Source of the DNA: Haloplanus natans DSM 17983
Lineage (GTDB): Archaea; Halobacteriota; Halobacteria; Halobacteriales; Haloferacaceae
Direction: 5' to 3'
NCBI RefSeq assembly: GCF_000427685.1
Contig: NZ_KE386573.1
Coordinates: 2,960,938 to 3,024,937, forward strand
DNA: 64,000 nucleotides
Shown here piece after piece: positions 1 to 64,000 of this stretch (position 1 is the first letter of the stretch; each line of letters opens with the position of its first letter). The notes beneath the pieces are model-generated. The model saw only the letters and a list, made by a program, of their open reading frames with translations, had not been told where the DNA came from and did not search any database. The position numbers and the translations under genes were made by a program.

Positions 1-194
1 ACGACCGTGCCCGACTCGCCGACGGCTTCGGCGGCGACCTGAAGCCACCCACCGGGGGCGGCCCCCAGGTCGACGACGCTGTCGCCGGCGTCGAAGAGGT
101 TCGCTTCCGCGTCGAGTTGCTTGAGTTTGTACGCCGACCGGGCGCGGTAGCCCTCCTGTTTCGAGCGGTTGTAGTACTCGTCTTTACCCGTCAT
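1..194 (-). CDS. rlmE: RlmE/FtsJ-type 23S rRNA 2'-O-methyltransferase, N-terminal part
   Basis: Only the first 64 codons lie in the window; the gene runs off the left edge. The protein starts [20 protein letters not shown], then a Lys-rich helix, then DLGAAPGGW, the SAM-binding motif I of the RrmJ/FtsJ family. Members methylate a ribose 2'-OH on 23S rRNA (a uridine in the peptidyl-transferase centre in E. coli). The early Lys and Asp of the family's K-D-K-E tetrad fit the visible part. ATG at 194 is the only plausible start. The family call is firm; the exact target nucleotide in archaea is inferred. Confidence 0.85.
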
Positions 195-292
195 GGTCCC
201 CTCCGGAACGCGTTCTGGGCTGGCGACTCGGCGGTCATACCGGAACACAGGCGGTCGACCCGGAAAGGCACGTCGAATCGGGCAGCGGGCGG

Positions 293-652
293 TCAGACCT
301 GCTCTAGCAGGCGTTCGAGAAGCGGCGGACCGTCGTACCGGATCCGTGACCGATCGGGTGCGTACTCGACGACGCCGGCCGCGTCGAGTTTCGGCAGGTG
401 GACGTGTCGGAGCGAGACGACGAGCTGGTCCGGGTCCGGGTCGCCGGGCTCGCGTCCGGCCAGCGCCTCTGCGAGCGTCGGCACGGAGACGGAGCCCCCG
501 GAAGACCGGAGGGCACGCACGACGCGGCGTCGACGTGCGTCGGCGAGCACGCCGAACATCGCGTCTACGTGCTCCTCGGTCGGTCGGTGTCGGTTCCCCC
601 TTGATTCCTCACCCGTCGCCTGGTCGTGTCTATCGACGTTTGATGTGGTCAT
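293..652 (-). CDS. DUF7344-type winged-helix regulator, 119 aa
   Basis: This is a small haloarchaeal protein resembling the DUF7344 family. A 30-residue polar N-terminus precedes one winged-helix-like domain (about residues 28-117): [20 protein letters not shown], then [11 protein letters not shown], then [20 protein letters not shown]. The 'xxHVHLPKLxxxGxVxY' line is typical of this family, as is the start of the core with a helix ending in Arg-rich residues. The role is presumably transcriptional regulation; no ligand or target can be read. The upstream AT-rich stretch near 700-716 can supply its promoter. It is transcribed in the same direction as the HTH-10 regulator upstream but is separated from it by about 80 bases. 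Confidence 0.75.
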
Positions 653-732
653 GGCACCCCCCTACGATGCGAATACCGATTCGACGTGAGCGTTCATGAA
701 GGTGTTGGATAGAAATACTGTCACGTCCCGCG

Positions 733-1395
733 TCACTCGTCGTGGTCGAGTAGCAACGCGTTGGTCACGAACGTCACGATACCCCGACGCAGTCGTTCGG
801 TGACGGCTTGATCGGAGATGCCGAGTTCGTCGGCGAGTTCGAGGGTCGTACAGCGACGCGGGATGTCGTAATACCCCCGTTCGACCGCGAGTTCGAGCGT
901 TCGATGCTGTCTCCGTGTCAGCCCGTACCAGGCACCGGTTCCGCGTCTGGTCGGGCAGTACACACGGTCCACCTCGGCTCCGAACGCCCCGTCGGTACAG
1001 GCCGACCGGAACCCAGCGAACGCGCCTTGGGTCGGAAAGCACGTCTCGAAGACCCAGGCATCCGACGTCCCCGTACCGCGGCGGACGACGCCGTCGTGGT
1101 CGTCGAGCAGCCGGAAGAACGGATCGACCGCCGGATCCCACCGCATCGCGTAGACCGTCTCGTCGCCGAACACCTCCAGCACTTCGACCCGACACCCCTC
1201 CACGTCGGCGAACGAGTCCCCGACACCCCCGTCCGACGGATCGCCGAACGACCCCGAGAACGAGAAGACCGAAACGTCACCGTCCCCCACCGAGCCCATC
1301 CGTTCGATTTCCGTGACCTCGTCGTGTTGCAACGGAAACCGCCGACCGAACTCGAACTGATGGGCCGGTATTCGTAAATCTACGATCACACCCAT
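733..1395 (-). CDS. HTH-10 (bacterio-opsin activator-like) transcriptional regulator, 220 aa
   Basis: The C-terminal region (about residues 160-215) reads LTRRQHRTLELAVERGYYDI, then a cluster with TTLELADELGISDQAVTERLRR. This is the HTH-10 domain of the haloarchaeal Bat family. The N-terminal 150 residues form the usual beta-rich ligand-type half, starting IPAHQFEFG. It has no PAS or GAF domain, so it is a short single-input member. Targets and signal are unknown. It is divergent from pcna, and a perfect 14-base palindrome (1440-1453) lies in the shared upstream region. The ATG at 1395 matches the family's usual start and is preceded by CTATATG, which may itself be promoter sequence. Confidence 0.85.
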   Translation of the reverse strand: MGVIVDLRIPAHQFEFGRRFPLQHDEVTEIERMGSVGDGDVSVFSFSGSFGDPSDGGVGDSFADVEGCRVEVLEVFGDETVYAMRWDPAVDPFFRLLDDHDGVVRRGTGTSDAWVFETCFPTQGAFAGFRSACTDGAFGAEVDRVYCPTRRGTGAWYGLTRRQHRTLELAVERGYYDIPRRCTTLELADELGISDQAVTERLRRGIVTFVTNALLLDHDE

Positions 1396-1439
1396 ATAGT
1401 GCGTTAGGAACTTGCCGACGAGGGGTCATAGCAGGTATG

Positions 1440-1453
1440 CTTGGTTAACCAAG
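1440..1453. promoter_or_regulatory. perfect palindrome CTTGGTTAACCAAG, candidate operator
   Basis: This 14-base perfect inverted repeat with no spacer sits 45 bases before the start of the HTH-10 regulator (minus strand) and about 95 bases before the pcna TATA box (plus strand). Such dyads in divergent haloarchaeal promoters commonly bind dimeric winged-helix or Lrp-type regulators. It does not match the TACT-N7/8-GAGTA site of TrmB. The binding protein is unknown. Confidence 0.5.
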
Positions 1454-1548
1454 TTTCGTTCGTCGTTGGCGACGCCCTCATAAAGCCCGGACGCGAACGG
1501 CGTCGGTACCGAGACCGAGCCACGCGCGCGGTCGCGCTCGAACAGCGG

Positions 1549-1558
1549 GTATTTTTAA
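1549..1558 (+). promoter_or_regulatory. TATA box of pcna
   Basis: GTATTTTTAA lies 25-34 bases upstream of the ATG at 1583. That spacing supports a leaderless or nearly leaderless pcna mRNA and supports this ATG over the in-frame ATG at 1562. Confidence 0.6.
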
Positions 1559-1582
1559 CGCATGGGGCGTACCACTGGATAC

Positions 1583-2326
1583 ATGTTCAAGGCCATCGTG
1601 AGCGCGTCGACGCTCCGGGATGCCCTCGACTCGGTGAGCGTGTTGGTCGACGAGTGTAAGATACGGCTCAACGAGGACGGCCTGTCGATCCGCGCGGTCG
1701 ATCCGGCGAACGTCGGGATGGTCGATCTCTCGCTCGATTCGGCGGCGTTCGAGTCCTACGAGGCCGACGGCGGCGTCATCGGTGTCAACCTCGCACGGCT
1801 GGAAGACATCGCCGGCATGGGCAACGCCGGCGACCTCGTCCACCTCGAACTCGACGAAGAGACCCGGAAGCTCCACATCCGAATCGACGGCCTCTCCTAT
1901 ACGCTGGCGCTCATCGATCCCGACTCGATCCGGCAGGAGCCGGACATCCCCGACCTCGACCTGCCGGCCCGAATCGTCGTCGAGGGGAACCAACTCGACC
2001 GCGGTATCACGGCGGCGGATATGGTCTCCGATCACATCAACCTCCGCGTCGACGAGGACGAGGCGACGTTCCACATCGAGGCCGAGGGTGACACCGACGA
2101 CGTGGATTTCGAGATGGGGGCGGACGCCCTCATCGATTTGGAGGCCGGCCCGGCGGACTCGCTGTTCTCGCTGGACTACCTCAAGGACATGAACAAGGCC
2201 ATCCCCGGCGACGCCGAGGTGGCGATCGAACTCGGCGAGGAGTTCCCGGTGAAGCTCCACTACGAGTTCGCCGAGGGGATGGGCAACGTGACGTTCATGC
2301 TCGCGCCGCGCATCCAGAGCGACTGA
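1583..2326 (+). CDS. pcna: DNA polymerase sliding clamp (PCNA), 247 aa
   Basis: This is the ring-shaped homotrimeric processivity clamp that tethers DNA polymerases, FEN1, ligase and other factors to DNA. The start [20 protein letters not shown] and the segment around residue 119 leading into the interdomain connector ([20 protein letters not shown]) are characteristic. The C-terminal LAPRIQSD matches the usual archaeal 'APRI' end. The length is normal (about 245-250). An in-frame ATG at 1562 would add MGRTTGY, which homologues lack, and the TATA spacing favours 1583. A compound hairpin begins four bases after the stop codon. RadA, RFC small subunit and MCM lie elsewhere in the window. Confidence 0.97.
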
Positions 2327-2329
2327 TAT

Positions 2330-2393
2330 ATTGTAACTGTTCACCGGTGGATCGACGAAACGAGCCGTCGAACCACCGATACACGGTTACAAT
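2330..2393 (+). repeat. compound hairpin element, copy A (3' of pcna)
   Basis: The outer arms ATTGTAAC (2330-2337) and GTTACAAT (2386-2393) are perfect complements. The inner stem pairs CGGTGG-TCGACG with CGTCGA-CCACCG around a loop near AAACGAG. The left side carries the family motif GTAACTGTT. The right side has GGTTACAA in place of GACTTAC, making it the most diverged of five related elements in this window. It starts four bases after the pcna stop and has the same orientation as pcna. It may act as a transcription terminator or 3'-end element; this is inference. Confidence 0.65.
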
Positions 2394-2755
2394 GCTTCGT
2401 ACGGCACTGTCGTCCGCCGAGACGCCGTCACCGTGTTCGGGTGATCGCTACGCCGGCCACCCCCGCTTGCACCGGCCTTCTCCGTCGGCCCACCACGGGA
2501 GCGGCCGCGGCGCCGTTCGGGCGGACGTGCCGGGGGCCTCGTCCGAATCCGGGCGGTGAGCCGCCGACAACTAATTATATATGCTTCCGTGAATTCTCCT
2601 GAGAAAAGTATCAGTATTATTTCTTTTACTCCGACGGAAATATATGTGTTCGACGAATTTGGCGAAGCTTTTATAAATTTAGCGCCCTAACAGATAGTTA
2701 AGAAGCGCCACGGCGGCCGGTCCCCGCCCGGCCGGTCGTGGCGTCCCACCCCATC
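2394..2755 (+). other. intergenic region with the TFB promoter
   Basis: No convincing gene is present. The first half is GC-rich; the 70-codon reading frame here has no family features. From about 2570 the sequence turns AT-rich. A strong TATA box, CTTTTATAAATTT, lies at 2668-2680 with an A-rich BRE-like flank. It implies a transcript start near 2705 and a leader of roughly 50 bases before the TFB start. The long AT-rich stretch upstream could hold regulator sites. Confidence 0.5.
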
Positions 2756-3739
2756 ATGACTGAAACACGCGTATGGACGGCGAGCGACTCGACGGTCGGT
2801 GAGCGAGAACGATCGGCGAGTGAATCGGAACGAGAACACGTCTGTCCCGAGTGTGGCGGCGCGCTCGTGACCGACGAGGAGCACGGCGAGACGGCCTGTA
2901 GCGAGTGTGGTCTCGTCGTCGAGGAGGACGGTATCGACCACGGCCCCGAGTGGCGAGCGTTCGATTCGAGCGAGCGCGACCGCAAGGCCCGCGTCGGCGC
3001 CCCCACGACGAAGATGATGCACGACAAGGGGCTGTCGACGACCATCGACTGGCAGAACAAGGACGCCTACGGCAAGACCCTCTCGGCGGAGCAGCGTCGG
3101 AAGATGCAGCGCCTACGCACCTGGAATCGCCGGTTCCAGACCAGCGATCACCAGGAGCGCAACCTGCGTCAGGCGCTCGGCGAGATCGACCGCATGGCGT
3201 CGGCGCTCGGCCTGCCCGAGACGGTTCGCGAGACGGCGAGTGTCATCTACCGCCGCGCGCTGGAGGAGGACCTCCTGCCCGGGCGATCGATCGAGGGCGT
3301 CGCCACCAGCGCCCTCTACGCCGCGGCCCGTCAGGCGGGCGTTCCCCGGACCATCGACGAGATGGCCCGCGTCAGCCGCGTCGACGAGGAGGAGTTCAAG
3401 CGGACCTACCGATACGTCGTCCGCGAACTCAACCTCGAAGTCGCGCCCGCCGACCCCGTGAGCTACGTCACGCGGTTCGCGTCGGAGCTCGACCTCTCGG
3501 ACGAGGCCGAACGCCTCGCCCGCGAGATGCTCGACGCGGCCAAGGAGCGCGGCCTCCACAGCGGCAAGAACCCCGTCGGCCTCGCCGCCGCGGCCGTCTA
3601 CGCCGCGCCCCTGCTCACCAACGAGCAGGTGACACAGGGCGAAGTGAGCGAGGTGGCCGACATCTCGGAAGTGACCATCCGCAACCGCTACCGCGAACTC
3701 CTCGGCGCCTACGAGGAGGCCGGCGCCGTGGCGGCGTAG
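2756..3739 (+). CDS. tfb: transcription initiation factor TFB (TFIIB homologue), 327 aa
   Basis: TFB bridges TBP-bound promoter DNA and RNA polymerase. An N-terminal zinc ribbon (CPEC at residues 30-33, CSEC at 48-51) is followed by the B-reader segment HGPEWRAF (about 62-69). Two cyclin-fold repeats follow (about 125-215 and 220-320), each with the GRSIEGVATSALYAAAR or GKNPVGLAAAAVYAA signature. Haloarchaea carry many TFB paralogues; which one this is cannot be told. An in-frame ATG at 2738 would add MASHPI; the ATG at 2756 (MTETRVW) matches the usual TFB start. The long leader and strong AT-rich promoter suggest regulated expression. Confidence 0.95.
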   Translation: MTETRVWTASDSTVGERERSASESEREHVCPECGGALVTDEEHGETACSECGLVVEEDGIDHGPEWRAFDSSERDRKARVGAPTTKMMHDKGLSTTIDWQNKDAYGKTLSAEQRRKMQRLRTWNRRFQTSDHQERNLRQALGEIDRMASALGLPETVRETASVIYRRALEEDLLPGRSIEGVATSALYAAARQAGVPRTIDEMARVSRVDEEEFKRTYRYVVRELNLEVAPADPVSYVTRFASELDLSDEAERLAREMLDAAKERGLHSGKNPVGLAAAAVYAAPLLTNEQVTQGEVSEVADISEVTIRNRYRELLGAYEEAGAVAA

Positions 3740-3809
3740 ACGGGAACCCCTTGCCCGGTTCACAGTAACGGAATCCTTTTACTCGGCAGAACCGTAACCG
3801 GAGACAACT

Positions 3810-4229
3810 ATGGGTATGGGCTCGGATATGTACCGGCAGCAGATCCTCGATCACTACAAGAACCCCCGTAACCACGGGGAACTCGAGGAGCCGACGTTCT
3901 CCCACGTCGGCGAGAACCCGTCGTGTGGCGACACGATCAAGATGGACGTTCGCCTCGACGACGACGGCGAAACTATCGAGTACGTCAGCTTCTCCGGCGA
4001 CGGCTGTGCGATCAGTCAGGCCAGCGCGAGCATGCTCACCGAACAGCTCCCCGGCACGACGCTCGACGAACTCGGCGAACTGGACACCGACGACGTGGTG
4101 GAGATGCTCGGCGTCGACATCAGCCCCATGCGGATCAAATGCGCCGTTCTAGCCGAGAAGGTCGTCCAGGACGGGGCGAAGATTCACGAGGGCGACCTCG
4201 ACCTCGACGAGACGACGACCGAAGAGTAG
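3810..4229 (+). CDS. sufU: Fe-S cluster scaffold SufU/IscU-type, 139 aa
   Basis: This is an Fe-S assembly scaffold or sulfur-acceptor protein. The three conserved Cys are visible: C39 in NPSCGD, C66 in GDGCAISQAS and C111 in MRIKCAVL, with Asp41 and the DHYKNPRNHG N-terminal signature. The position of C66 and the SQAS motif match SufU/NifU-N proteins. A SufS cysteine desulfurase partner is not in the window. The start could be ATG 3810, 3816 or 3828; 3810 follows a GGAG-like site. A TATA-like CCTTTTACT lies about 35 bases upstream. Its stop abuts the stop of the convergent DUF1641 gene with no spacer. Confidence 0.93.
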   Translation: MGMGSDMYRQQILDHYKNPRNHGELEEPTFSHVGENPSCGDTIKMDVRLDDDGETIEYVSFSGDGCAISQASASMLTEQLPGTTLDELGELDTDDVVEMLGVDISPMRIKCAVLAEKVVQDGAKIHEGDLDLDETTTEE

Positions 4230-4631
4230 CTACTCGCGGTCGAGTTCTCGGCCGATTCCCCGCGCGAGCGCCACCAGAAAGGCGAGTCCCCGCTTGACTT
4301 CCGGATCACGGAGCGCCCGCAGGAGCCCGACGATGCCTACGCCTCGATAGGTCGTCCCGGGGTCGCCCGCGTCGCCGAGCGCCCGCAGGAGCGTCCGCGC
4401 CCCGCTGATGGTCTCCGGATCGGCGGCCTCGTCGGCCAGTTCGCCGAGCGACGCGGCGGTGCCCGCGACCGACGAGACCATCTCGTCGTCCGCCGCCTCG
4501 GTGGCGAGTGCCATCACGTCGAGCAGTTCGTTCACGTCGTCGAGCCGTCGGACGAACGCCGCCACCGCTTCGGGGTCCTCGGCGATGGCGTCGGTCGGCG
4601 TCGACTCCGACGCCGCGGCGTCGTCGCTCAT
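4230..4631 (-). CDS. DUF1641 protein, 133 aa
   Basis: This is an acidic helical protein with a DUF1641-like core: about residues 28-60 (VRRLDDVNELLDVMALATEA) and the C-terminal YRGVGIVGLLRALRDPEVKR followed by GLAFLVALARGIGRELDRE. The family is regularly encoded beside sulfide:quinone oxidoreductase-like flavoproteins, and here it begins one base after that gene's stop, so the two should be co-transcribed. A function as a partner or membrane tether of the flavoprotein is inferred, not proven. It is convergent with sufU, with stop codons back to back (shared GAGTAGCTACTC). Confidence 0.85.
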   Translation of the reverse strand: MSDDAAASESTPTDAIAEDPEAVAAFVRRLDDVNELLDVMALATEAADDEMVSSVAGTAASLGELADEAADPETISGARTLLRALGDAGDPGTTYRGVGIVGLLRALRDPEVKRGLAFLVALARGIGRELDRE

Positions 4632-4632
4632 C

Positions 4633-5796
4633 TCAGATCAACCCCCGTGCGGTCAGCCAGTAGGACTCGTTGTACGCGCCTTTCGCCCAGTGGACGAGTT
4701 TCGACTCCTCGCGCAGGTCGGGCATCGAGTCGTAGTCGAAAGAGACGAACGTCGCCTCGTCCAGTCCCGCTTCGAGAAAGCAGAGCACCTTGCCGTCGTA
4801 GATCGCGGTCGGCCGATGACCCCGAACCCGGGCGGCGATCCGATCGGCGACGACGCCCGCTTGGTAGTGGGCAACGCTGCCCGCCATCGGCCGTTCGAGG
4901 TCGGTCGTGTCGCCGATGGCGTACACGTCGTCGGCACCCGCCGCTTCGAGCGTCCGCGGGTCGGTTTCGACCCAGCCGTCGTCGCCGAGGCCCGCGTCGG
5001 CGACGAGGTCGACGCCCGCGTGTGGCGGAATCGTCACGAGCAGGTCGTAATCGAGCGCCCGGCCGTCGGCGGCGTGGAGGGTCCGGTCGTCCGGGTCGAC
5101 CCGCTCGACCGTGAACCCGGTGTGGCTCCGGACGCCGCGGGCGTCGAAGCGTTCGTCCGCCCAGTCCGCCACCGGCGGGAGCTTGTGTGACCGTTCGGTC
5201 GGGGTGGTGTAGCACACCTCGCTCACCTCCCGGAGACCCCGTTCGCGGAGCCAGTCCTCGACCATCAGCGTGAACTCGACCGGTGCGGCCGGGCACATGT
5301 GGGGCATGCCGGCGACCGAGAGGACGACCCGACCGCCGTCGAAGGCGGCGAGTGCGTCCCGGAGTCGTTCGGCGCCGTCCTCGCTGTAGAAGTCGTGAGC
5401 GCCCTCGACGAGACCCGGAACGCGGTCCGGGACGAGTCGCGCTCCCGTCGCGACGACCAGGTGGTCGTAGTCGAGCATGTCGCGGGACGGCGTCCGGTTC
5501 TCCCCGCCGTCGATCGTCAGCCGCTTCGCGTCGGTGTCGATAGCCGTCACCCGGCCCGTCCGGAGCCGGACCTGTCGGTCGAGCAAATCGTCGAGCGGAC
5601 GATGCCCCTCGGCCGGATCGGCCTCGCCGAAGGCCACGTAGAGCCAGACCGGCTTGTAGACGTGGACGCCGGTGTCGTCGATCAGCGTCACGTCCACGTC
5701 GCCGGCGTCGATTTCGTCGTCGAGTTTCGACGCGAGTTTGTTCGCGAGGACGGTTCCTCCCGTCCCCCCACCGAGGACGGCAATACGAGCGGTCAT
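4633..5796 (-). CDS. FAD-dependent sulfide:quinone oxidoreductase-like protein, 387 aa
   Basis: This is a two-dinucleotide-binding-domain flavoprotein. FAD motif GGGTGG is at residues 9-14; VVATGAR is at 114-120; the second FAD motif VYAIGDTTDL is at about 291-300. Two cysteines sit where SQR keeps its redox pair: C168 in GMPHMCPAAP and C339 in DGKVLCF. The third, FAD-linking cysteine of classical SQR near residue 128 is missing, as in other SQR subtypes. It probably passes electrons from sulfide or persulfide to quinone at the membrane face. Downstream DUF1641 is in the same operon. SQR versus generic NDH-2-like flavoprotein is the main uncertainty. Confidence 0.85.
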   Translation of the reverse strand: MTARIAVLGGGTGGTVLANKLASKLDDEIDAGDVDVTLIDDTGVHVYKPVWLYVAFGEADPAEGHRPLDDLLDRQVRLRTGRVTAIDTDAKRLTIDGGENRTPSRDMLDYDHLVVATGARLVPDRVPGLVEGAHDFYSEDGAERLRDALAAFDGGRVVLSVAGMPHMCPAAPVEFTLMVEDWLRERGLREVSEVCYTTPTERSHKLPPVADWADERFDARGVRSHTGFTVERVDPDDRTLHAADGRALDYDLLVTIPPHAGVDLVADAGLGDDGWVETDPRTLEAAGADDVYAIGDTTDLERPMAGSVAHYQAGVVADRIAARVRGHRPTAIYDGKVLCFLEAGLDEATFVSFDYDSMPDLREESKLVHWAKGAYNESYWLTARGLI

Positions 5797-5874
5797 TGTG
5801 ATATCACTGCGTGGAGGAACGCACCGACGCCACGTAAAATTGTGCGTCGATCACAACTCCGTGAGAACAGGAGG

Positions 5875-6906
5875 CTACTCGGGGACGAGCCCGGCGTCCT
5901 GAACGCGCATCACAGCCTCGCCATCGGCGAGATTCGGTGCGTCGACGAGACGGACGATCCGCTTGTCGCCTTTGGACTTGCGCAGATACATCCGGAACGT
6001 CGAGGTGTGGCCGAGGATGTTGCCGCCGATGGGCTGGGTCGGATCGCCGAAGTAGGAGTCGGGGTTCGAGGCGACCTGGTTGGTGACGAGGACGGCGGTG
6101 TTGTAGAGGTCGCCAATCCGCATGAGGTCGTGGAGGTGTTTGTTGAGCTTCTGCTGGCGTTCGGCGAGTTCGCCCCGGCCGACGTACTCGGCTCGGAAGT
6201 GCGCGGTGAGGGAGTCGACGTTGAGCAGTCGGACCGGCCACTCACCGTCCTCGTGTTCGCTGGCGAGTTCCTTTGCCTTCTCGGCCAGGAGGATCTGGTG
6301 GTTGGAGTTGAACGCCTTGGCGACGTGAATCTTGTCGAGAACGTCGGTGACGAGCGCCTCCATCGCCTCCTCGTCGCCGGGCGAGCCCTCGATTTCGCGG
6401 TCGTCCATCGTGGCCTGGATGATCTCGTCGTCGAGGCCGCGCACCATGTCGTCGATGCGTTCGGGGCGGAACGTGTCCTCGCTGTCGACGAAGATGGCGC
6501 TCCCGCGGAGGCCACCGTACTCGCGGGGAAGCTGGACGTTCACCGAGAGCTGGTGGGTGACCTGCGACTTCCCGGCGCCGAACTCGCCGTACACTTCGGT
6601 GATCGACTGCGTCTCGACGCCGCCGCCGAGGAGTTCGTCCACCTCGGGGACGTTCCAGGTGAGTTTACCGATCTGTTCGCGGCGTTCGAGCACGGCCGCG
6701 CCCGACTCGAACCCGCCGATGTCCGCGGCGTCGCGGGCCGCGTTGATGATGTCGCTCGCCGTCGACTCGCCGATGTCGGCGGTGTTCGACAGTTCGGCTG
6801 GACTCGCGACCGCGATGCTCTGATAGCTTTCGAAGCCCGCTTCGACCAACTTGTCCGCCGTCGCCGGCCCGACGCCCGGAAGGGTCTCGAGATCGTCTTC
6901 TGCCAT
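5875..6906 (-). CDS. radA: DNA repair and recombination protein RadA, 343 aa
   Basis: This is the archaeal Rad51/RecA recombinase, which forms filaments on ssDNA and drives strand exchange. An N-terminal helix-hairpin-helix domain starts at [19 protein letters not shown] (residues 9-27). The Walker A GEFGAGKS is at 107-114 and Walker [17 protein letters not shown] near 225. The DNA-binding loop region includes [20 protein letters not shown]. There is no intein. ATG at 6906 is 25-30 bases from a TATA box (6930-6938), so the upstream in-frame extension to 6993 is rejected. The length is typical. Confidence 0.97.
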
Positions 6907-6929
6907 GTGAGCGTGCTTGTGCCGGCCCG

Positions 6930-6938
6930 TACATAAAG
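6930..6938 (-). promoter_or_regulatory. TATA box of radA
   Basis: On the minus strand this reads CTTTATGTA, 24-32 bases before the radA ATG at 6906, which fits a leaderless mRNA. Confidence 0.55.
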
Positions 6939-7037
6939 CCTCGTTAACACCATGGTGAAAGTGAAATCGGACGACGGCATGACGGTCGTTCACACGCGAT
7001 AGCGACGTTCAAACCCGGTGACGCGCCGGTTCGACAC

Positions 7038-7649
7038 TCACTCCCACGGGTGTCCGTCCGACCCGTCCGGCCACAGCGGATACCAGTACGATTCGTCCCC
7101 TTCCACGTCGAGTTCGCCGTCGAGAACGGACTGAAGCTTGAACTCCAGTCGGTTGTCACGCTCGTGGCCCCCCGTCGGGGCGAAAGGGTAGTACGCGCCC
7201 CGGCGGAAGGAGTAGATCCAGTAGGCGCGGGCGCCGTCGCGGGGGCGTTCGAAGCCGAAGGCGGCGGCCAGGAGCCGCGAGCCGTACCCCTCCTCGACGA
7301 ACGTATCGGCCGCGAAGTGGACGCTCGTCACGAGGTCCTCGGGGTCGCCGTCCTCGAGGACGACCCAGTGGTAGCCGTGGTCGTCCTCGTGGCGACGGAA
7401 GACGGTCCCGGTGTCTTCCTCGCCCGCCCGGAGGATGGTCTCCACCTCGTCGACGGCGGCGGCGAAGTCGGTGCTGTCGACCGAGGAAAAACAGAGCGCT
7501 GCGGCGCCGACCGGGACGAAATCGAGGTCCGCCTCCATCGTCAGGTAGGCCGTAGACATCCCGAACAGATCCTCGGGATCGGCGTCCCGGGTCGCGTCCG
7601 CTTCGGCGCTCAGTCCGAACGCGGAGCGGATGGAGTCGAACAGGCCCAT
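7038..7649 (-). CDS. pspAB: PspAB (HtpX-associated Psp-system protein), 203 aa
   Basis: The protein starts MGLFDSIRSAFGLSAEAD, contains DADPEDLFGMSTAYLTMEAD, and ends in a Trp/Tyr-rich segment (SYWYPLWPDGS). These features match the PspA-associated PspAB family. It follows htpX by three bases on the same strand, the standard gene order for this family (fused in some genomes). It has no membrane segment, so it is likely a cytosolic regulator or adaptor of the HtpX protease in envelope stress; this role is inferred from association. Confidence 0.85.
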   Translation of the reverse strand: MGLFDSIRSAFGLSAEADATRDADPEDLFGMSTAYLTMEADLDFVPVGAAALCFSSVDSTDFAAAVDEVETILRAGEEDTGTVFRRHEDDHGYHWVVLEDGDPEDLVTSVHFAADTFVEEGYGSRLLAAAFGFERPRDGARAYWIYSFRRGAYYPFAPTGGHERDNRLEFKLQSVLDGELDVEGDESYWYPLWPDGSDGHPWE

Positions 7650-7652
7650 CGC

Positions 7653-8525
7653 CTACCGCCGCTCCATCTCCGCGGCCATCTCGCGGAGCCGTTCGACCCG
7701 TTTCTCCGTCGGCGGGTGCGTCGAGAAGATCCGGCCGACGAAGTCGCTCCGGATCGGGATGACGAAGAAGGCGTTCATCTCCGACTGCTCCCGGAGGTCC
7801 TCTTTCGGTACCCGGTCCATCCGACCGGAAATCGTGAGGAGCGCGGAGGCGAGCGCCGTTGGCTTGCCCGTGATCGCCGCGCCGCCACGGTCGGCGGAGT
7901 ACTCGCGGTACCGCGAGAGCGTCCGGATCAGGACGAAAGAGACGATCCAGACGACGAGCGAGACGAGGATGGCGACGATCATCCCCCCGCCGCCCTGCCG
8001 GTTGCGCCCGCCGCCGAACAGCCACCCCCAGCGCACGATCAGGAACGCGATGGTCGAGAGAAAAGAGGCGATAGTCATCACCATCACGTCGCGATTCTTG
8101 ACGTGGGCGAGTTCGTGGGCGAGCACCCCTTCGAGTTCCTCCTCGTCGAGGGTTTGGAGGAGTCCCTCGGTGACACAGACGGTCGAGTTCGACGGCGACC
8201 GCCCGGTCGCGAAGGCGTTCGGCACCCGCGTGTCCGCGACGGCCACCGTCGGTTTCGGCAGGTCGGCCTGCTGGGAGAGCCGGCCGACCATCGCGTGCAG
8301 GCGCGGGTACTCGTCTTCCTCGACTTTCGACGCGCCCATGCTGTAGAGGGCGAGGCGGTCGCTGAAGAAGAACTGTCCCAGCGAGAACAGCCCCATCACC
8401 ACGACGACCCCGAACAGACCCATATACTGCGACAGGATCGCGATGAAGACGATGTAGAGGGCGAAAAGGAGGAACATGGTCAGGACCATGCGACCCCGCA
8501 GTCCCCAGTCGGATTTCCACTCCAT
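7653..8525 (-). CDS. htpX: HtpX-type zinc metalloprotease, 290 aa
   Basis: This is an M48-family integral membrane protease acting in membrane protein quality control. Two N-terminal membrane segments (about residues 13-32 and 38-55) precede the catalytic HELAH at 137-141 (GVLAHELAHVKNRD). Another membrane pair (about 148-165 and 178-200) follows, then the third zinc ligand region with REYSADRGGAAITG. The ATG at 8525 (MEWKSDWGLRGRM) is chosen over an upstream in-frame ATG at 8591, which would overlap the divergent promoter. It is operonic with pspAB. Confidence 0.95.
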   Translation of the reverse strand: MEWKSDWGLRGRMVLTMFLLFALYIVFIAILSQYMGLFGVVVVMGLFSLGQFFFSDRLALYSMGASKVEEDEYPRLHAMVGRLSQQADLPKPTVAVADTRVPNAFATGRSPSNSTVCVTEGLLQTLDEEELEGVLAHELAHVKNRDVMVMTIASFLSTIAFLIVRWGWLFGGGRNRQGGGGMIVAILVSLVVWIVSFVLIRTLSRYREYSADRGGAAITGKPTALASALLTISGRMDRVPKEDLREQSEMNAFFVIPIRSDFVGRIFSTHPPTEKRVERLREMAAEMERR

Positions 8526-8610
8526 ACCCGAAGTAGCGGCCCGCGAAGGTAAACAGTATCGCCCGGCGATGTCGCGGGGCTTAACCGCCACGGCCGACTA
8601 CCGACGGCGC

Positions 8611-9714
8611 ATGAGCGATAGCGAGTCCCGGGAGTTCTGTCCCCGCTGTGGCGATCCGGTTCCGGCGCGAGCGGAGCCACTACCGGGTGCCCCCCGCGAC
8701 CGCGACGCCCACCTCTGTGACGCCTGCTACTTCGACGACTACGAGATGATCGACGCCCCCGAGCGCATCGAGGTGCTCGTCTGTTCGGGCTGTGGGGCGG
8801 TCCAGCGCGGCAACCGCTGGGTCGACGTGGGCGCCCGCGACTACACCGACGTGGCCGTCGACGAGGTGAGCGAAGCCCTCGCGGTCCACGTGAACGCCCG
8901 CGATGTCACCTGGGCGGTCGACCCCGAACAGGTCGACGAAAACACCATCCGGATGCACTGTCATTTCGCCGGCGTCGTCCGCGAGACACCACTCGAAGAG
9001 TCGGTCGTCGTCCCCGTCAAAATCTCGCGGGGTACCTGCGACCGCTGTGGCCGCATCGCCGGCGGCTACTACAACGCCATCGTCCAAGTCCGCGCGGACG
9101 ACCGAACGCCGACGGCCGCGGAACGGGACCGCGCGGTCGAAATCGCCGAAGCGTACGTCGCCGACCGGGAATCCGCGGGCGACCGTAACGCGTTTATCAC
9201 CGAAATCGAGCCAGTAGACGAAGGCGTCGATATTCGGATTTCGACGACACAGATGGGGCAAGGCGCCGCCACCCGCATCGTCCGCGAACTCGGCGGCAGC
9301 GTCGAGAGCTACCCCACCCTCGTCACGGAGGACGGCGACGGCAACGAGGTGTACCGCGTCACCTACGCCGTCCGCTTGCCGGCGTTCACGCCGGGCGACG
9401 TGATCGACCCCGACGACGACGAGGGCCCCGTCCTCGTCCGGAGCGTCAGCGGGAATCTGAAAGGCGTGCGTCTGGCCTCGGGCGAGGCGTACGAGGAATC
9501 CTTCGACGAGGGGATCGATGCTCGGCGACTCGCCACCCGTGACGACGCCGTCGAGACGACGGTGGTGACCGTCGAGGACGACCACGCCGTGCAGGTGCTC
9601 GACCCCGAGACGTACGCGGCCGAAACCGTGTCGCGACCCGACTTCTTCGACCCCGACGCGGAGACGACGCCGGTCGTCAAGACCCGCGCCGGCCTGCACC
9701 TGCTTCCGGACTAG
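8611..9714 (+). CDS. nmd3: NMD3-family 60S export protein homologue, 367 aa
   Basis: Eukaryotic Nmd3 is the nuclear export adaptor for 60S subunits; archaeal homologues probably act in large-subunit maturation or binding. Four CxxC pairs are in the N-terminal half: CPRC (10-13), CDAC, CSGC (VCSGCGAVQRG) and CDRC (TCDRCGRIAGG). After these comes a region rich in beta strands (QMGQGAATRIVRELGG, then an OB/SH3-like C-terminus). The ATG at 8611 gives MSDSESREFCPRC; earlier in-frame ATGs fall inside the htpX upstream region. GCTTAAC near 8578 is a TATA candidate. Its stop overlaps the stop of the small gene on the other strand. Confidence 0.93.
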   Translation: MSDSESREFCPRCGDPVPARAEPLPGAPRDRDAHLCDACYFDDYEMIDAPERIEVLVCSGCGAVQRGNRWVDVGARDYTDVAVDEVSEALAVHVNARDVTWAVDPEQVDENTIRMHCHFAGVVRETPLEESVVVPVKISRGTCDRCGRIAGGYYNAIVQVRADDRTPTAAERDRAVEIAEAYVADRESAGDRNAFITEIEPVDEGVDIRISTTQMGQGAATRIVRELGGSVESYPTLVTEDGDGNEVYRVTYAVRLPAFTPGDVIDPDDDEGPVLVRSVSGNLKGVRLASGEAYEESFDEGIDARRLATRDDAVETTVVTVEDDHAVQVLDPETYAAETVSRPDFFDPDAETTPVVKTRAGLHLLPD

Positions 9715-9860
9715 TCCGCGGTTTCCATGCCGTCCCGTGACGAACCCACCGCCGCCGCCAGCGCCGCGTCGGAACACCCCGCGTGTCGCGCCGCCTGCGA
9801 GAGCGTGAGCGTGCCGCTACGATACAGGATCACCGACGACTGGAACGATTTGTTGCTCAT
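9711..9860 (-). CDS. small 49-aa HTH-like haloarchaeal protein
   Basis: This short gene encodes MSNKSFQSSVILYRSGTLTL, followed by a helix-turn-helix-like SQAARHAGCSDAALAAAVGS. It resembles small haloarchaeal proteins of the DUF7317 type, but I am recalling this family rather than checking it. A TATA-like TTTATACT on the minus strand sits about 35 bases upstream in an AT-rich stretch. Its stop codon overlaps the NMD3 stop (CTAG at 9711-9714), so the two genes are tail to tail. The function is unknown. Confidence 0.6.
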   Translation of the reverse strand: MSNKSFQSSVILYRSGTLTLSQAARHAGCSDAALAAAVGSSRDGMETAD

Positions 9861-9987
9861 TCGTCTACGTTATTTCCGAGAATGCGCTTGAGTATAAACC
9901 TTTCTGCGATAAAATACCTATATAGAGAAAGTAAGAGAGCTATTAACTTCATGTGTGTCCGATTATCGTGCGTCGCGGTGTCGTGGC

Positions 9988-11790
9988 TCACTCCCCCCAC
10001 ACGTCCGAGAGGGGGTGGTCGGCGTCCGCCGAGTCGGACGGCGCCGTATCACCCGTGGACCGGGACCGAGAGCGCGATGTCGACTCCCGTCCCGCGCTCG
10101 ACCCCCCGCCGGTTCGTGTCCCCGGCGTCGACGCCGTGCCCGCGAGCGCCGCGTCGGGGTCGAACTCGGGGAGCGTGGGGCGTGACAGCCGATCCACCGC
10201 CTCGGCGAACCAGTCGGGCATATCGCCCCGGGCGCGGTCGAACAGGTCGAGGAGGCTCGAATCGGCGAGATACGTCGCCCCGTGATCGTCGGGGGCGCGC
10301 ACGACTCGCCCGGCCGCCTGAATCACCGTCCGGAGCGCCGTCCGGTAGTACCACGCCCACTGCCCCTCCGCCAGTCGCCGGGCGACCCGCGAATCGTTCG
10401 TGTTGAGATACGGCGCCTTGCAGAGCACCTGCCAGCGCGCGAGGTCACCACACAGGTCCAGTGCCTCCTCCATTTTCACCGAGAGGAAACAGTCGGGGTC
10501 GTCGGTCGCTTTCCACTCCTCCAGCGCCGCGTCGCGGTTCTCCCGGTCGTGTGTCCGGATGCGGGGCGCGACGCCGAACTCCGCCAACTGCGCCGCCAAT
10601 CGCTCCTGAATCGCGTAGGAGTGACAGTGGACGATACCTTTCTCTTCCGGGTGGCGAGCCAGCAGGCGGACGAGTAGCCGCGCCACGTTCGGCAGCGTCT
10701 CGTCGCGGTGTTCGTAGGTCATCTTCCCCTGTGTCACGTCGTAGAGCGGGCGATTCTCCAGTGGAAACGTGTGGGGGACGTCGACGAGAGCGACACTCGA
10801 CGGGTCGAGGCCGACGCCACGACAGAACGCCTCCTTGTCCAGAATCGTCGCCGAGAGGAGGGCGAACTTGTTGCCGCGGTCCCAGACGGTGTGGTGGAGG
10901 TAGCGACCAGGGTCGAGCGGTTTGATCGTGATTGGCGTCCCCTCGCCGTCGGGCTGATCGACGACCCACGTCGTCGTGCTGGTTGGGTCGCGGTAGTCCG
11001 AGACGAACCAGTCGAGTTCGGAGCGCAGGTCCTGAAGCCGGTCCCGGCGCGCGGCCTCGCCCGGCGTCAACTCGTCGCTGGCGACGAGGTCCTCGGCGGC
11101 ACGCGCACAGACGCCGGCGAGCGTCTCGGCGAACCGGGCGGTACGATCCAATGGGTCGTCGGCGTCGGTCACCGCCGGCACGCCCACGTCGTCCCAGACG
11201 GGGACGGTTTGCGGGCGCAGGTCGACAGTGGCGTACATCTCAGCCCACTCCGCGAGGCCGTGGGCCTCGTCGATCACCACCACATCCCGCGTGCCGAACA
11301 CCTCCGAGCCGGCGGTCTGCATGAAGTACGCGAGCGTCATCGCCGCGATGGATCGGTTCGAGGCGATGGCGCGGTCGGCGTAGTACGGACAGCGGTGCTG
11401 GATCGAGCAGTCGTAGCCCGACTGGCGCGCACACGGCGCCCGGTCGACGGGCGTCGTCGTCTCGTCGGGCAGAATGCAGGTGTAGTTCCCCTTCCCCCGG
11501 ATGACGTTCAGATCCGAGAGCAGGTCGTCTGCGGCCACGTCGTCCAGTTGCGACACCTGCGGCGTGGTGTAGTAGGCGCCGGTCGCCTGCGCGGGGTCGG
11601 CCTCCTCGGGCGCGCGGGCCGACCCCGCGACGGCGCGAGCGAGGAGGGATTTGCCGCTGCCCGTCGGCGCCCGCACGAGGACGGCGTCGTTGCCCGCGGC
11701 GAACGCGTCGCGGATGGCGTCGAGGGCCTCGCGCTGGTTGCCGCGAAAGGAGGGGGCGGGAAACGAAGACGGAATACGGTCGGGGTCCAC
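9988..11790 (-). CDS. Rad3/XPD-like ATP-dependent DNA helicase with Fe-S cluster, 600 aa
   Basis: This is a superfamily 2 helicase of the Rad3/DinG group. Walker A APTGSGKS is at residues 41-48 and DEAH at 174-177. Four cysteines between them (C105, C120, C128, C134) are spaced as in the 4Fe-4S domain of XPD-like enzymes. Motif VI is near QAAGRVVRAPDDHG. A Ser/Thr/Arg-rich tail of about 60 residues (from GTRTGGGSS) is likely disordered. It presumably unwinds damaged or structured DNA 5' to 3'. It appears monocistronic, with the small zinc protein divergent in time but on the same strand upstream. Confidence 0.92.
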   Translation of the reverse strand: MDPDRIPSSFPAPSFRGNQREALDAIRDAFAAGNDAVLVRAPTGSGKSLLARAVAGSARAPEEADPAQATGAYYTTPQVSQLDDVAADDLLSDLNVIRGKGNYTCILPDETTTPVDRAPCARQSGYDCSIQHRCPYYADRAIASNRSIAAMTLAYFMQTAGSEVFGTRDVVVIDEAHGLAEWAEMYATVDLRPQTVPVWDDVGVPAVTDADDPLDRTARFAETLAGVCARAAEDLVASDELTPGEAARRDRLQDLRSELDWFVSDYRDPTSTTTWVVDQPDGEGTPITIKPLDPGRYLHHTVWDRGNKFALLSATILDKEAFCRGVGLDPSSVALVDVPHTFPLENRPLYDVTQGKMTYEHRDETLPNVARLLVRLLARHPEEKGIVHCHSYAIQERLAAQLAEFGVAPRIRTHDRENRDAALEEWKATDDPDCFLSVKMEEALDLCGDLARWQVLCKAPYLNTNDSRVARRLAEGQWAWYYRTALRTVIQAAGRVVRAPDDHGATYLADSSLLDLFDRARGDMPDWFAEAVDRLSRPTLPEFDPDAALAGTASTPGTRTGGGSSAGRESTSRSRSRSTGDTAPSDSADADHPLSDVWGE

Positions 11791-11833
11791 GGTCGATTCA
11801 GCCTGCGGTCGCAGGTAATACTGTCGGACGTGA

Positions 11834-12043
11834 CTACTCCGACAGCGCCGCCACGTCCTCGGCGGTCACCTCGCGGTCGTCAGGCAGGCGCTCGATACAG
11901 TCGAAACAGAGGAAGTGGTCGGTTCCGTCGGCGAGTTCGAGCGACATCCCGCCCGTCGCCTCGGCTTCGAACGTCCAGAAGTTCCCGACGCCGCCCGCGA
12001 CGGGCACTTCCTCGCCACAGCCGTCACAGGGATCGGAGCTCAT
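11834..12043 (-). CDS. small CxxC zinc-binding protein, 69 aa
   Basis: This is an acidic mini-protein with two Cys pairs, CDGC (residues 6-9) and CFDC (46-49), probably binding one zinc. The segments GNFWTFEAEATGGMSLELAD and HFLCFDCIERLPDD match a conserved haloarchaeal family (DUF7561-like by memory). The function is unknown. It lies 43 bases upstream of the helicase gene on the same strand and could share its transcript. Hairpin copy B lies just upstream of it, separating it from the exported-protein gene. Confidence 0.75.
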   Translation of the reverse strand: MSSDPCDGCGEEVPVAGGVGNFWTFEAEATGGMSLELADGTDHFLCFDCIERLPDDREVTAEDVAALSE

Positions 12044-12058
12044 TACGACGAGTCGTAC

Positions 12059-12131
12059 GAGTTACGGTAAGTCAGTACCGGTGGGTCGCCGGATCGTTTC
12101 GGCGAACGGCCGGTACCCAGTTACGGTACTC
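12059..12131 (-). repeat. compound hairpin element, copy B (3' of the exported-protein gene)
   Basis: Read on the minus strand it shows GAGTACC-GTAACTGGG, an inner stem TACCGG..GTTCGCCG/CGGCGAC..CCGGTA with an AAACGAT loop, then ACTGACTTACCGTAACTC. It carries both family flanks, GTAACTG and TGACTTAC. The outer arms pair GAGT and GTAA with TTAC and ACTC with some mismatches. It lies about 30 bases after the stop of the minus-strand gene ending at 12162 and is in that gene's orientation, as for the other copies. The inner stem is closely related to copies A and C. Confidence 0.7.
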
Positions 12132-12161
12132 CGTATCGGGCGGGAGGAACCCGCCGTCCCG

Positions 12162-13016
12162 TCACGCACACCCACTCGTGTCCGCGGCGACGCCGAGCGA
12201 GAACGACACACCGTCGCTCTGGACGGTGTTCGGGGCGTCGGAGGGGAGGGTCCACCGGAGTGTCGCTACGTGGGCGCCGGGCGCCGCACACGTCGCCGTC
12301 AGTGGAATCCAGCCGTCGTCGTCGCCGGCAGCCCCGAGGCCGGTGAGGGGCCCCTCGTAGACGACCGACTCGTCGGCGTCGGCGGTCCCGTCCCCGTCGG
12401 CGTCGTACCACACCTGCACCTGCACGTAGTCCTGGAGTTCGCCCGACTCTCCGAGGTCACCCGCGCTTCGTTCGGCTTCGGTCGTTCCACCCTCGTCGAC
12501 GGCCGTCACGTCGCCCCGAACCCAGAGGCGGGCGGGCGATCCCGACAGCGTCAGCGAGAGGTCGACGGTGCCGCCGTCGCCGGGTTCGACGTTCTCGACC
12601 GACACCGGCGGGATCGAGGCGGTGACCGGATCGTCACCCGGGGTGGTCGGGGCTGCCGTCGCCGCCGCGCCCGGCGCCGGGTCGTCCGCGTCGTACGGAA
12701 CCGGCTCGTCGGTGGGGGTCGGCTCGTCGACGGACCCCGTGTCCGTAGCCGTCGTGTCGTCCGGTCGTTCGGGCGGATCGGTCGCCTCGTCGGCGCTACC
12801 CCTGCCGCCGGGCGTCGGCGTCGGCGTCGGGTCGTCGGGCGTCACGGTGTAGTCGACCGACAGGTCGACGCCGTTCTCGTCGCCGTCCCCGTCGCCGTCG
12901 TCGGTGAAGAGGTTCGAGACGCCGGCCCCCGCGCCGAGCAGCGCGAGGAGGCCGGCGAGGAGCAGGGCCAACACGCGGCGGCGCGACGAGGACTCCTCGT
13001 CCGGCTCGCCGCTCAC
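12162..13016 (-). CDS. exported protein with SipW-like signal and Thr/Pro/Asp-rich linker, 284 aa
   Basis: After SSSRRRV a hydrophobic segment (residues about 15-34, LALLLAGLLALLGAGAGVSN) leads to LFTDD, resembling the SipW-type signal regions of haloarchaeal TasA-like exported proteins. An acidic, Thr/Pro-rich low-complexity linker (about 36-130) follows. The C-terminal beta-rich domain (about 135-284) includes WYDADGDGTADADESVVYEG, which may bind calcium. It is likely a cell-surface or secreted structural protein. The family is uncertain. Copy B of the hairpin family follows its stop. Confidence 0.6.
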   Translation of the reverse strand: MSGEPDEESSSRRRVLALLLAGLLALLGAGAGVSNLFTDDGDGDGDENGVDLSVDYTVTPDDPTPTPTPGGRGSADEATDPPERPDDTTATDTGSVDEPTPTDEPVPYDADDPAPGAAATAAPTTPGDDPVTASIPPVSVENVEPGDGGTVDLSLTLSGSPARLWVRGDVTAVDEGGTTEAERSAGDLGESGELQDYVQVQVWYDADGDGTADADESVVYEGPLTGLGAAGDDDGWIPLTATCAAPGAHVATLRWTLPSDAPNTVQSDGVSFSLGVAADTSGCA

Positions 13017-13230
13017 GCGGCGTCACCGGCGGCGAACCACCGTCGAATCGGGGGATGGAAGGCGAACGATCGCAGGATCGGGGTCGGGTACACGGTTCCG
13101 AATACACCACGGGGGGTCATAGGTAATCGGATACTAGTCGGCCGGGATGGCTCGTCCTGAAGGCTCAGGGTGAGCCTGAAGCGGGTGCGTCGACCCCGAC
13201 GGTTAATCCCACGTCGTCCCACTAACGGGT

Positions 13231-14145
13231 ATGCACGTACTCGTCACCGGCGCCACGGGGTTCGTCGGACGCCGCCTCGTTCCCGCTCTCCTCGACGCGG
13301 CCCACGAGGTGACGGTCCTCGCCCGCGACGCCGGACGCTACGACGGCCCGTCGGGGGTCCGGATCGTCGTCGGCGACCTCCTCGAACGGGAGTCGATCGA
13401 CGCCGCCGTCGGGAGCGAGGATACCGTCGACGCCGCCTACTACCTCGTCCACTCGATGACGGCCCGAGACGATTTCGAGGCCCGTGACCGCCGGGCGGCA
13501 GCGAACTTCGCCGACGCCGCGAGCGCCGCCGGCGTCGACCGAGTGATCTACCTCGGCGGTCTGGGCGAGGAGCGGGACCGCCTCTCGCCGCATCTCCGAT
13601 CCCGACGCGAGGTCGAACGGGTGCTCGCGGCGGGGACGTACGACCTCACGACGCTCCGGGCGGCGATCATCGTCGGCCCCGGGAGCGCCGGGTTCGAGAT
13701 GGTCGTCCAACTCGCCTCGCGACTTCCGGTGATGGTGACGCCCCGGTGGGTGCGGACGCCCTGTCAGCCCATCGGCGTCGACGACGTGATCGCCTACCTC
13801 GTCGGCGTCCTCGACGACCCCGAGACGGCGGGAGAGACGTACGAAATCGGCGGCCCGGAGGTGCTGACGTACGCCGAGATGCTCCGGCGGACGGGACGGC
13901 ATCTGGGACACGAACCGACCCTCGTCGCGGTGCCGGTGTTGACGCCACGGCTCTCCGCGTACTGGGTGGGGCTGATGACGGACGTTCCCTGGAGCGTCGC
14001 TCGCCCGCTGATCGAGGGGCTGAAGAATCCGGTCGTGGTCCACGACGACCGACTCGCCCGACTCGTCGACGTCGATCCGACCCCCTTCGACGAGGCGGTC
14101 CGGCGGGCGCTGACCGAGCGCGCGGCCGCGGAGGCCGGCGCGTGA
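13231..14145 (+). CDS. NAD(P)-binding SDR protein, NDUFA9-like, 304 aa
   Basis: An atypical short-chain dehydrogenase/epimerase fold: the nucleotide motif GATGFVG is at residues 7-13, DAAYYLVHSM at about 68-77, and DRVIYLGGLGE near 108. No YxxxK catalytic pair is in the normal place, as in the complex I NDUFA9-like and NmrA-type subfamilies that bind NAD(P) without classic SDR chemistry. Substrate unknown. The stop overlaps the GTG start of the downstream membrane-protein gene (GTGA), implying translational coupling. Confidence 0.85.
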   Translation: MHVLVTGATGFVGRRLVPALLDAAHEVTVLARDAGRYDGPSGVRIVVGDLLERESIDAAVGSEDTVDAAYYLVHSMTARDDFEARDRRAAANFADAASAAGVDRVIYLGGLGEERDRLSPHLRSRREVERVLAAGTYDLTTLRAAIIVGPGSAGFEMVVQLASRLPVMVTPRWVRTPCQPIGVDDVIAYLVGVLDDPETAGETYEIGGPEVLTYAEMLRRTGRHLGHEPTLVAVPVLTPRLSAYWVGLMTDVPWSVARPLIEGLKNPVVVHDDRLARLVDVDPTPFDEAVRRALTERAAAEAGA

Positions 14146-14852
14146 TCGGGACCCGTGACGCAGTCGACGGTGATCCAACCTTCGGCGACACGTGGGTGTA
14201 CGAGAGCCTCGTGGGTGGGATTCCCGGGCTCGACCTCTCGGCTCGGGCGGCCATCGCCCTCCAGGTCCTCCTCTTCGAGACGCTGGTCGTCGGCCTCGGG
14301 GTCGCCTACGGCCTGTCGCTTGCGGCCGTCGTGGGCGGCACCGTCGCCGTCGCCGTCGCCGCCGCGGGGAGCGTCGCCATGCTCTATATCGGCACGGCGA
14401 CACGCGGCCTCGCCCTGCCGGACGCCCACCGGCGCCTCCTCTTTGGCTCCGGCGTCGAGACGCTGTTCGGCGTCCTGAGCTTCGTCGCGGTCGTGACGCA
14501 TCTGCTCTCGGGGGCGCCGGCGCCGTTCGACCCGTTCGGCGGCGGACGGTCACCCGCCCCCGTGACGTTCGTCGCCCTGTTGATCCTCTGGGATCTCTGT
14601 TACCGGATCGGCACCTCGTGGTGGACGGCGCTGGTGTCGCTGTGGCGGTCGCTCAGATACCGGGTCGCGCCCGAGACGGCCCGTCGGTGTCGGCGCCTCG
14701 ACGCCGCCAACGTGGGCTTTTCCCTCCTCGAACTGGCGCTCCTGCCGCTGGTCGTCGGACAGCCGTTGCTCGTCTGGGGGGTGGTCGGCCACGTCGCTGC
14801 CGTGACGGCCGTCTCGACGGCGGCGACACTACTGCTCAGAACCGAGCCGTGA
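14142..14852 (+). CDS. multi-pass membrane protein, 236 aa
   Basis: GTG start overlapping the upstream stop. About five hydrophobic segments are visible: residues about 36-58 (AAIALQVLLFETLVVGLGVA), 60-90 (LSLAAVVGGTVAVAVAAAGS), 108-128, 144-165 and 195-230. A short cytosolic N-terminus and an Arg-rich loop (SLWRSLRYRVAPETARRCRR) lie between them. I do not recognise the family. Coupling to the SDR gene suggests a membrane-associated redox or biosynthetic pair, but this is inference. Confidence 0.75.
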   Translation: MIGTRDAVDGDPTFGDTWVYESLVGGIPGLDLSARAAIALQVLLFETLVVGLGVAYGLSLAAVVGGTVAVAVAAAGSVAMLYIGTATRGLALPDAHRRLLFGSGVETLFGVLSFVAVVTHLLSGAPAPFDPFGGGRSPAPVTFVALLILWDLCYRIGTSWWTALVSLWRSLRYRVAPETARRCRRLDAANVGFSLLELALLPLVVGQPLLVWGVVGHVAAVTAVSTAATLLLRTEP

Positions 14853-14853
14853 C

Positions 14854-15027
14854 CTACTCGCCCTGCAGCTGCTTGAACTGATCGAGCAGCGCTTCCGTCG
14901 AATCGCCGGATTCGTACGAGAGGGTCCCTCGGAACTCCGACCGGTCGTCGTCGAACTCCGTGTCGACTTGCCCCGTTTTCTGCGCGCGGCGTTCGTGCTC
15001 GTCCTCGTCATAGGCACCCATTGACAT
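14854..15027 (-). CDS. DUF5786 small acidic protein, 57 aa
   Basis: MSMGAYDEDEHERRAQKTGQ, then FRGTLSYESGDSTEALLDQF and a short end. This matches the DUF5786 family widespread in haloarchaea. It has no membrane segment and no Cys; likely a small soluble adaptor. Its function is unknown. The promoter TATA at 15054-15066 lies about 30 bases upstream and is read divergently toward lipA. Confidence 0.85.
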   Translation of the reverse strand: MSMGAYDEDEHERRAQKTGQVDTEFDDDRSEFRGTLSYESGDSTEALLDQFKQLQGE

Positions 15028-15053
15028 GGTACACTGTAGCTTCGATACCTCCG

Positions 15054-15066
15054 AATATATATGTAA
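15054..15066. promoter_or_regulatory. AT-rich TATA region between DUF5786 gene and lipA
   Basis: AATATATATGTAA is near-symmetric and lies 27-39 bases from the DUF5786 start (minus strand), fitting its TATA box. It is about 65 bases from the lipA start; lipA may instead use the T-rich ACGTTTTTGC nearer its start. Confidence 0.5.
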
Positions 15067-15127
15067 CGGACGATGTGGTGCAATCTGGAGCCCACACGTT
15101 TTTGCGCAGTAGCCCGAAAGAGGGAGT

Positions 15128-16057
15128 ATGGCACGGCAACGTAAGCCCGACTGGCTCAGGATGCGCCCCCCGTCGGGCGAGCGGTTCACGGAGATCAAGC
15201 AGACGCTCCGCGACCGCGACCTCAACACCGTGTGCGAGGAGGCCAACTGTCCGAACCTGGGCGAGTGTTGGAGCGGCCGTAACGGCCCCGGGACGGCCAC
15301 GTTCATGCTCATGGGCGATCGGTGTTCCCGCGGCTGTAACTTCTGTGACGTACGGACGGGTGGGATGTCGGCACTCGACCCCGACGAACCCGCGAACGTC
15401 GCCGACGCCGTCGCGGAGATCGGCCTGGACTACGTCGTCCTCACGAGCGTCGACCGCGACGACCTGTCCGATCAGGGTGCGAGCCACTTCGCGCGCACCA
15501 TCGAGGCGATCAAGGAGCGCGATCCCGGCATCCTGGTCGAGGTGCTCATCCCCGACTTCCGGGGCGACCTCGATCTGGTGGATCGCATCCTCGACGCCGG
15601 GCCGGACGTCCTCGCACACAACGTCGAGACGGTCGAACGGCTCCAGTGGCCGGTCCGGGACCGCCGCGCCGGCTACGAGCAGTCGCTCTCGGTGCTCGAA
15701 CACGCGGCCGACGCCGGCGGGGTGTACACAAAGACGAGCCTCATGCTCGGGTTGGGGGAGTACGACCACGAACTCTACCGGGCGCTCTCGGACTGTCGCG
15801 AGGCCGGCGTCGACGTGGTGACCCTCGGCCAGTATCTCCAGCCCTCCCGCACCCACCTCGACGTGTACGAGTACGTCCACCCGGACGCCTTCGAGACGTG
15901 GCGCCGCGTCGCCGAGGAGGAACTCGGCTTCCTCTACTGCGCCAGCGGCCCGATGGTCCGGTCGTCGTACCGGGCGGGCGAACTGTTCGTCGACGCGGTC
16001 CTCCGCGACGGTCGGAGCGTCGAGGAGGCACGCCGCGAGGCCCACGCCGCGACGTGA
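15128..16057 (+). CDS. lipA: lipoyl synthase, 309 aa
   Basis: Radical-SAM enzyme that inserts two sulfurs into protein-bound octanoyl groups to make lipoyl. The auxiliary cluster cysteines are C36, C41 and C47 (CEEANCPNLGEC); the radical-SAM CxxxCxxC is C66, C70, C73 (CSRGCNFC). The C-terminal R-S-S-Y motif supplying the unusual Ser ligand is present (MVRSSYRAGE). It heads a block encoding the lipoyl-dependent enzymes PDH and glycine decarboxylase. Confidence 0.97.
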   Translation: MARQRKPDWLRMRPPSGERFTEIKQTLRDRDLNTVCEEANCPNLGECWSGRNGPGTATFMLMGDRCSRGCNFCDVRTGGMSALDPDEPANVADAVAEIGLDYVVLTSVDRDDLSDQGASHFARTIEAIKERDPGILVEVLIPDFRGDLDLVDRILDAGPDVLAHNVETVERLQWPVRDRRAGYEQSLSVLEHAADAGGVYTKTSLMLGLGEYDHELYRALSDCREAGVDVVTLGQYLQPSRTHLDVYEYVHPDAFETWRRVAEEELGFLYCASGPMVRSSYRAGELFVDAVLRDGRSVEEARREAHAAT

Positions 16058-16243
16058 CGATGTCCGTCCGCCGCCCGGCGACCCGGCACCGAACGACTAA
16101 GACGTGGGGGCGTGATGGTGTATCGTAGCCAGCCGGAGGTCCAGCGATCCTCGACTGGCCGTGGTCTCCGATTCGGGCGAAACCGAACCGATGAACAGCT
16201 ACGATAATCCCGACGAGCACCCGGTCATAGCGAGGGCCGAACC

Positions 16244-17344
16244 GTGAGCGACGTGTTCGACCGCGACCCGGACGACATGGTCCAGGTGCTCGACGAGTCG
16301 GGCGAACTCGTCGGCGACCCCCCCGATCTCGCTGACGACGAACTGGTCGCCCTCTACCGCCACCTGCGCCTCGCGCGCCACTTCGACGAGCGGGCGGTCA
16401 ACCTCCAGCGACAGGGCCGGATGGGCACCTACCCGCCGCTGGCCGGTCAGGAGGCGGCCCAGGTTGGGAGCGCGATGGCCCTCGACGACCGGGACTGGAT
16501 CGCCCCGAGTTACCGCGAACACGCCGCCGTCCACGTCCACGGCCTCTCGCTCTCCGATATCCTGCTGTACTGGATGGGCCACGGCGCTGGCGGGTGGCGC
16601 ACGGACGTGAACGTCCTCCCCGCGGCGGTCCCCATCGCGACGCAGGTGCCGCACACGACGGGGCTGGCGCTGGCGTCGAAGCTTCGCGGCCACGATGCAG
16701 TAGCCTGTGCCTACTTCGGCGACGGCGCCACCAGCGAGGGCGACTTCCACGAGGGGCTGAACGTGGCGGGCGTCTTCGACGTGCCCGCCGTCTTCCTCTG
16801 TAACAACAACGGGTGGGCCATCTCGGTGCCGCGGGAGCGCCAGACCGCGAGCCCGACGCTCGCGGGCAAGGCCGTCGCCTACGGCATCGACGGCGTGCAG
16901 GTCGACGGGATGGACCCGCTGGCGACCTACGAAGTGACCCGGGCGGCGGTGGAGAAAGCCCGGACGCCGGGCGAACGGCCGCGACCCACCCTGATCGAGG
17001 CGGTGCAGTATCGCTTCGGCGCCCACACCACCGCCGACGACCCGACGGTCTACCGCGACGAGGCGGAGGTGGCCGAGTGGCGCCGCCGGGACCCCATCCC
17101 CCGCCTCGAACGCTTCCTGCGCGAGACGGGCCGCCTCGACGACGAGACGGTCGAGGGGATCGAGACGAGCGTCCGCGAGCAGGTGAGCGAAGCCATCGAA
17201 CGGGCCGAGAACACCGCCCGCCCGGAGCCCGACGCGATGTTCGACGACGTGTACGCCGAGCCGTCCCCGGCGCTTCGCGACCAGCGGGCCGCCCTGCATC
17301 GACTGCGCGACCGACACGGCGACGACGCCTTCCTGAAGGAGTAA
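16244..17344 (+). CDS. pdhA: 2-oxoacid (pyruvate-type) dehydrogenase E1 alpha, 366 aa
   Basis: TPP-dependent E1 alpha subunit of a branched-chain/pyruvate-type 2-oxoacid dehydrogenase complex. The TPP motif starts GDGATSEGDFHEGLNVAGVF and ends CNNN; the N-terminal HFDERAVNLQRQGRMGTYPP and SYREHAA are signatures. GTG at 16244 is the start. It is followed after one base by pdhB. Haloarchaea oxidise pyruvate mainly via a ferredoxin oxidoreductase, so the true substrate of this complex may be another 2-oxoacid; the pyruvate name is conventional. Confidence 0.92.
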   Translation: MSDVFDRDPDDMVQVLDESGELVGDPPDLADDELVALYRHLRLARHFDERAVNLQRQGRMGTYPPLAGQEAAQVGSAMALDDRDWIAPSYREHAAVHVHGLSLSDILLYWMGHGAGGWRTDVNVLPAAVPIATQVPHTTGLALASKLRGHDAVACAYFGDGATSEGDFHEGLNVAGVFDVPAVFLCNNNGWAISVPRERQTASPTLAGKAVAYGIDGVQVDGMDPLATYEVTRAAVEKARTPGERPRPTLIEAVQYRFGAHTTADDPTVYRDEAEVAEWRRRDPIPRLERFLRETGRLDDETVEGIETSVREQVSEAIERAENTARPEPDAMFDDVYAEPSPALRDQRAALHRLRDRHGDDAFLKE

Positions 17345-17345
17345 T

Positions 17346-18350
17346 ATGAGCACTGATACCCAGACCGAGACACAGAATCTGACGCTGGTACAGGCGGTAC
17401 GGGACGGTCTCCGCACCGAGATGCAACGTGACGGGGACGTGATCGTCCTCGGGGAGGACGTGGGGAAAAACGGCGGCGTGTTCCGCGCCACCGAGGGCCT
17501 CTACGAGGAGTTCGGCGACGACCGCGTGATCGACACGCCGCTCGCGGAGTCGGGGATCGTCGGCACCTCCATCGGCATGGCCGCCTACGGCCTCCGGCCG
17601 GTGCCCGAAATCCAGTTCATGGGCTTCATCTACCCCGCGTTCGACCAGATCATCAGCCACGCGGCCCGCCTGCGCACCCGGACCCGCGGGCGCTTTACCT
17701 GTCCGATGGTCGTCCGGGCGCCCTACGGCGGCGGCATCCGCGCCCCCGAACACCACTCCGAGTCGAAGGAGGCCTTCTTCGTCCACGAACCCGGGCTGAA
17801 GGTGGTGATCCCCTCGACGCCCGCCGACACCAAGGGCCTCCTCGCCTCGGCCATCCGCGACCCCGACCCCGTCATCTTCCTCGAACCCAAACTCATCTAC
17901 CGCGCGTTCCGCGAGGACGTGCCGACCGGCGAGCACACGGTCCCGCTCGGCGAGGCCGCGGTGCGTCGCGAGGGAAGCGACGTGTCCGTCTACACGTGGG
18001 GCGCGATGACCCGGCCGACGATGGAGGCCGCCGAGAACCTGGCCGCCGAAGGCGTCGAGTGTGAAGTGATCGACCTGCGGACGCTCTCGCCGCTGGATCG
18101 CGAGACCATCGTCGACTCCTTCGAGAAGACGGGCCGGGCCGCAGTCGTCCACGAGGCCCCCCGAACCGGCGGGCTCGGCGGCGAGATAACCGCGATCCTG
18201 CAGGAGGAGTCCCTGCTCTACCAGGAGGCGCCCATCGAACGAATCACCGGCTTCGACACCCCCGTCCCCCTCTACGCGCTGGAGGACTACTACCTCCCCT
18301 CGCCGACCCGGATCGAAGACGGCATCCGGGAGGTCGTCGACTTCCGATGA
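17346..18350 (+). CDS. pdhB: 2-oxoacid dehydrogenase E1 beta, 334 aa
   Basis: Transketolase-like E1 beta subunit that completes the alpha2beta2 E1. Signatures: VIVLGEDVGKNGGVFRATEG, AESGIVGTSIGMAAYGLRPV, EIQFMGFIYPAFDQIISHAA. It ends in the usual DYYLPSPTRIEDGIREVVDF. Its stop overlaps the pdhC start (ATGA), so pdhA-pdhB-pdhC are one operon. Confidence 0.95.
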   Translation: MSTDTQTETQNLTLVQAVRDGLRTEMQRDGDVIVLGEDVGKNGGVFRATEGLYEEFGDDRVIDTPLAESGIVGTSIGMAAYGLRPVPEIQFMGFIYPAFDQIISHAARLRTRTRGRFTCPMVVRAPYGGGIRAPEHHSESKEAFFVHEPGLKVVIPSTPADTKGLLASAIRDPDPVIFLEPKLIYRAFREDVPTGEHTVPLGEAAVRREGSDVSVYTWGAMTRPTMEAAENLAAEGVECEVIDLRTLSPLDRETIVDSFEKTGRAAVVHEAPRTGGLGGEITAILQEESLLYQEAPIERITGFDTPVPLYALEDYYLPSPTRIEDGIREVVDFR

Positions 18351-19858
18351 CCGTCGAGACGTTCGAACTCCCCGACGTGGGCGAGGGCGTCGCCGAGGGC
18401 GAACTCGTCCGCTGGCTGGTCGAGAAAGGGGAAGAGATCGACGAGGACCAGCCGCTCGCGGAGGTGGAGACGGACAAGGCGCTCGTCGATCTGCCCTCAC
18501 CCTTCGCGGGAACGGTGGTCGAACTGCACGCCGAGGAGGGGGAGATGGTGCCCGTGGGCACCGTCATCGTCTCCATCGACGTGGGCGGCGACGGGGACGA
18601 GGCGGAAGCGGAACCGCGATCGGAATCGGAGTCCGAGAGTGCCCCCACCGACGCCACGGTCGACGACGGGAGCGAGGCCGCCGCCGGCGGCCGCGTCTTC
18701 GCCTCCCCGAGCACCCGTCGACTGGCCCGCGAACTCGGCGTCGACATCGCTGGCGTCGAGGGATCAGGGGCGGGCGGGCGCGTCACCGGCGCGGACGTGC
18801 GGGCGGCGGCCGAGGGGACGGGCGACCCGACGCCACGGTCGGTCGACGCGTCGGCGACGAGCGTGGTGGAAGACGGCGACGAGGGGGCCGACGCCGACGA
18901 CGCCGAAACGCACCGCGAATCGGCCGACGCCGTGACGGCGGCGACGGAGGCGGCGGGCGGGATCGACGCCGCGGACCGCGACCGAACCCTCGCCGCCCCG
19001 GCGACGCGACGGCTCGCGGACGAACTCGGCGTCGACCTCGACGCGGTGCCGACCGACGAACGCCGCGACGGGGAGGCGTTCGTCACGCCCGAGAGGGTCC
19101 GGGAGTTCGCGGCGACGGCCGACGCCGACCCGACGGCGTCGGCCCCCGCCGACGGGGCGCGGCCCGGCAACCGTATCCCGTACCGCGGCGTCCGCCGCGC
19201 CATCGGCGAGCAGATGGAGCGGGCGAAATACACCGCCCCCCACGTCACCCACACCGACGAGGTGGACGTGACGCGGCTGGTGGAGACGAAGACCGAACTC
19301 GAACCGTACGCCGCCGAGGCGGACGTGTCCCTCACCTACCTCCCTTTCGTCATGCGCGCCGTGACGCGGGCGCTGCAGGAGTTCCCGCAGGTCAACGCGT
19401 CACTCGACGAGGACGCCGAGGAAATCGTCCTTCACGACGACTACAACATCGGCGTGGCGACGGCGACGGACGCGGGGCTGATGGTCCCGGTGGTCGAGGA
19501 CGTCGACACCAAGGGCCTCCTCGAACTCGCCGCCGAGACGGCAACGAAGGTCGAACGGGCACGCGACCGCTCGATCGACCGCGAGGAGATGCAGGGTGGC
19601 ACCTTCACCATCACCAACGTCGGCGTCATCGGCGGGGAGTACGCGACGCCCATCGTCAACTACCCCGAAGTCGCCATCCTGGCGCTCGGGAAAGTCGCGG
19701 AACGGCCCCGCGTCGTCGACGGCGAAGTGGTCCCCCGATACACCCTGCCGCTCTCCCTGTCGGTGGATCACCGCGTCGTCGACGGCGCCGTCGCCGCCCG
19801 ATTCACCAACCGCGTGATGGCGTTGCTCGCGGCGCCCGCGCGGTTACTGGTCGACTGA
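18347..19858 (+). CDS. pdhC: dihydrolipoyl acyltransferase E2, 503 aa, with two E1/E3-binding domains
   Basis: E2 core of the complex. The lipoyl domain (1-78) carries the acceptor K44 in ETDKALVDLP. After an acidic linker come two peripheral-subunit-binding domains: 118-152 (FASPSTRRLARELGVDIAGV) and 216-254 (AAPATRRLADELGVDLDAV). Another linker follows, then the catalytic domain (about 275-503) with SVDHRVVDGA near the end. Two binding domains are unusual; most E2 proteins have one. Its first domain lacks nothing obvious and both keep the RRLA.ELGVD core, so the extra copy may add E1 or E3 capacity. Confidence 0.95.
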   Translation: MTVETFELPDVGEGVAEGELVRWLVEKGEEIDEDQPLAEVETDKALVDLPSPFAGTVVELHAEEGEMVPVGTVIVSIDVGGDGDEAEAEPRSESESESAPTDATVDDGSEAAAGGRVFASPSTRRLARELGVDIAGVEGSGAGGRVTGADVRAAAEGTGDPTPRSVDASATSVVEDGDEGADADDAETHRESADAVTAATEAAGGIDAADRDRTLAAPATRRLADELGVDLDAVPTDERRDGEAFVTPERVREFAATADADPTASAPADGARPGNRIPYRGVRRAIGEQMERAKYTAPHVTHTDEVDVTRLVETKTELEPYAAEADVSLTYLPFVMRAVTRALQEFPQVNASLDEDAEEIVLHDDYNIGVATATDAGLMVPVVEDVDTKGLLELAAETATKVERARDRSIDREEMQGGTFTITNVGVIGGEYATPIVNYPEVAILALGKVAERPRVVDGEVVPRYTLPLSLSVDHRVVDGAVAARFTNRVMALLAAPARLLVD

Positions 19859-19955
19859 TCGACCCCGGTGTCGGTGGGCTCGGCCGAAGAAGACGCTTAA
19901 ACGCCTTGTTGCACTAAGCACGGCACTTATTCGGTCGGTGGACGCAGGGTAGGGC

Positions 19956-21173
19956 ATGACTGAGACGGTCACACTGGCGGACATCGAAGCCGCGCGCGAC
20001 CGATTCGACGACCCGGCTATCGTCAGACGGACCCCGATCGAGACGAACCGCTCGCTCTCGGAGATGTCGGGCGCGGACGTGCACCTGAAGATGGAGCATC
20101 TGCAGCGGACGGGGTCGTTCAAGACCCGCGGGGCGTACAACAAGCTGAAACAGGAGGCGGGAAGCGACAAACACGTCGTGGCGGCGAGCGCGGGCAACCA
20201 CGCCCAGGGCGTCGCGCTGGCGGCGACGACGGTGGGGCTGGAGTCGACCATCGTGATGCCGGAGAACGCTCCCCAGACGAAGGTCGACGCCACGCGGGGC
20301 TACGGCGCGACGGTCGAACTCCACGGCTCGAACTTCGGCGAGGCGATGGCCCACGCCAAGTCGCTGGCCGAGAAGCCGGGAATGCTGTTCGTCCACGCCT
20401 ACGACGACCCCGCCATCGTCGCCGGACAGGGGACGCTGGGGCTGGAGATCCACGAGCAGGTTCCGGACGTCGATACGGTGATCGTGCCCATCGGGGGCGG
20501 GGGGTTGATCGGCGGTATCAGCACGGCACTGAAGGCACTGGACGACTCGATCCGCGTGATCGGCGTGCAGGCGGAACTGGCGTCGACGGTCCACGAGAGC
20601 CTGCGCAAGGGAGCGCCGGTCGACGAGGAGTCCCCGAAGACCATCGCGGACGGCATCGCCACGGGGAGCATCTCCGAACTCACGCTCGGCCTGATCGAGG
20701 ACCACGTCGACGAAGTGGTGACGGTGAGCGACGACGACATCGCGCGGGCCATCCTCACGGTGCTCGAACGCGCCAAACAGTTGGTGGAGGGGGCGGGCGC
20801 GGCCTCGGTCGCAGCGATGCTGAGCGATCGGGTGGACGTAGAGAGCGAGACGGTCGTCCCGCTGCTCTGTGGGGGCAACATCGACATGTCGATGCTCCAG
20901 ACGGTATTGACCCACGCACTGACCGACCGGAACCAGTTGCTCCACCTCCGCATCCGCATCCGGGACCAGCCCGGCGAGATGGGCCGTATCTCGAGTATCA
21001 TCGGCGAGAAAGGCGCGAACATCCGGACTGTGAGACACGACCGCGCGGTCGGTGACCTCCACGTCGGCGACGCCTATCTGGTCTTCCAGGTGATCGCGAG
21101 CGGTGAGAACCACGCGAACGCGGTCATGGCGGCTATCAAGGACGCGGGCTACGAAGTCGAGCGCGTGAACTGA
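19956..21173 (+). CDS. ilvA: threonine ammonia-lyase (dehydratase) with ACT domain, 405 aa
   Basis: PLP enzyme converting threonine to 2-oxobutanoate and ammonia, the first step towards isoleucine or a catabolic route. PLP Lys is K56 in GSFKTRGA; the phosphate-binding Gly loop is near IGGGGLIGG. A C-terminal ACT domain (about 325-405) starts at LHLRIRIRDQPGEMGRISSI, as in catabolic/regulated forms. A TATA-like CACTTATT lies about 27-30 bases upstream. 2-oxobutanoate is a plausible substrate of the neighbouring 2-oxoacid dehydrogenase. Confidence 0.93.
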   Translation: MTETVTLADIEAARDRFDDPAIVRRTPIETNRSLSEMSGADVHLKMEHLQRTGSFKTRGAYNKLKQEAGSDKHVVAASAGNHAQGVALAATTVGLESTIVMPENAPQTKVDATRGYGATVELHGSNFGEAMAHAKSLAEKPGMLFVHAYDDPAIVAGQGTLGLEIHEQVPDVDTVIVPIGGGGLIGGISTALKALDDSIRVIGVQAELASTVHESLRKGAPVDEESPKTIADGIATGSISELTLGLIEDHVDEVVTVSDDDIARAILTVLERAKQLVEGAGAASVAAMLSDRVDVESETVVPLLCGGNIDMSMLQTVLTHALTDRNQLLHLRIRIRDQPGEMGRISSIIGEKGANIRTVRHDRAVGDLHVGDAYLVFQVIASGENHANAVMAAIKDAGYEVERVN

Positions 21174-21301
21174 GACGGATTCCCGCACAGGCGGGGGTGT
21201 CGTCACCGTCGGGGACGCTTCGCCGGACCGTCGTCGACTGCAGGTGAGCGAGGAACGGACGAACCATTACTACAGAACATGTAAAATGCTGTACAGCGTC
21301 G

Positions 21302-21309
21302 AATATATA
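21302..21309 (+). promoter_or_regulatory. TATA box of gcvPA
   Basis: AATATATA lies 27-34 bases before the gcvPA ATG at 21336, fitting a leaderless transcript. Just upstream (21271-21298) are imperfect repeats CTACAG and CTGTACAG that could bind a regulator. Confidence 0.5.
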
Positions 21310-21335
21310 CGTCGAGCGGCCTGAGTTTCGTTGAC

Positions 21336-22670
21336 ATGCCGTACGCGACTCACTCCGACGCTGAGCGATCGGCGATGCTCGACGCGGTCGGGGTATCGGA
21401 CCCCGACGAACTGTTCGACATCCCCGAATCGGTTCGGTTCGACGGCGAGTACGGGATCGAGGGCCGGTCGGAGCGGGCGACCCGCGCGGCCGTCGAGGGT
21501 ATCCTCGACGAGTCGCCCGATCTGACCGAGTTCCTCGGCGGTGGTCACTACGACCACTACGTCCCCTCCGTGGTCGATCACCTCTCGTTGCGCTCGGAGT
21601 TTCTCACCAGTTACACGCAGTACCAACCCGAGATCACACAGGGGTTCCTGCAGGCCCTGTTCGAGTTCCAGTCGCTCGTCGTGGAGTTGACCGGCCTGGG
21701 CGTCGCCAACTGCTCGATGTACGACCGCGCGACGGCGCTGGGCGAAGCCGCCCTGCTCGCCGACCGGGTGCGTCAGTCGAGCGGCGAGACGGTCCTCGTC
21801 CCCGAGAGCCTGCCCGACCGGGTGCGGTCGGTGCTTGACAACTACACCGACGGTCCGGACATCGGCGTCGACACCTACCCCACGAGCGGGGGGACGGTCG
21901 ACGTGGACGCCCTCGCCGCCCGGGTCGACGACGACGTGTCACTGGTCTACGCCGCGACGCCGAACGCCCGCGGGGTGCTCGAACCCGACCTCGGCGCGGT
22001 CGGTGACCTCGCGGCCGACCACGACGCCCTGTTCTGTGTCGGCTCCGACGCGGTTGCCCTGTCGGTGCTCGAACCCCCCGAATCGTACGGTGCGGACGTG
22101 GTCGTCGGCGACGCCGGCGTCCTCGGCCTGCCGACGACCTACGGGATGGGCCTCGGCCTCTTCGCCTGCCGCGAGGAGTTCCTCCGACAGGTGCCGGGAC
22201 GGCTCGTCGGCGCCAGCGAGGACGGCGCGGGGAATCGTGCGTACACGCTGACCCTGCAGACCCGCGAACAGCACATCCGCCGGGAGCGCGCCACCTCGAA
22301 CATCTGCACGAACCAGGCGTGGCTGGCGCTCCGGGCGGCCATCCACGCCGCGTGGCTCGGCCCAGACGGCCTCGTCGAGTTGGCCGAGGAGTGCGTGACG
22401 GGCATCGAGGAGACCTGCGAGCGGATCGACGCGCTCGACGGCTTCACCGCGCCCGTCTACGACGGCCACCACTTCCGCGAGGCGCTGGTCGACTGTGCGG
22501 AGCCTGCGAGCGACGTGATCGACCGATGCCGGGAGGCCGGTATCGCCCTCCGGACCGTCGAGGACGGCGGCGAGGAGCGACTGGCCGTCTGCGTGACCGA
22601 CACCAACCGCGAGCAGGTGGACGCGCTGCTCGACGCCCTCGCGCCCGAGACGGAGGTGCCTGCCGTATGA
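21336..22670 (+). CDS. gcvPA: glycine dehydrogenase (decarboxylating) subunit 1, 444 aa
   Basis: N-terminal half of the split P-protein of the glycine cleavage system. Signatures: [57 protein letters not shown], and [12 protein letters not shown] near the C-terminus. The PLP Lys is on subunit 2. Four-base overlap with gcvPB (ATGA) implies coupled translation. T- and H-protein genes are not in this window. Confidence 0.95.
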
Positions 22671-24124
22671 GCCAGGAACGTCGCGAGCGATCCGACGACT
22701 CCGGCGAGGCGACCGATCCGCCCCACCAGCAGACGCGCTGGTACGCGGGCGGGCAGTACGAACCGCTCCTGAGCGAGAAGCGCTCGAAGTCGGTGGGCGT
22801 CGAGTCGTCGCTACCGGACGACCTGACGCGTGACGAACTCGAACTCCCCGCGCTCGCGGAGCCGGAGGTGTCCCGGCACTACACGCGGCTCTCCCAGATG
22901 AACTTCGGCATCGAATCCGGCACCATCCCGCTGGGGTCGTGTACCATGAAGTACAACCCCAAATTCACGGAGGACGTGGCGGCCCACCGGGGCAACCGGG
23001 TGCATCCCCACCGCGCCGACGCCGACAAACAGGGGGTTCTCCACCTGCTGTACGACCTCCAGGAGACGCTCGCGACCATCGGCGGGATGGACGCGGTGAC
23101 GCTCCAGCCGCCGGCGGGCGCGGCGGGCGAGTTCACGGGCATCCAGGTGGCGAAGGCCTACCACGACGCGAACGGCGACGACCGGAGCGAGGTGATCGTC
23201 CCGGAATCGGCCCACGGAACCAACTTCGCCAGCGCGTCGATGGCCGGCTACGACGTGGTCGAACTCCCGTCGAACGAGGACGGGCGCGTCGAGGTCGACG
23301 CCCTGGAGGCGGCGGTGAACGACGACACCGCCCTCCTGATGCTCACCAACCCCAACACGCTCGGGTTGTTCGAGCGGTCGATCGAGGAGATCGCCGAGAT
23401 CGTCCACGACGCGGGCGGCCTGCTCTACTACGACGGCGCGAACCTCAACTCCCTCTTGGGGAAGGCCCGCCCCGGCGACATGGGCTTCGACATCATGCAT
23501 TTCAACCTGCACAAGACGTTCGCGACGCCCCACGGCGGCGGCGGGCCGGGACAGGGGCCGATCGGCGTCGGGGAAGCCCTCGCGTCCTTCCTCCCGACCC
23601 CGCAGGTCCGCGAAACCGACGAGGGGTACGAGACGTACGAACCCGACCACACCATCGGCCGGGTCCACGAGTTCGTGGGTAACTGGCTGGTGCTGGTGAA
23701 AGCGTACGCATACATCCTGCGCCACGGCGACGAGGGGTTGGAGACCGTGAGCGAAACCGCCGTTCTCAACGCCAACTACCTCGCCTCGCGGATCGAGTAC
23801 GAGGTGCCGTACGGCCCCTTCCACCACGAGTTCGTCGCGAGCGCGGACGCCGACGCGGGCGACGTGGCGAAGTCGATGCTCGATCACGGCGTCCACCCGC
23901 CGACGACGAAGTGGCCCGAAATCGTCGACGAGGCGCTGATGACGGAGCCGACGGAGACCGAATCCAAGCGGCGACTCGACGACCTCGCGGCGGCGTTCAA
24001 CGCCGTCACGGGGATGGCCGAGGACGACCTGGCCGAGACGCCGCGGACGACGACGGCCCGGCGGATCGATCAGGCCTCCGCGGCCCGGAACCCGCGGCTG
24101 TCGTGGCACGCGCTGGACGAGTAG
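22667..24124 (+). CDS. gcvPB: glycine dehydrogenase (decarboxylating) subunit 2, 485 aa
   Basis: C-terminal half of split P-protein. The PLP Lys is in [19 protein letters not shown]; other signatures are [21 protein letters not shown], and [19 protein letters not shown]. It decarboxylates glycine and passes aminomethyl to lipoyl-GcvH. The N-terminal 30 residues are polar and disordered-looking. It is coupled to gcvPA. Confidence 0.95.
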
Positions 24125-24198
24125 TCCGGGTCCCGATTTTGCGGGAACGTTTGTGAACGACCACGCTACTTATGCCGCTGTTTTCCCTGATTCGACGT

Positions 24199-25452
24199 GT
24201 GACATCGAGCCACTCGCACCTACAGGAGACCGACCCCGCGGTCGCCGAAGCCATCGCGGGCGAGGAGCGACGGCAGGAGACCAACCTGGAGATGATCGCG
24301 TCGGAGAACCACGTCTCCGAGGCGGTGATGGAGGCCCAGGGAAGCGTCATGACGAACAAGTACGCCGAGGGCTACCCCGGCGAGCGCTACTACGGCGGCT
24401 GTCAGCACATGGACACCGTCGAGACCCTCGCCATCGACCGCGCGACGGAACTCTTCGGCGCCGATCACGTCAACGTCCAGCCCCACAGCGGGACGCAGGC
24501 GAACATGGGTGTCTACTTCGCGGTGCTGGAGCCCGGCGACCGCGTCATGTCGCTGGACCTGAACCACGGCGGCCACCTCAGCCACGGCCACCACGTCAAC
24601 TTCTCCGGCCAACTCTACGAGGTCGAACAGTACGGCGTCGACCCCGAGACGGGCTACATCGACTACGACGAACTGGCCACACAGGCCGCCGAGTTCGATC
24701 CCGACATGATCGTCAGCGGCTCCTCCGCCTACCCCCGCGAGTTCGACTGGGAACGCCTCGGCGCCATCGCCGACGACGTGGGCGCCTACCACCTCTCGGA
24801 TATCGCTCACATCACCGGCCTCGTCGCCGCGGGCGTCCACTCCTCGCCCGTCGACCACGCCGACTTCGTGACGGGGAGTACGCACAAGACCATCCGCGCC
24901 GGCCGGGGCGGAATGATCATGACGACCGAAGAGTACGCCGACGCGGTGGATAAGGCCATCTTCCCCGGCGGGCAGGGCGGCCCCCTGATGCACAACATCG
25001 CGGGCAAGGCGGTCGGGTTCGGCGAGGCGCTCGAACCCGACTTCGTCGACTACGCGGAGCAGGTCGTCGCGAACGCGAAGACGCTCGTCGACGTGTTCAC
25101 CGACGCGGGCATCCAGCCGGTGTCGGGCGGGACGGACAAACACCTCCTCCTGCTGGACCTGCGGGAGTCCCATCCGGACCTCACGGGCGAGGACGCGGAG
25201 GACGCCCTCGACGACGTGGGAATCACGGTGAACAAGAACACGGTGCCCGGCGAGACGCGGTCGCCGTTCGTCACCAGCGGCATCCGCATCGGGACGCCCG
25301 CGCTCACCACGCGCGGCATGGACACCGGGGCGATGGAGACGGTGGGCGAACTGATCGTCGACCGGCTGAACAACCCCGACGACGCCGACGTGGCGAGCGA
25401 GGTTCGTGACGAAGTGGACCGGCTCTGTGCCGAATTCCCCGTCTACGAATAA
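24199..25452 (+). CDS. glyA: serine hydroxymethyltransferase, 417 aa
   Basis: PLP enzyme interconverting serine and glycine with a C1 carrier (tetrahydrofolate-type). Signatures: [35 protein letters not shown], and the PLP Lys in [15 protein letters not shown] chose GTG at 24199 because TACTTAT near 24168 has TATA spacing and because the upstream ATG 24172 would add MPLFSLIRR, which does not fit SHMT; the longer 426-aa form is the alternative. It sits between gcvPB and lpd, linking serine to the glycine cleavage system. Confidence 0.93.
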
Positions 25453-25473
25453 ACGGTCGCCAATCCCTGCCAG

Positions 25474-25482
25474 TTTTTATAA
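25474..25482 (+). promoter_or_regulatory. TATA box of lpd
   Basis: TTTTTATAA lies 27-35 bases before the ATG at 25509, showing that lpd has its own promoter despite following glyA. It also supports that ATG over the one at 25500. Confidence 0.55.
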
Positions 25483-25508
25483 CCGGGCGCCTCCCGAGTG
25501 TGACCACC

Positions 25509-26933
25509 ATGGTCGTCGGAGACGTCACGACCGGAACTGAAGTACTGGTTATCGGCGCGGGACCGGGCGGCTACGTCGCCGCCATCCGTGCCGCCCAGCG
25601 CGATTTAGACGTCACGCTGGTCGAACGCGACGCCTACGGCGGCGTCTGCCTGAATCGCGGGTGTATCCCGTCGAAGGCCTACATCACCGCGACGGGGGTC
25701 GCAGAGGACGCCGCGAACGCCGAGGAGATGGGTGTGTACGCCGATCCCGTCGTCGACCTCGCGACGATGCACGAGTGGAAGGAGGGGGTCGTCGACCGCC
25801 TCACCGGCGGCGTCGAGAAGCTCTGTAAGGCAAACGGCGTCGGCCTCGTCGAAGGGACGGCGAAGTTCGAAGACGAGGGGACGGTCCGGGTCGAACACGG
25901 CGGGGAGGGTCAGGGCGCGGAGACGATGACCTTCGAGCACTGCATCGTCGCGACGGGGAGTCGACCGATCGAACTACCCGGGTTCGACTTCGCCGACGAC
26001 CCGGTCCTCGACTCGGCCGCGGCGTTGGATCTGGACACCGTCCCGGACCGCCTCGTGGTGATCGGTGCGGGCTACATCGGGATGGAGCTCTCGACGGTCT
26101 TTGCCGACCTCGGGAGCGACGTGACCGTGGTGGAGATGCTGGACGGCGTCCTCCCGGGGTACGAGGACGACGTGTCGCGGGTGGTGCGCAAGCGTGCCGA
26201 GTCGAAGGGGGTCGACTTCCAGTTCGGCGAAGGGGCGAGCGGGTGGCGCGACGCCGCCGACGGCGGTATCGTCGTCACCACGGAGACAGAGGACGGCGAG
26301 GAGTCGACGTACGGCGCCGACCGGGTGCTCGTCGCGGTGGGTCGGGAGCCGATCACCGACACCCTCGACGCCGCGAAAGTGGGGCTGGAGACGACCGACG
26401 GCGGCTTCTTCGAGACGGACGAGCGGTGTGAGACGGCCGTCGACGACATCTACGCCGTCGGCGACGTGGCCGGCGAACCGATGCTCGCCCACACGGCGTC
26501 GGCGGAAGGGATCGTGGCCGCCGAAGCCATCGCGGGCGAACCGGCGGCGTTCGACACGCGAGCCGTGCCTGCCGCCGTCTTCACCGACCCCGAAATCGCG
26601 ACGGTGGGACTGACCGAGGCGGAGGCGAAGGCGGAGGGGTTCGACCCCGTCGTCGGCGAGATGCCTTTCAACGCCAGCGGGCGGGCGCTGACGCTCGGCG
26701 AAACCGAGGGGTTCGTCAGGATCGTCGCCAGCGAGGACGGCTTCGTCCTCGGCGCACAGATCGTCGGCCCGGAGGCCTCGGAACTGATCGCGGAGCCGAC
26801 CCTCGCCATCGAGATGGGTGCGACGCTCTCGGACGTGGTGGCGACGGTCCACACCCACCCTACGCTCGCGGAGGCGGTGATGGAGGCGGCGGAGAACGCG
26901 CTCGGGCAGGCGATTCACACGCTCAATCGGTAG
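25509..26933 (+). CDS. lpd: dihydrolipoyl dehydrogenase (E3), 474 aa
   Basis: Flavoprotein disulfide reductase that reoxidises dihydrolipoyl groups with NAD+. FAD motif GAGPGG at 16-21; redox disulfide C47 and C52 in GGVCLNRGCIPSK; second nucleotide motif VIGAGYIGMELSTVFADLGS; C-terminal HTHPTLAEA with the catalytic His. In this position it can serve both the PdhABC complex (pdhA-C about 6 kb upstream) and the glycine cleavage system beside it. It has its own TATA box. Confidence 0.96.
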   Translation: MVVGDVTTGTEVLVIGAGPGGYVAAIRAAQRDLDVTLVERDAYGGVCLNRGCIPSKAYITATGVAEDAANAEEMGVYADPVVDLATMHEWKEGVVDRLTGGVEKLCKANGVGLVEGTAKFEDEGTVRVEHGGEGQGAETMTFEHCIVATGSRPIELPGFDFADDPVLDSAAALDLDTVPDRLVVIGAGYIGMELSTVFADLGSDVTVVEMLDGVLPGYEDDVSRVVRKRAESKGVDFQFGEGASGWRDAADGGIVVTTETEDGEESTYGADRVLVAVGREPITDTLDAAKVGLETTDGGFFETDERCETAVDDIYAVGDVAGEPMLAHTASAEGIVAAEAIAGEPAAFDTRAVPAAVFTDPEIATVGLTEAEAKAEGFDPVVGEMPFNASGRALTLGETEGFVRIVASEDGFVLGAQIVGPEASELIAEPTLAIEMGATLSDVVATVHTHPTLAEAVMEAAENALGQAIHTLNR

Positions 26934-27171
26934 TCGGGACGCCCCCGACGGAGGCCGTCCGCGGCCTTCGGCCCGCGTGTTCAACCGATAGTCGTTACGC
27001 GGGGGCGATCGATGCCCGATTCGTTGACGCCGACGGTTACATACGTAGCCTGTCAAGAGACGGGGGGACGACGGCGACGCCCCCGAAATCGAACACGTTC
27101 GTCGGCAGTGAGGGCGTCAAGGCTTTGCCGAACAGCAAAGTCTAATGGGATGGCCGCTCAACCTTCGGCTG

Positions 27172-27561
27172 ATGCCCACGGTAGAATACCTCAATTACGA
27201 AGTACTGGACGATCACGGCTGGGAAATGGACGACGACGACCTCTTCGAGAAGGCGGCGGACGCCGGTCTCGACGACGTCGACTACGGCTCGCTGGAGGTC
27301 AACGAGGGCGAGTACGTCCTCGAAGCGGCCGAGGCGCAGGGCTACGACTGGCCCTTCTCGTGCCGTGCCGGCGCCTGTGCGAACTGCGCGGCCATCGTCA
27401 TGGAGGGCGATCTCGATATGGACATGCAGCAGATCCTCTCCGACGAGGAAGTCGAGGAGAAGGACGTCCGGCTGACCTGCATCGGTAGCCCGACGGCGGA
27501 CGAGGTCAAACTCGTCTACAACGCGAAGCACCTCGATTACCTGCAGAACCGCGTCATCTGA
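27172..27561 (+). CDS. halophilic 2Fe-2S ferredoxin, 129 aa
   Basis: Plant-type ferredoxin with the haloarchaeal acidic N-terminal insertion. Cluster Cys: C64, C69, C72 (CRAGACANC) and C103 (LTCIGS). It likely accepts electrons from 2-oxoacid:ferredoxin oxidoreductases and other donors. ATG at 27172 ([10 protein letters not shown]) is the known ferredoxin start; an in-frame ATG at 27145 overlaps the TATA-like AAAGTCTAATG. A T-run terminator follows. Confidence 0.96.
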
Positions 27562-27576
27562 GCCGGCAGTCTTCCG

Positions 27577-27583
27577 TTTTTTT
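27577..27583 (+). terminator. T7 run after the ferredoxin gene
   Basis: Seven Ts starting 16 bases after the stop, following GC-rich sequence. Archaeal RNA polymerase terminates at such T-runs. Confidence 0.6.
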
Positions 27584-27655
27584 GACACGCGACGACCGGT
27601 AGCGACCGCTCGGTAAGCCGGAAACCCTAATTTCTCCCCGCGTCCCTACTCGACA

Positions 27656-28657
27656 ATGCTCGGGGCGACGACGGATCTGTTGCGGTTGATCGCAGTGCCC
27701 GCACTCGGGTGGGCGGCGTGGCGTGACGTGCGAACCCGCCGGCTCCCCAACCGGCTGTGGTACCCCCTCCTTGCCGTTGGCCTGCTCACCCTCGCCGTCG
27801 ACGCGGCCGGCCACCTCCCGATGACGACCGTCGCCGACCGCCTCTTCGCCGTCCGCGTCGGCGTCAGCGTCCTGATCCTCGTTCCGCTTGCCTACGGTCT
27901 CTGGTGGATCGGGGGCTTCGGGGGCGCCGACGCCAAGGCGCTGATGACGCTGGCCGTCCTCTTTCCCACCTACCCCGTCTTCTACCTTCGGACCGGCGCG
28001 TATCCGCTCGTCACGACCACCCTCGGCGTGTTCTCGATGACCATCCTGACGAACGCGGTGCTCGTTGGCCTCTTCTATCCCCTCTATCTCGGCGTTCGAA
28101 ACGCCCTCCGTGGCGATCTCTCGCTGGTCATGTTCGTCGGCCGACGAACGGACGTGTCGGCGCTTCTGCGCGAACACGGCCGCCTGTTCGAGACGACCGA
28201 AGGGCTCACTCGGAGCGGCCTCGACCTCGACGCCCTGCGGATGTATCTGCGGTGGCGCGGTACCACCCTCGCGGCGCTCCGGGCGTCGCCGTCGGCTCAC
28301 CGCGACCCGACGAGCGTCGGTGAGACGTACGAGCCGACCGACGGGGCCGTCGACACCGGCACGGACGATGATCGCCCGACGCCGGTGGACGAGACCCGGA
28401 CAGTCGAGAGGGCTCCCGACGACGCCGACCACGACGATCCCTGGGCGGCCGAGCGCTTCCTCGACGACATCGAGGGGAGCGCGTACGGCACGACACCGGA
28501 GACCCTCCGCGAGGGGCTGTGCGTCGTGACGACCCGCGAGACGGTGTGGCTCTCGCCCGGCGTGCCGTTCATCGTGCCCGTCTTCCTCGGCCTCGTTGTC
28601 GCGCTGATCTACGGGGACCTGCTTTTCGGGCTGTTGCGGGCGCTGGGCGTCGCGTGA
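27656..28657 (+). CDS. archaeal prepilin/preflagellin peptidase (A24), 333 aa
   Basis: Membrane aspartic protease that cleaves type III signal peptides of pilins and archaellins (PibD/FlaK type). Catalytic Asps fit D24 in WRDVRTRRLPNRLWYPL and D92 in GGFGGADAK. Membrane segments: about 8-22, 36-50, 68-88, 93-115 and 120-145, and a C-terminal one (about 305-330). The cytosolic region 155-300 is acidic and poorly conserved. Hairpin copy C follows the stop by 11 bases. No pilin gene is adjacent. Confidence 0.9.
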   Translation: MLGATTDLLRLIAVPALGWAAWRDVRTRRLPNRLWYPLLAVGLLTLAVDAAGHLPMTTVADRLFAVRVGVSVLILVPLAYGLWWIGGFGGADAKALMTLAVLFPTYPVFYLRTGAYPLVTTTLGVFSMTILTNAVLVGLFYPLYLGVRNALRGDLSLVMFVGRRTDVSALLREHGRLFETTEGLTRSGLDLDALRMYLRWRGTTLAALRASPSAHRDPTSVGETYEPTDGAVDTGTDDDRPTPVDETRTVERAPDDADHDDPWAAERFLDDIEGSAYGTTPETLREGLCVVTTRETVWLSPGVPFIVPVFLGLVVALIYGDLLFGLLRALGVA

Positions 28658-28668
28658 TAATGTTTACT

Positions 28669-28726
28669 GTAACTGTTTACCGGTGGGTCGCCGGAACGGG
28701 TCGGCGACCCGCCGGTAATGACTTCC
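28669..28726 (+). repeat. compound hairpin element, copy C (3' of prepilin peptidase gene)
   Basis: Begins GTAACTGTTT, then an inner stem ACCGGTGGGTCGCCG (28679-28693) pairing with CGGCGACCCGCCGGT (28702-28716) over a GAACGGGT loop, then AATGACTTCC. Outer arms extend weakly (GTGATAAT / AATAATCAC in the flanks). Same orientation as the upstream gene. It shares its inner stem with copies A and B. Confidence 0.7.
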
Positions 28727-28809
28727 AATAATCACTATGACGCCGCGCGAAGTAGTGCCACCGAACGGTGGAGATTAGTAGTATCCACCCGTATCGATCC
28801 GATATTCAG

Positions 28810-29070
28810 ATGGTGGAAACGGAGTACGATCACGTTCGGCCCATCGGCGACGACGAGCACGCCAGCGAAGCCGTCATCAGAGCCGTCGCGGCCGTCTCCG
28901 ATCGGTCGCCGCTGGATCTCCCGCCGCTTCAAGAGTCCGTCGACGTCGACGCACTCGATCTGCTTTTCGCATCGTCGACGGCGATCGAGGGGCTCCGATT
29001 CACGTACGCCGGCCACGACGTACTGGTCGAACCGGCCCGCGTCCACGTCCGTCGCGGGGACCGGCGGTAA
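28810..29070 (+). CDS. HalOD1 output-domain protein, 86 aa
   Basis: Small single-domain protein of the haloarchaeal HalOD1 type (output domain of signalling proteins): SEAVIRAVAAVSDRSPLDLP, then ESVDVDALDLLFA and GLRFTYAGHDVLVEPARVHV. I chose the ATG at 28810 (MVETEYDHVRP) since a TATA-like GATTAGTAGTAT at about 28772-28783 then has proper spacing; the ATG 28768 overlaps it. Likely interacts with sensory or regulator proteins nearby. Confidence 0.75.
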   Translation: MVETEYDHVRPIGDDEHASEAVIRAVAAVSDRSPLDLPPLQESVDVDALDLLFASSTAIEGLRFTYAGHDVLVEPARVHVRRGDRR

Positions 29071-29079
29071 GTTCCTCGG

Positions 29080-29712
29080 CTACTCGATATCGAGTCGGTC
29101 GAGACACGCCGCCAGCCGCGGCGTCGGGGTGACCGTCCGCGCGTCCGGATCGTACTCGATTACCTCGATAGCCGCCAGTTTCGGCAGGTCGACGTGGTGC
29201 AGGGCGATCGGGAGCCGCCGGTCGTCGTCGGGCTGTATCACGTCGTCACGCAGGCGCAGTTCGGCCGCGAGGTCCTTGAGGGCGAGGCGCCCGTCGTGGT
29301 CGGCGACGACCGACAGGATCACCCGACGGGACGGCCGGGCGAGGAGCGCGCTGACGACCGGCCACGCGGGGTCGTCGGGCGCTCCCAACGGCGGCGGCGA
29401 GATGTCGACCGCCGAAAGCGGGTCGTCGAGGCGGATTCCATCCGGCTGTCGGTCGATCCAGCCCACGGACTCCAGACCCGGGAGGCAGCGGTGCCGGAGG
29501 TCGAGCCGGATCGATCGCGGGTCGACATCGTCCACGACCGCACCGTCGCCGCGTTCCACAGCGGCGAGTCGGCGCCCGAGTTCGTCGACCGTCGTCGGCC
29601 GCGCTCGCGACTCGAGGATCGAGAGGATCCGTCGCTGCCGCGGATCGGCGACGATCGCCGATCGTTCGAGCCCCGCCCTCCCCCCCAGGAGTGGTTGCAG
29701 TTCGCCGTCCAT
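29080..29712 (-). CDS. double DUF7344-type winged-helix regulator, 210 aa
   Basis: Two tandem DUF7344-like winged helices: residues about 15-95 (VADPRQRRILSILESRARPT) and about 115-200 (LLARPSRRVILSVVADHDGR), the second with ALHHVDLPKLAAIEVIEYDP. Convergent with the HalOD1 gene. The start is uncertain: ATG at 29739, 29724 or 29712; a TATA-like GATAAAC near 29744 favours a start near 29712-29724. Targets unknown. Confidence 0.75.
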   Translation of the reverse strand: MDGELQPLLGGRAGLERSAIVADPRQRRILSILESRARPTTVDELGRRLAAVERGDGAVVDDVDPRSIRLDLRHRCLPGLESVGWIDRQPDGIRLDDPLSAVDISPPPLGAPDDPAWPVVSALLARPSRRVILSVVADHDGRLALKDLAAELRLRDDVIQPDDDRRLPIALHHVDLPKLAAIEVIEYDPDARTVTPTPRLAACLDRLDIE

Positions 29713-29766
29713 GCACGTAGCCATACCCGTCGGCGGCATAGTTTATCTACCCAAAATATGTGAGTG

Positions 29767-31953
29767 TCACAGCTCGGCAAACACCACGTCGAGGAGTTTC
29801 CGCTCGGCCTTCCGGACGTGCTGGTGGAACGTCGAGGCGCCGATGTCGAGCGACGCCGCGATGTCCTCGCCGGAGCGGTGCCGCGGCCACGCGAAGAAAC
29901 CGCCGAAATAGCCCGCTTCGAGCGCCGCCCGCTGCCGCTCGGTCAGGTTCTCCGCGAGCGTGTGCAGGACGCGCTGTGACGACGGGTGCTCGCGGATCAC
30001 CTGTCGCTGGCTGACGACCCTGACCTCGAGCGGTGTCTCCTGAAGCCGCTCGACGACCCGCCGCACGTTCGTGCCCGGCGGGAACTGGACGGTCGCGCTG
30101 TACTCGCCGTCTTCGATCGTTCCCCCCTCGACGTTCCCGCCGTAGTCCGCGACGATCGAGGTCAGCGGCGGGTCCGCGAGGCGTTGTTCGAACCGTATCC
30201 GTCCGTCCTGCTCGTCGAACGTCCGCAGTTCCGTCCAGTCCGATCGGTCGTCACGCAGCGCGCGTATCGTCGTCATGGCGTCGCCGGTCGCCGTCCCGTA
30301 GACGAGGAACTCGTCGTCTCCGACCGGCGTCACGCGGTCGATGGTGATCGTCCCGTCTATCGTCCGCGAGTGCTCGACGAGTCCCGGAATCCGGATGTCG
30401 AGTTCGACGACCTCGTCGCTCATGAGTGCCCGCTTCCGATCGACGGCGGTGATCGCATGCCCGATCACGTCGCCCAGCTGGCCGAGCACCGCCCGCTCTT
30501 CCGCCGCGAACGCGTCCGGTCGCGTCGAGCAGACCCCGAGCACGTCGTAGACGATACCCCCGTGGACGACCGGAATCACCGCGGCTGCCCGATACCCGAC
30601 CTCCCGGGCGTCGTCGTGCAACGGGCGACCGTCCTCCTGGGCGTTTCGGACGATCTGTAGCTCCGCGGTCCGGACGGCCTCGCCGACCAGTCCCTCGTTC
30701 TCGCCGGCGGCGGCCGCGATGTCGTCGAGATACCCCTCGACGCCGGCTTCTACCCGTGGCTCCACGCCCGGCCCGGCGTCGACCGCGCCGATCCAGGCCC
30801 CGCGGTACGAGTCGGAGGCCGCCAGCCGGTCACACACTACCCGCTCGATCTCCGCCCGCGTCGACTGCTCGATGACCGCCTCGGTGATCCCCCGGACCAC
30901 GTCGTTGAGTTCGTCGAGGGCGGCCAGTTGCTCGCGCTGTCGCTCGAGTTCGCGTTCGTACTGGCGGCGTTCGGAGATGTCGGTGGCCATCAGGATTGCG
31001 CCGTCGAACTCGCCGTCGCGATAGACGGGGACGGCTCGCCCCGTGAAATACGCCTTCTTCCCGTAGATCGACTCGAACGGGAAGTCGAACTCGATGGTCT
31101 CGCCCTCCTGTAGCCGGTCGAAAAGATCCGCCTGCCCCGTCTCGACGATCGGTGGCAGTGTCCGGATATCCACGCCGATGGCGTCCGAAGACTCCATGTC
31201 GTCGGGGAGGCCGATGATCTCTTCGGCACGCGGATTCTCGTAGGTGATCCGTAACTCCTCGTCGAGGCGGAAGGTGCCGAACGGGGCGTTCTCCACCAAC
31301 TCCTCGTTGAACTGGCGGGCATCCCGGAGTCGTCGCTCCTGTTCTTTGCGCTCGGTGATGTCGCGGACGACACAGATGATCCCGTCGTCGTCGGCGACGG
31401 TTAGCGAGAGATCCTGCGTGAAGGTACTCCCGTCTTGCCGCTGTCCGAGCACTTCGCCGCGCCACGCGCCGTCCTCGTACAGCGTCGGGATGATCTCCGC
31501 CTCGAACCGGTCGAGTTCCGACTCGGGGTAACACATCGACCAGTGGTCGCCGAGAAACGCCGTCGCGTCGTCGTAGCCGTACACCTCGACGTGGCTCTCG
31601 TTGACGTAGACGTACTCGCCGTCGTCGTCGGTGATGGCGATGCCGTCGATGGCCGACTCCATCATCCGGGACCGGCGCTCCAGTTCCCGGTCCCGGTGTT
31701 CCCCGGGCGTCTCGCTGCTTGTCGACCGCTCGTAGGCGGGCGGTCGCCACCAGACCCGCGCGTTCGAGCCAACCGACTTCGTGCGTACCGCCCCGCGGTC
31801 GGCGAGCGTCCGCAACCGCTTGTAGACGGTCCGACGGTTCGCGTCGAGTGCGTCCGCCACGTCGAGCGTGGTGAGCGGTTCGCACCGATCCTCGCGCCGG
31901 TCGAACACCGCCAGCGTCTCGGCGTAGATGTCCGTCCCCTGACTGGAGCCCAT
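29767..31953 (-). CDS. PAS-PAS-GAF-bacterioopsin activator-HTH10 regulator, 728 aa
   Basis: Soluble sensor-regulator. N-terminal winged helix (about 1-66; [20 protein letters not shown]); PAS1 (about 87-205, [18 protein letters not shown]) ; PAS2 (about 215-330); GAF (about 350-495, [15 protein letters not shown]); bacterioopsin-activator module (about 510-660); HTH-10 (about 672-725, [20 protein letters not shown]). The N-terminal DNA-binding-type winged helix plus C-terminal HTH is not common in this class. It may sense redox or light via PAS, but no cofactor residue can be assigned. Divergent from hisI. Confidence 0.92.
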
Positions 31954-32046
31954 ATCCGAGGCTTGGTACCGAGACACATAGTTCCGCCGGCGGAACTCCG
32001 GACCGGACGACACAAGACCTATCGGTGGAGCCGTCCTGTCTCGTCT

Positions 32047-32415
32047 ATGACCGTCGAGGTGGATTTCGGCTCGGACGGCCTCGTCCCCACCGTCGCACAG
32101 GACGCCGACTCCGGCGAGGTGTTGATGCTGGCGTACGTTTCGCCCGAGGCACTCGACCGGACCCGCGAGACGGGGCGGGCGCACTACCACTCCCGGAGCC
32201 GTGACGAACTCTGGGAGAAGGGAGCGACGAGCGGCCACATCCAGCACGTTCGGGAGGTTCGGGTGGACTGTGACGGCGACACCCTGCTCTATCTCGTCGA
32301 CCAGGACGGCGGCGCCTGTCACACCGGTTACCGCTCCTGTTTCTACCGGACCGTCGAGGGCGAAACCGTCGGCGAACGCGTCTTCGACCCCGACGAGGTG
32401 TACGATTCGGAATGA
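32047..32415 (+). CDS. hisI: phosphoribosyl-AMP cyclohydrolase, 122 aa
   Basis: Third step of histidine synthesis. Signatures: [67 protein letters not shown] with the zinc/Mg-binding Cys and Asp residues. Single-domain form, no HisE fusion. Overlaps the next gene by four bases (ATGA). Confidence 0.96.
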
Positions 32416-33536
32416 GCGACGCGGAGAGCGGCGTCGCGGCGGAGACGCTCCGTGACGCCCGCGAGGAACTCGCCGACGCGAGCGCCGCCGTCGAGGAGGC
32501 GGGGGAACGACGGCTCCGGACCGTCCGCGACGCCCACCGTGAGGCGACCGCCCTCCTCGACCGGTACGAGGGGAGGGCGACCGGGACCGGCGACTTCCGC
32601 GCGTACGTCGAGTTCCAGGAGAAGTTCGTCGAACTCGTCGAGGAACTCCCCGAGGACCTGCCGGCCCGGGAGGCGTTCGAGGCGGCGAACGAGCACCTCG
32701 ACCAGCGCCGCCTCGGCGAGGACGACTTCGACCGGGCGCGGGAACTCCTCGAACCGGCGGCCGACCGTGCCGCCCTGCTCGGGGAGCGCGAGGACGCACG
32801 GGAGCGCTACGAGACGGTGCGACGCGACGCCCGGCGGCGACGGCGGGAACTCGACGACCGGATCGACGAACTGGAGCGCCTGCAACGCCTGGGCGAGGCC
32901 GATCTCGACGCCCCCGTCGAGCGCCTGCGTGATCCGGTCGCGTCCTACAACGAGGCCGTCGAGGAGGCGTGGCGGGAGTTCCGACGGACGGCGAGCGCCC
33001 GCGAACTCTTCCGCGTCGTCGAGGCGAGCGAGGCGTACCCCCTCGCCGCCTTCGAGCAGCCGCCGTCGGACCTGCGGGCGTACGTCGAGACGACGCCGGC
33101 GGGCGAGGAGCCGATTCCGACGCTCCTGGAGTACGCGGACTACTCGACGTCGAAGCTCTCACACTACGTCGACGACCCGGGCGCCCTCCGGACGCGGGTG
33201 TCGACGGGACGGACCTATCTCGAACGGCTGGACGCCGAGCCGTTGACGGTGTCGTGGCCGCCGCCGTCGGCCGACCGTCTCCGGTATCGGGCGGCCGAAC
33301 TCGTCTCCGTCGTTGCCCGCTTCGCCCCCGAGGAGGTTGTCGCGGAGGCGCGTCGGCTCCGCCGCCTGCCCGACGAAGTGGCGTACGAGCACCTGCGCGA
33401 GACGGCGCTCGCTCGCGACGAACTCGACGCGGACGAACGGGAACGGCTGGAACGCGGGGCGGTCGAGGCGGAACTGAGCGCCGCCCGCGACGAACGCGAG
33501 CGGATCGAACGGGCGCTCGCCGAGACGGGGAGCTAG
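32412..33536 (+). CDS. coiled-coil haloarchaeal protein, DUF7118-like, 374 aa
   Basis: Highly charged, nearly all helical protein rich in Ala, Glu, Arg: coiled coil over about residues 10-60 and 120-165, then a region with [20 protein letters not shown] and a C-terminal coil ending in [14 protein letters not shown]. It resembles the DUF7118 family by memory. Translationally coupled to hisI (ATGA). Convergent with glmM, overlapping it by four bases. Function unknown. Confidence 0.7.
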
Positions 33537-34885
33537 GCGTCGAGGTGGGCGCGCAGGTCGGCGACGAGACGCTCGGCCCGCGCCGCGTCCCGCGCCTCGG
33601 CGTAGACGCGGATCTTGGGTTCGGTGCCGCTGGGACGGACGAGCAGCCACGCGTCACCGTAGTCGAGACGGTAGCCGTCGGTCGTCTCGAGGTCGGCGTC
33701 GGCCCCGCGGGCGTAGGCCTCGGCGGCGTCGAGGAGCCGGTCGCGTTCGGCGTCGTCGTCGTAGGGCAGGTTCTCCCGGACCAGGTGGTAGTCGGTGTAC
33801 GGCGCGACGACATCGCTCGCCGGCCGGTCGGCCGCTGCGAGGAGTTCGAGGAACTTCGCGGCGACGTAGGCGCCGTCGCGGGTCAGGCGGTGTTCGGGGA
33901 AGAAGACCCCGCCGTTGCCCTCGCCGGCGACGGGGACCCGGTCGCCCGCGTCGCGGCGCTCCTGTATCCGCGTGACGATGTGTGTCGAACCGATGGGCGT
34001 CAAATCGAGGTCGGCGTCCGCCTCGGCGACGGCGTCGACCAGTCGCTGTGAGACGTTGACCGCGGTGACGACGACATCGTCGGCGTCGATTTCGGCCGCC
34101 GCGAGCGCCGCGAAGGAGGTGTCGCCGTCGATGGTCTCCCCGCGTTCGTCGACGAAGATGGCGCGGTCGGCGTCGCCGTCGTGGGCGACCCCCAGGTCGG
34201 CGTCCGTCGAGCGAACGAGACGGCGGAGCGCGCTCAGGTTCCCGGCGACGGGTTCGGGGTCGCGGCCGGGGAAGCGGCCGTCCGGGTCCGCGTTGACCGT
34301 ACGAACCGTACAGCCGAGTTCGCGGAGGAGGGCGGGCGACACCCGACAGCCGGCGCCGTGACCGGGATCGACCGCGACCGTCAGATCGGCGGCCGCGATG
34401 GCCTCGCGGTCCACGCCCGCGAGGAGGTCCGCACGGTAGTCGTCGGCCGCGCCGTCGATTCGGCGGGTGCGCCCGACGCCGTCCCAGGCGGCGACGGCGT
34501 CGACGGCGAAGACGTGCGTTTCGACCCGCTCGTACCCGTCGACGGACAGTTCCGTGCCGTCGTCGCCGAGGAGTTTGATGCCGTTGTACTCCGGGGGGTT
34601 GTGAGAGGCGGTGATGTGGACGGCGGGCACCCCCTCGGTCGCACAGTAGTACGCGACGCCGGGCGTCGGGAGCATGCCCAGTCGATCCACGTCGACGCCG
34701 GCGGCGGCGAGGGTGCCGGCAGCAACGTCGGTGAAGGGATGGCCCGAGAGGCGGGTGTCGCGGGCGACAGCGATTCTGTCGGCGTCCCAGACGGTTGCGG
34801 CGGCGGCCGCTACCTGCTGGACGAGTTCGGCAGTGAACCCCTCACCGACGACGCCGCGTGTACCGCTCGAACCGAACAGTTCCAT
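33533..34885 (-). CDS. glmM: phosphoglucosamine/phosphohexomutase, 450 aa
   Basis: Alpha-D-phosphohexomutase family. Starts MELFGSSGTRG; phosphoserine S94 in ITASHNPPEYNG; metal loop HDGDADRAIFVD near 225; sugar loop GEGNGGVFFPEHRLTRDG; C-terminal phosphate loop VRPSGTEPKIRVYAE. It may interconvert GlcN-6-P/GlcN-1-P or hexose phosphates; the exact sugar is uncertain. It sits between his genes on the opposite strand. Confidence 0.9.
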   Translation of the reverse strand: MELFGSSGTRGVVGEGFTAELVQQVAAAAATVWDADRIAVARDTRLSGHPFTDVAAGTLAAAGVDVDRLGMLPTPGVAYYCATEGVPAVHITASHNPPEYNGIKLLGDDGTELSVDGYERVETHVFAVDAVAAWDGVGRTRRIDGAADDYRADLLAGVDREAIAAADLTVAVDPGHGAGCRVSPALLRELGCTVRTVNADPDGRFPGRDPEPVAGNLSALRRLVRSTDADLGVAHDGDADRAIFVDERGETIDGDTSFAALAAAEIDADDVVVTAVNVSQRLVDAVAEADADLDLTPIGSTHIVTRIQERRDAGDRVPVAGEGNGGVFFPEHRLTRDGAYVAAKFLELLAAADRPASDVVAPYTDYHLVRENLPYDDDAERDRLLDAAEAYARGADADLETTDGYRLDYGDAWLLVRPSGTEPKIRVYAEARDAARAERLVADLRAHLDA

Positions 34886-34991
34886 CGAGGGATGGTCGGC
34901 GCGGAGGGCACAAATCCGTTGTGTCTGTGGTGTCTCGGACGGCTCCCGCCGTACCGGTCGGATTTTAGGCGCCCACGCCGTCCCGTCCGGT

Positions 34992-35714
34992 ATGACGCAG
35001 TTCCCGGAGTTCGAGGTGATCCCCGCCGTCGATATGCAGGACAGCGAGGTGGTGCAACTGGTCCAGGGGGAGCGCGGCACGGAGAAACGCTACGGCGACC
35101 CCGTCGAGGCGGCGCGGCGGTGGGTCGACGCCGGCGCCCGAACCCTCCATCTGGTCGACCTCGACGGCGCCTTCGAGGGCGAACGCGCCAACGCGTCGGC
35201 GGTCGAAGCCGTCGTCGAGGCGGTGGACGTACCGATCCAACTCGGCGGCGGTATCCGGACCGCCGCGGACGCCCTGTCGCTGCTGGATCGGGGCGTCGAC
35301 CGCGTGATCCTCGGCACCGCCGCCGTCGAGAACCCCGACATCGTCCGGACGATCAGCGACGAGCGACCGGGGAGCGTCGTGGTGAGTCTCGACGCGAAAG
35401 GCGACGAAGTGGTCGTCTCGGGGTGGACCGAAGGGACGGGGCTCGACCCCGTCGCGGCCGCCGAACGCTACGAGGAGTTGGGCGCCGGCGCCATCCTCTT
35501 TACCGACGTGGACGTGGAGGGAAAGCTGGAGGGGGTGCGGACCGAGCGGATCGAACGCCTCGCGGACGCGGTGGAGATACCGGTCGTCGCCAGCGGGGGC
35601 GTCGCCAGCCTCGACGACGTGCGGGCGTGCCGGGAAGCGGGCGCCGCGGCCGTCGTCGTCGGCACCGCGCTGTACGAGGGGGCGTTCACGCTGGCGGCGG
35701 CGATGGACGCGTAG
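34992..35714 (+). CDS. hisA: ProFAR isomerase HisA, 240 aa
   Basis: Fourth step of histidine synthesis, a TIM barrel with twin half-barrels. Catalytic Asp D14 in [13 protein letters not shown] and the second Asp in [15 protein letters not shown]; phosphate loops [14 protein letters not shown] and [13 protein letters not shown]. Length normal. Followed 37 bases later by hisB on the same strand. Confidence 0.96.
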
Positions 35715-35751
35715 GCGCAACCGACTTACGCACGCCCCGAGAGGATCGGAT

Positions 35752-36336
35752 ATGGACCGCACGGCCGCCCGGAGCCGCGAAACCGCGGAGACGACGATCG
35801 ATCTGACCCTCGACGTGGACGGCGAGGGCGACGCCCGCGTCGACACCGGCATCGGCTTCTTCGATCACATGCTCGAATCCTTCGCCAAACACGGCCTGTT
35901 CGACCTCACAGTCGACTGCGACGGCGACCTGGAGATCGACGACCACCACACCGTCGAGGACGTGGCGCTCGTCCTCGGCGCGGCGTTCGACGAGGCCCTC
36001 GGCGACAAGCGCGGCATCCGCCGGTTCGCCGACCGGCGTGTCCCCCTCGACGAAGCCGTCGCGAGCGTCGTCGTCGACGTGAGCGGCCGCCCCCTCTATC
36101 GCTTCGACGGCGCGTTCTCCCAGGAGCGCGTCGGGGCGTTCACGAGCGCCATGGCGCGACATTTCGGTCGATCGCTGGCGATGCAGGCGGGGCTGACCCT
36201 CCACGTCGACGTGACGGGCGAGAACGCCCACCACGAGGTCGAAGCGCTGTTCAAGGCGCTCGCGCGCACGCTCGACGACGCTACCCGGATCGACGACCGA
36301 CGCTCCGACACGCCGAGCACGAAAGGCGAGCTGTGA
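35752..36336 (+). CDS. hisB: imidazoleglycerol-phosphate dehydratase, 194 aa
   Basis: Manganese enzyme of histidine synthesis. Signatures: [32 protein letters not shown], and the C-terminal [20 protein letters not shown]. Monofunctional form without the HisB phosphatase. Likely co-transcribed with hisA. Confidence 0.96.
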
Positions 36337-36409
36337 GACTCAACTACTGTCGTAGCTCGTTTCGACACCCGTCGTTAGTTATTTGATCGAGGGAGCCGAG
36401 TGGGCGGGT

Positions 36410-36646
36410 ATGCAGGCGTTCGACAGGCTCGACAGCGACACCTCGAAGCTCGTGGTGCTTTACCTCCAGCGCGTAGGGGACGCGACGCCGGATCGGATCG
36501 CCGACCGCCTCCGACTGCCGCTTCTGACGGTGCTCGCGACCGTTCGCTACCTGGTCGAGGAGGGGCTGGTTCGCCGGCTGGACGGCTCGGATCGGGTCGT
36601 CCTGGCCGAGACGGCGCGGCCACGGCGTGACCGCCGGCCCGCTTAA
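36410..36646 (+). CDS. small winged-helix protein, 78 aa
   Basis: MQAFDRLDSDTSKLVVLYLQ, then TPDRIADRLRLPLLTVLATV and RYLVEEGLVRRLDGSDRVVL: a compact winged helix. ATG 36410 is preferred because TTAGTTATTTG at about 36374-36384 gives TATA spacing. Convergent with the 2-hydroxyacid dehydrogenase, stop codons overlapping by four bases. Probably a DNA-binding regulator; targets unknown. Confidence 0.7.
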   Translation: MQAFDRLDSDTSKLVVLYLQRVGDATPDRIADRLRLPLLTVLATVRYLVEEGLVRRLDGSDRVVLAETARPRRDRRPA

Positions 36647-37617
36647 TCCAGCACCGCCTCGTTCACCACGGACGGCGGCACCTCGCCGACGAGCGCCGCC
36701 GCGACGTTCCGGGCGGCCTTCTCGCGGAGTTCGACGACGCTCTCGGCGGAGTTGTAGGCGGCGTGGGGCGTGAGGATCACGTCGTCGAGGTCGAGCAGCG
36801 GCGAGTCGTCGTCGGGCGGTTCCTCCGCGAGTACGTCGAGGCCGGCGCCGGCGATTTCGCCCACCCGGATCGCGTCGGCCAGCGCGTCCTCGTCGACGAT
36901 GCCGCCGCGGGCGGTGTTGAGCAGGAACGCCGTCTCCTTCATCCGGGCCAGTTCGTCCGGACCGATCAGTCCCTCCGTCGCCGGTGTGAGCGGGGCGTGG
37001 ATCGAGACGGCGTCCGATTCGGCGAGGAGGTCGTCCCGGTCGTCGACGAGCGTCACGGCCTCGCCCGCCACGTCGGTCTCGTCGAGGTAGGGGTCGTGAG
37101 CGAGGACGTCCATCCCGAGCGCTCGGGCCTTCTCCCCGACCGCCCGCGCGATGTCGCCGTAGGCGATCAGGCCGAGCGTCCCCCCGTCGAGGCGGCGCAT
37201 CGTCCGCCCGGCGGTCACGTCCCACTCACCCGCCTCGACGCGGTCGTTGTAGTCGACGACCTTCCGCGCCAGGGCGAGCAGGAGGGCTATCGTGTGGTCC
37301 GAGACCTCGGGGATGCAGTAGTCCGGCACGTTCGTCACGTAGACGCCACGCTCGGTGGCGGCGTCCAGATCGACGTTGTCGAAGCCGATGCCGGTCCGGG
37401 AGACGACCCGGCAGTTGGGCATCAGATCGAGCAGGTCGGCGTCGACATCCGCGTACATCACGATGACACCGTCGGGATCGGCGTCGGCGAGGACGGTTTC
37501 GAGCGGGTCGTCGCGCGTCTCGGCGTCGACCAGTTCGGCGTCGACCTCGTCGAGGATGGCACGCTCGATGTCGAGGTCGGCGAAAGTGTGGTCGGTGAAG
37601 ACGACGGTGTGGCGCAT
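36643..37617 (-). CDS. D-2-hydroxyacid dehydrogenase, CtBP-like, 324 aa
   Basis: NAD-dependent 2-hydroxyacid dehydrogenase (SerA/CtBP group) without an ACT domain. Catalytic Arg in NTARGGIVDEDAL, Glu in AEEPP, His in LTPHAAYNS. The nucleotide loop LGLIAYGDIA has Ala in place of the second Gly of GxGxxG, seen in CtBP-like members. Substrate unknown; candidate glyoxylate/hydroxypyruvate or a signalling role. Confidence 0.88.
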   Translation of the reverse strand: MRHTVVFTDHTFADLDIERAILDEVDAELVDAETRDDPLETVLADADPDGVIVMYADVDADLLDLMPNCRVVSRTGIGFDNVDLDAATERGVYVTNVPDYCIPEVSDHTIALLLALARKVVDYNDRVEAGEWDVTAGRTMRRLDGGTLGLIAYGDIARAVGEKARALGMDVLAHDPYLDETDVAGEAVTLVDDRDDLLAESDAVSIHAPLTPATEGLIGPDELARMKETAFLLNTARGGIVDEDALADAIRVGEIAGAGLDVLAEEPPDDDSPLLDLDDVILTPHAAYNSAESVVELREKAARNVAAALVGEVPPSVVNEAVLD

Positions 37618-37731
37618 GGCTCGCCAATCAGCGGCCAAAAAGTAGTATGTGTCGAACGATGGGTGGCGACCACGCTCACGACCGATTCGAGCGCGTCGGG
37701 GCCGGCGGACGAAACCAAACACCGAAGCGGG

Positions 37732-38253
37732 ATGCCCGCGAACCCCCTCGTCATGTTCGACGAGATCATGGGGAAATTCGAGGGGAGCCCGAGTCAACAG
37801 GCGGTGATCCGCCTCCTCCTCGAACGGGGCTTCTCCGTCAACGACGAGGGGCGAGTCGTCTCCGGCGGGATCGAGATTCCCAACACGGGAATCGCCCGCG
37901 AGATCGGCGTCGACCGCCGTGTCGTCGATTCGACGACCGATGTCATCCTCGGAGACCCCGAACTCCGCCGTATCTTCCAGAACATCACGGCCATCCCGAG
38001 CCTGATGGATCTAGCGCCCGTCTTGGACCTCTCGGTGCTCACGGTCTGGGTCGACGACGAGACGGAGTCGGGCATCGTCGCCGACGTGACGACGGCCATC
38101 GCGGACCGCGGCATCTCGATCAGGCAGGTGATCAGCGAGGACCCCGAGTTCGTCGACGACCCCAAACTGTACGTCATCACCGACGCCGCCCTGCCGGGGG
38201 ACCTCCTGGTCGAGATTCGCGAGTTGCCGTACGTCCGCCGGGTCGAGTTCTGA
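37732..38253 (+). CDS. ACT-domain transcriptional regulator of amino-acid metabolism, 173 aa
   Basis: N-terminal helix-turn-helix (about 15-65; SPSQQAVIRLLLERGFSVN, IPNTGIAREIGVDRRVVDST) and C-terminal ACT domain (about 95-173; LSVLTVWVDDETESGIVADV, then RGISIRQVISEDPEF). Family: haloarchaeal HTH-ACT regulators. An alternative start is ATG 37753 (MFDEIMGKFEG). It overlaps the next gene by three bases. Ligand probably an amino acid; inferred. Confidence 0.85.
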   Translation: MPANPLVMFDEIMGKFEGSPSQQAVIRLLLERGFSVNDEGRVVSGGIEIPNTGIAREIGVDRRVVDSTTDVILGDPELRRIFQNITAIPSLMDLAPVLDLSVLTVWVDDETESGIVADVTTAIADRGISIRQVISEDPEFVDDPKLYVITDAALPGDLLVEIRELPYVRRVEF

Positions 38254-38858
38254 TGGGCGAGGCGTTTCTCACCGTCGCGGAGCGGGCACAGGCCGATTTC
38301 GAGGTGAAGGGCTCGGAGTTCATCGGCCACGTCGCCCCCGCCGACTCCGTCGCGGCCGCCGAGGCGTTCGCGAGCGAGGTGCGCGAGGCGTACGCAGACG
38401 CGACACACAACGTGCCCGCCTACCGCGTTCCGACGGGCGACGGCGGTATGCTCCGCGAGTGGTCGAGCGACGACGGCGAACCCACCGGGTCCGCGGGCAA
38501 CCCCGCGCTGAACGTCCTCGTCCAGCGCGACCTGCGAAACGTCGTCGCGGTCGTCACCCGCTACTACGGCGGCGTCAACCTCGGCGTCGGCGGATTGGCG
38601 CGGGCGTACGCCCGGGGCGTGAGCGACGCGGTGGCGGCGGCGGGCGTCGTCGAGGAACGACCCCACGAGCGGTTCGTCGCCACGGTCGACTACGACGACT
38701 CCGGCACCGTTCGCGGCATCCTCGAAAGCGCCGGCGTCGAGTTCGACGCCACCTACGAGGCACGGGCGAGTTTCGAGGTGCGCGTCCCCGTCGAGGACGG
38801 GGCGGGGCTCCGGGACCGCCTGCGGAGTGCAACCGGTGGCCGGGTCGAACTGTCCTAA
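38253..38858 (+). CDS. YigZ/IMPACT family protein, 201 aa
   Basis: IMPACT N-terminal domain: FEVKGSEFIGHVAPADSVAA, ATHNVPAYRVPTGDGGMLRE, WSSDDGEPTGSAGNPALNVL, TRYYGGVNLGVGGLARAYAR; C-terminal DUF1949-type ferredoxin-like half. Bacterial YigZ binds nucleic acid or interacts with translation; function in archaea unknown. TGATG overlap with the ACT regulator indicates co-transcription. Hairpin copy D follows its stop. Confidence 0.9.
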   Translation: MGEAFLTVAERAQADFEVKGSEFIGHVAPADSVAAAEAFASEVREAYADATHNVPAYRVPTGDGGMLREWSSDDGEPTGSAGNPALNVLVQRDLRNVVAVVTRYYGGVNLGVGGLARAYARGVSDAVAAAGVVEERPHERFVATVDYDDSGTVRGILESAGVEFDATYEARASFEVRVPVEDGAGLRDRLRSATGGRVELS

Positions 38859-38860
38859 CA

Positions 38861-38934
38861 CTGTCGGTTGTAACTGTTTCGAGATATTCGCCATCTTAGG
38901 ATGGCGAATATCTCGATTGACTTACAGCCGGCAG
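38861..38934 (+). repeat. compound hairpin element, copy D (3' of yigZ-like gene)
   Basis: Left arm CTGTCGGTTGTAA (38861-38873) pairs with TTACAGCCGGCAG at the right end (11 of 13). Inner perfect 17-bp stem TCGAGATATTCGCCATC (38879-38895) / GATGGCGAATATCTCGA (38900-38916) over TTAG. Flanks GTAACTGTT and TTGACTTACAG are the family motif. The inner stem is AT-richer and unrelated to copies A-C. A second diverged right arm, GACTCACAGCCGACAG, follows at 38938-38953. Confidence 0.75.
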
Positions 38935-39064
38935 TATGACTCACAGCCGACAGTATACGGATGACTACGGACCGGTATGGAGCCGTCCACGGGTCGGTCT
39001 CGGTGGAGATTATCGACGCTCGAATCCGGCGTCGTCGGTCGAGGTTCGACCTGAAAGGGAGGGG

Positions 39065-39739
39065 TTATTTGGTGCGGAACGCCCGGTCGCCAGCGTCGCC
39101 GAGGCCGGGGACGATGAAGCCGTTCTCGTCGAGGTGGTCGTCGATAGCGACGGTGAGGAGGTCGGCCTCGGGGACGGCCTCGCCGACACGGAGGAGGCCG
39201 TCCGGGGCGCTCACCGCAGAGAGGACGAAGAGGTTCTCCGGATCGGCGTCTTCGAGAACGTAGCCGAGGACGGCCGACATCGTCGATCCGGTGGCGAGCA
39301 TCGGGTCGGCGACGATGACGGTGTCGGTGTCCTTGATCTCGGGGAGTTTCACGTAGTCGACGGTGATGGGGAACTCGCCGTCCTCGTTCATCCCGGCCTC
39401 CTCGTCGCGGCCGGCGCTGATGACACCCTGTTTGGCGCGGGGGAAGGCCTTCAACAACCCCTCTACGAAGGGCGTCGCTGCACGGAGGACGTTGATGATC
39501 ACCACGTCGTCTAAGCCTTTCACGCGCTCGCCGGTCGTCTCGGCCAACGGCGTCTCGATGGCGACGTACTCGGTGTCCATCGCGCCGTCGATGATCTCGT
39601 AGCCACAGATGCGCCCGAGTTTCACCAGGCCCTTCCGGAAGGCCACTTGCTCGGTCGTCACGTCCCGAATCTTCGAGAGCGTATCCTTGGCGAGGGCGTG
39701 AGTGACGAGATACGCCTCGTCGCGGTCCTCGATGGTCAT
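39065..39739 (-). CDS. upp: uracil phosphoribosyltransferase, 224 aa
   Basis: Salvage enzyme converting uracil and PRPP to UMP. PRPP loop [20 protein letters not shown]; uracil-binding end [18 protein letters not shown]-terminal [20 protein letters not shown]. Normal length. PRPP synthase (prs) lies about 9 kb downstream. Confidence 0.96.
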
Positions 39740-39814
39740 ACACCTACACCGCGAGTCGAGGCTAATAAAACGCGCTATCGTCGTGTCCGCTCGGCCGACC
39801 GGGACACATCCGCG

Positions 39815-39991
39815 TCACCGCGTCACGAGATACGTCACGCCCATCAACAGGAGCGCGAGCGACGCGACGTTCCAGATCGTAAATCCCACCAGATCGATAA
39901 CGGAGAGTCCCCAGACGACGCCGACCGCGAACACCGAAGAGAGGAGGAGATTCATCACGAAGAGTACGCGCGGGTCGCCCTGCGAGGCCAT
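39815..39991 (-). CDS. small two-helix membrane protein, 58 aa
   Basis: [20 protein letters not shown] and two hydrophobic helices (about 8-30 and 33-55), ending GVTYLVTR. No family recognised; similar small membrane proteins are common in haloarchaea. TATA-like TATTAAGTACG on the minus strand about 25-30 bases upstream. Divergent from rfcS with a palindrome between them. Confidence 0.65.
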
Positions 39992-40021
39992 ACCTCGTGG
40001 TGGTCCGGGGGCGTACTTAAT

Positions 40022-40041
40022 ACTCCCCGGTCTCGGGGAGT
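40022..40041. promoter_or_regulatory. inverted repeat between divergent promoters of membrane gene and rfcS
   Basis: ACTCCCCG (40022-40029) and CGGGGAGT (40034-40041) form a perfect 8-bp dyad over GTCT. It abuts the rfcS TATA (TTTATG at 40041-40046, 25-30 bases before the ATG at 40071) and the minus-strand TATTAAG. It may be an operator or a cruciform marking both start sites. Confidence 0.5.
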
Positions 40042-40070
40042 TTATGTGCGGACCGGCCCCTCCGTATGGT

Positions 40071-41678
40071 ATGAGCGAGGCCGAGTCCGAGGGCGCGACC
40101 GGACGGGAAATCTGGATCGAGAAGTACCGTCCGGAGACCCTGGAGGACGTGCACGGACAGGACGACATCGTCGACCGTCTGCGGAGCTACATCGATCAGG
40201 ACGACCTGCCGCACCTTTTATTTTCAGGTCCTGCAGGCGTGGGTAAAACTACTTGTTCCACAGCTATTGCGCGTGAAATTTATGGCGACGACTGGCGGGG
40301 CAACTTCCTCGAACTCAACGCCTCCGACCAGCGGGGGATCGACGTGGTGCGCGACCGAATCAAGAACTTCGCGCGGTCGAGTTTCGGCGGCTTCGACTAC
40401 CGGATCATCTTCCTCGACGAGGCCGACTCGTTGTGCGTGCCGCCCGGGACCGAAGTCGTCACCGGATATCCGTCGAGTCCGGAGGTGAAACCCATCGAGG
40501 AAGTGAGTGAAGACGGTGAGCCGATCCCATCAGTCGACTTCGAGACGAACGAGATCCAGTCCGACAAGGGGAAACTCGTCGACTCCGGCGTCGCGGATTT
40601 CTTCGAACTCGAACTGGAAGATGGCCGGACGATACTGGCGAGTCTGACTCACCCCTTCTTCGTCGTCGACGAGGACGGGCGACTCGTCGAGACGGAGCTT
40701 CGGGACCTGTCTCCGGGCGACGAAATCGCTGATTTCAAAGACGACATCGGCGTGTCGCAGTGTGAAATCTGTGACGCATGGACTGCGGGCCGGTTCTGCT
40801 CGGTCGACTGCAAAGACGAGGGACACAGCCGCGACATGCTCGGAGAGAAGAACCTCGTCGGCGATGGTGATCTCCCTCAGCACGAGCACTACGAACGTAC
40901 CGAGTTCGAACCCGCGGTCCTGTCGGACGGTGGCCTCAAGCCGGTCCGGACGGTCGGTATCAGCCGCATCGACTACAGCCACCGTGGCGAAGCCTACAAC
41001 ATCAGCATGGATGGAACGCCGAACTTCATGCTCGCTAACGGGATTTTGACCCACAACACCTCCGACGCCCAGTCGGCCCTCCGCCGCACGATGGAGCAGT
41101 TCGCCGACAACACCCGCTTTATCCTCTCGTGTAACTACTCCAGTCGCATCATCGACCCGATCCAGTCCCGGTGTGCGGTGTTCCGGTTCTCGCCGCTTCC
41201 GGACGCGGCCATCGCGACACAGATCGAGGAGATCGCCGCCGCGGAGGGCATCGAGATGACCGACGACGGCCTCGACGCGCTGGTCTATGCCGCCGGCGGT
41301 GACATGCGCCGTGCCATCAACACGTTGCAGGCGGCGGCGACGACGGGCGAACTCGTCGACGACGAGGCGGTCTATACGGTGACGAGCACCGCCCGCCCCG
41401 AGGAGATCGAGTCGATGGTCGAGGCGGCCATCGCGGGCGACTTCCCGCGGGCGCGCTCGACGCTCGAAACCCTCCTCGTCGACTCGGGGATGGCCGGGGG
41501 CGACGTGATCGATCAGCTACACCGGTCGGCGTGGGAGTTCGACCTCGACGAGCGTCGGACGGTCCAGCTGATGGAGCGACTGGGCGAGGCCGACTACCGC
41601 ATCACCGAGGGCGCGAACGAACGGGTGCAGTTGGAGGCGATGCTGGCGGCGCTGGCGCTGGACGATCAGGACGGATAG
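40071..41678 (+). CDS. rfcS: replication factor C small subunit with intein, 535 aa precursor
   Basis: AAA+ clamp-loader subunit that loads PCNA. Walker A GPAGVGKT at 53-60; Walker [10 protein letters not shown] at 112-120; SRC-type sensor after the intein ([20 protein letters not shown]). An intein (residues 122-329) interrupts after DEADSL; mature extein is 327 aa, the normal size. Codons over the P-loop (40215-40283) are strikingly A/T-ending compared with the rest. The 3' end overlaps the convergent DUF429 gene by 13 bases. Confidence 0.96.
40434..41057 (+). other. intein in rfcS, 208 aa, mini-intein with Cys-rich insert
   Basis: In-frame protein-splicing element: starts [11 protein letters not shown], block B-like [15 protein letters not shown], ends NGILTHN before Thr. 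Splice residues are Cys1, terminal His-Asn and +1 Thr. It is too short for a LAGLIDADG endonuclease. In its place is a zinc-finger-like insert with four Cys: CEIC and FCSVDC within about 16 residues, resembling fingers found next to homing endonucleases. It probably splices but cannot home by itself. Confidence 0.88.
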
Positions 41679-42376
41679 ACGATCACCCGCCGGTCGTCCA
41701 CGTTCCGCTTCTCGGGGAGGACGCCGAACGACCCCTCGCCCGCCGTGAGCGCGAGCGCCGCCGCGTCGAGTACGTCGTCGAGGCGACCGGACTGGATGCG
41801 GTGGTGCCACTGCGGGTCGTCGCGGCGCGACTCGACGAAGCGTCGCACCTGCGTGCCGAACGCCTCGTCGACGGTTTCGAGGATCGACAGCCGGGCGTCG
41901 AGCCCCGCCGCTTCCAGCTTCGATCCGGGGTCGTCGGCGCCCGTCCGGGCCGCGAAGCGCGCGTAACACACCTCCGGGTGGCTCTCGTACACCTGCGCTT
42001 CGGCCTCGGGGTGGGCGTCGAGAAAACAGTCCACCTCGCGGATGCGGGGGACGAGCCCCCAGCTTTGACTGCCGAGTCGACCGCCGTTTTCCGCGCGGGC
42101 CGCCTCGTAGCCGTCGGCCTCGACGGCGGCGCGACGGGGCACGTCGAAGACGGAGCTCTGGCGCTCGCCGAGCATCGAGGCGGCGGCCCGGTCGCAGTCC
42201 CGGGGCGGCGTCTCCGGCAGACCGATGGGGATGTCGACGAGGATGGCGTCGGCGTCCGGGTGGGCCCGCCACACGTTGAGGACGGTCGGTTCGGTGGTGA
42301 TCGTCACGTCGCCGTCGTCGAGTGCGACGACGACCCAGCAGCCACGCGCCCAGTCGACGCCGAGTGCCGTGGTCAT
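41666..42376 (-). CDS. DUF429 family protein, 236 aa
   Basis: RNase H-fold predicted nuclease family: [20 protein letters not shown] at the start; [44 protein letters not shown]. Conserved Asp and Glu residues (VDWA, DIPIG, ESHPE) are in place. Role unknown in archaea. Convergent overlap with rfcS. AlaRS is divergent. Confidence 0.85.
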
Positions 42377-42506
42377 GTAGGAGGTGGGACGGCCAGCATC
42401 ATAAGTCGTCGAATTCGGGCGACTGCGCCGCGGCGTGTGCCCCGAAATCGAGCGAGACGCCCGGTCCCGGAACTGTTTTAGGCGGAGACTGGCCAAAGAG
42501 GAGGTA

Positions 42507-45278
42507 ATGAGCGAACTCGAAGCGGCCTACCGTCTCGACTACTTCGAGGAGGAGGGATTCACTCGACAGGAGTGTGCCTCCTGTGGCGCGCATTTCTGGT
42601 CGCGCGTCGAGCGCGACACCTGCGGCGAGCCACCCTGTGACGACTACAGCTTCATCGGCAATCCGGGCTTCGACGGGGAGCGCACGCTGGAGGAGATGCG
42701 GGAGGCGTTCCTTTCTTTCTTCGAGGAGAACGATCACGAGCGCATCGACCCGTACCCGGTCGCGGCGAACCGCTGGCGCGACGACGTCCTCCTGACCCAG
42801 GCGTCTATCTACGACTTCCAGCCCCTGGTCACGTCGGGGGAGACGCCGCCGCCCGCGAACCCACTGACTATCAGCCAACCCTGCATTCGGATGCAGGACA
42901 TCGACAATGTGGGCAAGACCGGCCGCCACACGATGGCCTTCGAGATGATGGCTCACCACGCCTTCAACGTCCGCGAAGACGCCGAAGACGACTACGCCTA
43001 CGAGGGCGAGGTGTACTGGAAAGACGAGACGGTCGAGTACTGCGACGCCTTTTTCGAGCACATGGGCGCCGACCCCGTAGAGGTCACGTACATCGAGGAC
43101 CCGTGGGTCGGCGGCGGCAACGCGGGGCCGGCGTTCGAGGTGATCTACCGCGGCCTCGAACTCGCCACGCTCGTGTTCATGTCGATGGAACAGGACCCCG
43201 ACGGCGAGTACGAGATGAAAGACGGCAACCGCTACAGCCCGATGGACACCTACATCGTCGACACGGGCTACGGGCTGGAGCGGTGGACCTGGATGACACA
43301 GGGGACGCCGACGGTGTACGAGGCCGTCTATCCGGAGATGATCGACTTCCTCACCGATCACGCGGGGATCGATCACAGCGACGAGGAGCGGGATCTGATC
43401 CGCGACGCCGCCCGCCTCTCGGGCTATCTCGACATCGACGAAATCGAGGATCTGGCGTCGGCCCGCGCCGAGGTGGCGGGCGAACTCGGCGTCGACGCCG
43501 AGCGTCTCACCGACCTGCTCGAACCCCTCGAAGACATCTACGCCATCGCCGACCACTGCCGAACCCTCGCGTATATGCTCGGCGACGGCATCGTGCCCTC
43601 GAACGTCGGCACGGGCTATCTTGCGCGGATGGTACTCCGGCGGACCAAACGCCTCGTGGACGGGCTGGGCATCGACGCGCCGCTCGACGAACTCGTCGAT
43701 ATGCAGGCCGAACGGCTGGACTACACCAACCGCGATACGATCCGCGACATGGTGCGGACGGAGGAAAGGAAATACCGCAAGACGCTCGAACGCGGCCAGC
43801 GGAAAGTCGAAGGGATCGCGGAGGAGTACGCCGCGCGCGACGAGTCCATCCCCCGAGAGACGCTGATCGAGCTCTACGACTCCCACGGCATCCAGCCGGA
43901 CATGGTGGCCGAAATCGCCCGCGAGTACGGCGCGGCCGTCGACGTGCCCGACGACTTCTACGGGCTGGTCGCGGCGCGACACGAGGGCGAGGGGGCGTCC
44001 GAGGCCGCCGCCGAGCGCGACGACCGCCTCGCGAACCTTCCCGAGACCGACCGCCTGTTCTACGACGACCAGGAGCGCACGGAGTTCGAGGCGGTCGTCC
44101 TCGACGTGTTCGAACGCGAGGAGGGGTTCGACGTGGTGCTCGACCAGACGATGTTCTACCCCGAGGGCGGGGGGCAGCCGGCCGACACGGGCACCCTCTC
44201 GACGGACGAGACGACAGTCGAGGTCACGGACGTACAGCGCCGTGACGGCGTGATCCTCCACCGGACCGACGGCAACCCCGGCAAGGGCGAGTTCGTCCGC
44301 GGTCGGATCGACGCCGAGCGCCGGTTCAGCCTGATGCGCCATCACACCGCGACCCACGTCGTCGGCTACGCCGCCCGGCAGGTGCTCGGCGACCACGTCC
44401 GACAGGCCGGCGCCCAGAAGGGGACCGGCCAGTCCCGCCTCGACGTGCGCCACTTCCGTCGGATCAGCCGGTCGGAGGTGAAAGAGATCGAACGCGTCGC
44501 CAACGAGGTGGTGACGGACAACCGCCCGGTCACACAGGAGTGGCCGGACCGCCACGAGGCGGAGGCGAAACACGGCTTCGACCTCTACCAGGGCGGGGTC
44601 CCGCCGGGCCAGCAGATCCGGCTCATCCACGTCGAGGACGACGTGCAGGCGTGTGCGGGGACACACGTCTCCCGGACCGGTGACATCGGCGCGATCAAGA
44701 TTCTCAAGACCGAGCCGATCCAGGACGGCGTCGAGCGCATCGTCTTCGCGGCGGGATCGGCGGCCATCGAGGCGACCCAGCGCACCGAGGACGCCCTCTA
44801 CGGCGCGGCCGACGTGCTCGACGTATCGCCCGAGGCGGTGCCCGAGACGGCCGAGCGCTTCTTCGAGGAGTGGAAGGAACGGGGCAAACGGATCGACCGT
44901 CTCAAAGAGGAACTCGCGGAGGTGCGCGCGGCCGCGGCCGACGCCGACGAACTGGAGGTCGCCGAAGGCGTCACGGCCGTGATCCGACGGATGGACGCCG
45001 ACGCCGACGAACTCCGCGCCACCGCGAACGCCATCGTCGACGAAGGGTCGGTGGCCGTCCTCGGGAGTGCACAGGGCGGGAGCGCCCAGTTCGTCGTCGG
45101 CGTGCCCGACGGCGTCGACATCAACGCTGGAGAGGTCGTGGGGCGCCTCGCGGGGCAGGTCGGCGGCGGCGGCGGCGGCCCGCCGGACTTCGCGCAGGGG
45201 GGCGGCCCCGACGTGGACGCCCTCGACGACGCCCTCGACGAGGCGCCCGAGGTGCTCCGGGCGACCCGGAACGCGTAG
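42507..45278 (+). CDS. alaS: alanyl-tRNA synthetase, archaeal type, 923 aa
   Basis: Class II aaRS. Archaeal N-terminal zinc motif CASCGAHFW (23-31); aminoacylation domain with [20 protein letters not shown] and [17 protein letters not shown]; editing domain with [11 protein letters not shown] and VQACAGTH; C-terminal Gly-rich linker [14 protein letters not shown] typical of archaeal forms. A GGAGG site lies just upstream (GAGGAGGTAATG) and TGTTTTA at 42474-42480 is the TATA. Complete. Confidence 0.97.
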
Positions 45279-45362
45279 CGGGGGCGCGTTCGTTCGGCCG
45301 CGGCTATCACTGCTGAAATCCCCGGACGAAGCTTCAAATACGAGAGCGCGAACAGACCGGGT

Positions 45363-45611
45363 GTGAAGTCGTCCCGCGTCTCGCGCGCGTCGCTCCTGAC
45401 GGTCGCTGGCCTCCTCGGGATCGGCATCGTAGCGCTTACGAGCGTCTCGCTCCCCGGCCAGTCGCTCTTTCGCGAGGTGACGCTGCTCGACCTCCTCTCC
45501 GGCGCGACGCCGATCGATCTTCCGTCGCTGGCCTACGGCGGCGGCCTCTTTTTCATCGGCTTCGCGGCCACCGTCATCGGACTGGTGCTCCTCGTCGCGC
45601 GCGTCTACTGA
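45363..45611 (+). CDS. small membrane protein, 82 aa
   Basis: GTG start, MKSSRVSRASLLTVAGLLGI, two hydrophobic helices (about 8-28 and 57-80), with a LPGQSLFREVTLLDLLSGAT loop between. TATA TTCAAATACG at 45331-45340 gives leaderless spacing to GTG 45363. Family not recognised. Confidence 0.7.
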   Translation: MKSSRVSRASLLTVAGLLGIGIVALTSVSLPGQSLFREVTLLDLLSGATPIDLPSLAYGGGLFFIGFAATVIGLVLLVARVY

Positions 45612-45649
45612 TCGACACGCCCTACTGTCGCGCCGCCGTATCGCCGGCC

Positions 45650-46459
45650 ATGCCCACCGCATCGAACGAGTCCGTGTCGCTGTACTACGAGGCCGACGGC
45701 GGCGGGGACCGGAGTGCCACGGGCGGCCGACCACGGGCCGACGGCGGCGGGACGGTCGTCTGTCTCGGCGACGTGGGGTACGGCGCCTGGCAGTGGGGCT
45801 GGCAACACGCCGGCCTGACCGGGCCGTTCGAGACGCTGGTGACCGACCTCCGGGGCGCCGGGCGCTCCGACGCTCCGCCCGGTCCTTACGCCGTCGACGA
45901 CCTAGTGGCAGACGTGCAGGCGGTCCTCGACGACCACGGCGAGCGGCGAGTCCACGTCGTCGGCGCGGGCCTGGGTGGGATGGTCGCGCTCGAACTCGCA
46001 CGGATATCGACACGGCCCCGGTCGCTCGCCCTCCTCGGCACCGCCCCCGTCGGCGCCGATCTGACGCTCGAACCCCTCTTCGGGGCGCCCGACGACCCCG
46101 ACGCGCTCGAGTCGTCGCTCGCGGCCGCGCTCTCCCGGGACTTCCTGGACGCCAACCCCGACGCAGTCGAGCGGATCGTCGAGTGGCGGGCGGGCGAAGA
46201 CGCGACCCGCGAGGCGTGGGACGCCCAGGCCGCCGCCGTCGCGGCGTTCGACATCTCGGATCGACTCTACGAGGTCGACGTGCCGGCGCTGGTGTGCCAC
46301 GGCCGCGACGACGCGGTGTGGCCGGTCGAATACGGTCGCCGTCTCGCCGAGAACCTCCCCCGTGGCGAGTTCGTCGCCCTCGACGGCGGTCACCTGATCG
46401 GGATCGAACGCTCCCGCGCGGTGAACGACCGGCTCTTTGGCCACTTCGAGTCCCCGTAA
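45650..46459 (+). CDS. alpha/beta-hydrolase fold protein lacking the nucleophile Ser, 269 aa
   Basis: Alpha/beta hydrolase fold: VVCLGDVGYG at the oxyanion region, LVTDLRGAGRSDAPPGPYAV, the elbow VHVVGAGLGGMVALELA, CHGRDDAVWPVEYG, and LDGGHLIGIERS with the His. The elbow reads G-A-G-L-G where GxSxG is expected: the Ser position is Gly107. Asp and His are still there. So it is either a non-hydrolytic scaffold or uses another mechanism. Operon: 33 bases before the amidotransferase. Confidence 0.82.
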   Translation: MPTASNESVSLYYEADGGGDRSATGGRPRADGGGTVVCLGDVGYGAWQWGWQHAGLTGPFETLVTDLRGAGRSDAPPGPYAVDDLVADVQAVLDDHGERRVHVVGAGLGGMVALELARISTRPRSLALLGTAPVGADLTLEPLFGAPDDPDALESSLAAALSRDFLDANPDAVERIVEWRAGEDATREAWDAQAAAVAAFDISDRLYEVDVPALVCHGRDDAVWPVEYGRRLAENLPRGEFVALDGGHLIGIERSRAVNDRLFGHFESP

Positions 46460-46491
46460 GGGCTTCCCGGCTCGACGACGTGAGTCCGGGT

Positions 46492-47208
46492 ATGCCCCTG
46501 CGGATCGCCCTCCTCGACGCCTCGCACGGCACCGCACACACGCGCCGGAACTTCCGGCGGGAGCTCGACGCCGCCCTCGCGGAGTTCGACGTGACGGACG
46601 GCGAGTTGCCCGCCGACTTCGAGTACGACGCCGTCGTCGTCACCGGGTCGCGCTCCTCGGTCTACTGGGACGAGCCGTGGATCGACGGCCTCGTCGACTG
46701 GGTCGCCCGGGCGGCCGACTGCGGCCGCCCCGTCCTCGGCGTCTGCTACGGCCATCAGGCCCTCGCCGAGGCGCTCGGTGGCCGCATCGAGGCGATGGAC
46801 GACATCGAACTCGGCTACCGCGAGGTGCGCCGCGTCGACGACGGCGACCCCCTCCTCGACGGCCTCGACGACCCGTTCGTCGCCTTCGAGACGCATTCGG
46901 ATCGCGTGGCCGAGTTGCCGCCGGGGGCGACGCTCCTCGCCGAAAACGAGCGTGGGGTACAGGCCTTCCGCCGCGGCGACTGCTGGGGCGTGCAGTTCCA
47001 CCCCGAGTACGACCGGGGGAGCGCCGAGCGGGTGACGAAGGGCAAGGACCTCTCCGAGGGACGGATTCGGGGCGTCCTCGACGGCATCGACGCCGACAAC
47101 TACGCGGCGGCCTGTCGGACCAAGCGGCTGTTCGACAACTTCACCGACTACGTCCGCAAGGTGGCCGGGACCGGCGCGTCGCCGCCGCAGTCGGCCGACC
47201 GTTTTTGA
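46492..47208 (+). CDS. class I glutamine amidotransferase, 238 aa
   Basis: GMP synthase-like GATase1: nucleophile C85 in GVCYGHQALAEALGG; catalytic H170/E172 in WGVQFHPEYD; HSDRVAELPPGATLLAENE. It stands alone without a synthetase domain; the acceptor is unknown. Homologues act on small molecules or as glutaminase subunits. Ends with TGASPPQSADRF, likely disordered. Confidence 0.9.
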   Translation: MPLRIALLDASHGTAHTRRNFRRELDAALAEFDVTDGELPADFEYDAVVVTGSRSSVYWDEPWIDGLVDWVARAADCGRPVLGVCYGHQALAEALGGRIEAMDDIELGYREVRRVDDGDPLLDGLDDPFVAFETHSDRVAELPPGATLLAENERGVQAFRRGDCWGVQFHPEYDRGSAERVTKGKDLSEGRIRGVLDGIDADNYAAACRTKRLFDNFTDYVRKVAGTGASPPQSADRF

Positions 47209-47230
47209 GCCCCGCCCCCGGAGTGACGGT

Positions 47231-48043
47231 ATGAGCTACGATCTGACCATCGACGAGAAACGCGTCTACGCCGAGCGAACGGGCGCCGACGAGGTGTTGA
47301 TCGCCGCCGAGGAGGGCGTGGTGGTCGCGTCGCTCTCCGACGACCGGGTGGGGGAGTTCGGCCTTGACCACCGGGCCGCCGCCCGCGACGTGGCCGCCGC
47401 GGGGAACCGGCGCGCCGTCGCCACCGACGAGGACGTACTCGTCGGCGACTACGATCCGACCGACTTCGGCCCCGCCGTCGCCGTCGGCTTCCACGACGGC
47501 GCGCTCCTCGCGGCCGGGCCGGGCGGGCGGGTCGCCCGCCTGGACGACGGGTGGACGACACTCGGCGGCGTGGAGACGCCACGCGCCATCGACGGCGGGA
47601 TGGTGGCCGCCGAGAGCGGGGTTCATCGGGTCGACGGCGACGGCCTCCGGAACGTCGGCCTCGGCGGCGTCCACGACGTGGTCGGTCGGGGGCTCCCCCT
47701 CGCGGCGACCGATCGCGGGCTGTATCGGCTGGGCAACGGCTGGATGGACGAACTCGACGGGGCGTTCCGTGTGGTGGCCAGCGAGGCGCCACGCTCCTCC
47801 GGGAGTCGGGAGGCCGACAGCCGAATCCACGCCGTCGGCGAGGCTGGCGTCTTCGCCCGCGAAGCGGTCGACGACTGGCGGGCCGTCGACGTGCCGAGCG
47901 ACACCCCCGTCGACGTGGGGTACACCGAGGCGGCGACGGTCGCAGTGACGGAGACGGGGACGCTACTGGCCGACGCCGGCGACGGGTGGCGGGCGCGCGA
48001 ACTGGGCGTGACCGGCGTCCAGCGGCTGGCTGTGCAGGCGTAG
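47231..48043 (+). CDS. HVO_0234-family beta-propeller protein, 270 aa
   Basis: Haloarchaeal family with repeated beta-propeller-like blades: IDEKRVYAERTGADEVLIAA, VGEFGLDHRAAARDVAA, and repeats such as GGRVARLDDGWTTLG, RGLYRLGNGWMDELDG. It lies directly before prs, as in relatives. No enzymatic residues are visible; probably a scaffold or sensor of cytosolic signals. Function unknown. Confidence 0.8.
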   Translation: MSYDLTIDEKRVYAERTGADEVLIAAEEGVVVASLSDDRVGEFGLDHRAAARDVAAAGNRRAVATDEDVLVGDYDPTDFGPAVAVGFHDGALLAAGPGGRVARLDDGWTTLGGVETPRAIDGGMVAAESGVHRVDGDGLRNVGLGGVHDVVGRGLPLAATDRGLYRLGNGWMDELDGAFRVVASEAPRSSGSREADSRIHAVGEAGVFAREAVDDWRAVDVPSDTPVDVGYTEAATVAVTETGTLLADAGDGWRARELGVTGVQRLAVQA

Positions 48044-48088
48044 GGATGGACGGAAACGGTTTTCGGGGCGGCCGTCGACCGACTGCAC

Positions 48089-48937
48089 ATGATCGTACCC
48101 GGGTCCGCATCACAGGCCCTCGGCGCGGCGCTCGCCGCCGAGACGGGGCACGAACTCGCCGCCGTGGACTACGAGCAGTTCCCCGACGGCGAACGCATGG
48201 CGTCGGTCGACATCGGCGACACCGACCGGGCGGTCGTCGTCGCGGCGACGACCACCGACGCGTCACACGTCGAACTCCTCCAGTTGCAGGACGCCGCCCA
48301 CGAGGCGGGCGCCGACGACGTGGTGACCGTCCTGCCGTACATGGGCTACGGCCGGCAGGAGCGCGCGTTCGAGGCGGGCCAACCCGTCTCCGCGCGGGCC
48401 GTCGCCCGCGCCATCTCGACCGGCACCGACCGGGTGGTCCTCGTCAACCCCCACGAGGCGTCGGTGACGGACTTCTTCGACGTGCCCTGTTCGGTCGTCG
48501 ACGCCGCGCCACAGTTGGCCGCCCCGCTCCCCACCGATCTGACCGACCCGCTCTTTCTCTCGCCCGACGCGGGCGCCATCGACCTCGCCGAGTCGGCGCG
48601 GGCCGCCTACGGCCGCGGCGCAATCGATTACTTCGAGAAGGTGCGCCACTCCGGCACCGAGGTGGAGATTACGCCGAGCGACGCCGTCGTCGAGGGACGG
48701 GACGTGGTGGTCGTCGACGACATCGTCGCCACCGGGTCGACGATGAGCGAATCCATCCGCGTCCTCCACGACCGGGATGCAAGCGGCGTGTTCGTGGCCT
48801 GTGTCCACCCGCTGTTCGCCCGAGACGCACGGACGAAGCTCGAACGCGCGGGCGTGACTGGCATCTACGCCACGGATACGGTCGAACGCGACGTGACCGC
48901 CACCTCCGTCGCGCCCGTCGTCGCCGACGTGCTGTAG
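48089..48937 (+). CDS. prs: ribose-phosphate diphosphokinase (PRPP synthase), 282 aa
   Basis: Makes PRPP from ribose-5-phosphate and ATP. Signatures: MIVPGSASQALGAALAAETG, PYMGYGRQERAFEAGQPVSA, the PRPP loop VVVDDIVATGSTMSESIRVL. Archaeal class, slightly short as usual. PRPP feeds histidine synthesis and Upp in this window. Confidence 0.95.
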   Translation: MIVPGSASQALGAALAAETGHELAAVDYEQFPDGERMASVDIGDTDRAVVVAATTTDASHVELLQLQDAAHEAGADDVVTVLPYMGYGRQERAFEAGQPVSARAVARAISTGTDRVVLVNPHEASVTDFFDVPCSVVDAAPQLAAPLPTDLTDPLFLSPDAGAIDLAESARAAYGRGAIDYFEKVRHSGTEVEITPSDAVVEGRDVVVVDDIVATGSTMSESIRVLHDRDASGVFVACVHPLFARDARTKLERAGVTGIYATDTVERDVTATSVAPVVADVL

Positions 48938-49120
48938 GGATGGTCCCTGACCCCGACGACGCCCTCGTTCTCGCCGCGGACTGCCGACGCCGTCCCGCAC
49001 TCGTCGACGCCCGCGACCGGATCGCGTGGGGAAACGGGCCGCGGCGCTGCGGTCGTGTGGGGTCCTGTAGATGTCGCCGTCTCCGGGACGCTTTTGAGAT
49101 CTGACGACGAGGCCACACGT

Positions 49121-49543
49121 ATGAGTGACGACTGCATCTTCTGTTCGATCGTCGACGGCGACATCCCCAGTTACACGGTCTACGAGGACGACGAAGTGAT
49201 GGCCTTCCTCGACGCCAACCCGCTGGCCCGGGGGCACACGCTCGTCATCCCGAAAGCGCACCACGAACGCGTCAACGACCTGCCGGCCGACCGGTCGACG
49301 GCGCTGTTCGACGCGGTCCACGACCTGACCGGCCGCGTCGAGGCGGCCGCCGACGCCGCGGCGACGACCATCGCTGTCAACAACGGCACTGCGGCCGGCC
49401 AGGAAGTGCCACACGTCCACGTCCACATCGTCCCCCGGTCCGAGGCGGACGGCGGCCGGCCGATCCACGCGCTGATCGAGGACCGTCCGGACGTGGACGA
49501 CGACGAACTCGACGACGTGGCCGCCGCCATCCGCGGCGACTGA
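49121..49543 (+). CDS. HIT-family hydrolase, 140 aa
   Basis: Histidine triad protein (HINT/Hit-like nucleotide phosphoramidase or dinucleotide hydrolase). Triad HVHVHIVPR; start MSDDCIFCSIVDGDIPSYTV with the CIFC pair; ARGHTLVIPKAHHERVNDL. ATG at 49121 gives the conserved start. The triad is intact; substrate not determined. Confidence 0.93.
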   Translation: MSDDCIFCSIVDGDIPSYTVYEDDEVMAFLDANPLARGHTLVIPKAHHERVNDLPADRSTALFDAVHDLTGRVEAAADAAATTIAVNNGTAAGQEVPHVHVHIVPRSEADGGRPIHALIEDRPDVDDDELDDVAAAIRGD

Positions 49544-49646
49544 GGGGGCGGCAGCTGTTTTCTAAACAATAACAGCAATGCGGCCATAATTTGATCGAAA
49601 AACGGGATCAATGCGATAAAATTCTACTAGGCCTGGTACCTGAAAG

Positions 49647-49655
49647 CATATATAC
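49647..49655 (+). promoter_or_regulatory. orphan TATA box
   Basis: CATATATAC in an AT-rich context, correctly spaced for a start near 49675, but with no recognised gene downstream. Candidate promoter of a small RNA. Confidence 0.45.
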
Positions 49656-49909
49656 TGGCAGTGCGTCCAGTTCAATGCACGAGGTGATCGAAGTACGAAC
49701 ACACCAGACGACGACCCACCGATCCCCAACACCGCGATGTCGTCACAGCCACGAACCGGTCAGTCTCTGGGTGCCAGAACATGGACATGCTACCCAGGTT
49801 ATCACTGGTCTGACGGTCCCGCTCGCTCCCGGCGGGACACACCCTGTTTTCTCGACGTACTGCGACTCACGACGATCCGTCCTCGTCGTCGGTCCACGCT
49901 CGACCATAG

Positions 49910-49983
49910 TAGCGTTTGGAACTGTTTGCACACCTGATCGCAGGACCGCGTGCGATCAGGAGTGCTCTGACTTACAAACGCTA
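49910..49983 (+). repeat. compound hairpin element, copy E
   Basis: Outer arms TAGCGTTTG (49910-49918) and CAAACGCTA (49975-49983) are perfect complements. Inner stem GCACACCTGATCGC (49928-49941) / GCGATCAGGAGTGC (49952-49965), 13 of 14 paired, over AGGACCGCGT. Flanks GAACTGTTT and CTGACTTAC are the family motif. It follows the orphan promoter by about 260 bases, on the same strand. Confidence 0.7.
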
Positions 49984-50075
49984 CGATAGCGATCGGTCAA
50001 AAAACGGAGACTGCTGTTACCGCCGATCGAACGACCGACGGCGCGAACGCGCCACGTCTCGACAGCCGACCGACC

Positions 50076-50321
50076 CTACGCCGCGTGCGGCACGTACGCC
50101 GACCCATCGCGGGCGACGACGCCCCGCTCGATCAGTGTCCGAAGAACGGGAAACAGTGAGATTTTGCTGATCTCGAGAGCGTCGGTGAGTTCGTCGATCG
50201 TCGCCCCGTCCGAGGCGGCGAGGAACACGTAGACCAGTTTCGACTCGGCGGCGGTCAGTCCCTCGGGAACGTCGATAGCGATGCGGTCGGATTCGGTCGC
50301 GTCGAACTGAGTGGCGCTCAT
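50076..50321 (-). CDS. small winged-helix (TrmB/MarR-like) protein, 81 aa
   Basis: MSATQFDATESDRIAIDVPE, then LTAAESKLVYVFLAASDGAT, IDELTDALEISKISLFPVLR and TLIERGVVARDGSAYVPHAA: a single winged helix of the TrmB type. ATG at 50321 has a TATA box (CTTTATGTATTT on the minus strand, 50344-50355) about 24 bases upstream. Likely a regulator; targets unknown. It borders a decayed region. Confidence 0.75.
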   Translation of the reverse strand: MSATQFDATESDRIAIDVPEGLTAAESKLVYVFLAASDGATIDELTDALEISKISLFPVLRTLIERGVVARDGSAYVPHAA

Positions 50322-50343
50322 CACGACTAGACTGTCAATCGAG

Positions 50344-50355
50344 AAATACATAAAG
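50344..50355 (-). promoter_or_regulatory. TATA box of the small winged-helix gene
   Basis: CTTTATGTATTT on the minus strand, 23-34 bases before the ATG at 50321; strong match to the haloarchaeal TATA consensus. Confidence 0.6.
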
Positions 50356-50583
50356 CTTTCTCCGAGTTGATACTTTCGTGAACGATCGGGAACGATCACA
50401 GATCGGGTGGTCGGCCGTCGGCAGAGAATCAGCAGTAGACGGCTTTCGTCCCGCATTTTCCGGTTTTTGGAGTTCGGACGGCCGCCGCCAGTCGGAGGAG
50501 ATAGTGTGTAACGATCGTGAGAAACATACTACGATCGTGATAGTTCGTGAACCGGTGGCACACATCGGCAGCGCAAAACCGAT

Positions 50584-50827
50584 TGGGGCCGTCCGGGGGC
50601 TACGTCGTCGCAGTCACTCCTCGCGTCGCTCGCCGTTTTGCTCCGGTTCTTGGGCGGCGAGCGCGGCCGGCGGGCGACGAGTTTGCGGGCGTCGGCCGCC
50701 GACACCGTCTCGCCGAGGAAGGTGGAGAGATAGCCCGGCAACAGCGGGAAGGCACAGGAAACGTCGCCCTACCCGCCGGGAACGCAAGAGCGAGCAGCGC
50801 CGGGGTAGCGAGACCGGGCACGGTCAC
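50584..50827 (-). pseudogene. ccdA-like (thiol:disulfide membrane transporter) remnant
   Basis: On the minus strand one frame starts VTVPGLATPALLALAFPAG and, after a frameshift near GGGCGACGTTTCC, another frame continues CAFPLLPGYLSTFLGETVS, matching the first CcdA membrane helix with its conserved Cys-x-Phe-Pro. It then runs into unrelated residues and stops. Only the N-terminal part (about 60 residues) survives. CcdA normally sends reducing power across the membrane to TlpA-like thioredoxins, whose remnant lies directly upstream. Confidence 0.65.
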
Positions 50828-51310
50828 GCACCGTCCACCAGCGGGTCGATCACGGCCTCGAACCCCTCGAAGGTGCGCGCTCGCACCGATGGGCCGCCCT
50901 CGACGGGCGTGCCGTCCGCCTCGAACACGAGGTTCGTTACCGGTTGGCGTCCCACCGCGCCGTCGCGGTCAGCCCGGGGTCGGTGACGACGGGCCACGTT
51001 CCGTCGTACTCCGCCCGGAACTCGCGGACGAGCGACCGGTCGATCTCGGGTGTGATCGACACCATGTGAAGCGTGTCGGGGTCGTACACAGCCCGGACCG
51101 CCGAAGTCGTCCATCTCGCGCTGGCAGGGCTTACACCACGTCGCGAAGAAGTCGCACCTCGCCGTCGGGACGCTCACCGCGCGTGAGGGGGTCGTCGGGG
51201 GTCGGGAAGGCGTCCGCGTCGCCCGTCGAACCGCCCGCACAGCCGGCGATACCGCCGCCGATCGCTGTACCGATGGCTCCGGAAAGGAGCCGACGCTGTC
51301 CGGAGGGCAT
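50824..51310 (-). pseudogene. tlpA/resA-like thioredoxin lipoprotein remnant, frameshifted
   Basis: The start MPSGQRRLLSGAIGTAIGGG leads to IAGCAGG, a Tat-like lipoprotein signal with a lipobox Cys. The thioredoxin CxxC is in another frame (CDFFATWCKPCQREMDDFG); a third frame gives VYDPDTLHMVSITPEID and RALVREFRAEYDGTWPVVTD-like residues; the end returns to NLVFEADGTPVEGGPSVRAR. At least three frame changes make it non-functional. Adjacent to the ccdA remnant and a MITE-like element. Confidence 0.75.
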
Positions 51311-51364
51311 GCAGCCGCGGACGTTTCCCACGACGGCATATATACGTCGGCGCCGTCCATCCGG

Positions 51365-51737
51365 TACTGTTTAGATTAGCGTACTTGGATTGGGGACACC
51401 TCGAAAGCCCCGACTCCCTGGAGTCGGGGGCCTCGCTGCGGTCCTCGGCCTCCGGCCTGCGGTCCTTGCGTTGGCCGCCTTCCTCCAGCAGCGAGGGAGC
51501 AAAGCTCCCTCGGGCAATCGGGCGGCTCCGCCGCCCGATGACGAGTCGCCCCTTTCAGTCCCGCCCGGCGGCGGCCGGTTGGCCAGCCGATGCGGGTGGG
51601 ACTGAAAGGGGCCGGCGTCTCGGCGAACCCGGACGACGCAAGCACCGCAACGCAGTGAGGAGCGCAGCGAGTCCTGGGAGCCGAGACGCCGGGGGCTTTC
51701 GAGGTGGTCCCGGTTTCACAGGCTTATCTAAACACTA
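51365..51737. mobile_element. MITE/PATE-like non-coding element, 373 bp
   Basis: Terminal inverted repeats TACTGTTTAGATTAGC (51365-51380) and GCTTATCTAAACACTA (51722-51737), 14 of 16 matching. Inside, CACCTCGAAAGCCCC pairs with GGGGCTTTCGAGGTG near the right end; CCCCGACTCCCTGGAGTCGGGG is a hairpin (51408-51429); GCCCCTTTCAGTCCC (51548-51562) pairs with GGGACTGAAAGGGGC (51598-51612); GGCGTCTCGG (51614-51623) pairs with CCGAGACGCC (51681-51690). No ORF is credible. It resembles palindrome-associated non-autonomous elements of haloarchaea. No clear target duplication. Confidence 0.65.
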
Positions 51738-51765
51738 CTGTCTCTCCGATCCCGAGTCGACCCGA

Positions 51766-51776
51766 CCTTTTAATCC
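51766..51776 (+). promoter_or_regulatory. TATA box of the MinD-like gene
   Basis: CCTTTTAATCC lies 23-33 bases before the ATG at 51799, outside the mobile element. Confidence 0.5.
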
Positions 51777-51798
51777 GACGCCGCGCAGAACTCGTGAC

Positions 51799-52545
51799 AT
51801 GACCGACGCCGGCGACGAGACGGCCGCCCTCGTGGGCGCGACGGGCGGGGCGGGCACCACACGGCTGACGATCGAACTCGGCGCCCTCCTCGCGAACGAC
51901 GGTCGTAAAGTCGCCGTCTTCGACGCCGCGTTCGCGACCCAGGGACTGTCCGACTACCTCCCCGGCCGGATCAACCCCGACCTGACCGCACTGCTCACCG
52001 ACGAGCGTGACGCGCCCCTCTCGGCGGGACTGGTCGACTTCCCGCTCGACGACGCCGCGGGCCGACTGGCGTGCTGCCCCGCCGCTGCACCGTTCGAACG
52101 CATCGCTCGGGCGAAGTCGCCGGCGGCCGCACAGGCTCTCGAATCCCGCATCGCCGCCGCGGCCGACGCGTTCGATCACGTCCTCGTCGACACGCCACCC
52201 GTGGCCGCCAACCAGGCCGTCGCCGCGGTGACCGCCGCCGCCCGAACCGTCGTCGTCGCCCCCGCGACGACCCGCGGCCGCGACGGCGTTCAACGAGCGA
52301 TCGGCCGTCTCGACGACCTCGAGGTCGGCGTCGACGCCGTCGTCGCGACGCGGGGCGACCTGTCCGTCGCCGACGCGGCGGTGCCGGAAACCGAGGGCGA
52401 GGTGACGGCCGCACCGACCTGTCTCTCCGAGCGGTCGACCGCCGCCGCCGTCGCCGACGTGGCGAGCGTCGCCCTCGGCGTCGACCCTTCGACCGGCGAC
52501 GGACAGGGCCTGCTCGACTCCGTGGGCGAGTTCGTCTCGCGGTAG
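51799..52545 (+). CDS. MinD/ParA-like protein with degenerate P-loop, 248 aa
   Basis: Fold of the MinD/ParA ATPases: ALVGATGGAGTTRLTIELGA at 10-29, where deviant Walker A would be KGGVGKTT; switch I-like VAVFDAAFATQGLSDYLPG, and the Walker A'/B-like HVLVDTPPVAANQAV at about 130. Both the signature Lys and the P-loop Lys are missing (T15 and T20 in their place). So ATP binding is doubtful. It may be a pseudo-ATPase regulator of a real MinD. No partner gene nearby. Confidence 0.75.
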   Translation: MTDAGDETAALVGATGGAGTTRLTIELGALLANDGRKVAVFDAAFATQGLSDYLPGRINPDLTALLTDERDAPLSAGLVDFPLDDAAGRLACCPAAAPFERIARAKSPAAAQALESRIAAAADAFDHVLVDTPPVAANQAVAAVTAAARTVVVAPATTRGRDGVQRAIGRLDDLEVGVDAVVATRGDLSVADAAVPETEGEVTAAPTCLSERSTAAAVADVASVALGVDPSTGDGQGLLDSVGEFVSR

Positions 52546-52736
52546 CGCCACACGTGCTCCGTGTGAGTCGCTACCGTCTCTCTGAAAAACGGTTATTGTC
52601 GTTCGACTGATGTGTGTGGACACGATGACCCTCCGTACGATCGACTGAGTGCGAGCCCAGTCGCGAGGCCCTCCTCCGGCGGGGCTCCCCGACTCGAGGC
52701 GTCCGATCGCCAACCAACGCCCTCTCCCCGCCACCG

Positions 52737-52967
52737 ATGTTCGATCACACACAGTCCGAGACGTATCGCCCCCACCCGCACACGTACAGCGTGACCGGCA
52801 GCGCCCTCCTTGCCGCCGCCGTCCCCGCCGTGTGCTGGGCGATCAACTACCCGCTGACGACGGCGCTGTTCGTCGGCGCCAGCGCCGGCGTCCGCACGCT
52901 CCGATCACGGGGCGTCGACGCCGACGCCACGGACCCGCGTGCCGTCGAGGCGGCCGAGAGTCGGTGA
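52737..52967 (+). CDS. small membrane protein, 76 aa
   Basis: MFDHTQSETYRPHPHTYSVT, then one or two hydrophobic stretches (about 21-38 and 39-52: GSALLAAAVPAVCWAINYPL, TTALFVGASAGVRTL). Acidic C-terminus. Start and function uncertain; family not recognised. Confidence 0.5.
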   Translation: MFDHTQSETYRPHPHTYSVTGSALLAAAVPAVCWAINYPLTTALFVGASAGVRTLRSRGVDADATDPRAVEAAESR

Positions 52968-53002
52968 GCCACGCGTGCCGTCGCCGCGACGGCTGATATC
53001 GA

Positions 53003-53455
53003 TCACTCCTCGACGCCCAGTTCGTCTCGCGCGTCGGCGAGCACCTCGCGTGCGTGTCCGTCCGGGTCGGCCAGGGCCGGGTCGTACGTGGCGAGGACTT
53101 CGCCGTCGCCGACCAGAAACGTCACGCGGTCGGTGTGGCCCCCGTCGGTCGGGACGCCGAACGCCGACGCGACGGTGCCGTCCGGGTCGGCGAGCAGGTC
53201 GAACTGGACCCCCTCCTCCTCGGCGAAGTCGGCGTGGGTGTCGACATCGTCCATCGAGACGCCGTACACTGCGACGCCGAGCCCGCGGAATTCGGGGAGT
53301 GCGGCCTGGAAATCGGCCGCCTCGATGGTGCAGCCACCGGTGAAATCCTTCGGATAGAAGTACACCACCGTCAGTTCCGTGAAGTCGGGCGTGACCGACT
53401 CGCCGTCCTGGTTCCGTGCCGTCACGTCGGGTGCCGGATCGCCGGATTCGAGCAT
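53003..53455 (-). CDS. peroxiredoxin (Bcp/PrxQ type), 150 aa
   Basis: Thiol peroxidase reducing hydroperoxides. Peroxidatic C42 in YPKDFTGGCTIEAADF with P35/T39 of the PxxxTxxC motif; MLESGDPAPDVTARNQDGES at the start; YGVSMDDVDTHADFAEEEG; LVGDGEVLATYDPA. No second Cys at the PrxQ resolving position, so it probably uses an external thiol. ATG 53455 chosen; the upstream in-frame extension is Arg/Pro-rich. Confidence 0.92.
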   Translation of the reverse strand: MLESGDPAPDVTARNQDGESVTPDFTELTVVYFYPKDFTGGCTIEAADFQAALPEFRGLGVAVYGVSMDDVDTHADFAEEEGVQFDLLADPDGTVASAFGVPTDGGHTDRVTFLVGDGEVLATYDPALADPDGHAREVLADARDELGVEE

Positions 53456-53544
53456 CGGCCGTCGTTCGGGCGGCGGCGAGTTAACGGGTTCGGCGTGCGG
53501 CCGGGTTCGCGCGCCAAACCTGCGTTCCGCTCCGTCGTCTGAAC

Positions 53545-53676
53545 TATGTGGCCGTCGACGTGGTCTCACGGCGCATGGCGGAAGCCGCCCCGGGCGCCGT
53601 GTTCTACGACCTCACCGAGAAGGGGCGTGACCTCGCCGGCGTGCTCGACGAGTTCGGGGCGTGGGCACGACGCTGA
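53545..53676 (+). pseudogene. C-terminal fragment of an HxlR-type regulator
   Basis: The frame reads DVVSRRMAEAAPGAVFYDLT, then EKGRDLAGVLDEFGAWARR and stop. This is the end of a HxlR-family winged helix (wing, YxLTEKG, amphipathic C-terminal helix). No start or N-terminal helix-turn-helix exists upstream: the sequence at 53460-53545 belongs to the peroxiredoxin leader. So it is a truncated remnant, overlapping the 3' end of the nitroreductase gene on the other strand. Confidence 0.65.
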
Positions 53677-54593
53677 AGCGAAGAAGCCCCGCCGAGGCCG
53701 AGCGTCGTCGCGAGCCGCTCCCGGCAGTCCGGGCGCTCCAGAATCTGGCTCATCGGGTGGACGGCGACGCCCGCCGCACTGGCCCGGAGGGCGATGCGCT
53801 CGAACGCCCGCCCCGTCTCGACGCGGGCGATCGGGTCGTCGGTGTCCGTCGCCAACACCGCGACGACGGGCGCGCTCTCGATCAGCCGCGAGCTCTTCGC
53901 GGCCTCCCGGTCCCCGAGATCAAGGTGGGTGACGACGGCCTGGCCGACGCGGGCCAGGAGCCACGATTGACCGAGCGCGCCCAACCCGATCCAGCGCCCC
54001 AGCTCCGCCCGATACGCCTGGTCGGCCATCTGCAGCCGATCGGCCTCGGCCTGCAACTCGCCGACGGCGCGTTTCGCGTCGCCGTCGACGAACCGGACCG
54101 TCACGGCGTCGGCGTTGACGGCCGCGGCGAGTCGGTCCCGCATCGTCGTCCCTAACGGCGCCCCGTCGAACGGGTCGTGGCTCGTCCGCCGCGTCGTGAG
54201 CGCGTCGAAACGCGCCGACCGCTCGGCCGGAGGGTCGCCGTCGCCCCCAAGCGTCACCGTCGCCACGCGGTCCGTGTCGTCTCCGTGGTACGTCACCGCC
54301 GCGTCGACGCCGAACCCCTCGGCGGCGACGAGGATGTTCTCGACGGCACAGCCGAGGCTCACGAACAGTTCACGCCGGTCCGGGTCCGCGGCCCGAAGCC
54401 AGCGCGACTCGTCGGCCGCGACATCGATCCGCTCCCCCTCGATGCGGAATCGCCACGGCTGGGCGTTGTGGCTGGAGGGCGCCAGAATCGCGTAGCGCAG
54501 GCAGAACCGCGCCCGCTCCTCGATCGGCGCCTCCGCGGGGTAGTCGTCGGCGTCGATCGCCCAGACTGATCGGGTGAGGTCCTTGGCGGACAT
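53604..54593 (-). CDS. Acg-type nitroreductase-like protein with replaced C-terminus, 329 aa
   Basis: Acg/nitroreductase-like FMN-binding fold: RFCLRYAILAPSSHNAQPWR, FDALTTRRTSHDPFDGAPLG, ESAPVVAVLATDTDDPIARV, GRAFERIALRASAAGVAVHP, MSQILERPDCRERLATTLGL. From about residue 299 (ASSLQRRAHAPNSSSTPARS) the sequence is antisense to the HxlR fragment and not like the family, so the normal last 30-40 residues have been lost at a recombination junction. Activity is uncertain. Confidence 0.75.
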   Translation of the reverse strand: MSAKDLTRSVWAIDADDYPAEAPIEERARFCLRYAILAPSSHNAQPWRFRIEGERIDVAADESRWLRAADPDRRELFVSLGCAVENILVAAEGFGVDAAVTYHGDDTDRVATVTLGGDGDPPAERSARFDALTTRRTSHDPFDGAPLGTTMRDRLAAAVNADAVTVRFVDGDAKRAVGELQAEADRLQMADQAYRAELGRWIGLGALGQSWLLARVGQAVVTHLDLGDREAAKSSRLIESAPVVAVLATDTDDPIARVETGRAFERIALRASAAGVAVHPMSQILERPDCRERLATTLGLGGASSLQRRAHAPNSSSTPARSRPFSVRS

Positions 54594-54656
54594 GTGTACG
54601 ACTAGTCACGAACCGGCATAGTTTCACGGGGTGGGGGCCAGGGGTCGAGAACGCCG

Positions 54657-54890
54657 CTACCGCAGGTCGCCGACCGAACTCATCGTCTCCGCCAGTGCGT
54701 CGCGCTTTTGCACCGTCGCGTTCGCGTCGGGTTCGCGAACGCCCGCCACGGCGTCGGCGAGTTCCGGCACCGGGTCGTGCGTCTCGACGTACGTCGCCAG
54801 CGCGACGTCGGCCTCGTCGGCGCCGACGAGTTCGACCGCCTCGGCCCGGGAGAGGTCCCCATCGAGCCAGTGGCGGGAGGGAATACTCTC
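54657..54890 (-). pseudogene. 3' fragment of an unknown gene
   Basis: The frame ends WLDGDLSRAEAVELVGADEA, DVALATYVETHDPVPELADA and a short tail. It has GC-rich haloarchaeal codons, but upstream of about 54890 the sequence changes to AT-rich DNA and the frame loses its character. I read it as a gene truncated by insertion of the island to its right. Family not recognised. Confidence 0.4.
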
Positions 54891-55027
54891 ACCGGAAGAC
54901 TGCCCCGAACTGCACGTGGAGTATTGCACACAGAGTCGTATTCCGTCTTGTCTGTAGCGGGAGTCATGTACTGAATAGAGAGGGGTGTAGTCAGTATATG
55001 CTGGCATCGATAAACGTAATAGATCTA

Positions 55028-55855
55028 TTAAATATCGAAGACAGCGAGGACTGGCGCGTGGTCACTGTGGGTCGCTCCGGTTTCTGAATACCAGCAGTTG
55101 ATTGGCGAGAGGGCCTCCGATGCGAAGAGGTGATCGATTCGTCGACCATCATGACTCACCGAGAGCGAGTCGACATCACCGTACCCATGTTGGGCCCGGA
55201 AGACATCGATCATCCCGAAGTGTCCTAAGCCTTTGAGAATTTTGAGTTCTGCTGTGACTCCGCGCTGCTGGAGATCATCGTCACGTTGGTAGCCGTACGT
55301 GATGGCTTGGCCGTCAGCAAGTTCTCGCTGTGGGCTGTTCAGGTCTCCAGCAATGATACGGGGTTTCTCTTCAGCCTCTTCGACGTACTCGTAGGCGAGT
55401 TCAAGGATCGTGAGTTTTTCCTCCGGGTAGCTGTTGCCAGGCACCGCCCTGATGTTCCAGACCTCGATAGTTGTATTCCTGTAGTCGATACTAGCAATGA
55501 GGAATTTTTCGGGATATGCTGTTGAGCGGTCCGACTCAGTCCGTGTCGTGTGCTCATTCAATTCAAGACCAGTAGTAGTTTTTATGCATTCTAATTCGCT
55601 CGTCGTAGCAGTGATGTGGCCGTTGCTGTTGCCTTGTTCTACCGCGATATCGAGGGTATCTCGTACAGTCGTATACCCAAGGCGGTCGGTCAACAATTCC
55701 TGCCAGAGATCACGTCGATTTGGGTTGACCTCCTGTAGTAAGAGGAGGTCCGGCTGAGTCGCAAGTGAGTCTAACCATCCTATCTGATCGGCAATCTGAT
55801 CTGGTGAGCCTTGGGGCGGGAACGTTCCATCAACGTTCCATGAAAGAACTCTCAT
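55028..55855 (-). CDS. EEP-family (endonuclease/exonuclease/phosphatase) protein, 275 aa
   Basis: DNase I/Exo III-like fold: MRVLSWNVDGTFPPQGSP, DLLLLQEVNPNRRDLW (metal Glu), RIIAGDLNSPQRELADG (catalytic DxN), GRRIDHLFAS and the final ATHSDHAPVLAVFDI (Asp-His). All key residues are present, so it should be an active metal-dependent nuclease or phosphatase. Codons are much more A/T-ending than elsewhere in the window, which indicates transfer. No signal peptide. It could be a defence or repair effector; unproven. Confidence 0.85.
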   Translation of the reverse strand: MRVLSWNVDGTFPPQGSPDQIADQIGWLDSLATQPDLLLLQEVNPNRRDLWQELLTDRLGYTTVRDTLDIAVEQGNSNGHITATTSELECIKTTTGLELNEHTTRTESDRSTAYPEKFLIASIDYRNTTIEVWNIRAVPGNSYPEEKLTILELAYEYVEEAEEKPRIIAGDLNSPQRELADGQAITYGYQRDDDLQQRGVTAELKILKGLGHFGMIDVFRAQHGYGDVDSLSVSHDGRRIDHLFASEALSPINCWYSETGATHSDHAPVLAVFDI

Positions 55856-55970
55856 CGGTGCTGGACACCCGTGTCTGGTTACTAAATTGTAATGAGAACT
55901 GAATTTTTCCATTGGACCGTTCGAACAGATCGATATCGGCGTGTCATCAGTACTGTATTCAGCACACCCC

Positions 55971-57107
55971 CTACCGCGCACCGGACACCGTCAGCAGCCC
56001 AAAGTCGTAAATCTCGGCTCGGTATCGCTCCACGATATCCTCGTAGTACGTGTGGACGTAGCTATCGATGGTCTCGCGGCTCACCTCGACACCTTCGATC
56101 CGATCCCCACGCATGTACTTCACTAACTCACGATTCCAATCCTGGCTCACTAACCAGTGCGTCGTGAACCGATGCCGCCCGAAGTGACTCGTCACCGCCC
56201 GATGGGTCTCCGTCTCCGGATAGTCATCTTGGAAGTGCTCGGCCCAGATGCGGCGCACGTCTTCGGTGTCCAACGGGTTGTGTGTCGAGGTGGTGTAGAA
56301 CACCTCGTTGGCACCCGTATCTGGACGTGTCATCAGCAACGCCACGAACGTTGCCCGCAGTTCGTCGTCCAACGGCAACACCCGTGGCCGTCCCGATTTG
56401 TTCCCCGAGCGCTCGTATCGTGACGGGATGCAGACGGCGTTGTCGCGGCCGGTGACGAGTGGATGCGATCCTAACGATGGGTACGCGGCCGCGAGGTCGG
56501 GGTGGTCGATCGTCACATCCGACAGCCGAAGATTACAGACCTCGCCGGCCCGGACCCCGAGTTTGAGTTGGATCAGGACGACCGCCCGATCGCGAATGTG
56601 CGTCAGTGCGCGAAGATACGTCGTCAGTTCGTCGATCGAGAGTCGCGGTGGATCCTTCTGTGGTGGCCGTGTGAGATCGAGTTTCGACAGGACGAGTTCG
56701 AACGGATCGTACGTCTGTGGATGGGGGAAGGCCGGATCGCGCTGCCAGAAGTGATAGATCGCATCAAGTCGATGGAGTTTCGTCCGCGCCGTGTCCGGCT
56801 GATTCCCCCGGTCGTCACAGCAGTGACGAACGAACTGGCGCACGTGCCGTTCGTTCGGACACGCAGGGTGTCGGCCCTGTCGGTCCATGTGCGCCACCCA
56901 TTGGTCGATTACACGCCGATACGCACGCTTCGTGTCCGCCGTCAGGTCACGCGGGGCGGCCACGGCGTCGAAAAAGAGGTCGAACGGATCGACAGTGAGG
57001 TCGTCGAACGTCGGTGCATGCACCGCGAGCGGATCCGTCGTCCGGTCGAACGCATCGGCGATGGCTTCGTGCTCGTCAGTTGGGCCCGCTGTATCACGCA
57101 TCGCCAT
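55971..57107 (-). CDS. tyrosine recombinase/integrase, 378 aa
   Basis: Phage integrase family. N-terminal SAM-like core-binding domain (about 40-135, TADTKRAYRRVIDQWVAHMD) and catalytic domain (about 155-365): Arg I R186 in LGVRAGEVCNLRLSDV; HxxR H308/R311 in SHFGRHRFTTHW; Tyr nucleophile probably Y350 in ETIDSYVHTYYE. Complete. ATG 57107 (MAMRD) overlaps the upstream small gene by 14 bases; ATG 57101 is possible. It likely integrates or resolves an element; att sites not found. Confidence 0.88.
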   Translation of the reverse strand: MAMRDTAGPTDEHEAIADAFDRTTDPLAVHAPTFDDLTVDPFDLFFDAVAAPRDLTADTKRAYRRVIDQWVAHMDRQGRHPACPNERHVRQFVRHCCDDRGNQPDTARTKLHRLDAIYHFWQRDPAFPHPQTYDPFELVLSKLDLTRPPQKDPPRLSIDELTTYLRALTHIRDRAVVLIQLKLGVRAGEVCNLRLSDVTIDHPDLAAAYPSLGSHPLVTGRDNAVCIPSRYERSGNKSGRPRVLPLDDELRATFVALLMTRPDTGANEVFYTTSTHNPLDTEDVRRIWAEHFQDDYPETETHRAVTSHFGRHRFTTHWLVSQDWNRELVKYMRGDRIEGVEVSRETIDSYVHTYYEDIVERYRAEIYDFGLLTVSGAR

Positions 57108-57582
57108 CACTCCCTGTCGTCGTGTCGCAGCGCCCCACCTTCGTCTCCCAGATGCGACCTGCAGTCTCCGTCGTCGCCGCCGCCATCCACACCGGATGAT
57201 ACCGATGCGGATGGTCCGCGTGGAACTGCAACCACGTGTAGAACTCCTCGAGGCGCACCCAGTACTGCGTGTACACCGTTCGAGTCGTCCGGGAGGCAGC
57301 CAGGTTGGTACACCACGTCTCCACGTCATCCGGACGGGCCAGTGCGTGATGGCGCTCTCGCTCACGCATGTGCGCCTTCCACGAGCGAGCCGTCTTCGTG
57401 AACGTCTGTTCGTACCCCGTCGAATCGAAGGCGTTCGACCGGCTCTCCCGGAAGTCGGTCCAGACGTCCCAGCCGTCGTAGCGCTCTGCGTAGGTACTGA
57501 GGCGGTGTCGGGGAGGAACGTCACTGAGTCGTGTGTAGATGCCCATGCGTCGGTCTGGATCGCGCGCTTTCTGTCGTGTCAT
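57094..57582 (-). CDS. SAM-like (core-binding) recombinase accessory protein, 162 aa
   Basis: Starts MTRQKARDPDRRMGIYTRLS and contains FDSTGYEQTFTKTARSWKAH, LARPDDVETWCTNLAASRTT and a helix with YTQYWVRLEEFYTWLQFHAD. This is the shape of an integrase N-terminal core-binding domain with no catalytic domain. It overlaps and precedes the full recombinase, so the two are translated together. It may be a DNA-binding directionality or competitor factor; this role is inferred. Confidence 0.65.
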   Translation of the reverse strand: MTRQKARDPDRRMGIYTRLSDVPPRHRLSTYAERYDGWDVWTDFRESRSNAFDSTGYEQTFTKTARSWKAHMRERERHHALARPDDVETWCTNLAASRTTRTVYTQYWVRLEEFYTWLQFHADHPHRYHPVWMAAATTETAGRIWETKVGRCDTTTGSDGDA

Positions 57583-57607
57583 TGGTCGATCGGCGCTGCC
57601 CGCCTGC

Positions 57608-57636
57608 GGGCAGCCGGCACCCGTTGCCGGCTGCCC
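57608..57636. repeat. perfect 12-bp inverted repeat before the recombinase operon
   Basis: GGGCAGCCGGCA (57608-57619), CCCGT loop, TGCCGGCTGCCC (57625-57636). It lies 26 bases upstream of the small recombinase gene start on the minus strand. Candidate operator or recombination core site. Confidence 0.6.
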
Positions 57637-57682
57637 ATAACCAGACCGTACACTGGCCGGGTGTCTCCGTCACACCGCGATG

Positions 57683-57704
57683 GCAGTCACAGGTGTGTGA
57701 CTGC
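57683..57704. repeat. 9-bp inverted repeat GCAGTCACA/TGTGACTGC
   Basis: GCAGTCACA, GGTG, TGTGACTGC: perfect 9-bp arms over 4 bases, 47 bases further upstream of the first dyad. With it, the region looks like a regulatory or att-type site for the recombinases. Confidence 0.55.
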
Positions 57705-58455
57705 GGGCACGGTGCGTAACGCGCTAGCCGGTGACGAGAGCTGTTCTCGGGCGGTTTGGCGGGGTTCATAATCGGGGTGTGGCTCCGGTAGTCGGCGGGC
57801 GGACGCGACATGTACCTGGTTGCTGTCGGCATCGAGTGGGCTCGTCGCGGTGTCGCTGTCGCCTTGCTCGACGATCGTGCCGGGGGGTATCTGGTACGGC
57901 GGCTGCGGCAAACTGATGCACCGACGATCTCTCGGGTCATTGCGGCTGTTCTGCGTAGACTGCGATCGACGGCAGCAGTCGCGGCGCCGGTCTGCGCGGC
58001 GACGACGGCGCGTCAGCTGGCCGCGAATGGCGCCGTCCGGACGCCGGCCACGGCGTTCGTGACGCCGTTTCATAATCGCTCGAATCGACCGACGGCAACC
58101 GTGTATGAAAATTGCGCGGGGCCACGGCCGGACGCTTACGCCGAGTCGCGAGCACCAACCCACGCGCCGCAGCACCGAGCGTTTCCCGTCACCACCGCGT
58201 TGCGCGCCGCGTCGCCTACGTCTGTCTCCACGGCAGGTGGTCGGCGTCCGCACGCGCCCCCGTCATACTCACCACGATGGCTCGTGACACAGCCGCCTTG
58301 CGGGCAAACACATCGATTATGAAACACAGCACAGGAGTCTAGACGAGCCGAGGCAGTCGCTCATCACGCTAGCTCCCGCACAACCGATTCAGGAACACCC
58401 CGCGGTCACAGACAGTCGACGCCCAGTCCGTCACGCGTTGTGACCGGTCAGCCAG

Positions 58456-61400
58456 CTAAACCACCTTGTACTGATCCGTCTTCGGGCTGTACAGGTCGCC
58501 TTTCCGACGTAACTGCTCGATCTGATCCATCACTTTCGACTCCTCGATCCCCTCCGCTTCGGCGCGTTCGACGATCGCTTCCAGCGGCGCGCCCGCCTCC
58601 TTCTCGTACTCGGCGTCGACCGTCTCGATCACGTCCTTGATGCTCTTGATGCGGTCGCGCTGGCTCTTGGAGGTGCCCGTCTCGATTACGTCGGCGTCGA
58701 ATTCGCCCGTCTCGGGGTCGACGCCGATGTCCTGCAGGCAGGAGCGGACGATGTCGATGACGCGGTCGGCGTCCTCGCGTTCGACGGTGTCGGAGAGGCG
58801 CACCCGCGCGCTCGCCTCCGCGAGGCGAACCAGCGCCTCCAGTTTCCGCGCCGTCACCGGCACCGGCGCGTCCTCGTCGGCCCCCTTCGCGCGCAGGTCG
58901 ACGTAGAAGTCACGGATCGCTTCCTTCGCCTCGTCGGTCATCGTCGGGAAGCAGGTCCGCTTGGCGTAGGCGATGTACTTCCGCAGGAGGTCGGGGTCGA
59001 TTTCGGGGTCGACCGTGTCGGTCACCGCCTCGACTTCCTCGGCGCTGTGATTCGAGTTCGCCACCTTCGTCCGCTGGGTGTTCAACTCGCCCGCGTAGTT
59101 GGTCCGCAGGATGTGTTCCGCGAGGGCGGCGTCCTCCTCCGGGTCGGGCTGGTCGGTCACCGTGAAGATCAGGTCGAACCGCGAGATGAGCGCGGGTTCG
59201 AGGTCGATCTGCTCGCCGATTGGTTCGTACTGGTCGAACCGGCCGTACTTCGGGTTGGCGGCGCCCAGCAGGGAACAGCGGGATTTGAGGGTAGCGTTGA
59301 TTCCGGCCTTGGAGATGGAGATAGAGTTGTGGAGCGCGACGCCCTGACTGACGAAGGTGTTCGTCGGCTCGACGGTCACGTCGTAGACGTAGTCGCAGGC
59401 GTACTCCCCTTCGTTGGGAATCGTTTCCACGTCGGCCACCCGGTAGTACCGGAGCGTACATCGCTCTTCGAGCGCGTCCAGTCGCGTCGCCGCGTCGTCG
59501 AGCGCGTCCGAGACGGCGTCGCGTGCCGCCGTCGCCAGCGCAGCCCGACGCTCGGCGTCGTAGCCGCCGTCCTCGGCGTAGTGGACCGCACTCGTCGTTT
59601 CGCCGTCGAGCCGGTCAGCGAGTTGTCGCCCGGACCAGTCGGCCGCCGCCCGCACGTCGGCGAGCGTGTCGGCCTCGTCGAGAGTGGACCGAATCGCCTG
59701 CGCACGGTCTCGAAGCGTCTCGACGTGCCGTTCGACCGTCTCGATCTGCACCCCGTATCCCTCGTCGAGGTTCGGTTTCAGTTCGCCGGTGAGTCGGAGG
59801 CCAAGCAGCCGCCTGAGCGACCGAATCTCCGCCGCGGCGCTCGGCGGCACCACGTCGTGGTGTCGCTTCGTCGCCTCGCTTCGATCGACGAACTCGCGGG
59901 CCTTCGCGTAACGGTCGTCCGCCGGTTCGACGACGGCGTCGACGAATCTCGCCGTCGAATCGCCCATCACGTACGTCTTCCACGAATCCTCGGCCACGTC
60001 GTGGTGGATGCGCGACGCCACGCCGAGCTTCGCCAGCGCGTCGGCGTAGTCCTCGGCCAGCCCCGCCGACGCCGTCGAGAACGACATGGCTTCGCTCTCG
60101 ACGCCGCCGTCCCCGGCGAACGCGCCGACGAGGAACCGCCGGATTACCTCCTCCGAAGCACCGAGCACGGCGGCCGGAATGCGTTTCCCCCGTGCGGTGG
60201 GCATCACTTCGGGGACGTTCGACTCGAACCAGCGGTAGAGCTTCGTCGAGGTGTACTGTTGGGTTACGGTCCCGGCGGCGTTCGTCGTGTCGCTACTCGT
60301 CATCCCGAACACGTCGTCCATTAGGCGCTCCATCCGATCCAGCAGCTGCTCGTCCTGATTCGAGAAGCCGATTTCGTGACTGCTCCCGGCGTACGAGTGG
60401 CCCTCCGCGACGAGCAAGCCCAGAATCTCCGCAAGATCAGGCGTGAGTTCGTCGGGCAGGTCGATGTCTTTCTCCTTGCCGCGGTGTGGCTCTCCGTCCA
60501 GCGACACGCCAGCCGTCGAGTTCGGCAGTTTCCGCGGTGCGGGGACGAACGATCCCGTCTCGACGTCGCTCGCGTCGACCGTCGTCGTCTCGCCGTCTCG
60601 CTCGACGAACATCGGATGCTCCGGCGTCACGAGGACGCTTCGCCCGTTCGAAAACGTGACGCGGACGAACTCGTCGGGCGCCTCGTGTCGGCTCACGCGG
60701 TCGACCGGTTGCTTTTCGACCTCGTTCGTCTCGAAATCGATCGAGTGGACGCCCACCCCGTCGACGGGCAGGATGTCGCAGTTCACGCCGTCGACCACCT
60801 CGTCCGGGCGGTCGGCCATCGCTCCGTCGACGAACTCTCCGATTTCGACGCGCCGGCCGTTCGCGAGCAGGATTTCCGAACTCGGGTGGTAGGACTGCTG
60901 TTCGAGCGCCTGGTGCATTGCTGATCGATCTTCGGAATTATGTACGACCATCCCGTTGGCGACGAAGTTGTGGGTGCCGTCGACGGTGAGGTCGTAGACG
61001 TGGTCGTGATCGTGTGCGACGACTGCCTTTGTCGACGCAACCCGACGGAAGTCCACATCTTCTCCACCGTCGTCCGCGCTTGGCAGTTCGCCCGGCGTGA
61101 CGCCGTCCGGGGTCGCTTCGGCATCGAACGCATTGACCCCACCGTCAGTCGCCGACTGTGGTACCGCTCGCGGCACGTACACCCAGTCGCCCGACGACAG
61201 GTCGCTGGCCGCTCGCTCCACCCGCTCCCCGTCCTCGAAGACGAAGAACGGATGATCGTCGGTGGCCGTGAGTCGCTCGCCAGTCTCCAGTCGGACTTCC
61301 GAAAGCTCCGTGGGTGCCTCGTACTCGTGAACTGCCGTCACGGGCCGTGAGACGATCCGACCGTCGTCGGTCATCGTCCACGCGTCGAGATCGACGTCTC

Positions 61401-63285
61401 TGATCGTCCGCCCGTTGTCGAGTTCTTCGACCGTTCCCGTTTCCGCGGCATCGCGTGCGAGTTCCTCGATTCGACGGATCGACCCGTCGGCGAGGTGGAC
61501 GATCGTATCGCCGGTCACACATCGCATCTTGTCTAACTCGTCCACAGCCGCGATCCCCTGATCGGCCAGCACGAGCGCCCCGGCTTCGAGACTCCACTGC
61601 TGTCCTTCGCCGAAATCGTCGCGTACAGCCGCTGCAGTCAGGCCTGCCGAGGATGATCCTTTCCCCGACGTGTAGACAGACCGGGGTGCGATATTGCGGA
61701 TGTAGGACAAGAGTTGGGAGTTGTGGGAGACGATGCCGTTGCCGAGGTACGTGTGTGTATCCTCGACTTCGAGGTCGTACACCCAGTCGTAGTCGGGGGC
61801 GACCCTTTCGATGGATTCGATACGGTCCCAGTGGGTGTCGTCGCGAATCCCTCCCCCACCGGCGGCAGTCGAACCACCGTCCGGGACGGCGGAAGTCGGC
61901 GTCGTCGATTCGTTCCTCACGCCGTCAGCGACGCCGCTTCTACGTGCCGCGATACGATCACCGACTTCGAGTTCGTCGGCTCTGGTCGCATCCAGACACC
62001 CTGTTTCCGAAACGAACAGCGGATGCGACGGCGTCACTTCCACCTCGCGGCCGGACTCGGTACGAATCCGGTACATCCGGTCGGGTGCTTCCCGCTTCCA
62101 GACCTTCGTCGCCCGTCCACGGGTAATCGTCCCATCGGCAGTCACCGTCTGGACGGGGAAATCGACCGACTGATACACCCCGTCGTCGACCAGCACAGGG
62201 TTTTCTAGCCGTGATTCGACCAGCTCGCCGAGTTTTCGCTCGGTCCCGTCCCCGAGCACGACATTAGTATCAAATTTTTGGCACTTGCCGGTCCCCGGAT
62301 CACCGATCAACAGCATATGCAGGTCCCCCCGAATCCGCGACCCGTCGGGCAGGTGCTTCGTCACCCCCGAGAACAACTGGAGGATCATGGAGAGTTTCTC
62401 CTCGTCGTAGCCGTAGATGGAGGGGGCGACGGAGGCGACCATCTCCTCGTAGATGTCGGGGTGGTTCGACAGTTCGATGATGTCGCGCTTGTCCGCCTCG
62501 CTGATCTCCATGTCCTCGAACTGTTCGTCCTCGATTTCGACGCTGACGCCGTCCATATAGAGGTCGAACAGTTGGGATTTCTCGTTGCCCTCGGTCACCT
62601 GATCGATGTGGAGGACGCCCGTGACGGTGACGTGGTCGCCGGCGGTCACCTTCCCGGTGATGTCGTCCTCGATGTCGATGTCGATGCTCTGGGGCGTCTC
62701 GCCGCCGCGGAGGCCTTCGGGCGACTCCTGGACTCGGAGCTTCTGGGAGTCGACGAACTCGCTTTGATCGTAGTTGACGCGGAACGGGCCCTGTCGCTCA
62801 CAGCCCTGGCACTCGTGGGGTTCCTGGAAGCCGCCGTCGCTCTGGGGGATATACGTCATCGTGCCACAGCGCTGGCACTCGAAGGCGGCCTCGGTGATCT
62901 TCGGACGCACGTCGGTCGCCTTGCGGACGATGCCCGAGACGGCGATCATGCGCCCGACGTGGTTGTCGTGGACGCGGATCGACCGGATGTCGACGGATTC
63001 GGGGAGGTTCCGCAAGCGGACGTGGGCCTGTCCGAGCGACACGTCGGCCGGCAGGTCGTACACCCGAAGGGCCTCCTCCGCGAAGTCCTCGAGTTGGTCG
63101 GGTTGGGAGAGGTAGTCCTCGGCGAGGTCCTGATCGAACTGATACAGGTCGTCGTAGTCGACGTGGAGGGAGCGCTGCTCGTTGGGATATCGCTGGGCGA
63201 GTCGGCTGATCGCGTCGCGGTAGTAGTTCCGGTAGAACCGGACGAATCGATCGACCAGTTCCTGATTCGGCGACGACTGCGCCAT
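58456..63285 (-). CDS. mcm: replicative helicase MCM with three inteins, 1609 aa precursor
   Basis: Archaeal MCM hexamer helicase. N-terminal OB/zinc region (CQRCGTMTYIP, HECQGCERQG, about 137-162); AAA+ core with Walker A GDPGTGKS split by intein 1 after Lys334, Walker B ending VDELDKMR, arginine finger SRFDLIF; C-terminal winged helix ends TDQYKVV. Inteins at 335-522, 589-783 and 798-1320 leave extein blocks of 334, 66, 14 and 289 residues (703 in total, normal for haloarchaea). All three interrupt the ATPase core, so none can be left unspliced. Confidence 0.96.
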   Translation of the reverse strand: MAQSSPNQELVDRFVRFYRNYYRDAISRLAQRYPNEQRSLHVDYDDLYQFDQDLAEDYLSQPDQLEDFAEEALRVYDLPADVSLGQAHVRLRNLPESVDIRSIRVHDNHVGRMIAVSGIVRKATDVRPKITEAAFECQRCGTMTYIPQSDGGFQEPHECQGCERQGPFRVNYDQSEFVDSQKLRVQESPEGLRGGETPQSIDIDIEDDITGKVTAGDHVTVTGVLHIDQVTEGNEKSQLFDLYMDGVSVEIEDEQFEDMEISEADKRDIIELSNHPDIYEEMVASVAPSIYGYDEEKLSMILQLFSGVTKHLPDGSRIRGDLHMLLIGDPGTGKCQKFDTNVVLGDGTERKLGELVESRLENPVLVDDGVYQSVDFPVQTVTADGTITRGRATKVWKREAPDRMYRIRTESGREVEVTPSHPLFVSETGCLDATRADELEVGDRIAARRSGVADGVRNESTTPTSAVPDGGSTAAGGGGIRDDTHWDRIESIERVAPDYDWVYDLEVEDTHTYLGNGIVSHNSQLLSYIRNIAPRSVYTSGKGSSSAGLTAAAVRDDFGEGQQWSLEAGALVLADQGIAAVDELDKMRCVTGDTIVHLADGSIRRIEELARDAAETGTVEELDNGRTIRDVDLDAWTMTDDGRIVSRPVTAVHEYEAPTELSEVRLETGERLTATDDHPFFVFEDGERVERAASDLSSGDWVYVPRAVPQSATDGGVNAFDAEATPDGVTPGELPSADDGGEDVDFRRVASTKAVVAHDHDHVYDLTVDGTHNFVANGMVVHNSEDRSAMHQALEQQSYHPSSEILLANGRRVEIGEFVDGAMADRPDEVVDGVNCDILPVDGVGVHSIDFETNEVEKQPVDRVSRHEAPDEFVRVTFSNGRSVLVTPEHPMFVERDGETTTVDASDVETGSFVPAPRKLPNSTAGVSLDGEPHRGKEKDIDLPDELTPDLAEILGLLVAEGHSYAGSSHEIGFSNQDEQLLDRMERLMDDVFGMTSSDTTNAAGTVTQQYTSTKLYRWFESNVPEVMPTARGKRIPAAVLGASEEVIRRFLVGAFAGDGGVESEAMSFSTASAGLAEDYADALAKLGVASRIHHDVAEDSWKTYVMGDSTARFVDAVVEPADDRYAKAREFVDRSEATKRHHDVVPPSAAAEIRSLRRLLGLRLTGELKPNLDEGYGVQIETVERHVETLRDRAQAIRSTLDEADTLADVRAAADWSGRQLADRLDGETTSAVHYAEDGGYDAERRAALATAARDAVSDALDDAATRLDALEERCTLRYYRVADVETIPNEGEYACDYVYDVTVEPTNTFVSQGVALHNSISISKAGINATLKSRCSLLGAANPKYGRFDQYEPIGEQIDLEPALISRFDLIFTVTDQPDPEEDAALAEHILRTNYAGELNTQRTKVANSNHSAEEVEAVTDTVDPEIDPDLLRKYIAYAKRTCFPTMTDEAKEAIRDFYVDLRAKGADEDAPVPVTARKLEALVRLAEASARVRLSDTVEREDADRVIDIVRSCLQDIGVDPETGEFDADVIETGTSKSQRDRIKSIKDVIETVDAEYEKEAGAPLEAIVERAEAEGIEESKVMDQIEQLRRKGDLYSPKTDQYKVV
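59326..60894 (-). other. MCM intein 3, 523 aa, with LAGLIDADG endonuclease
   Basis: Starts SYHPSSEILLANGRRVEIGE (Ser1), ends SQGVALHN before Ser. Two dodecapeptide-like motifs, LAEILGLLVAEGH and FLVGAFAGDGGVE, identify a LAGLIDADG homing endonuclease with its acidic residues (E and D). It is the only one of the window's inteins with a full endonuclease, so it may still home. About 150 further residues between the endonuclease and the C-terminal splicing block are helical. Confidence 0.9.
60937..61521 (-). other. MCM intein 2, 195 aa mini-intein
   Basis: Starts CVTGDTIVHLADGSIRRIEE, block B TATDDHPFFVF, ends FVANGMVVHN before Ser. No endonuclease domain; a Gly/Asp-rich loop (about 120-160) takes its place. 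Standard Cys1, His-Asn and +1 Ser splice residues. It leaves a 14-residue extein to intein 3. Confidence 0.9.
61720..62283 (-). other. MCM intein 1, 188 aa mini-intein at the Walker A motif
   Basis: Inserted directly after GDPGTGK. Starts CQKFDTNVVLGDGTERKLGE, block B VTPSHPLFVSETG, ends LGNGIVSHN before Ser. No endonuclease; a Ser/Thr/Gly-rich loop (about 120-150) replaces it. The first codons (CAA AAA TTT GAT ACT AAT) are A/T-ending in contrast to the host gene. Confidence 0.9.
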
Positions 63286-63414
63286 TGAAACACCCTTGCG
63301 CGGGATGACCTAAGAGTCTTCGTTCGGACGACGAGGGCGAGCAGTCGCGCCGGGGGCGCGGCCGCGTCGACGGGGTGAGTCCGACGCCCGTTCGGCGTCA
63401 GGGACGCCGCCCGC

Positions 63415-63588
63415 TCATCCGCCGCCGCCCGCGACGCCGCTCCCGATGGCGGCGCCGCAGTCGTTGCACGCGACGACGTAGAAGCGCTTCGAGGACCGGA
63501 AGAGTCCGCCCATCTTCGAATCCATGTCGACGAACTCCACGTCCGATTCCTCCGCGATGGCGGCGTCGCACTCGGGGCAGTGTACCAT
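63415..63588 (-). CDS. small CxxC zinc-ribbon protein, 57 aa
   Basis: MVHCPECDAAIAEESDVEFV, then SSKRFYVVACNDCGAAIGSG and a Gly tail. Two CxxC pairs (C4/C7 and C39-type CNDC) form a zinc ribbon. An in-frame ATG at 63618 would add MPGRGVGTPG, less likely. Function unknown; similar mini-ribbons are common in haloarchaea. Confidence 0.75.
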   Translation of the reverse strand: MVHCPECDAAIAEESDVEFVDMDSKMGGLFRSSKRFYVVACNDCGAAIGSGVAGGGG

Positions 63589-63653
63589 ACCGGGAGTACC
63601 GACACCGCGTCCGGGCAAGTGTCTTCCCGACGCTCAAACTGGCGTTGTACCGA

Positions 63654-64000
63654 CTAGAGCGACACGTTCGTCTCGATGTCCTCGGTCGCCTCGCGCAGAC
63701 CGTCCTCGCGGGAATCGCTGGTGAGGCGACCGGAGAGGTCCGCGTCGGTCAACAGGTCGACGAAGGCGTCGCGAAAACGGTCGTTGGCGCGGGTGGCCTC
63801 GCGGTCGGCGGCGACGGCACGTTCGCGGATCGCGTCGGGAGCGTCGTCGTCGCGGTCACGATCGCGGACGAGGTGACAGTCGAGACGCGCCCAGGCGACC
63901 GTCTCGGCGTCGACGCCCACCGCGTCGGCGAGGGCGGCGTCGGTCTCGTCGCCGTAGAAACCCCGGATCAGGCGGAGGTACGCGTCCGTCTCGAGATCGG
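63654..64000 (-). CDS. conditioned medium-induced protein 4-like, C-terminal part
   Basis: The gene runs off the right edge; 115 codons are visible. DLETDAYLRLIRGFYGDETD, ALADAVGVDAETVAWARLDC, then HLVRDRDRDDDAPDA and the end REDGLREATEDIETNVSL. The helix-turn-helix-like ADAVGV segment and the terminal motif match the haloarchaeal conditioned medium-induced protein 4 family by memory. Proposed as a density- or growth-phase-related DNA-binding protein; function not established. Confidence 0.75.
   Translation of the reverse strand, partial: DLETDAYLRLIRGFYGDETDAALADAVGVDAETVAWARLDCHLVRDRDRDDDAPDAIRERAVAADREATRANDRFRDAFVDLLTDADLSGRLTSDSREDGLREATEDIETNVSL

Follow-up and report, generated by a model that had tools for sequence, protein, structure and literature searches.

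Haloplanus natans and Haloquadratum walsbyi belong to the same family of archaea. In the latter, small repeats called SMR-A and SMR-B have been described, which are ~80-110 bp long, have inverted terminal repeats, contain no transposase and are described as being of unknown mobilisation (PMC3119063). Members of the SMR-A group favour PATE/IS605 targets, according to the same description. Haloarchaea also produce many intergenic RNAs. Those of Haloferax volcanii (igRNAs) are reported to have a median length of 140 nt, with more than 70% being 50-250 nt long (PMC6490895), and leaderless mRNAs are reported to make up 72% of the coding transcripts of this species (PMC4983044).

The locus presented here concerns both types of element. 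It is located in a 64,000-nucleotide stretch of the H. natans genome (3.8 Mb), referred to below as the window, in which a sequence-only reading had proposed one non-coding transcript of ~310 nt, running from an orphan TATA box to a hairpin called hairpin E. Our main reading, to which we give a probability of about 0.72, is that the window carries a stand-alone Haloplanus sRNA gene (49678-49852, plus strand) with a BRE/TATA start and a hairpin/T-tract stop, whose RNA would act in trans on translation, and that hairpin E is a separate element. What the earlier proposal had picked up is a conserved transcription unit, very likely non-coding, to which it attached an unrelated repeat. The features concerned are listed in Table 1.

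Table 1. Features of the locus and related palindromes in the window (window coordinates).
Feature	Position	Strand	Evidence or remark
PRPP-synthetase-like gene	48089-48937		
HIT-family gene, upstream	49121..49543	+	Pfam PF01230, E 7.9e-28
Promoter: BRE-like AAAGC then TATA box CATATATAC	49643..49655	+	sequence; variants across homologues
Predicted transcription start zone	49676..49681	+	predicted from TATA position
Candidate small RNA, ~175 nt, both ends predicted	49678..49852	+	synteny in 11/12 genus genomes; no conserved frame
GAGGTGATCGA box near predicted RNA 5' end	49681..49691	+	conservation; GAGGTGATC complements 16S 3' end
Conserved core GTCGTCA..GCCAC..GGTCAGTCTC..GCTACCC	49739..49795	+	alignment A1; length 57 nt
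3' hairpin, arms GTCCCGC/GCGGGAC, loop TCGCTCCCG	49816..49838	+	perfect arms across homologues
Short T tract after hairpin, predicted 3' end region	49847..49850	+	ACCCTGTTTTC exact in 5/11, variants otherwise
Hairpin E, copy of dispersed palindromic repeat (~84 bp), outside conserved unit	49904..49989	+	BLAST, motif copies
TrmB-like winged-helix gene, convergent	50076..50321	-	Pfam PF01978, E 5.9e-06, 26.5 bits vs cut-off 25.6
Related palindrome, same constant motifs, different stems	38860..38935	+	5' end touches predicted same-strand gene end
Related palindrome, 3' motif TGACTTCC, one base off	28647..28748	+	

The HIT gene is present in all 12 Haloplanus genomes and the unit lies downstream of it in 11 of them, that of H. 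natans included. The remaining genome, the MAG Haloplanus sp. LUM.53 (G004, 79% complete), has the HIT gene and no unit. Segment 49545-49905 matched 9 of 99 genomes, its own included. In six of the eight others (G001, G002, G005, G009, G010, G011) the match is located beside the HIT gene at 68-77% identity; all remaining matches are only 27-39 nt long. The unit also stays by the HIT gene in G003, G008 and G011, three genomes in which the stretch examined yielded no TrmB-like gene. By eye, G008 and G009 carry different inserts inside the unit (loci L072 and L074), which suggests that the site accepts inserts; the ends of the G008 insert, like TCATAG..CTATCA, are similar to those of the palindromes described below.

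A model of the unit, R1, scores 173.3 bits on the window copy and 231.5 bits on that of Haloplanus ruber R35 (G010), H. ruber being the sole strong match among 80 named HIT loci. A search of 293 genomes across the order, carried out with stricter filters at the cost of some weak matches, gave as strong matches three genomes of the genus. Four weak matches in four genomes (one of them that of H. natans; E 1e-4 to 5e-3), all partial or gapped, were judged to be due to chance, and one of them reads, by eye, as a protein start on the opposite strand. Two others, L131 (E 7e-4) and L135 (E 3e-3), overlap the HIT gene itself and were set aside, as was L172 (E 0.36), among the 80 named loci. At the 27 HIT loci of other genera in the family (56 genomes with a HIT match), no score rose above noise with R1. 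Outside Haloplanus, the model returned weak partial matches only and no convincing homologue. Rfam 15 gave no match at the gathering score in the window and none up to E 10 in 49545-50075, and no description of the RNA or palindrome motifs was found among the matches listed from the haloarchaeal sRNA/palindrome and Haloplanus literature.

The TATA box noted in the sequence-only reading, CATATATAC, is indeed present at 49647-49655 and AAAG stands just before it at 49643-49646. The pattern AAA(C)GCAT[AT]TATACT is exact in 6 of the 11 homologues and occurs as variants in the remaining five, and the distance from the start of the TATA box to GAGG is 32 nt in ten homologues and 31 nt in one. A BRE/TATA-like element at near-constant spacing is present in all 11 homologues and would give the unit a promoter of its own, as in a haloarchaeal intergenic sRNA. 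The predicted start zone was placed using the usual distance between a TATA box and the transcription start. Just 5' of the promoter, TAGG (7/11) or AAGG (3/11) recurs, at 49628-49631 in the window, and is possibly a regulator site.

The GAGGTGATCGA box is exact in nine of the 11 homologues, as is the GAGGTGATC that it includes, while GAGGTGA is found in all 11, having been part of the pattern with which the homologues were anchored. GAGGTGATC is the complement of GATCACCTC at the 3' end of 16S rRNA; a 16S 3' end sequence carrying GATCACCTC is present in the same genome and was found in 10 of the 12 genomes of the genus. In all 11 homologues the 15 nt that follow the box are free of ATG, GTG and TTG; the box itself contains GTG.

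Between the box and the core lies a variable stretch which, by eye, contains a hairpin (GACCGAT..ATCGGTC or similar) in several species and not in the window. In alignment A1 (9 sequences), mean pairwise identity is 72, 79 and 65% over the core columns 121-180, compared to 36-47% over columns 61-120. The 3' hairpin was tested sequence by sequence, since the automatic consensus fold misaligned it, and on segments chosen after it had been seen; in this form its arms are perfect over 6-10 bp in all 10 homologues tested, with arm sequences that differ between species. The eleventh, G008, was left out because it is without such a hairpin (best perfect stem 4). The mean arm is 7.5 bp compared to 4.2 bp in shuffles, none of 2000 shuffles reaching the mean, and falls to 4.69 bp when halves of different species are combined. 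Arms of at least 6 bp are formed by all 10 pairs of own halves and by 20 of 90 mixed-species pairs. In 5 of the 10 homologues the hairpin is clearly more stable than its shuffles, of which no more than 9 in 500 do as well, but its stability is unremarkable in the window copy (G000), G011 and G006 (105, 187 and 171 of 500 as good, respectively). The loop holds CUCCCG in 8 of 10.

Double changes affect 7 of the 9 pairs of helix 5, which is the 3' hairpin, one of the seven pairs of helix 1 and none in helices 2 to 4. Alignment A2 (15 rows fitted to the structure, four of them weak partial matches) has a covariation score of 0.100 versus 0.063, not reached by any of 500 shuffles. For the structure as a whole, the 8 double-change pairs were reached by 89 of 500 shuffles and the 24 pair types by 31 of 500. 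Pairing is possible in 82.5% of the A2 cells, versus 78.4% in shuffled and 25.5-50.5% in slid versions, and the window copy folds no better over 187 nt than its shuffles (z 0.64; 147/200 as good). Since the double changes sit in helix 5 and are few elsewhere, the comparison supports the 3' hairpin well and the core fold does not share this support.

We infer from these elements that the unit would be transcribed alone. Directed by the conserved BRE/TATA promoter, RNA polymerase would start a few bases 5' of GAGGUGAUCGA and stop at the conserved hairpin followed by the short T tract, giving ends near 49678 and 49852. The RNA would most likely act in trans on translation by base-pairing: the partner of its 5' Shine-Dalgarno copy could be the 16S 3' end or CCUC sites, and its C-rich 3' loop (CUCCCG) could pair with G-rich stretches of mRNAs. 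Hairpin E would serve at most as a back-up stop for convergent transcripts. The presence of a Shine-Dalgarno copy at the 5' end, with no start codon after it, in organisms with mostly leaderless mRNAs raises a more specific idea, namely that the RNA is a ribosome-directed regulator. By binding to the anti-Shine-Dalgarno end of the 30S subunit, it would change the balance between the translation of leadered and that of leaderless mRNAs. We regard this idea as quite improbable; should the 5' box indeed contact the ribosome, the RNA would represent an unusual kind of translational regulator.

Hairpin E is an inverted repeat whose arms (49906-49942 and 49951-49987) are 37 nt long, 78% complementary and separated by 8 nt. 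The sequence-only reading had located it about 260 bases after the TATA box, and a long inverted repeat does occur ~250 bases on. This is more than chance, as judged from the 22 further places that BLAST lists in this genome (77-96% identity in the best row for each place; four are short pieces, 27-42 nt long) and from the motif AACTGTTTN{22,50}TGACTTAC, which has 42 copies there and none for the reversed control. The 5' arm carries the constant motif AACTGTTT and the 3' arm TGACTTAC, and the inner and outer stems vary by subfamily and still pair: in 41 of the 42 exact-motif copies, 10-13 of the 13 inner positions pair at the best offset when G-T is included, with 17 different inner 13-mers. 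Among the 22 aligned copies, 17 measure 76 nt from GTAG to CTAC with TATA-like ends outside, and no target duplication is evident by eye in the aligned copies beyond the palindromic TATA, which may itself be one.

Motif searches, which undercount because both motifs must be exact, gave 134 copies in 10 of the 12 genomes of the genus (no control match) and, among 293 genomes of the order, at least one copy in 21, of which three belong to the genus (2 control matches). By BLAST, the subfamily of hairpin E was found in 17 of 99 genomes, its own included, and in 7 of 54 genera. Such a patchy distribution is what one would expect of a repeat that is mobile or has spread horizontally. The superfamily of palindromes has at least three types of stem sequence and is possibly recognised as a folded single strand, either DNA or RNA. 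Inspection by eye shows one copy with half of another subfamily directly behind it, and another that may be a chimera formed from two subfamilies.

All 42 copies in the H. natans genome are intergenic according to our gene calls, which come from a home-made codon-usage scorer that was checked only against genes near the locus and may miss genes. When distances are taken from a point 15 nt outside the motif, half of them (21/42) have a predicted gene end no more than 10 nt away, which is on the 5' side in 11 cases and on the 3' side in 10. The repeats thus adjoin gene ends on both sides, which argues against a marking of transcript ends in one orientation. The earlier statement that the hairpin family follows real genes is borne out by these 21 copies and by the two related palindromes in the window, of which that at 38860-38935 touches a predicted gene end. 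Many of the palindrome ends read TGATAG or TGATAC, so the repeat may bring the stop codon with it or have the stop codon as its insertion site.

In the other 11 genomes of the genus, hairpin E was not found downstream of the HIT gene. With up to 2 mismatches allowed per motif within 1000 bases, a single unrelated string came up at each of three loci. The flanks at these 11 loci do not align base by base with the window. Hairpin E is most likely a separate small mobile repeat, placed beside the unit only in this species.

Hairpin E does not fit a PATE or other IS605-derived element, its ends being inverted repeats, which PATE lack, having near-terminal palindromes instead. A REP/RAYT arrangement with a Y1 mobiliser was not supported: of 30 Y1 loci, 3 had a relaxed match no farther than 1.5 kb away, in each case within an open frame that reads like TnpB, and G003 has six exact-motif repeats and no Y1 match. 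No transposase of an insertion sequence was recognised from the open reading frame starts read behind partial hairpin E copies in four stretches, and no mobiliser of the superfamily was found among the Y1 loci and the four stretches examined. At three Y1 loci (L262-L264, three genomes), two share the same 160 bases downstream, and the third differs from them only slightly there.

The first alternative reading of the unit to be weighed is that it encodes a protein. The 104-aa frame, which starts at ATG 49675, has no Pfam match, in agreement with the sequence-only reading, which saw no recognisable protein after the TATA box and named conservation of this frame as an observation that would count against an RNA. 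The frame is not conserved, which favours a non-coding RNA: in the 11 genomes it has 104, 58, 46, 12, 22, 63, 14, 67, 38, 10 and 10 residues, with diverging tails. The distance from GAGG in the 5' box to GTCAGTC falls in phases 0, 1 and 2 in 3, 6 and 2 of the 11, and that from GTCAGTC to CTACC in the three phases in 1, 6 and 4, so that no frame runs through the conserved blocks in all genomes. In 6 of 11 a second frame on the plus strand stays open between -7 and +170, and its phase is not kept between blocks. With no frame conserved between blocks, the 104-aa frame not conserved and no Pfam match, we consider the unit very likely non-coding. A leaderless mRNA for a short peptide beginning MxEVIE at 49675 appears quite unlikely for the same reasons. 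It would be in line with the start-like codon found 6 nt before GAGGTG in nine of the 11 (ATG 5, GTG 3, TTG 1) and with the leaderless majority (72%) reported for Haloferax volcanii (PMC4983044), but frames of 10 to 104 aa with diverging tails, TTA and ATC at the start position in two species and the absence of a Pfam match speak against it. Indels are not in threes even in the close pair G002/G005 (82 versus 80 nt, same blocks). The start codon would in addition lie 26 nt from the start of the TATA box, which is closer than usual.

The position of the unit directly downstream of HIT in 11 of 12 genomes would also fit a 3' untranslated region belonging to the HIT mRNA, either processed or alternative, in place of a separate transcript. 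We hold this to be unlikely, given that a conserved BRE/TATA element at fixed spacing heads the unit and that between the HIT stop and this promoter only TAGG (7/11) or AAGG (3/11) recurs, the rest being unalignable by eye. The originally proposed single transcript of ~310 nt ending at hairpin E is, in our estimate, very improbable. In its favour, 21 of the 42 palindromes stand next to a predicted gene end, and polymerase might read through the weak 3' hairpin and short T tract of the window copy. However, the gene end may be on one side of the repeat or the other (11 and 10 copies), none of the other 11 genomes has hairpin E downstream of HIT, and a covarying hairpin and short T tract of the unit's own precede it, placing the end near 49852. 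A unit beginning at the TATA box is retained from that proposal on the strength of sequence conservation; hairpin E as its 3' end and the length of ~310 nt are not.

With this, a guess made on raw sequence becomes a candidate for a defined and conserved RNA gene with a predicted start, end and motif across a haloarchaeal genus. Compared to the igRNAs of Haloferax volcanii, the candidate is likewise intergenic, has its own predicted promoter and has a predicted size within the range given as usual in the account of these RNAs (PMC6490895). It differs in being a transcript predicted from sequence, with convincing R1 homologues found in Haloplanus only. It may represent a new sRNA family of a known kind, found in one genus only. 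The haloarchaeal palindrome superfamily, with its constant internal motifs, compensating stems and frequent location at stop codons, merits a study of its own. The subfamily of hairpin E resembles GTAG-tagged REP elements, as described, in consisting of dispersed palindromes with GTAG at both 5' ends, and differs in its length of ~84 bp versus 20-40 bp for REPs and in the lack of a linked Y1 transposase (PMC3733652). Judged by their description, the Haloquadratum SMR elements are similar in being short, with inverted terminal repeats and no transposase gene inside; the constant internal motifs, changing stems and placement at stop codons of hairpin E and its relatives are not mentioned in the account of SMR consulted (PMC3119063). 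Among the matches listed, these SMR elements appear to be the nearest described kind to hairpin E.
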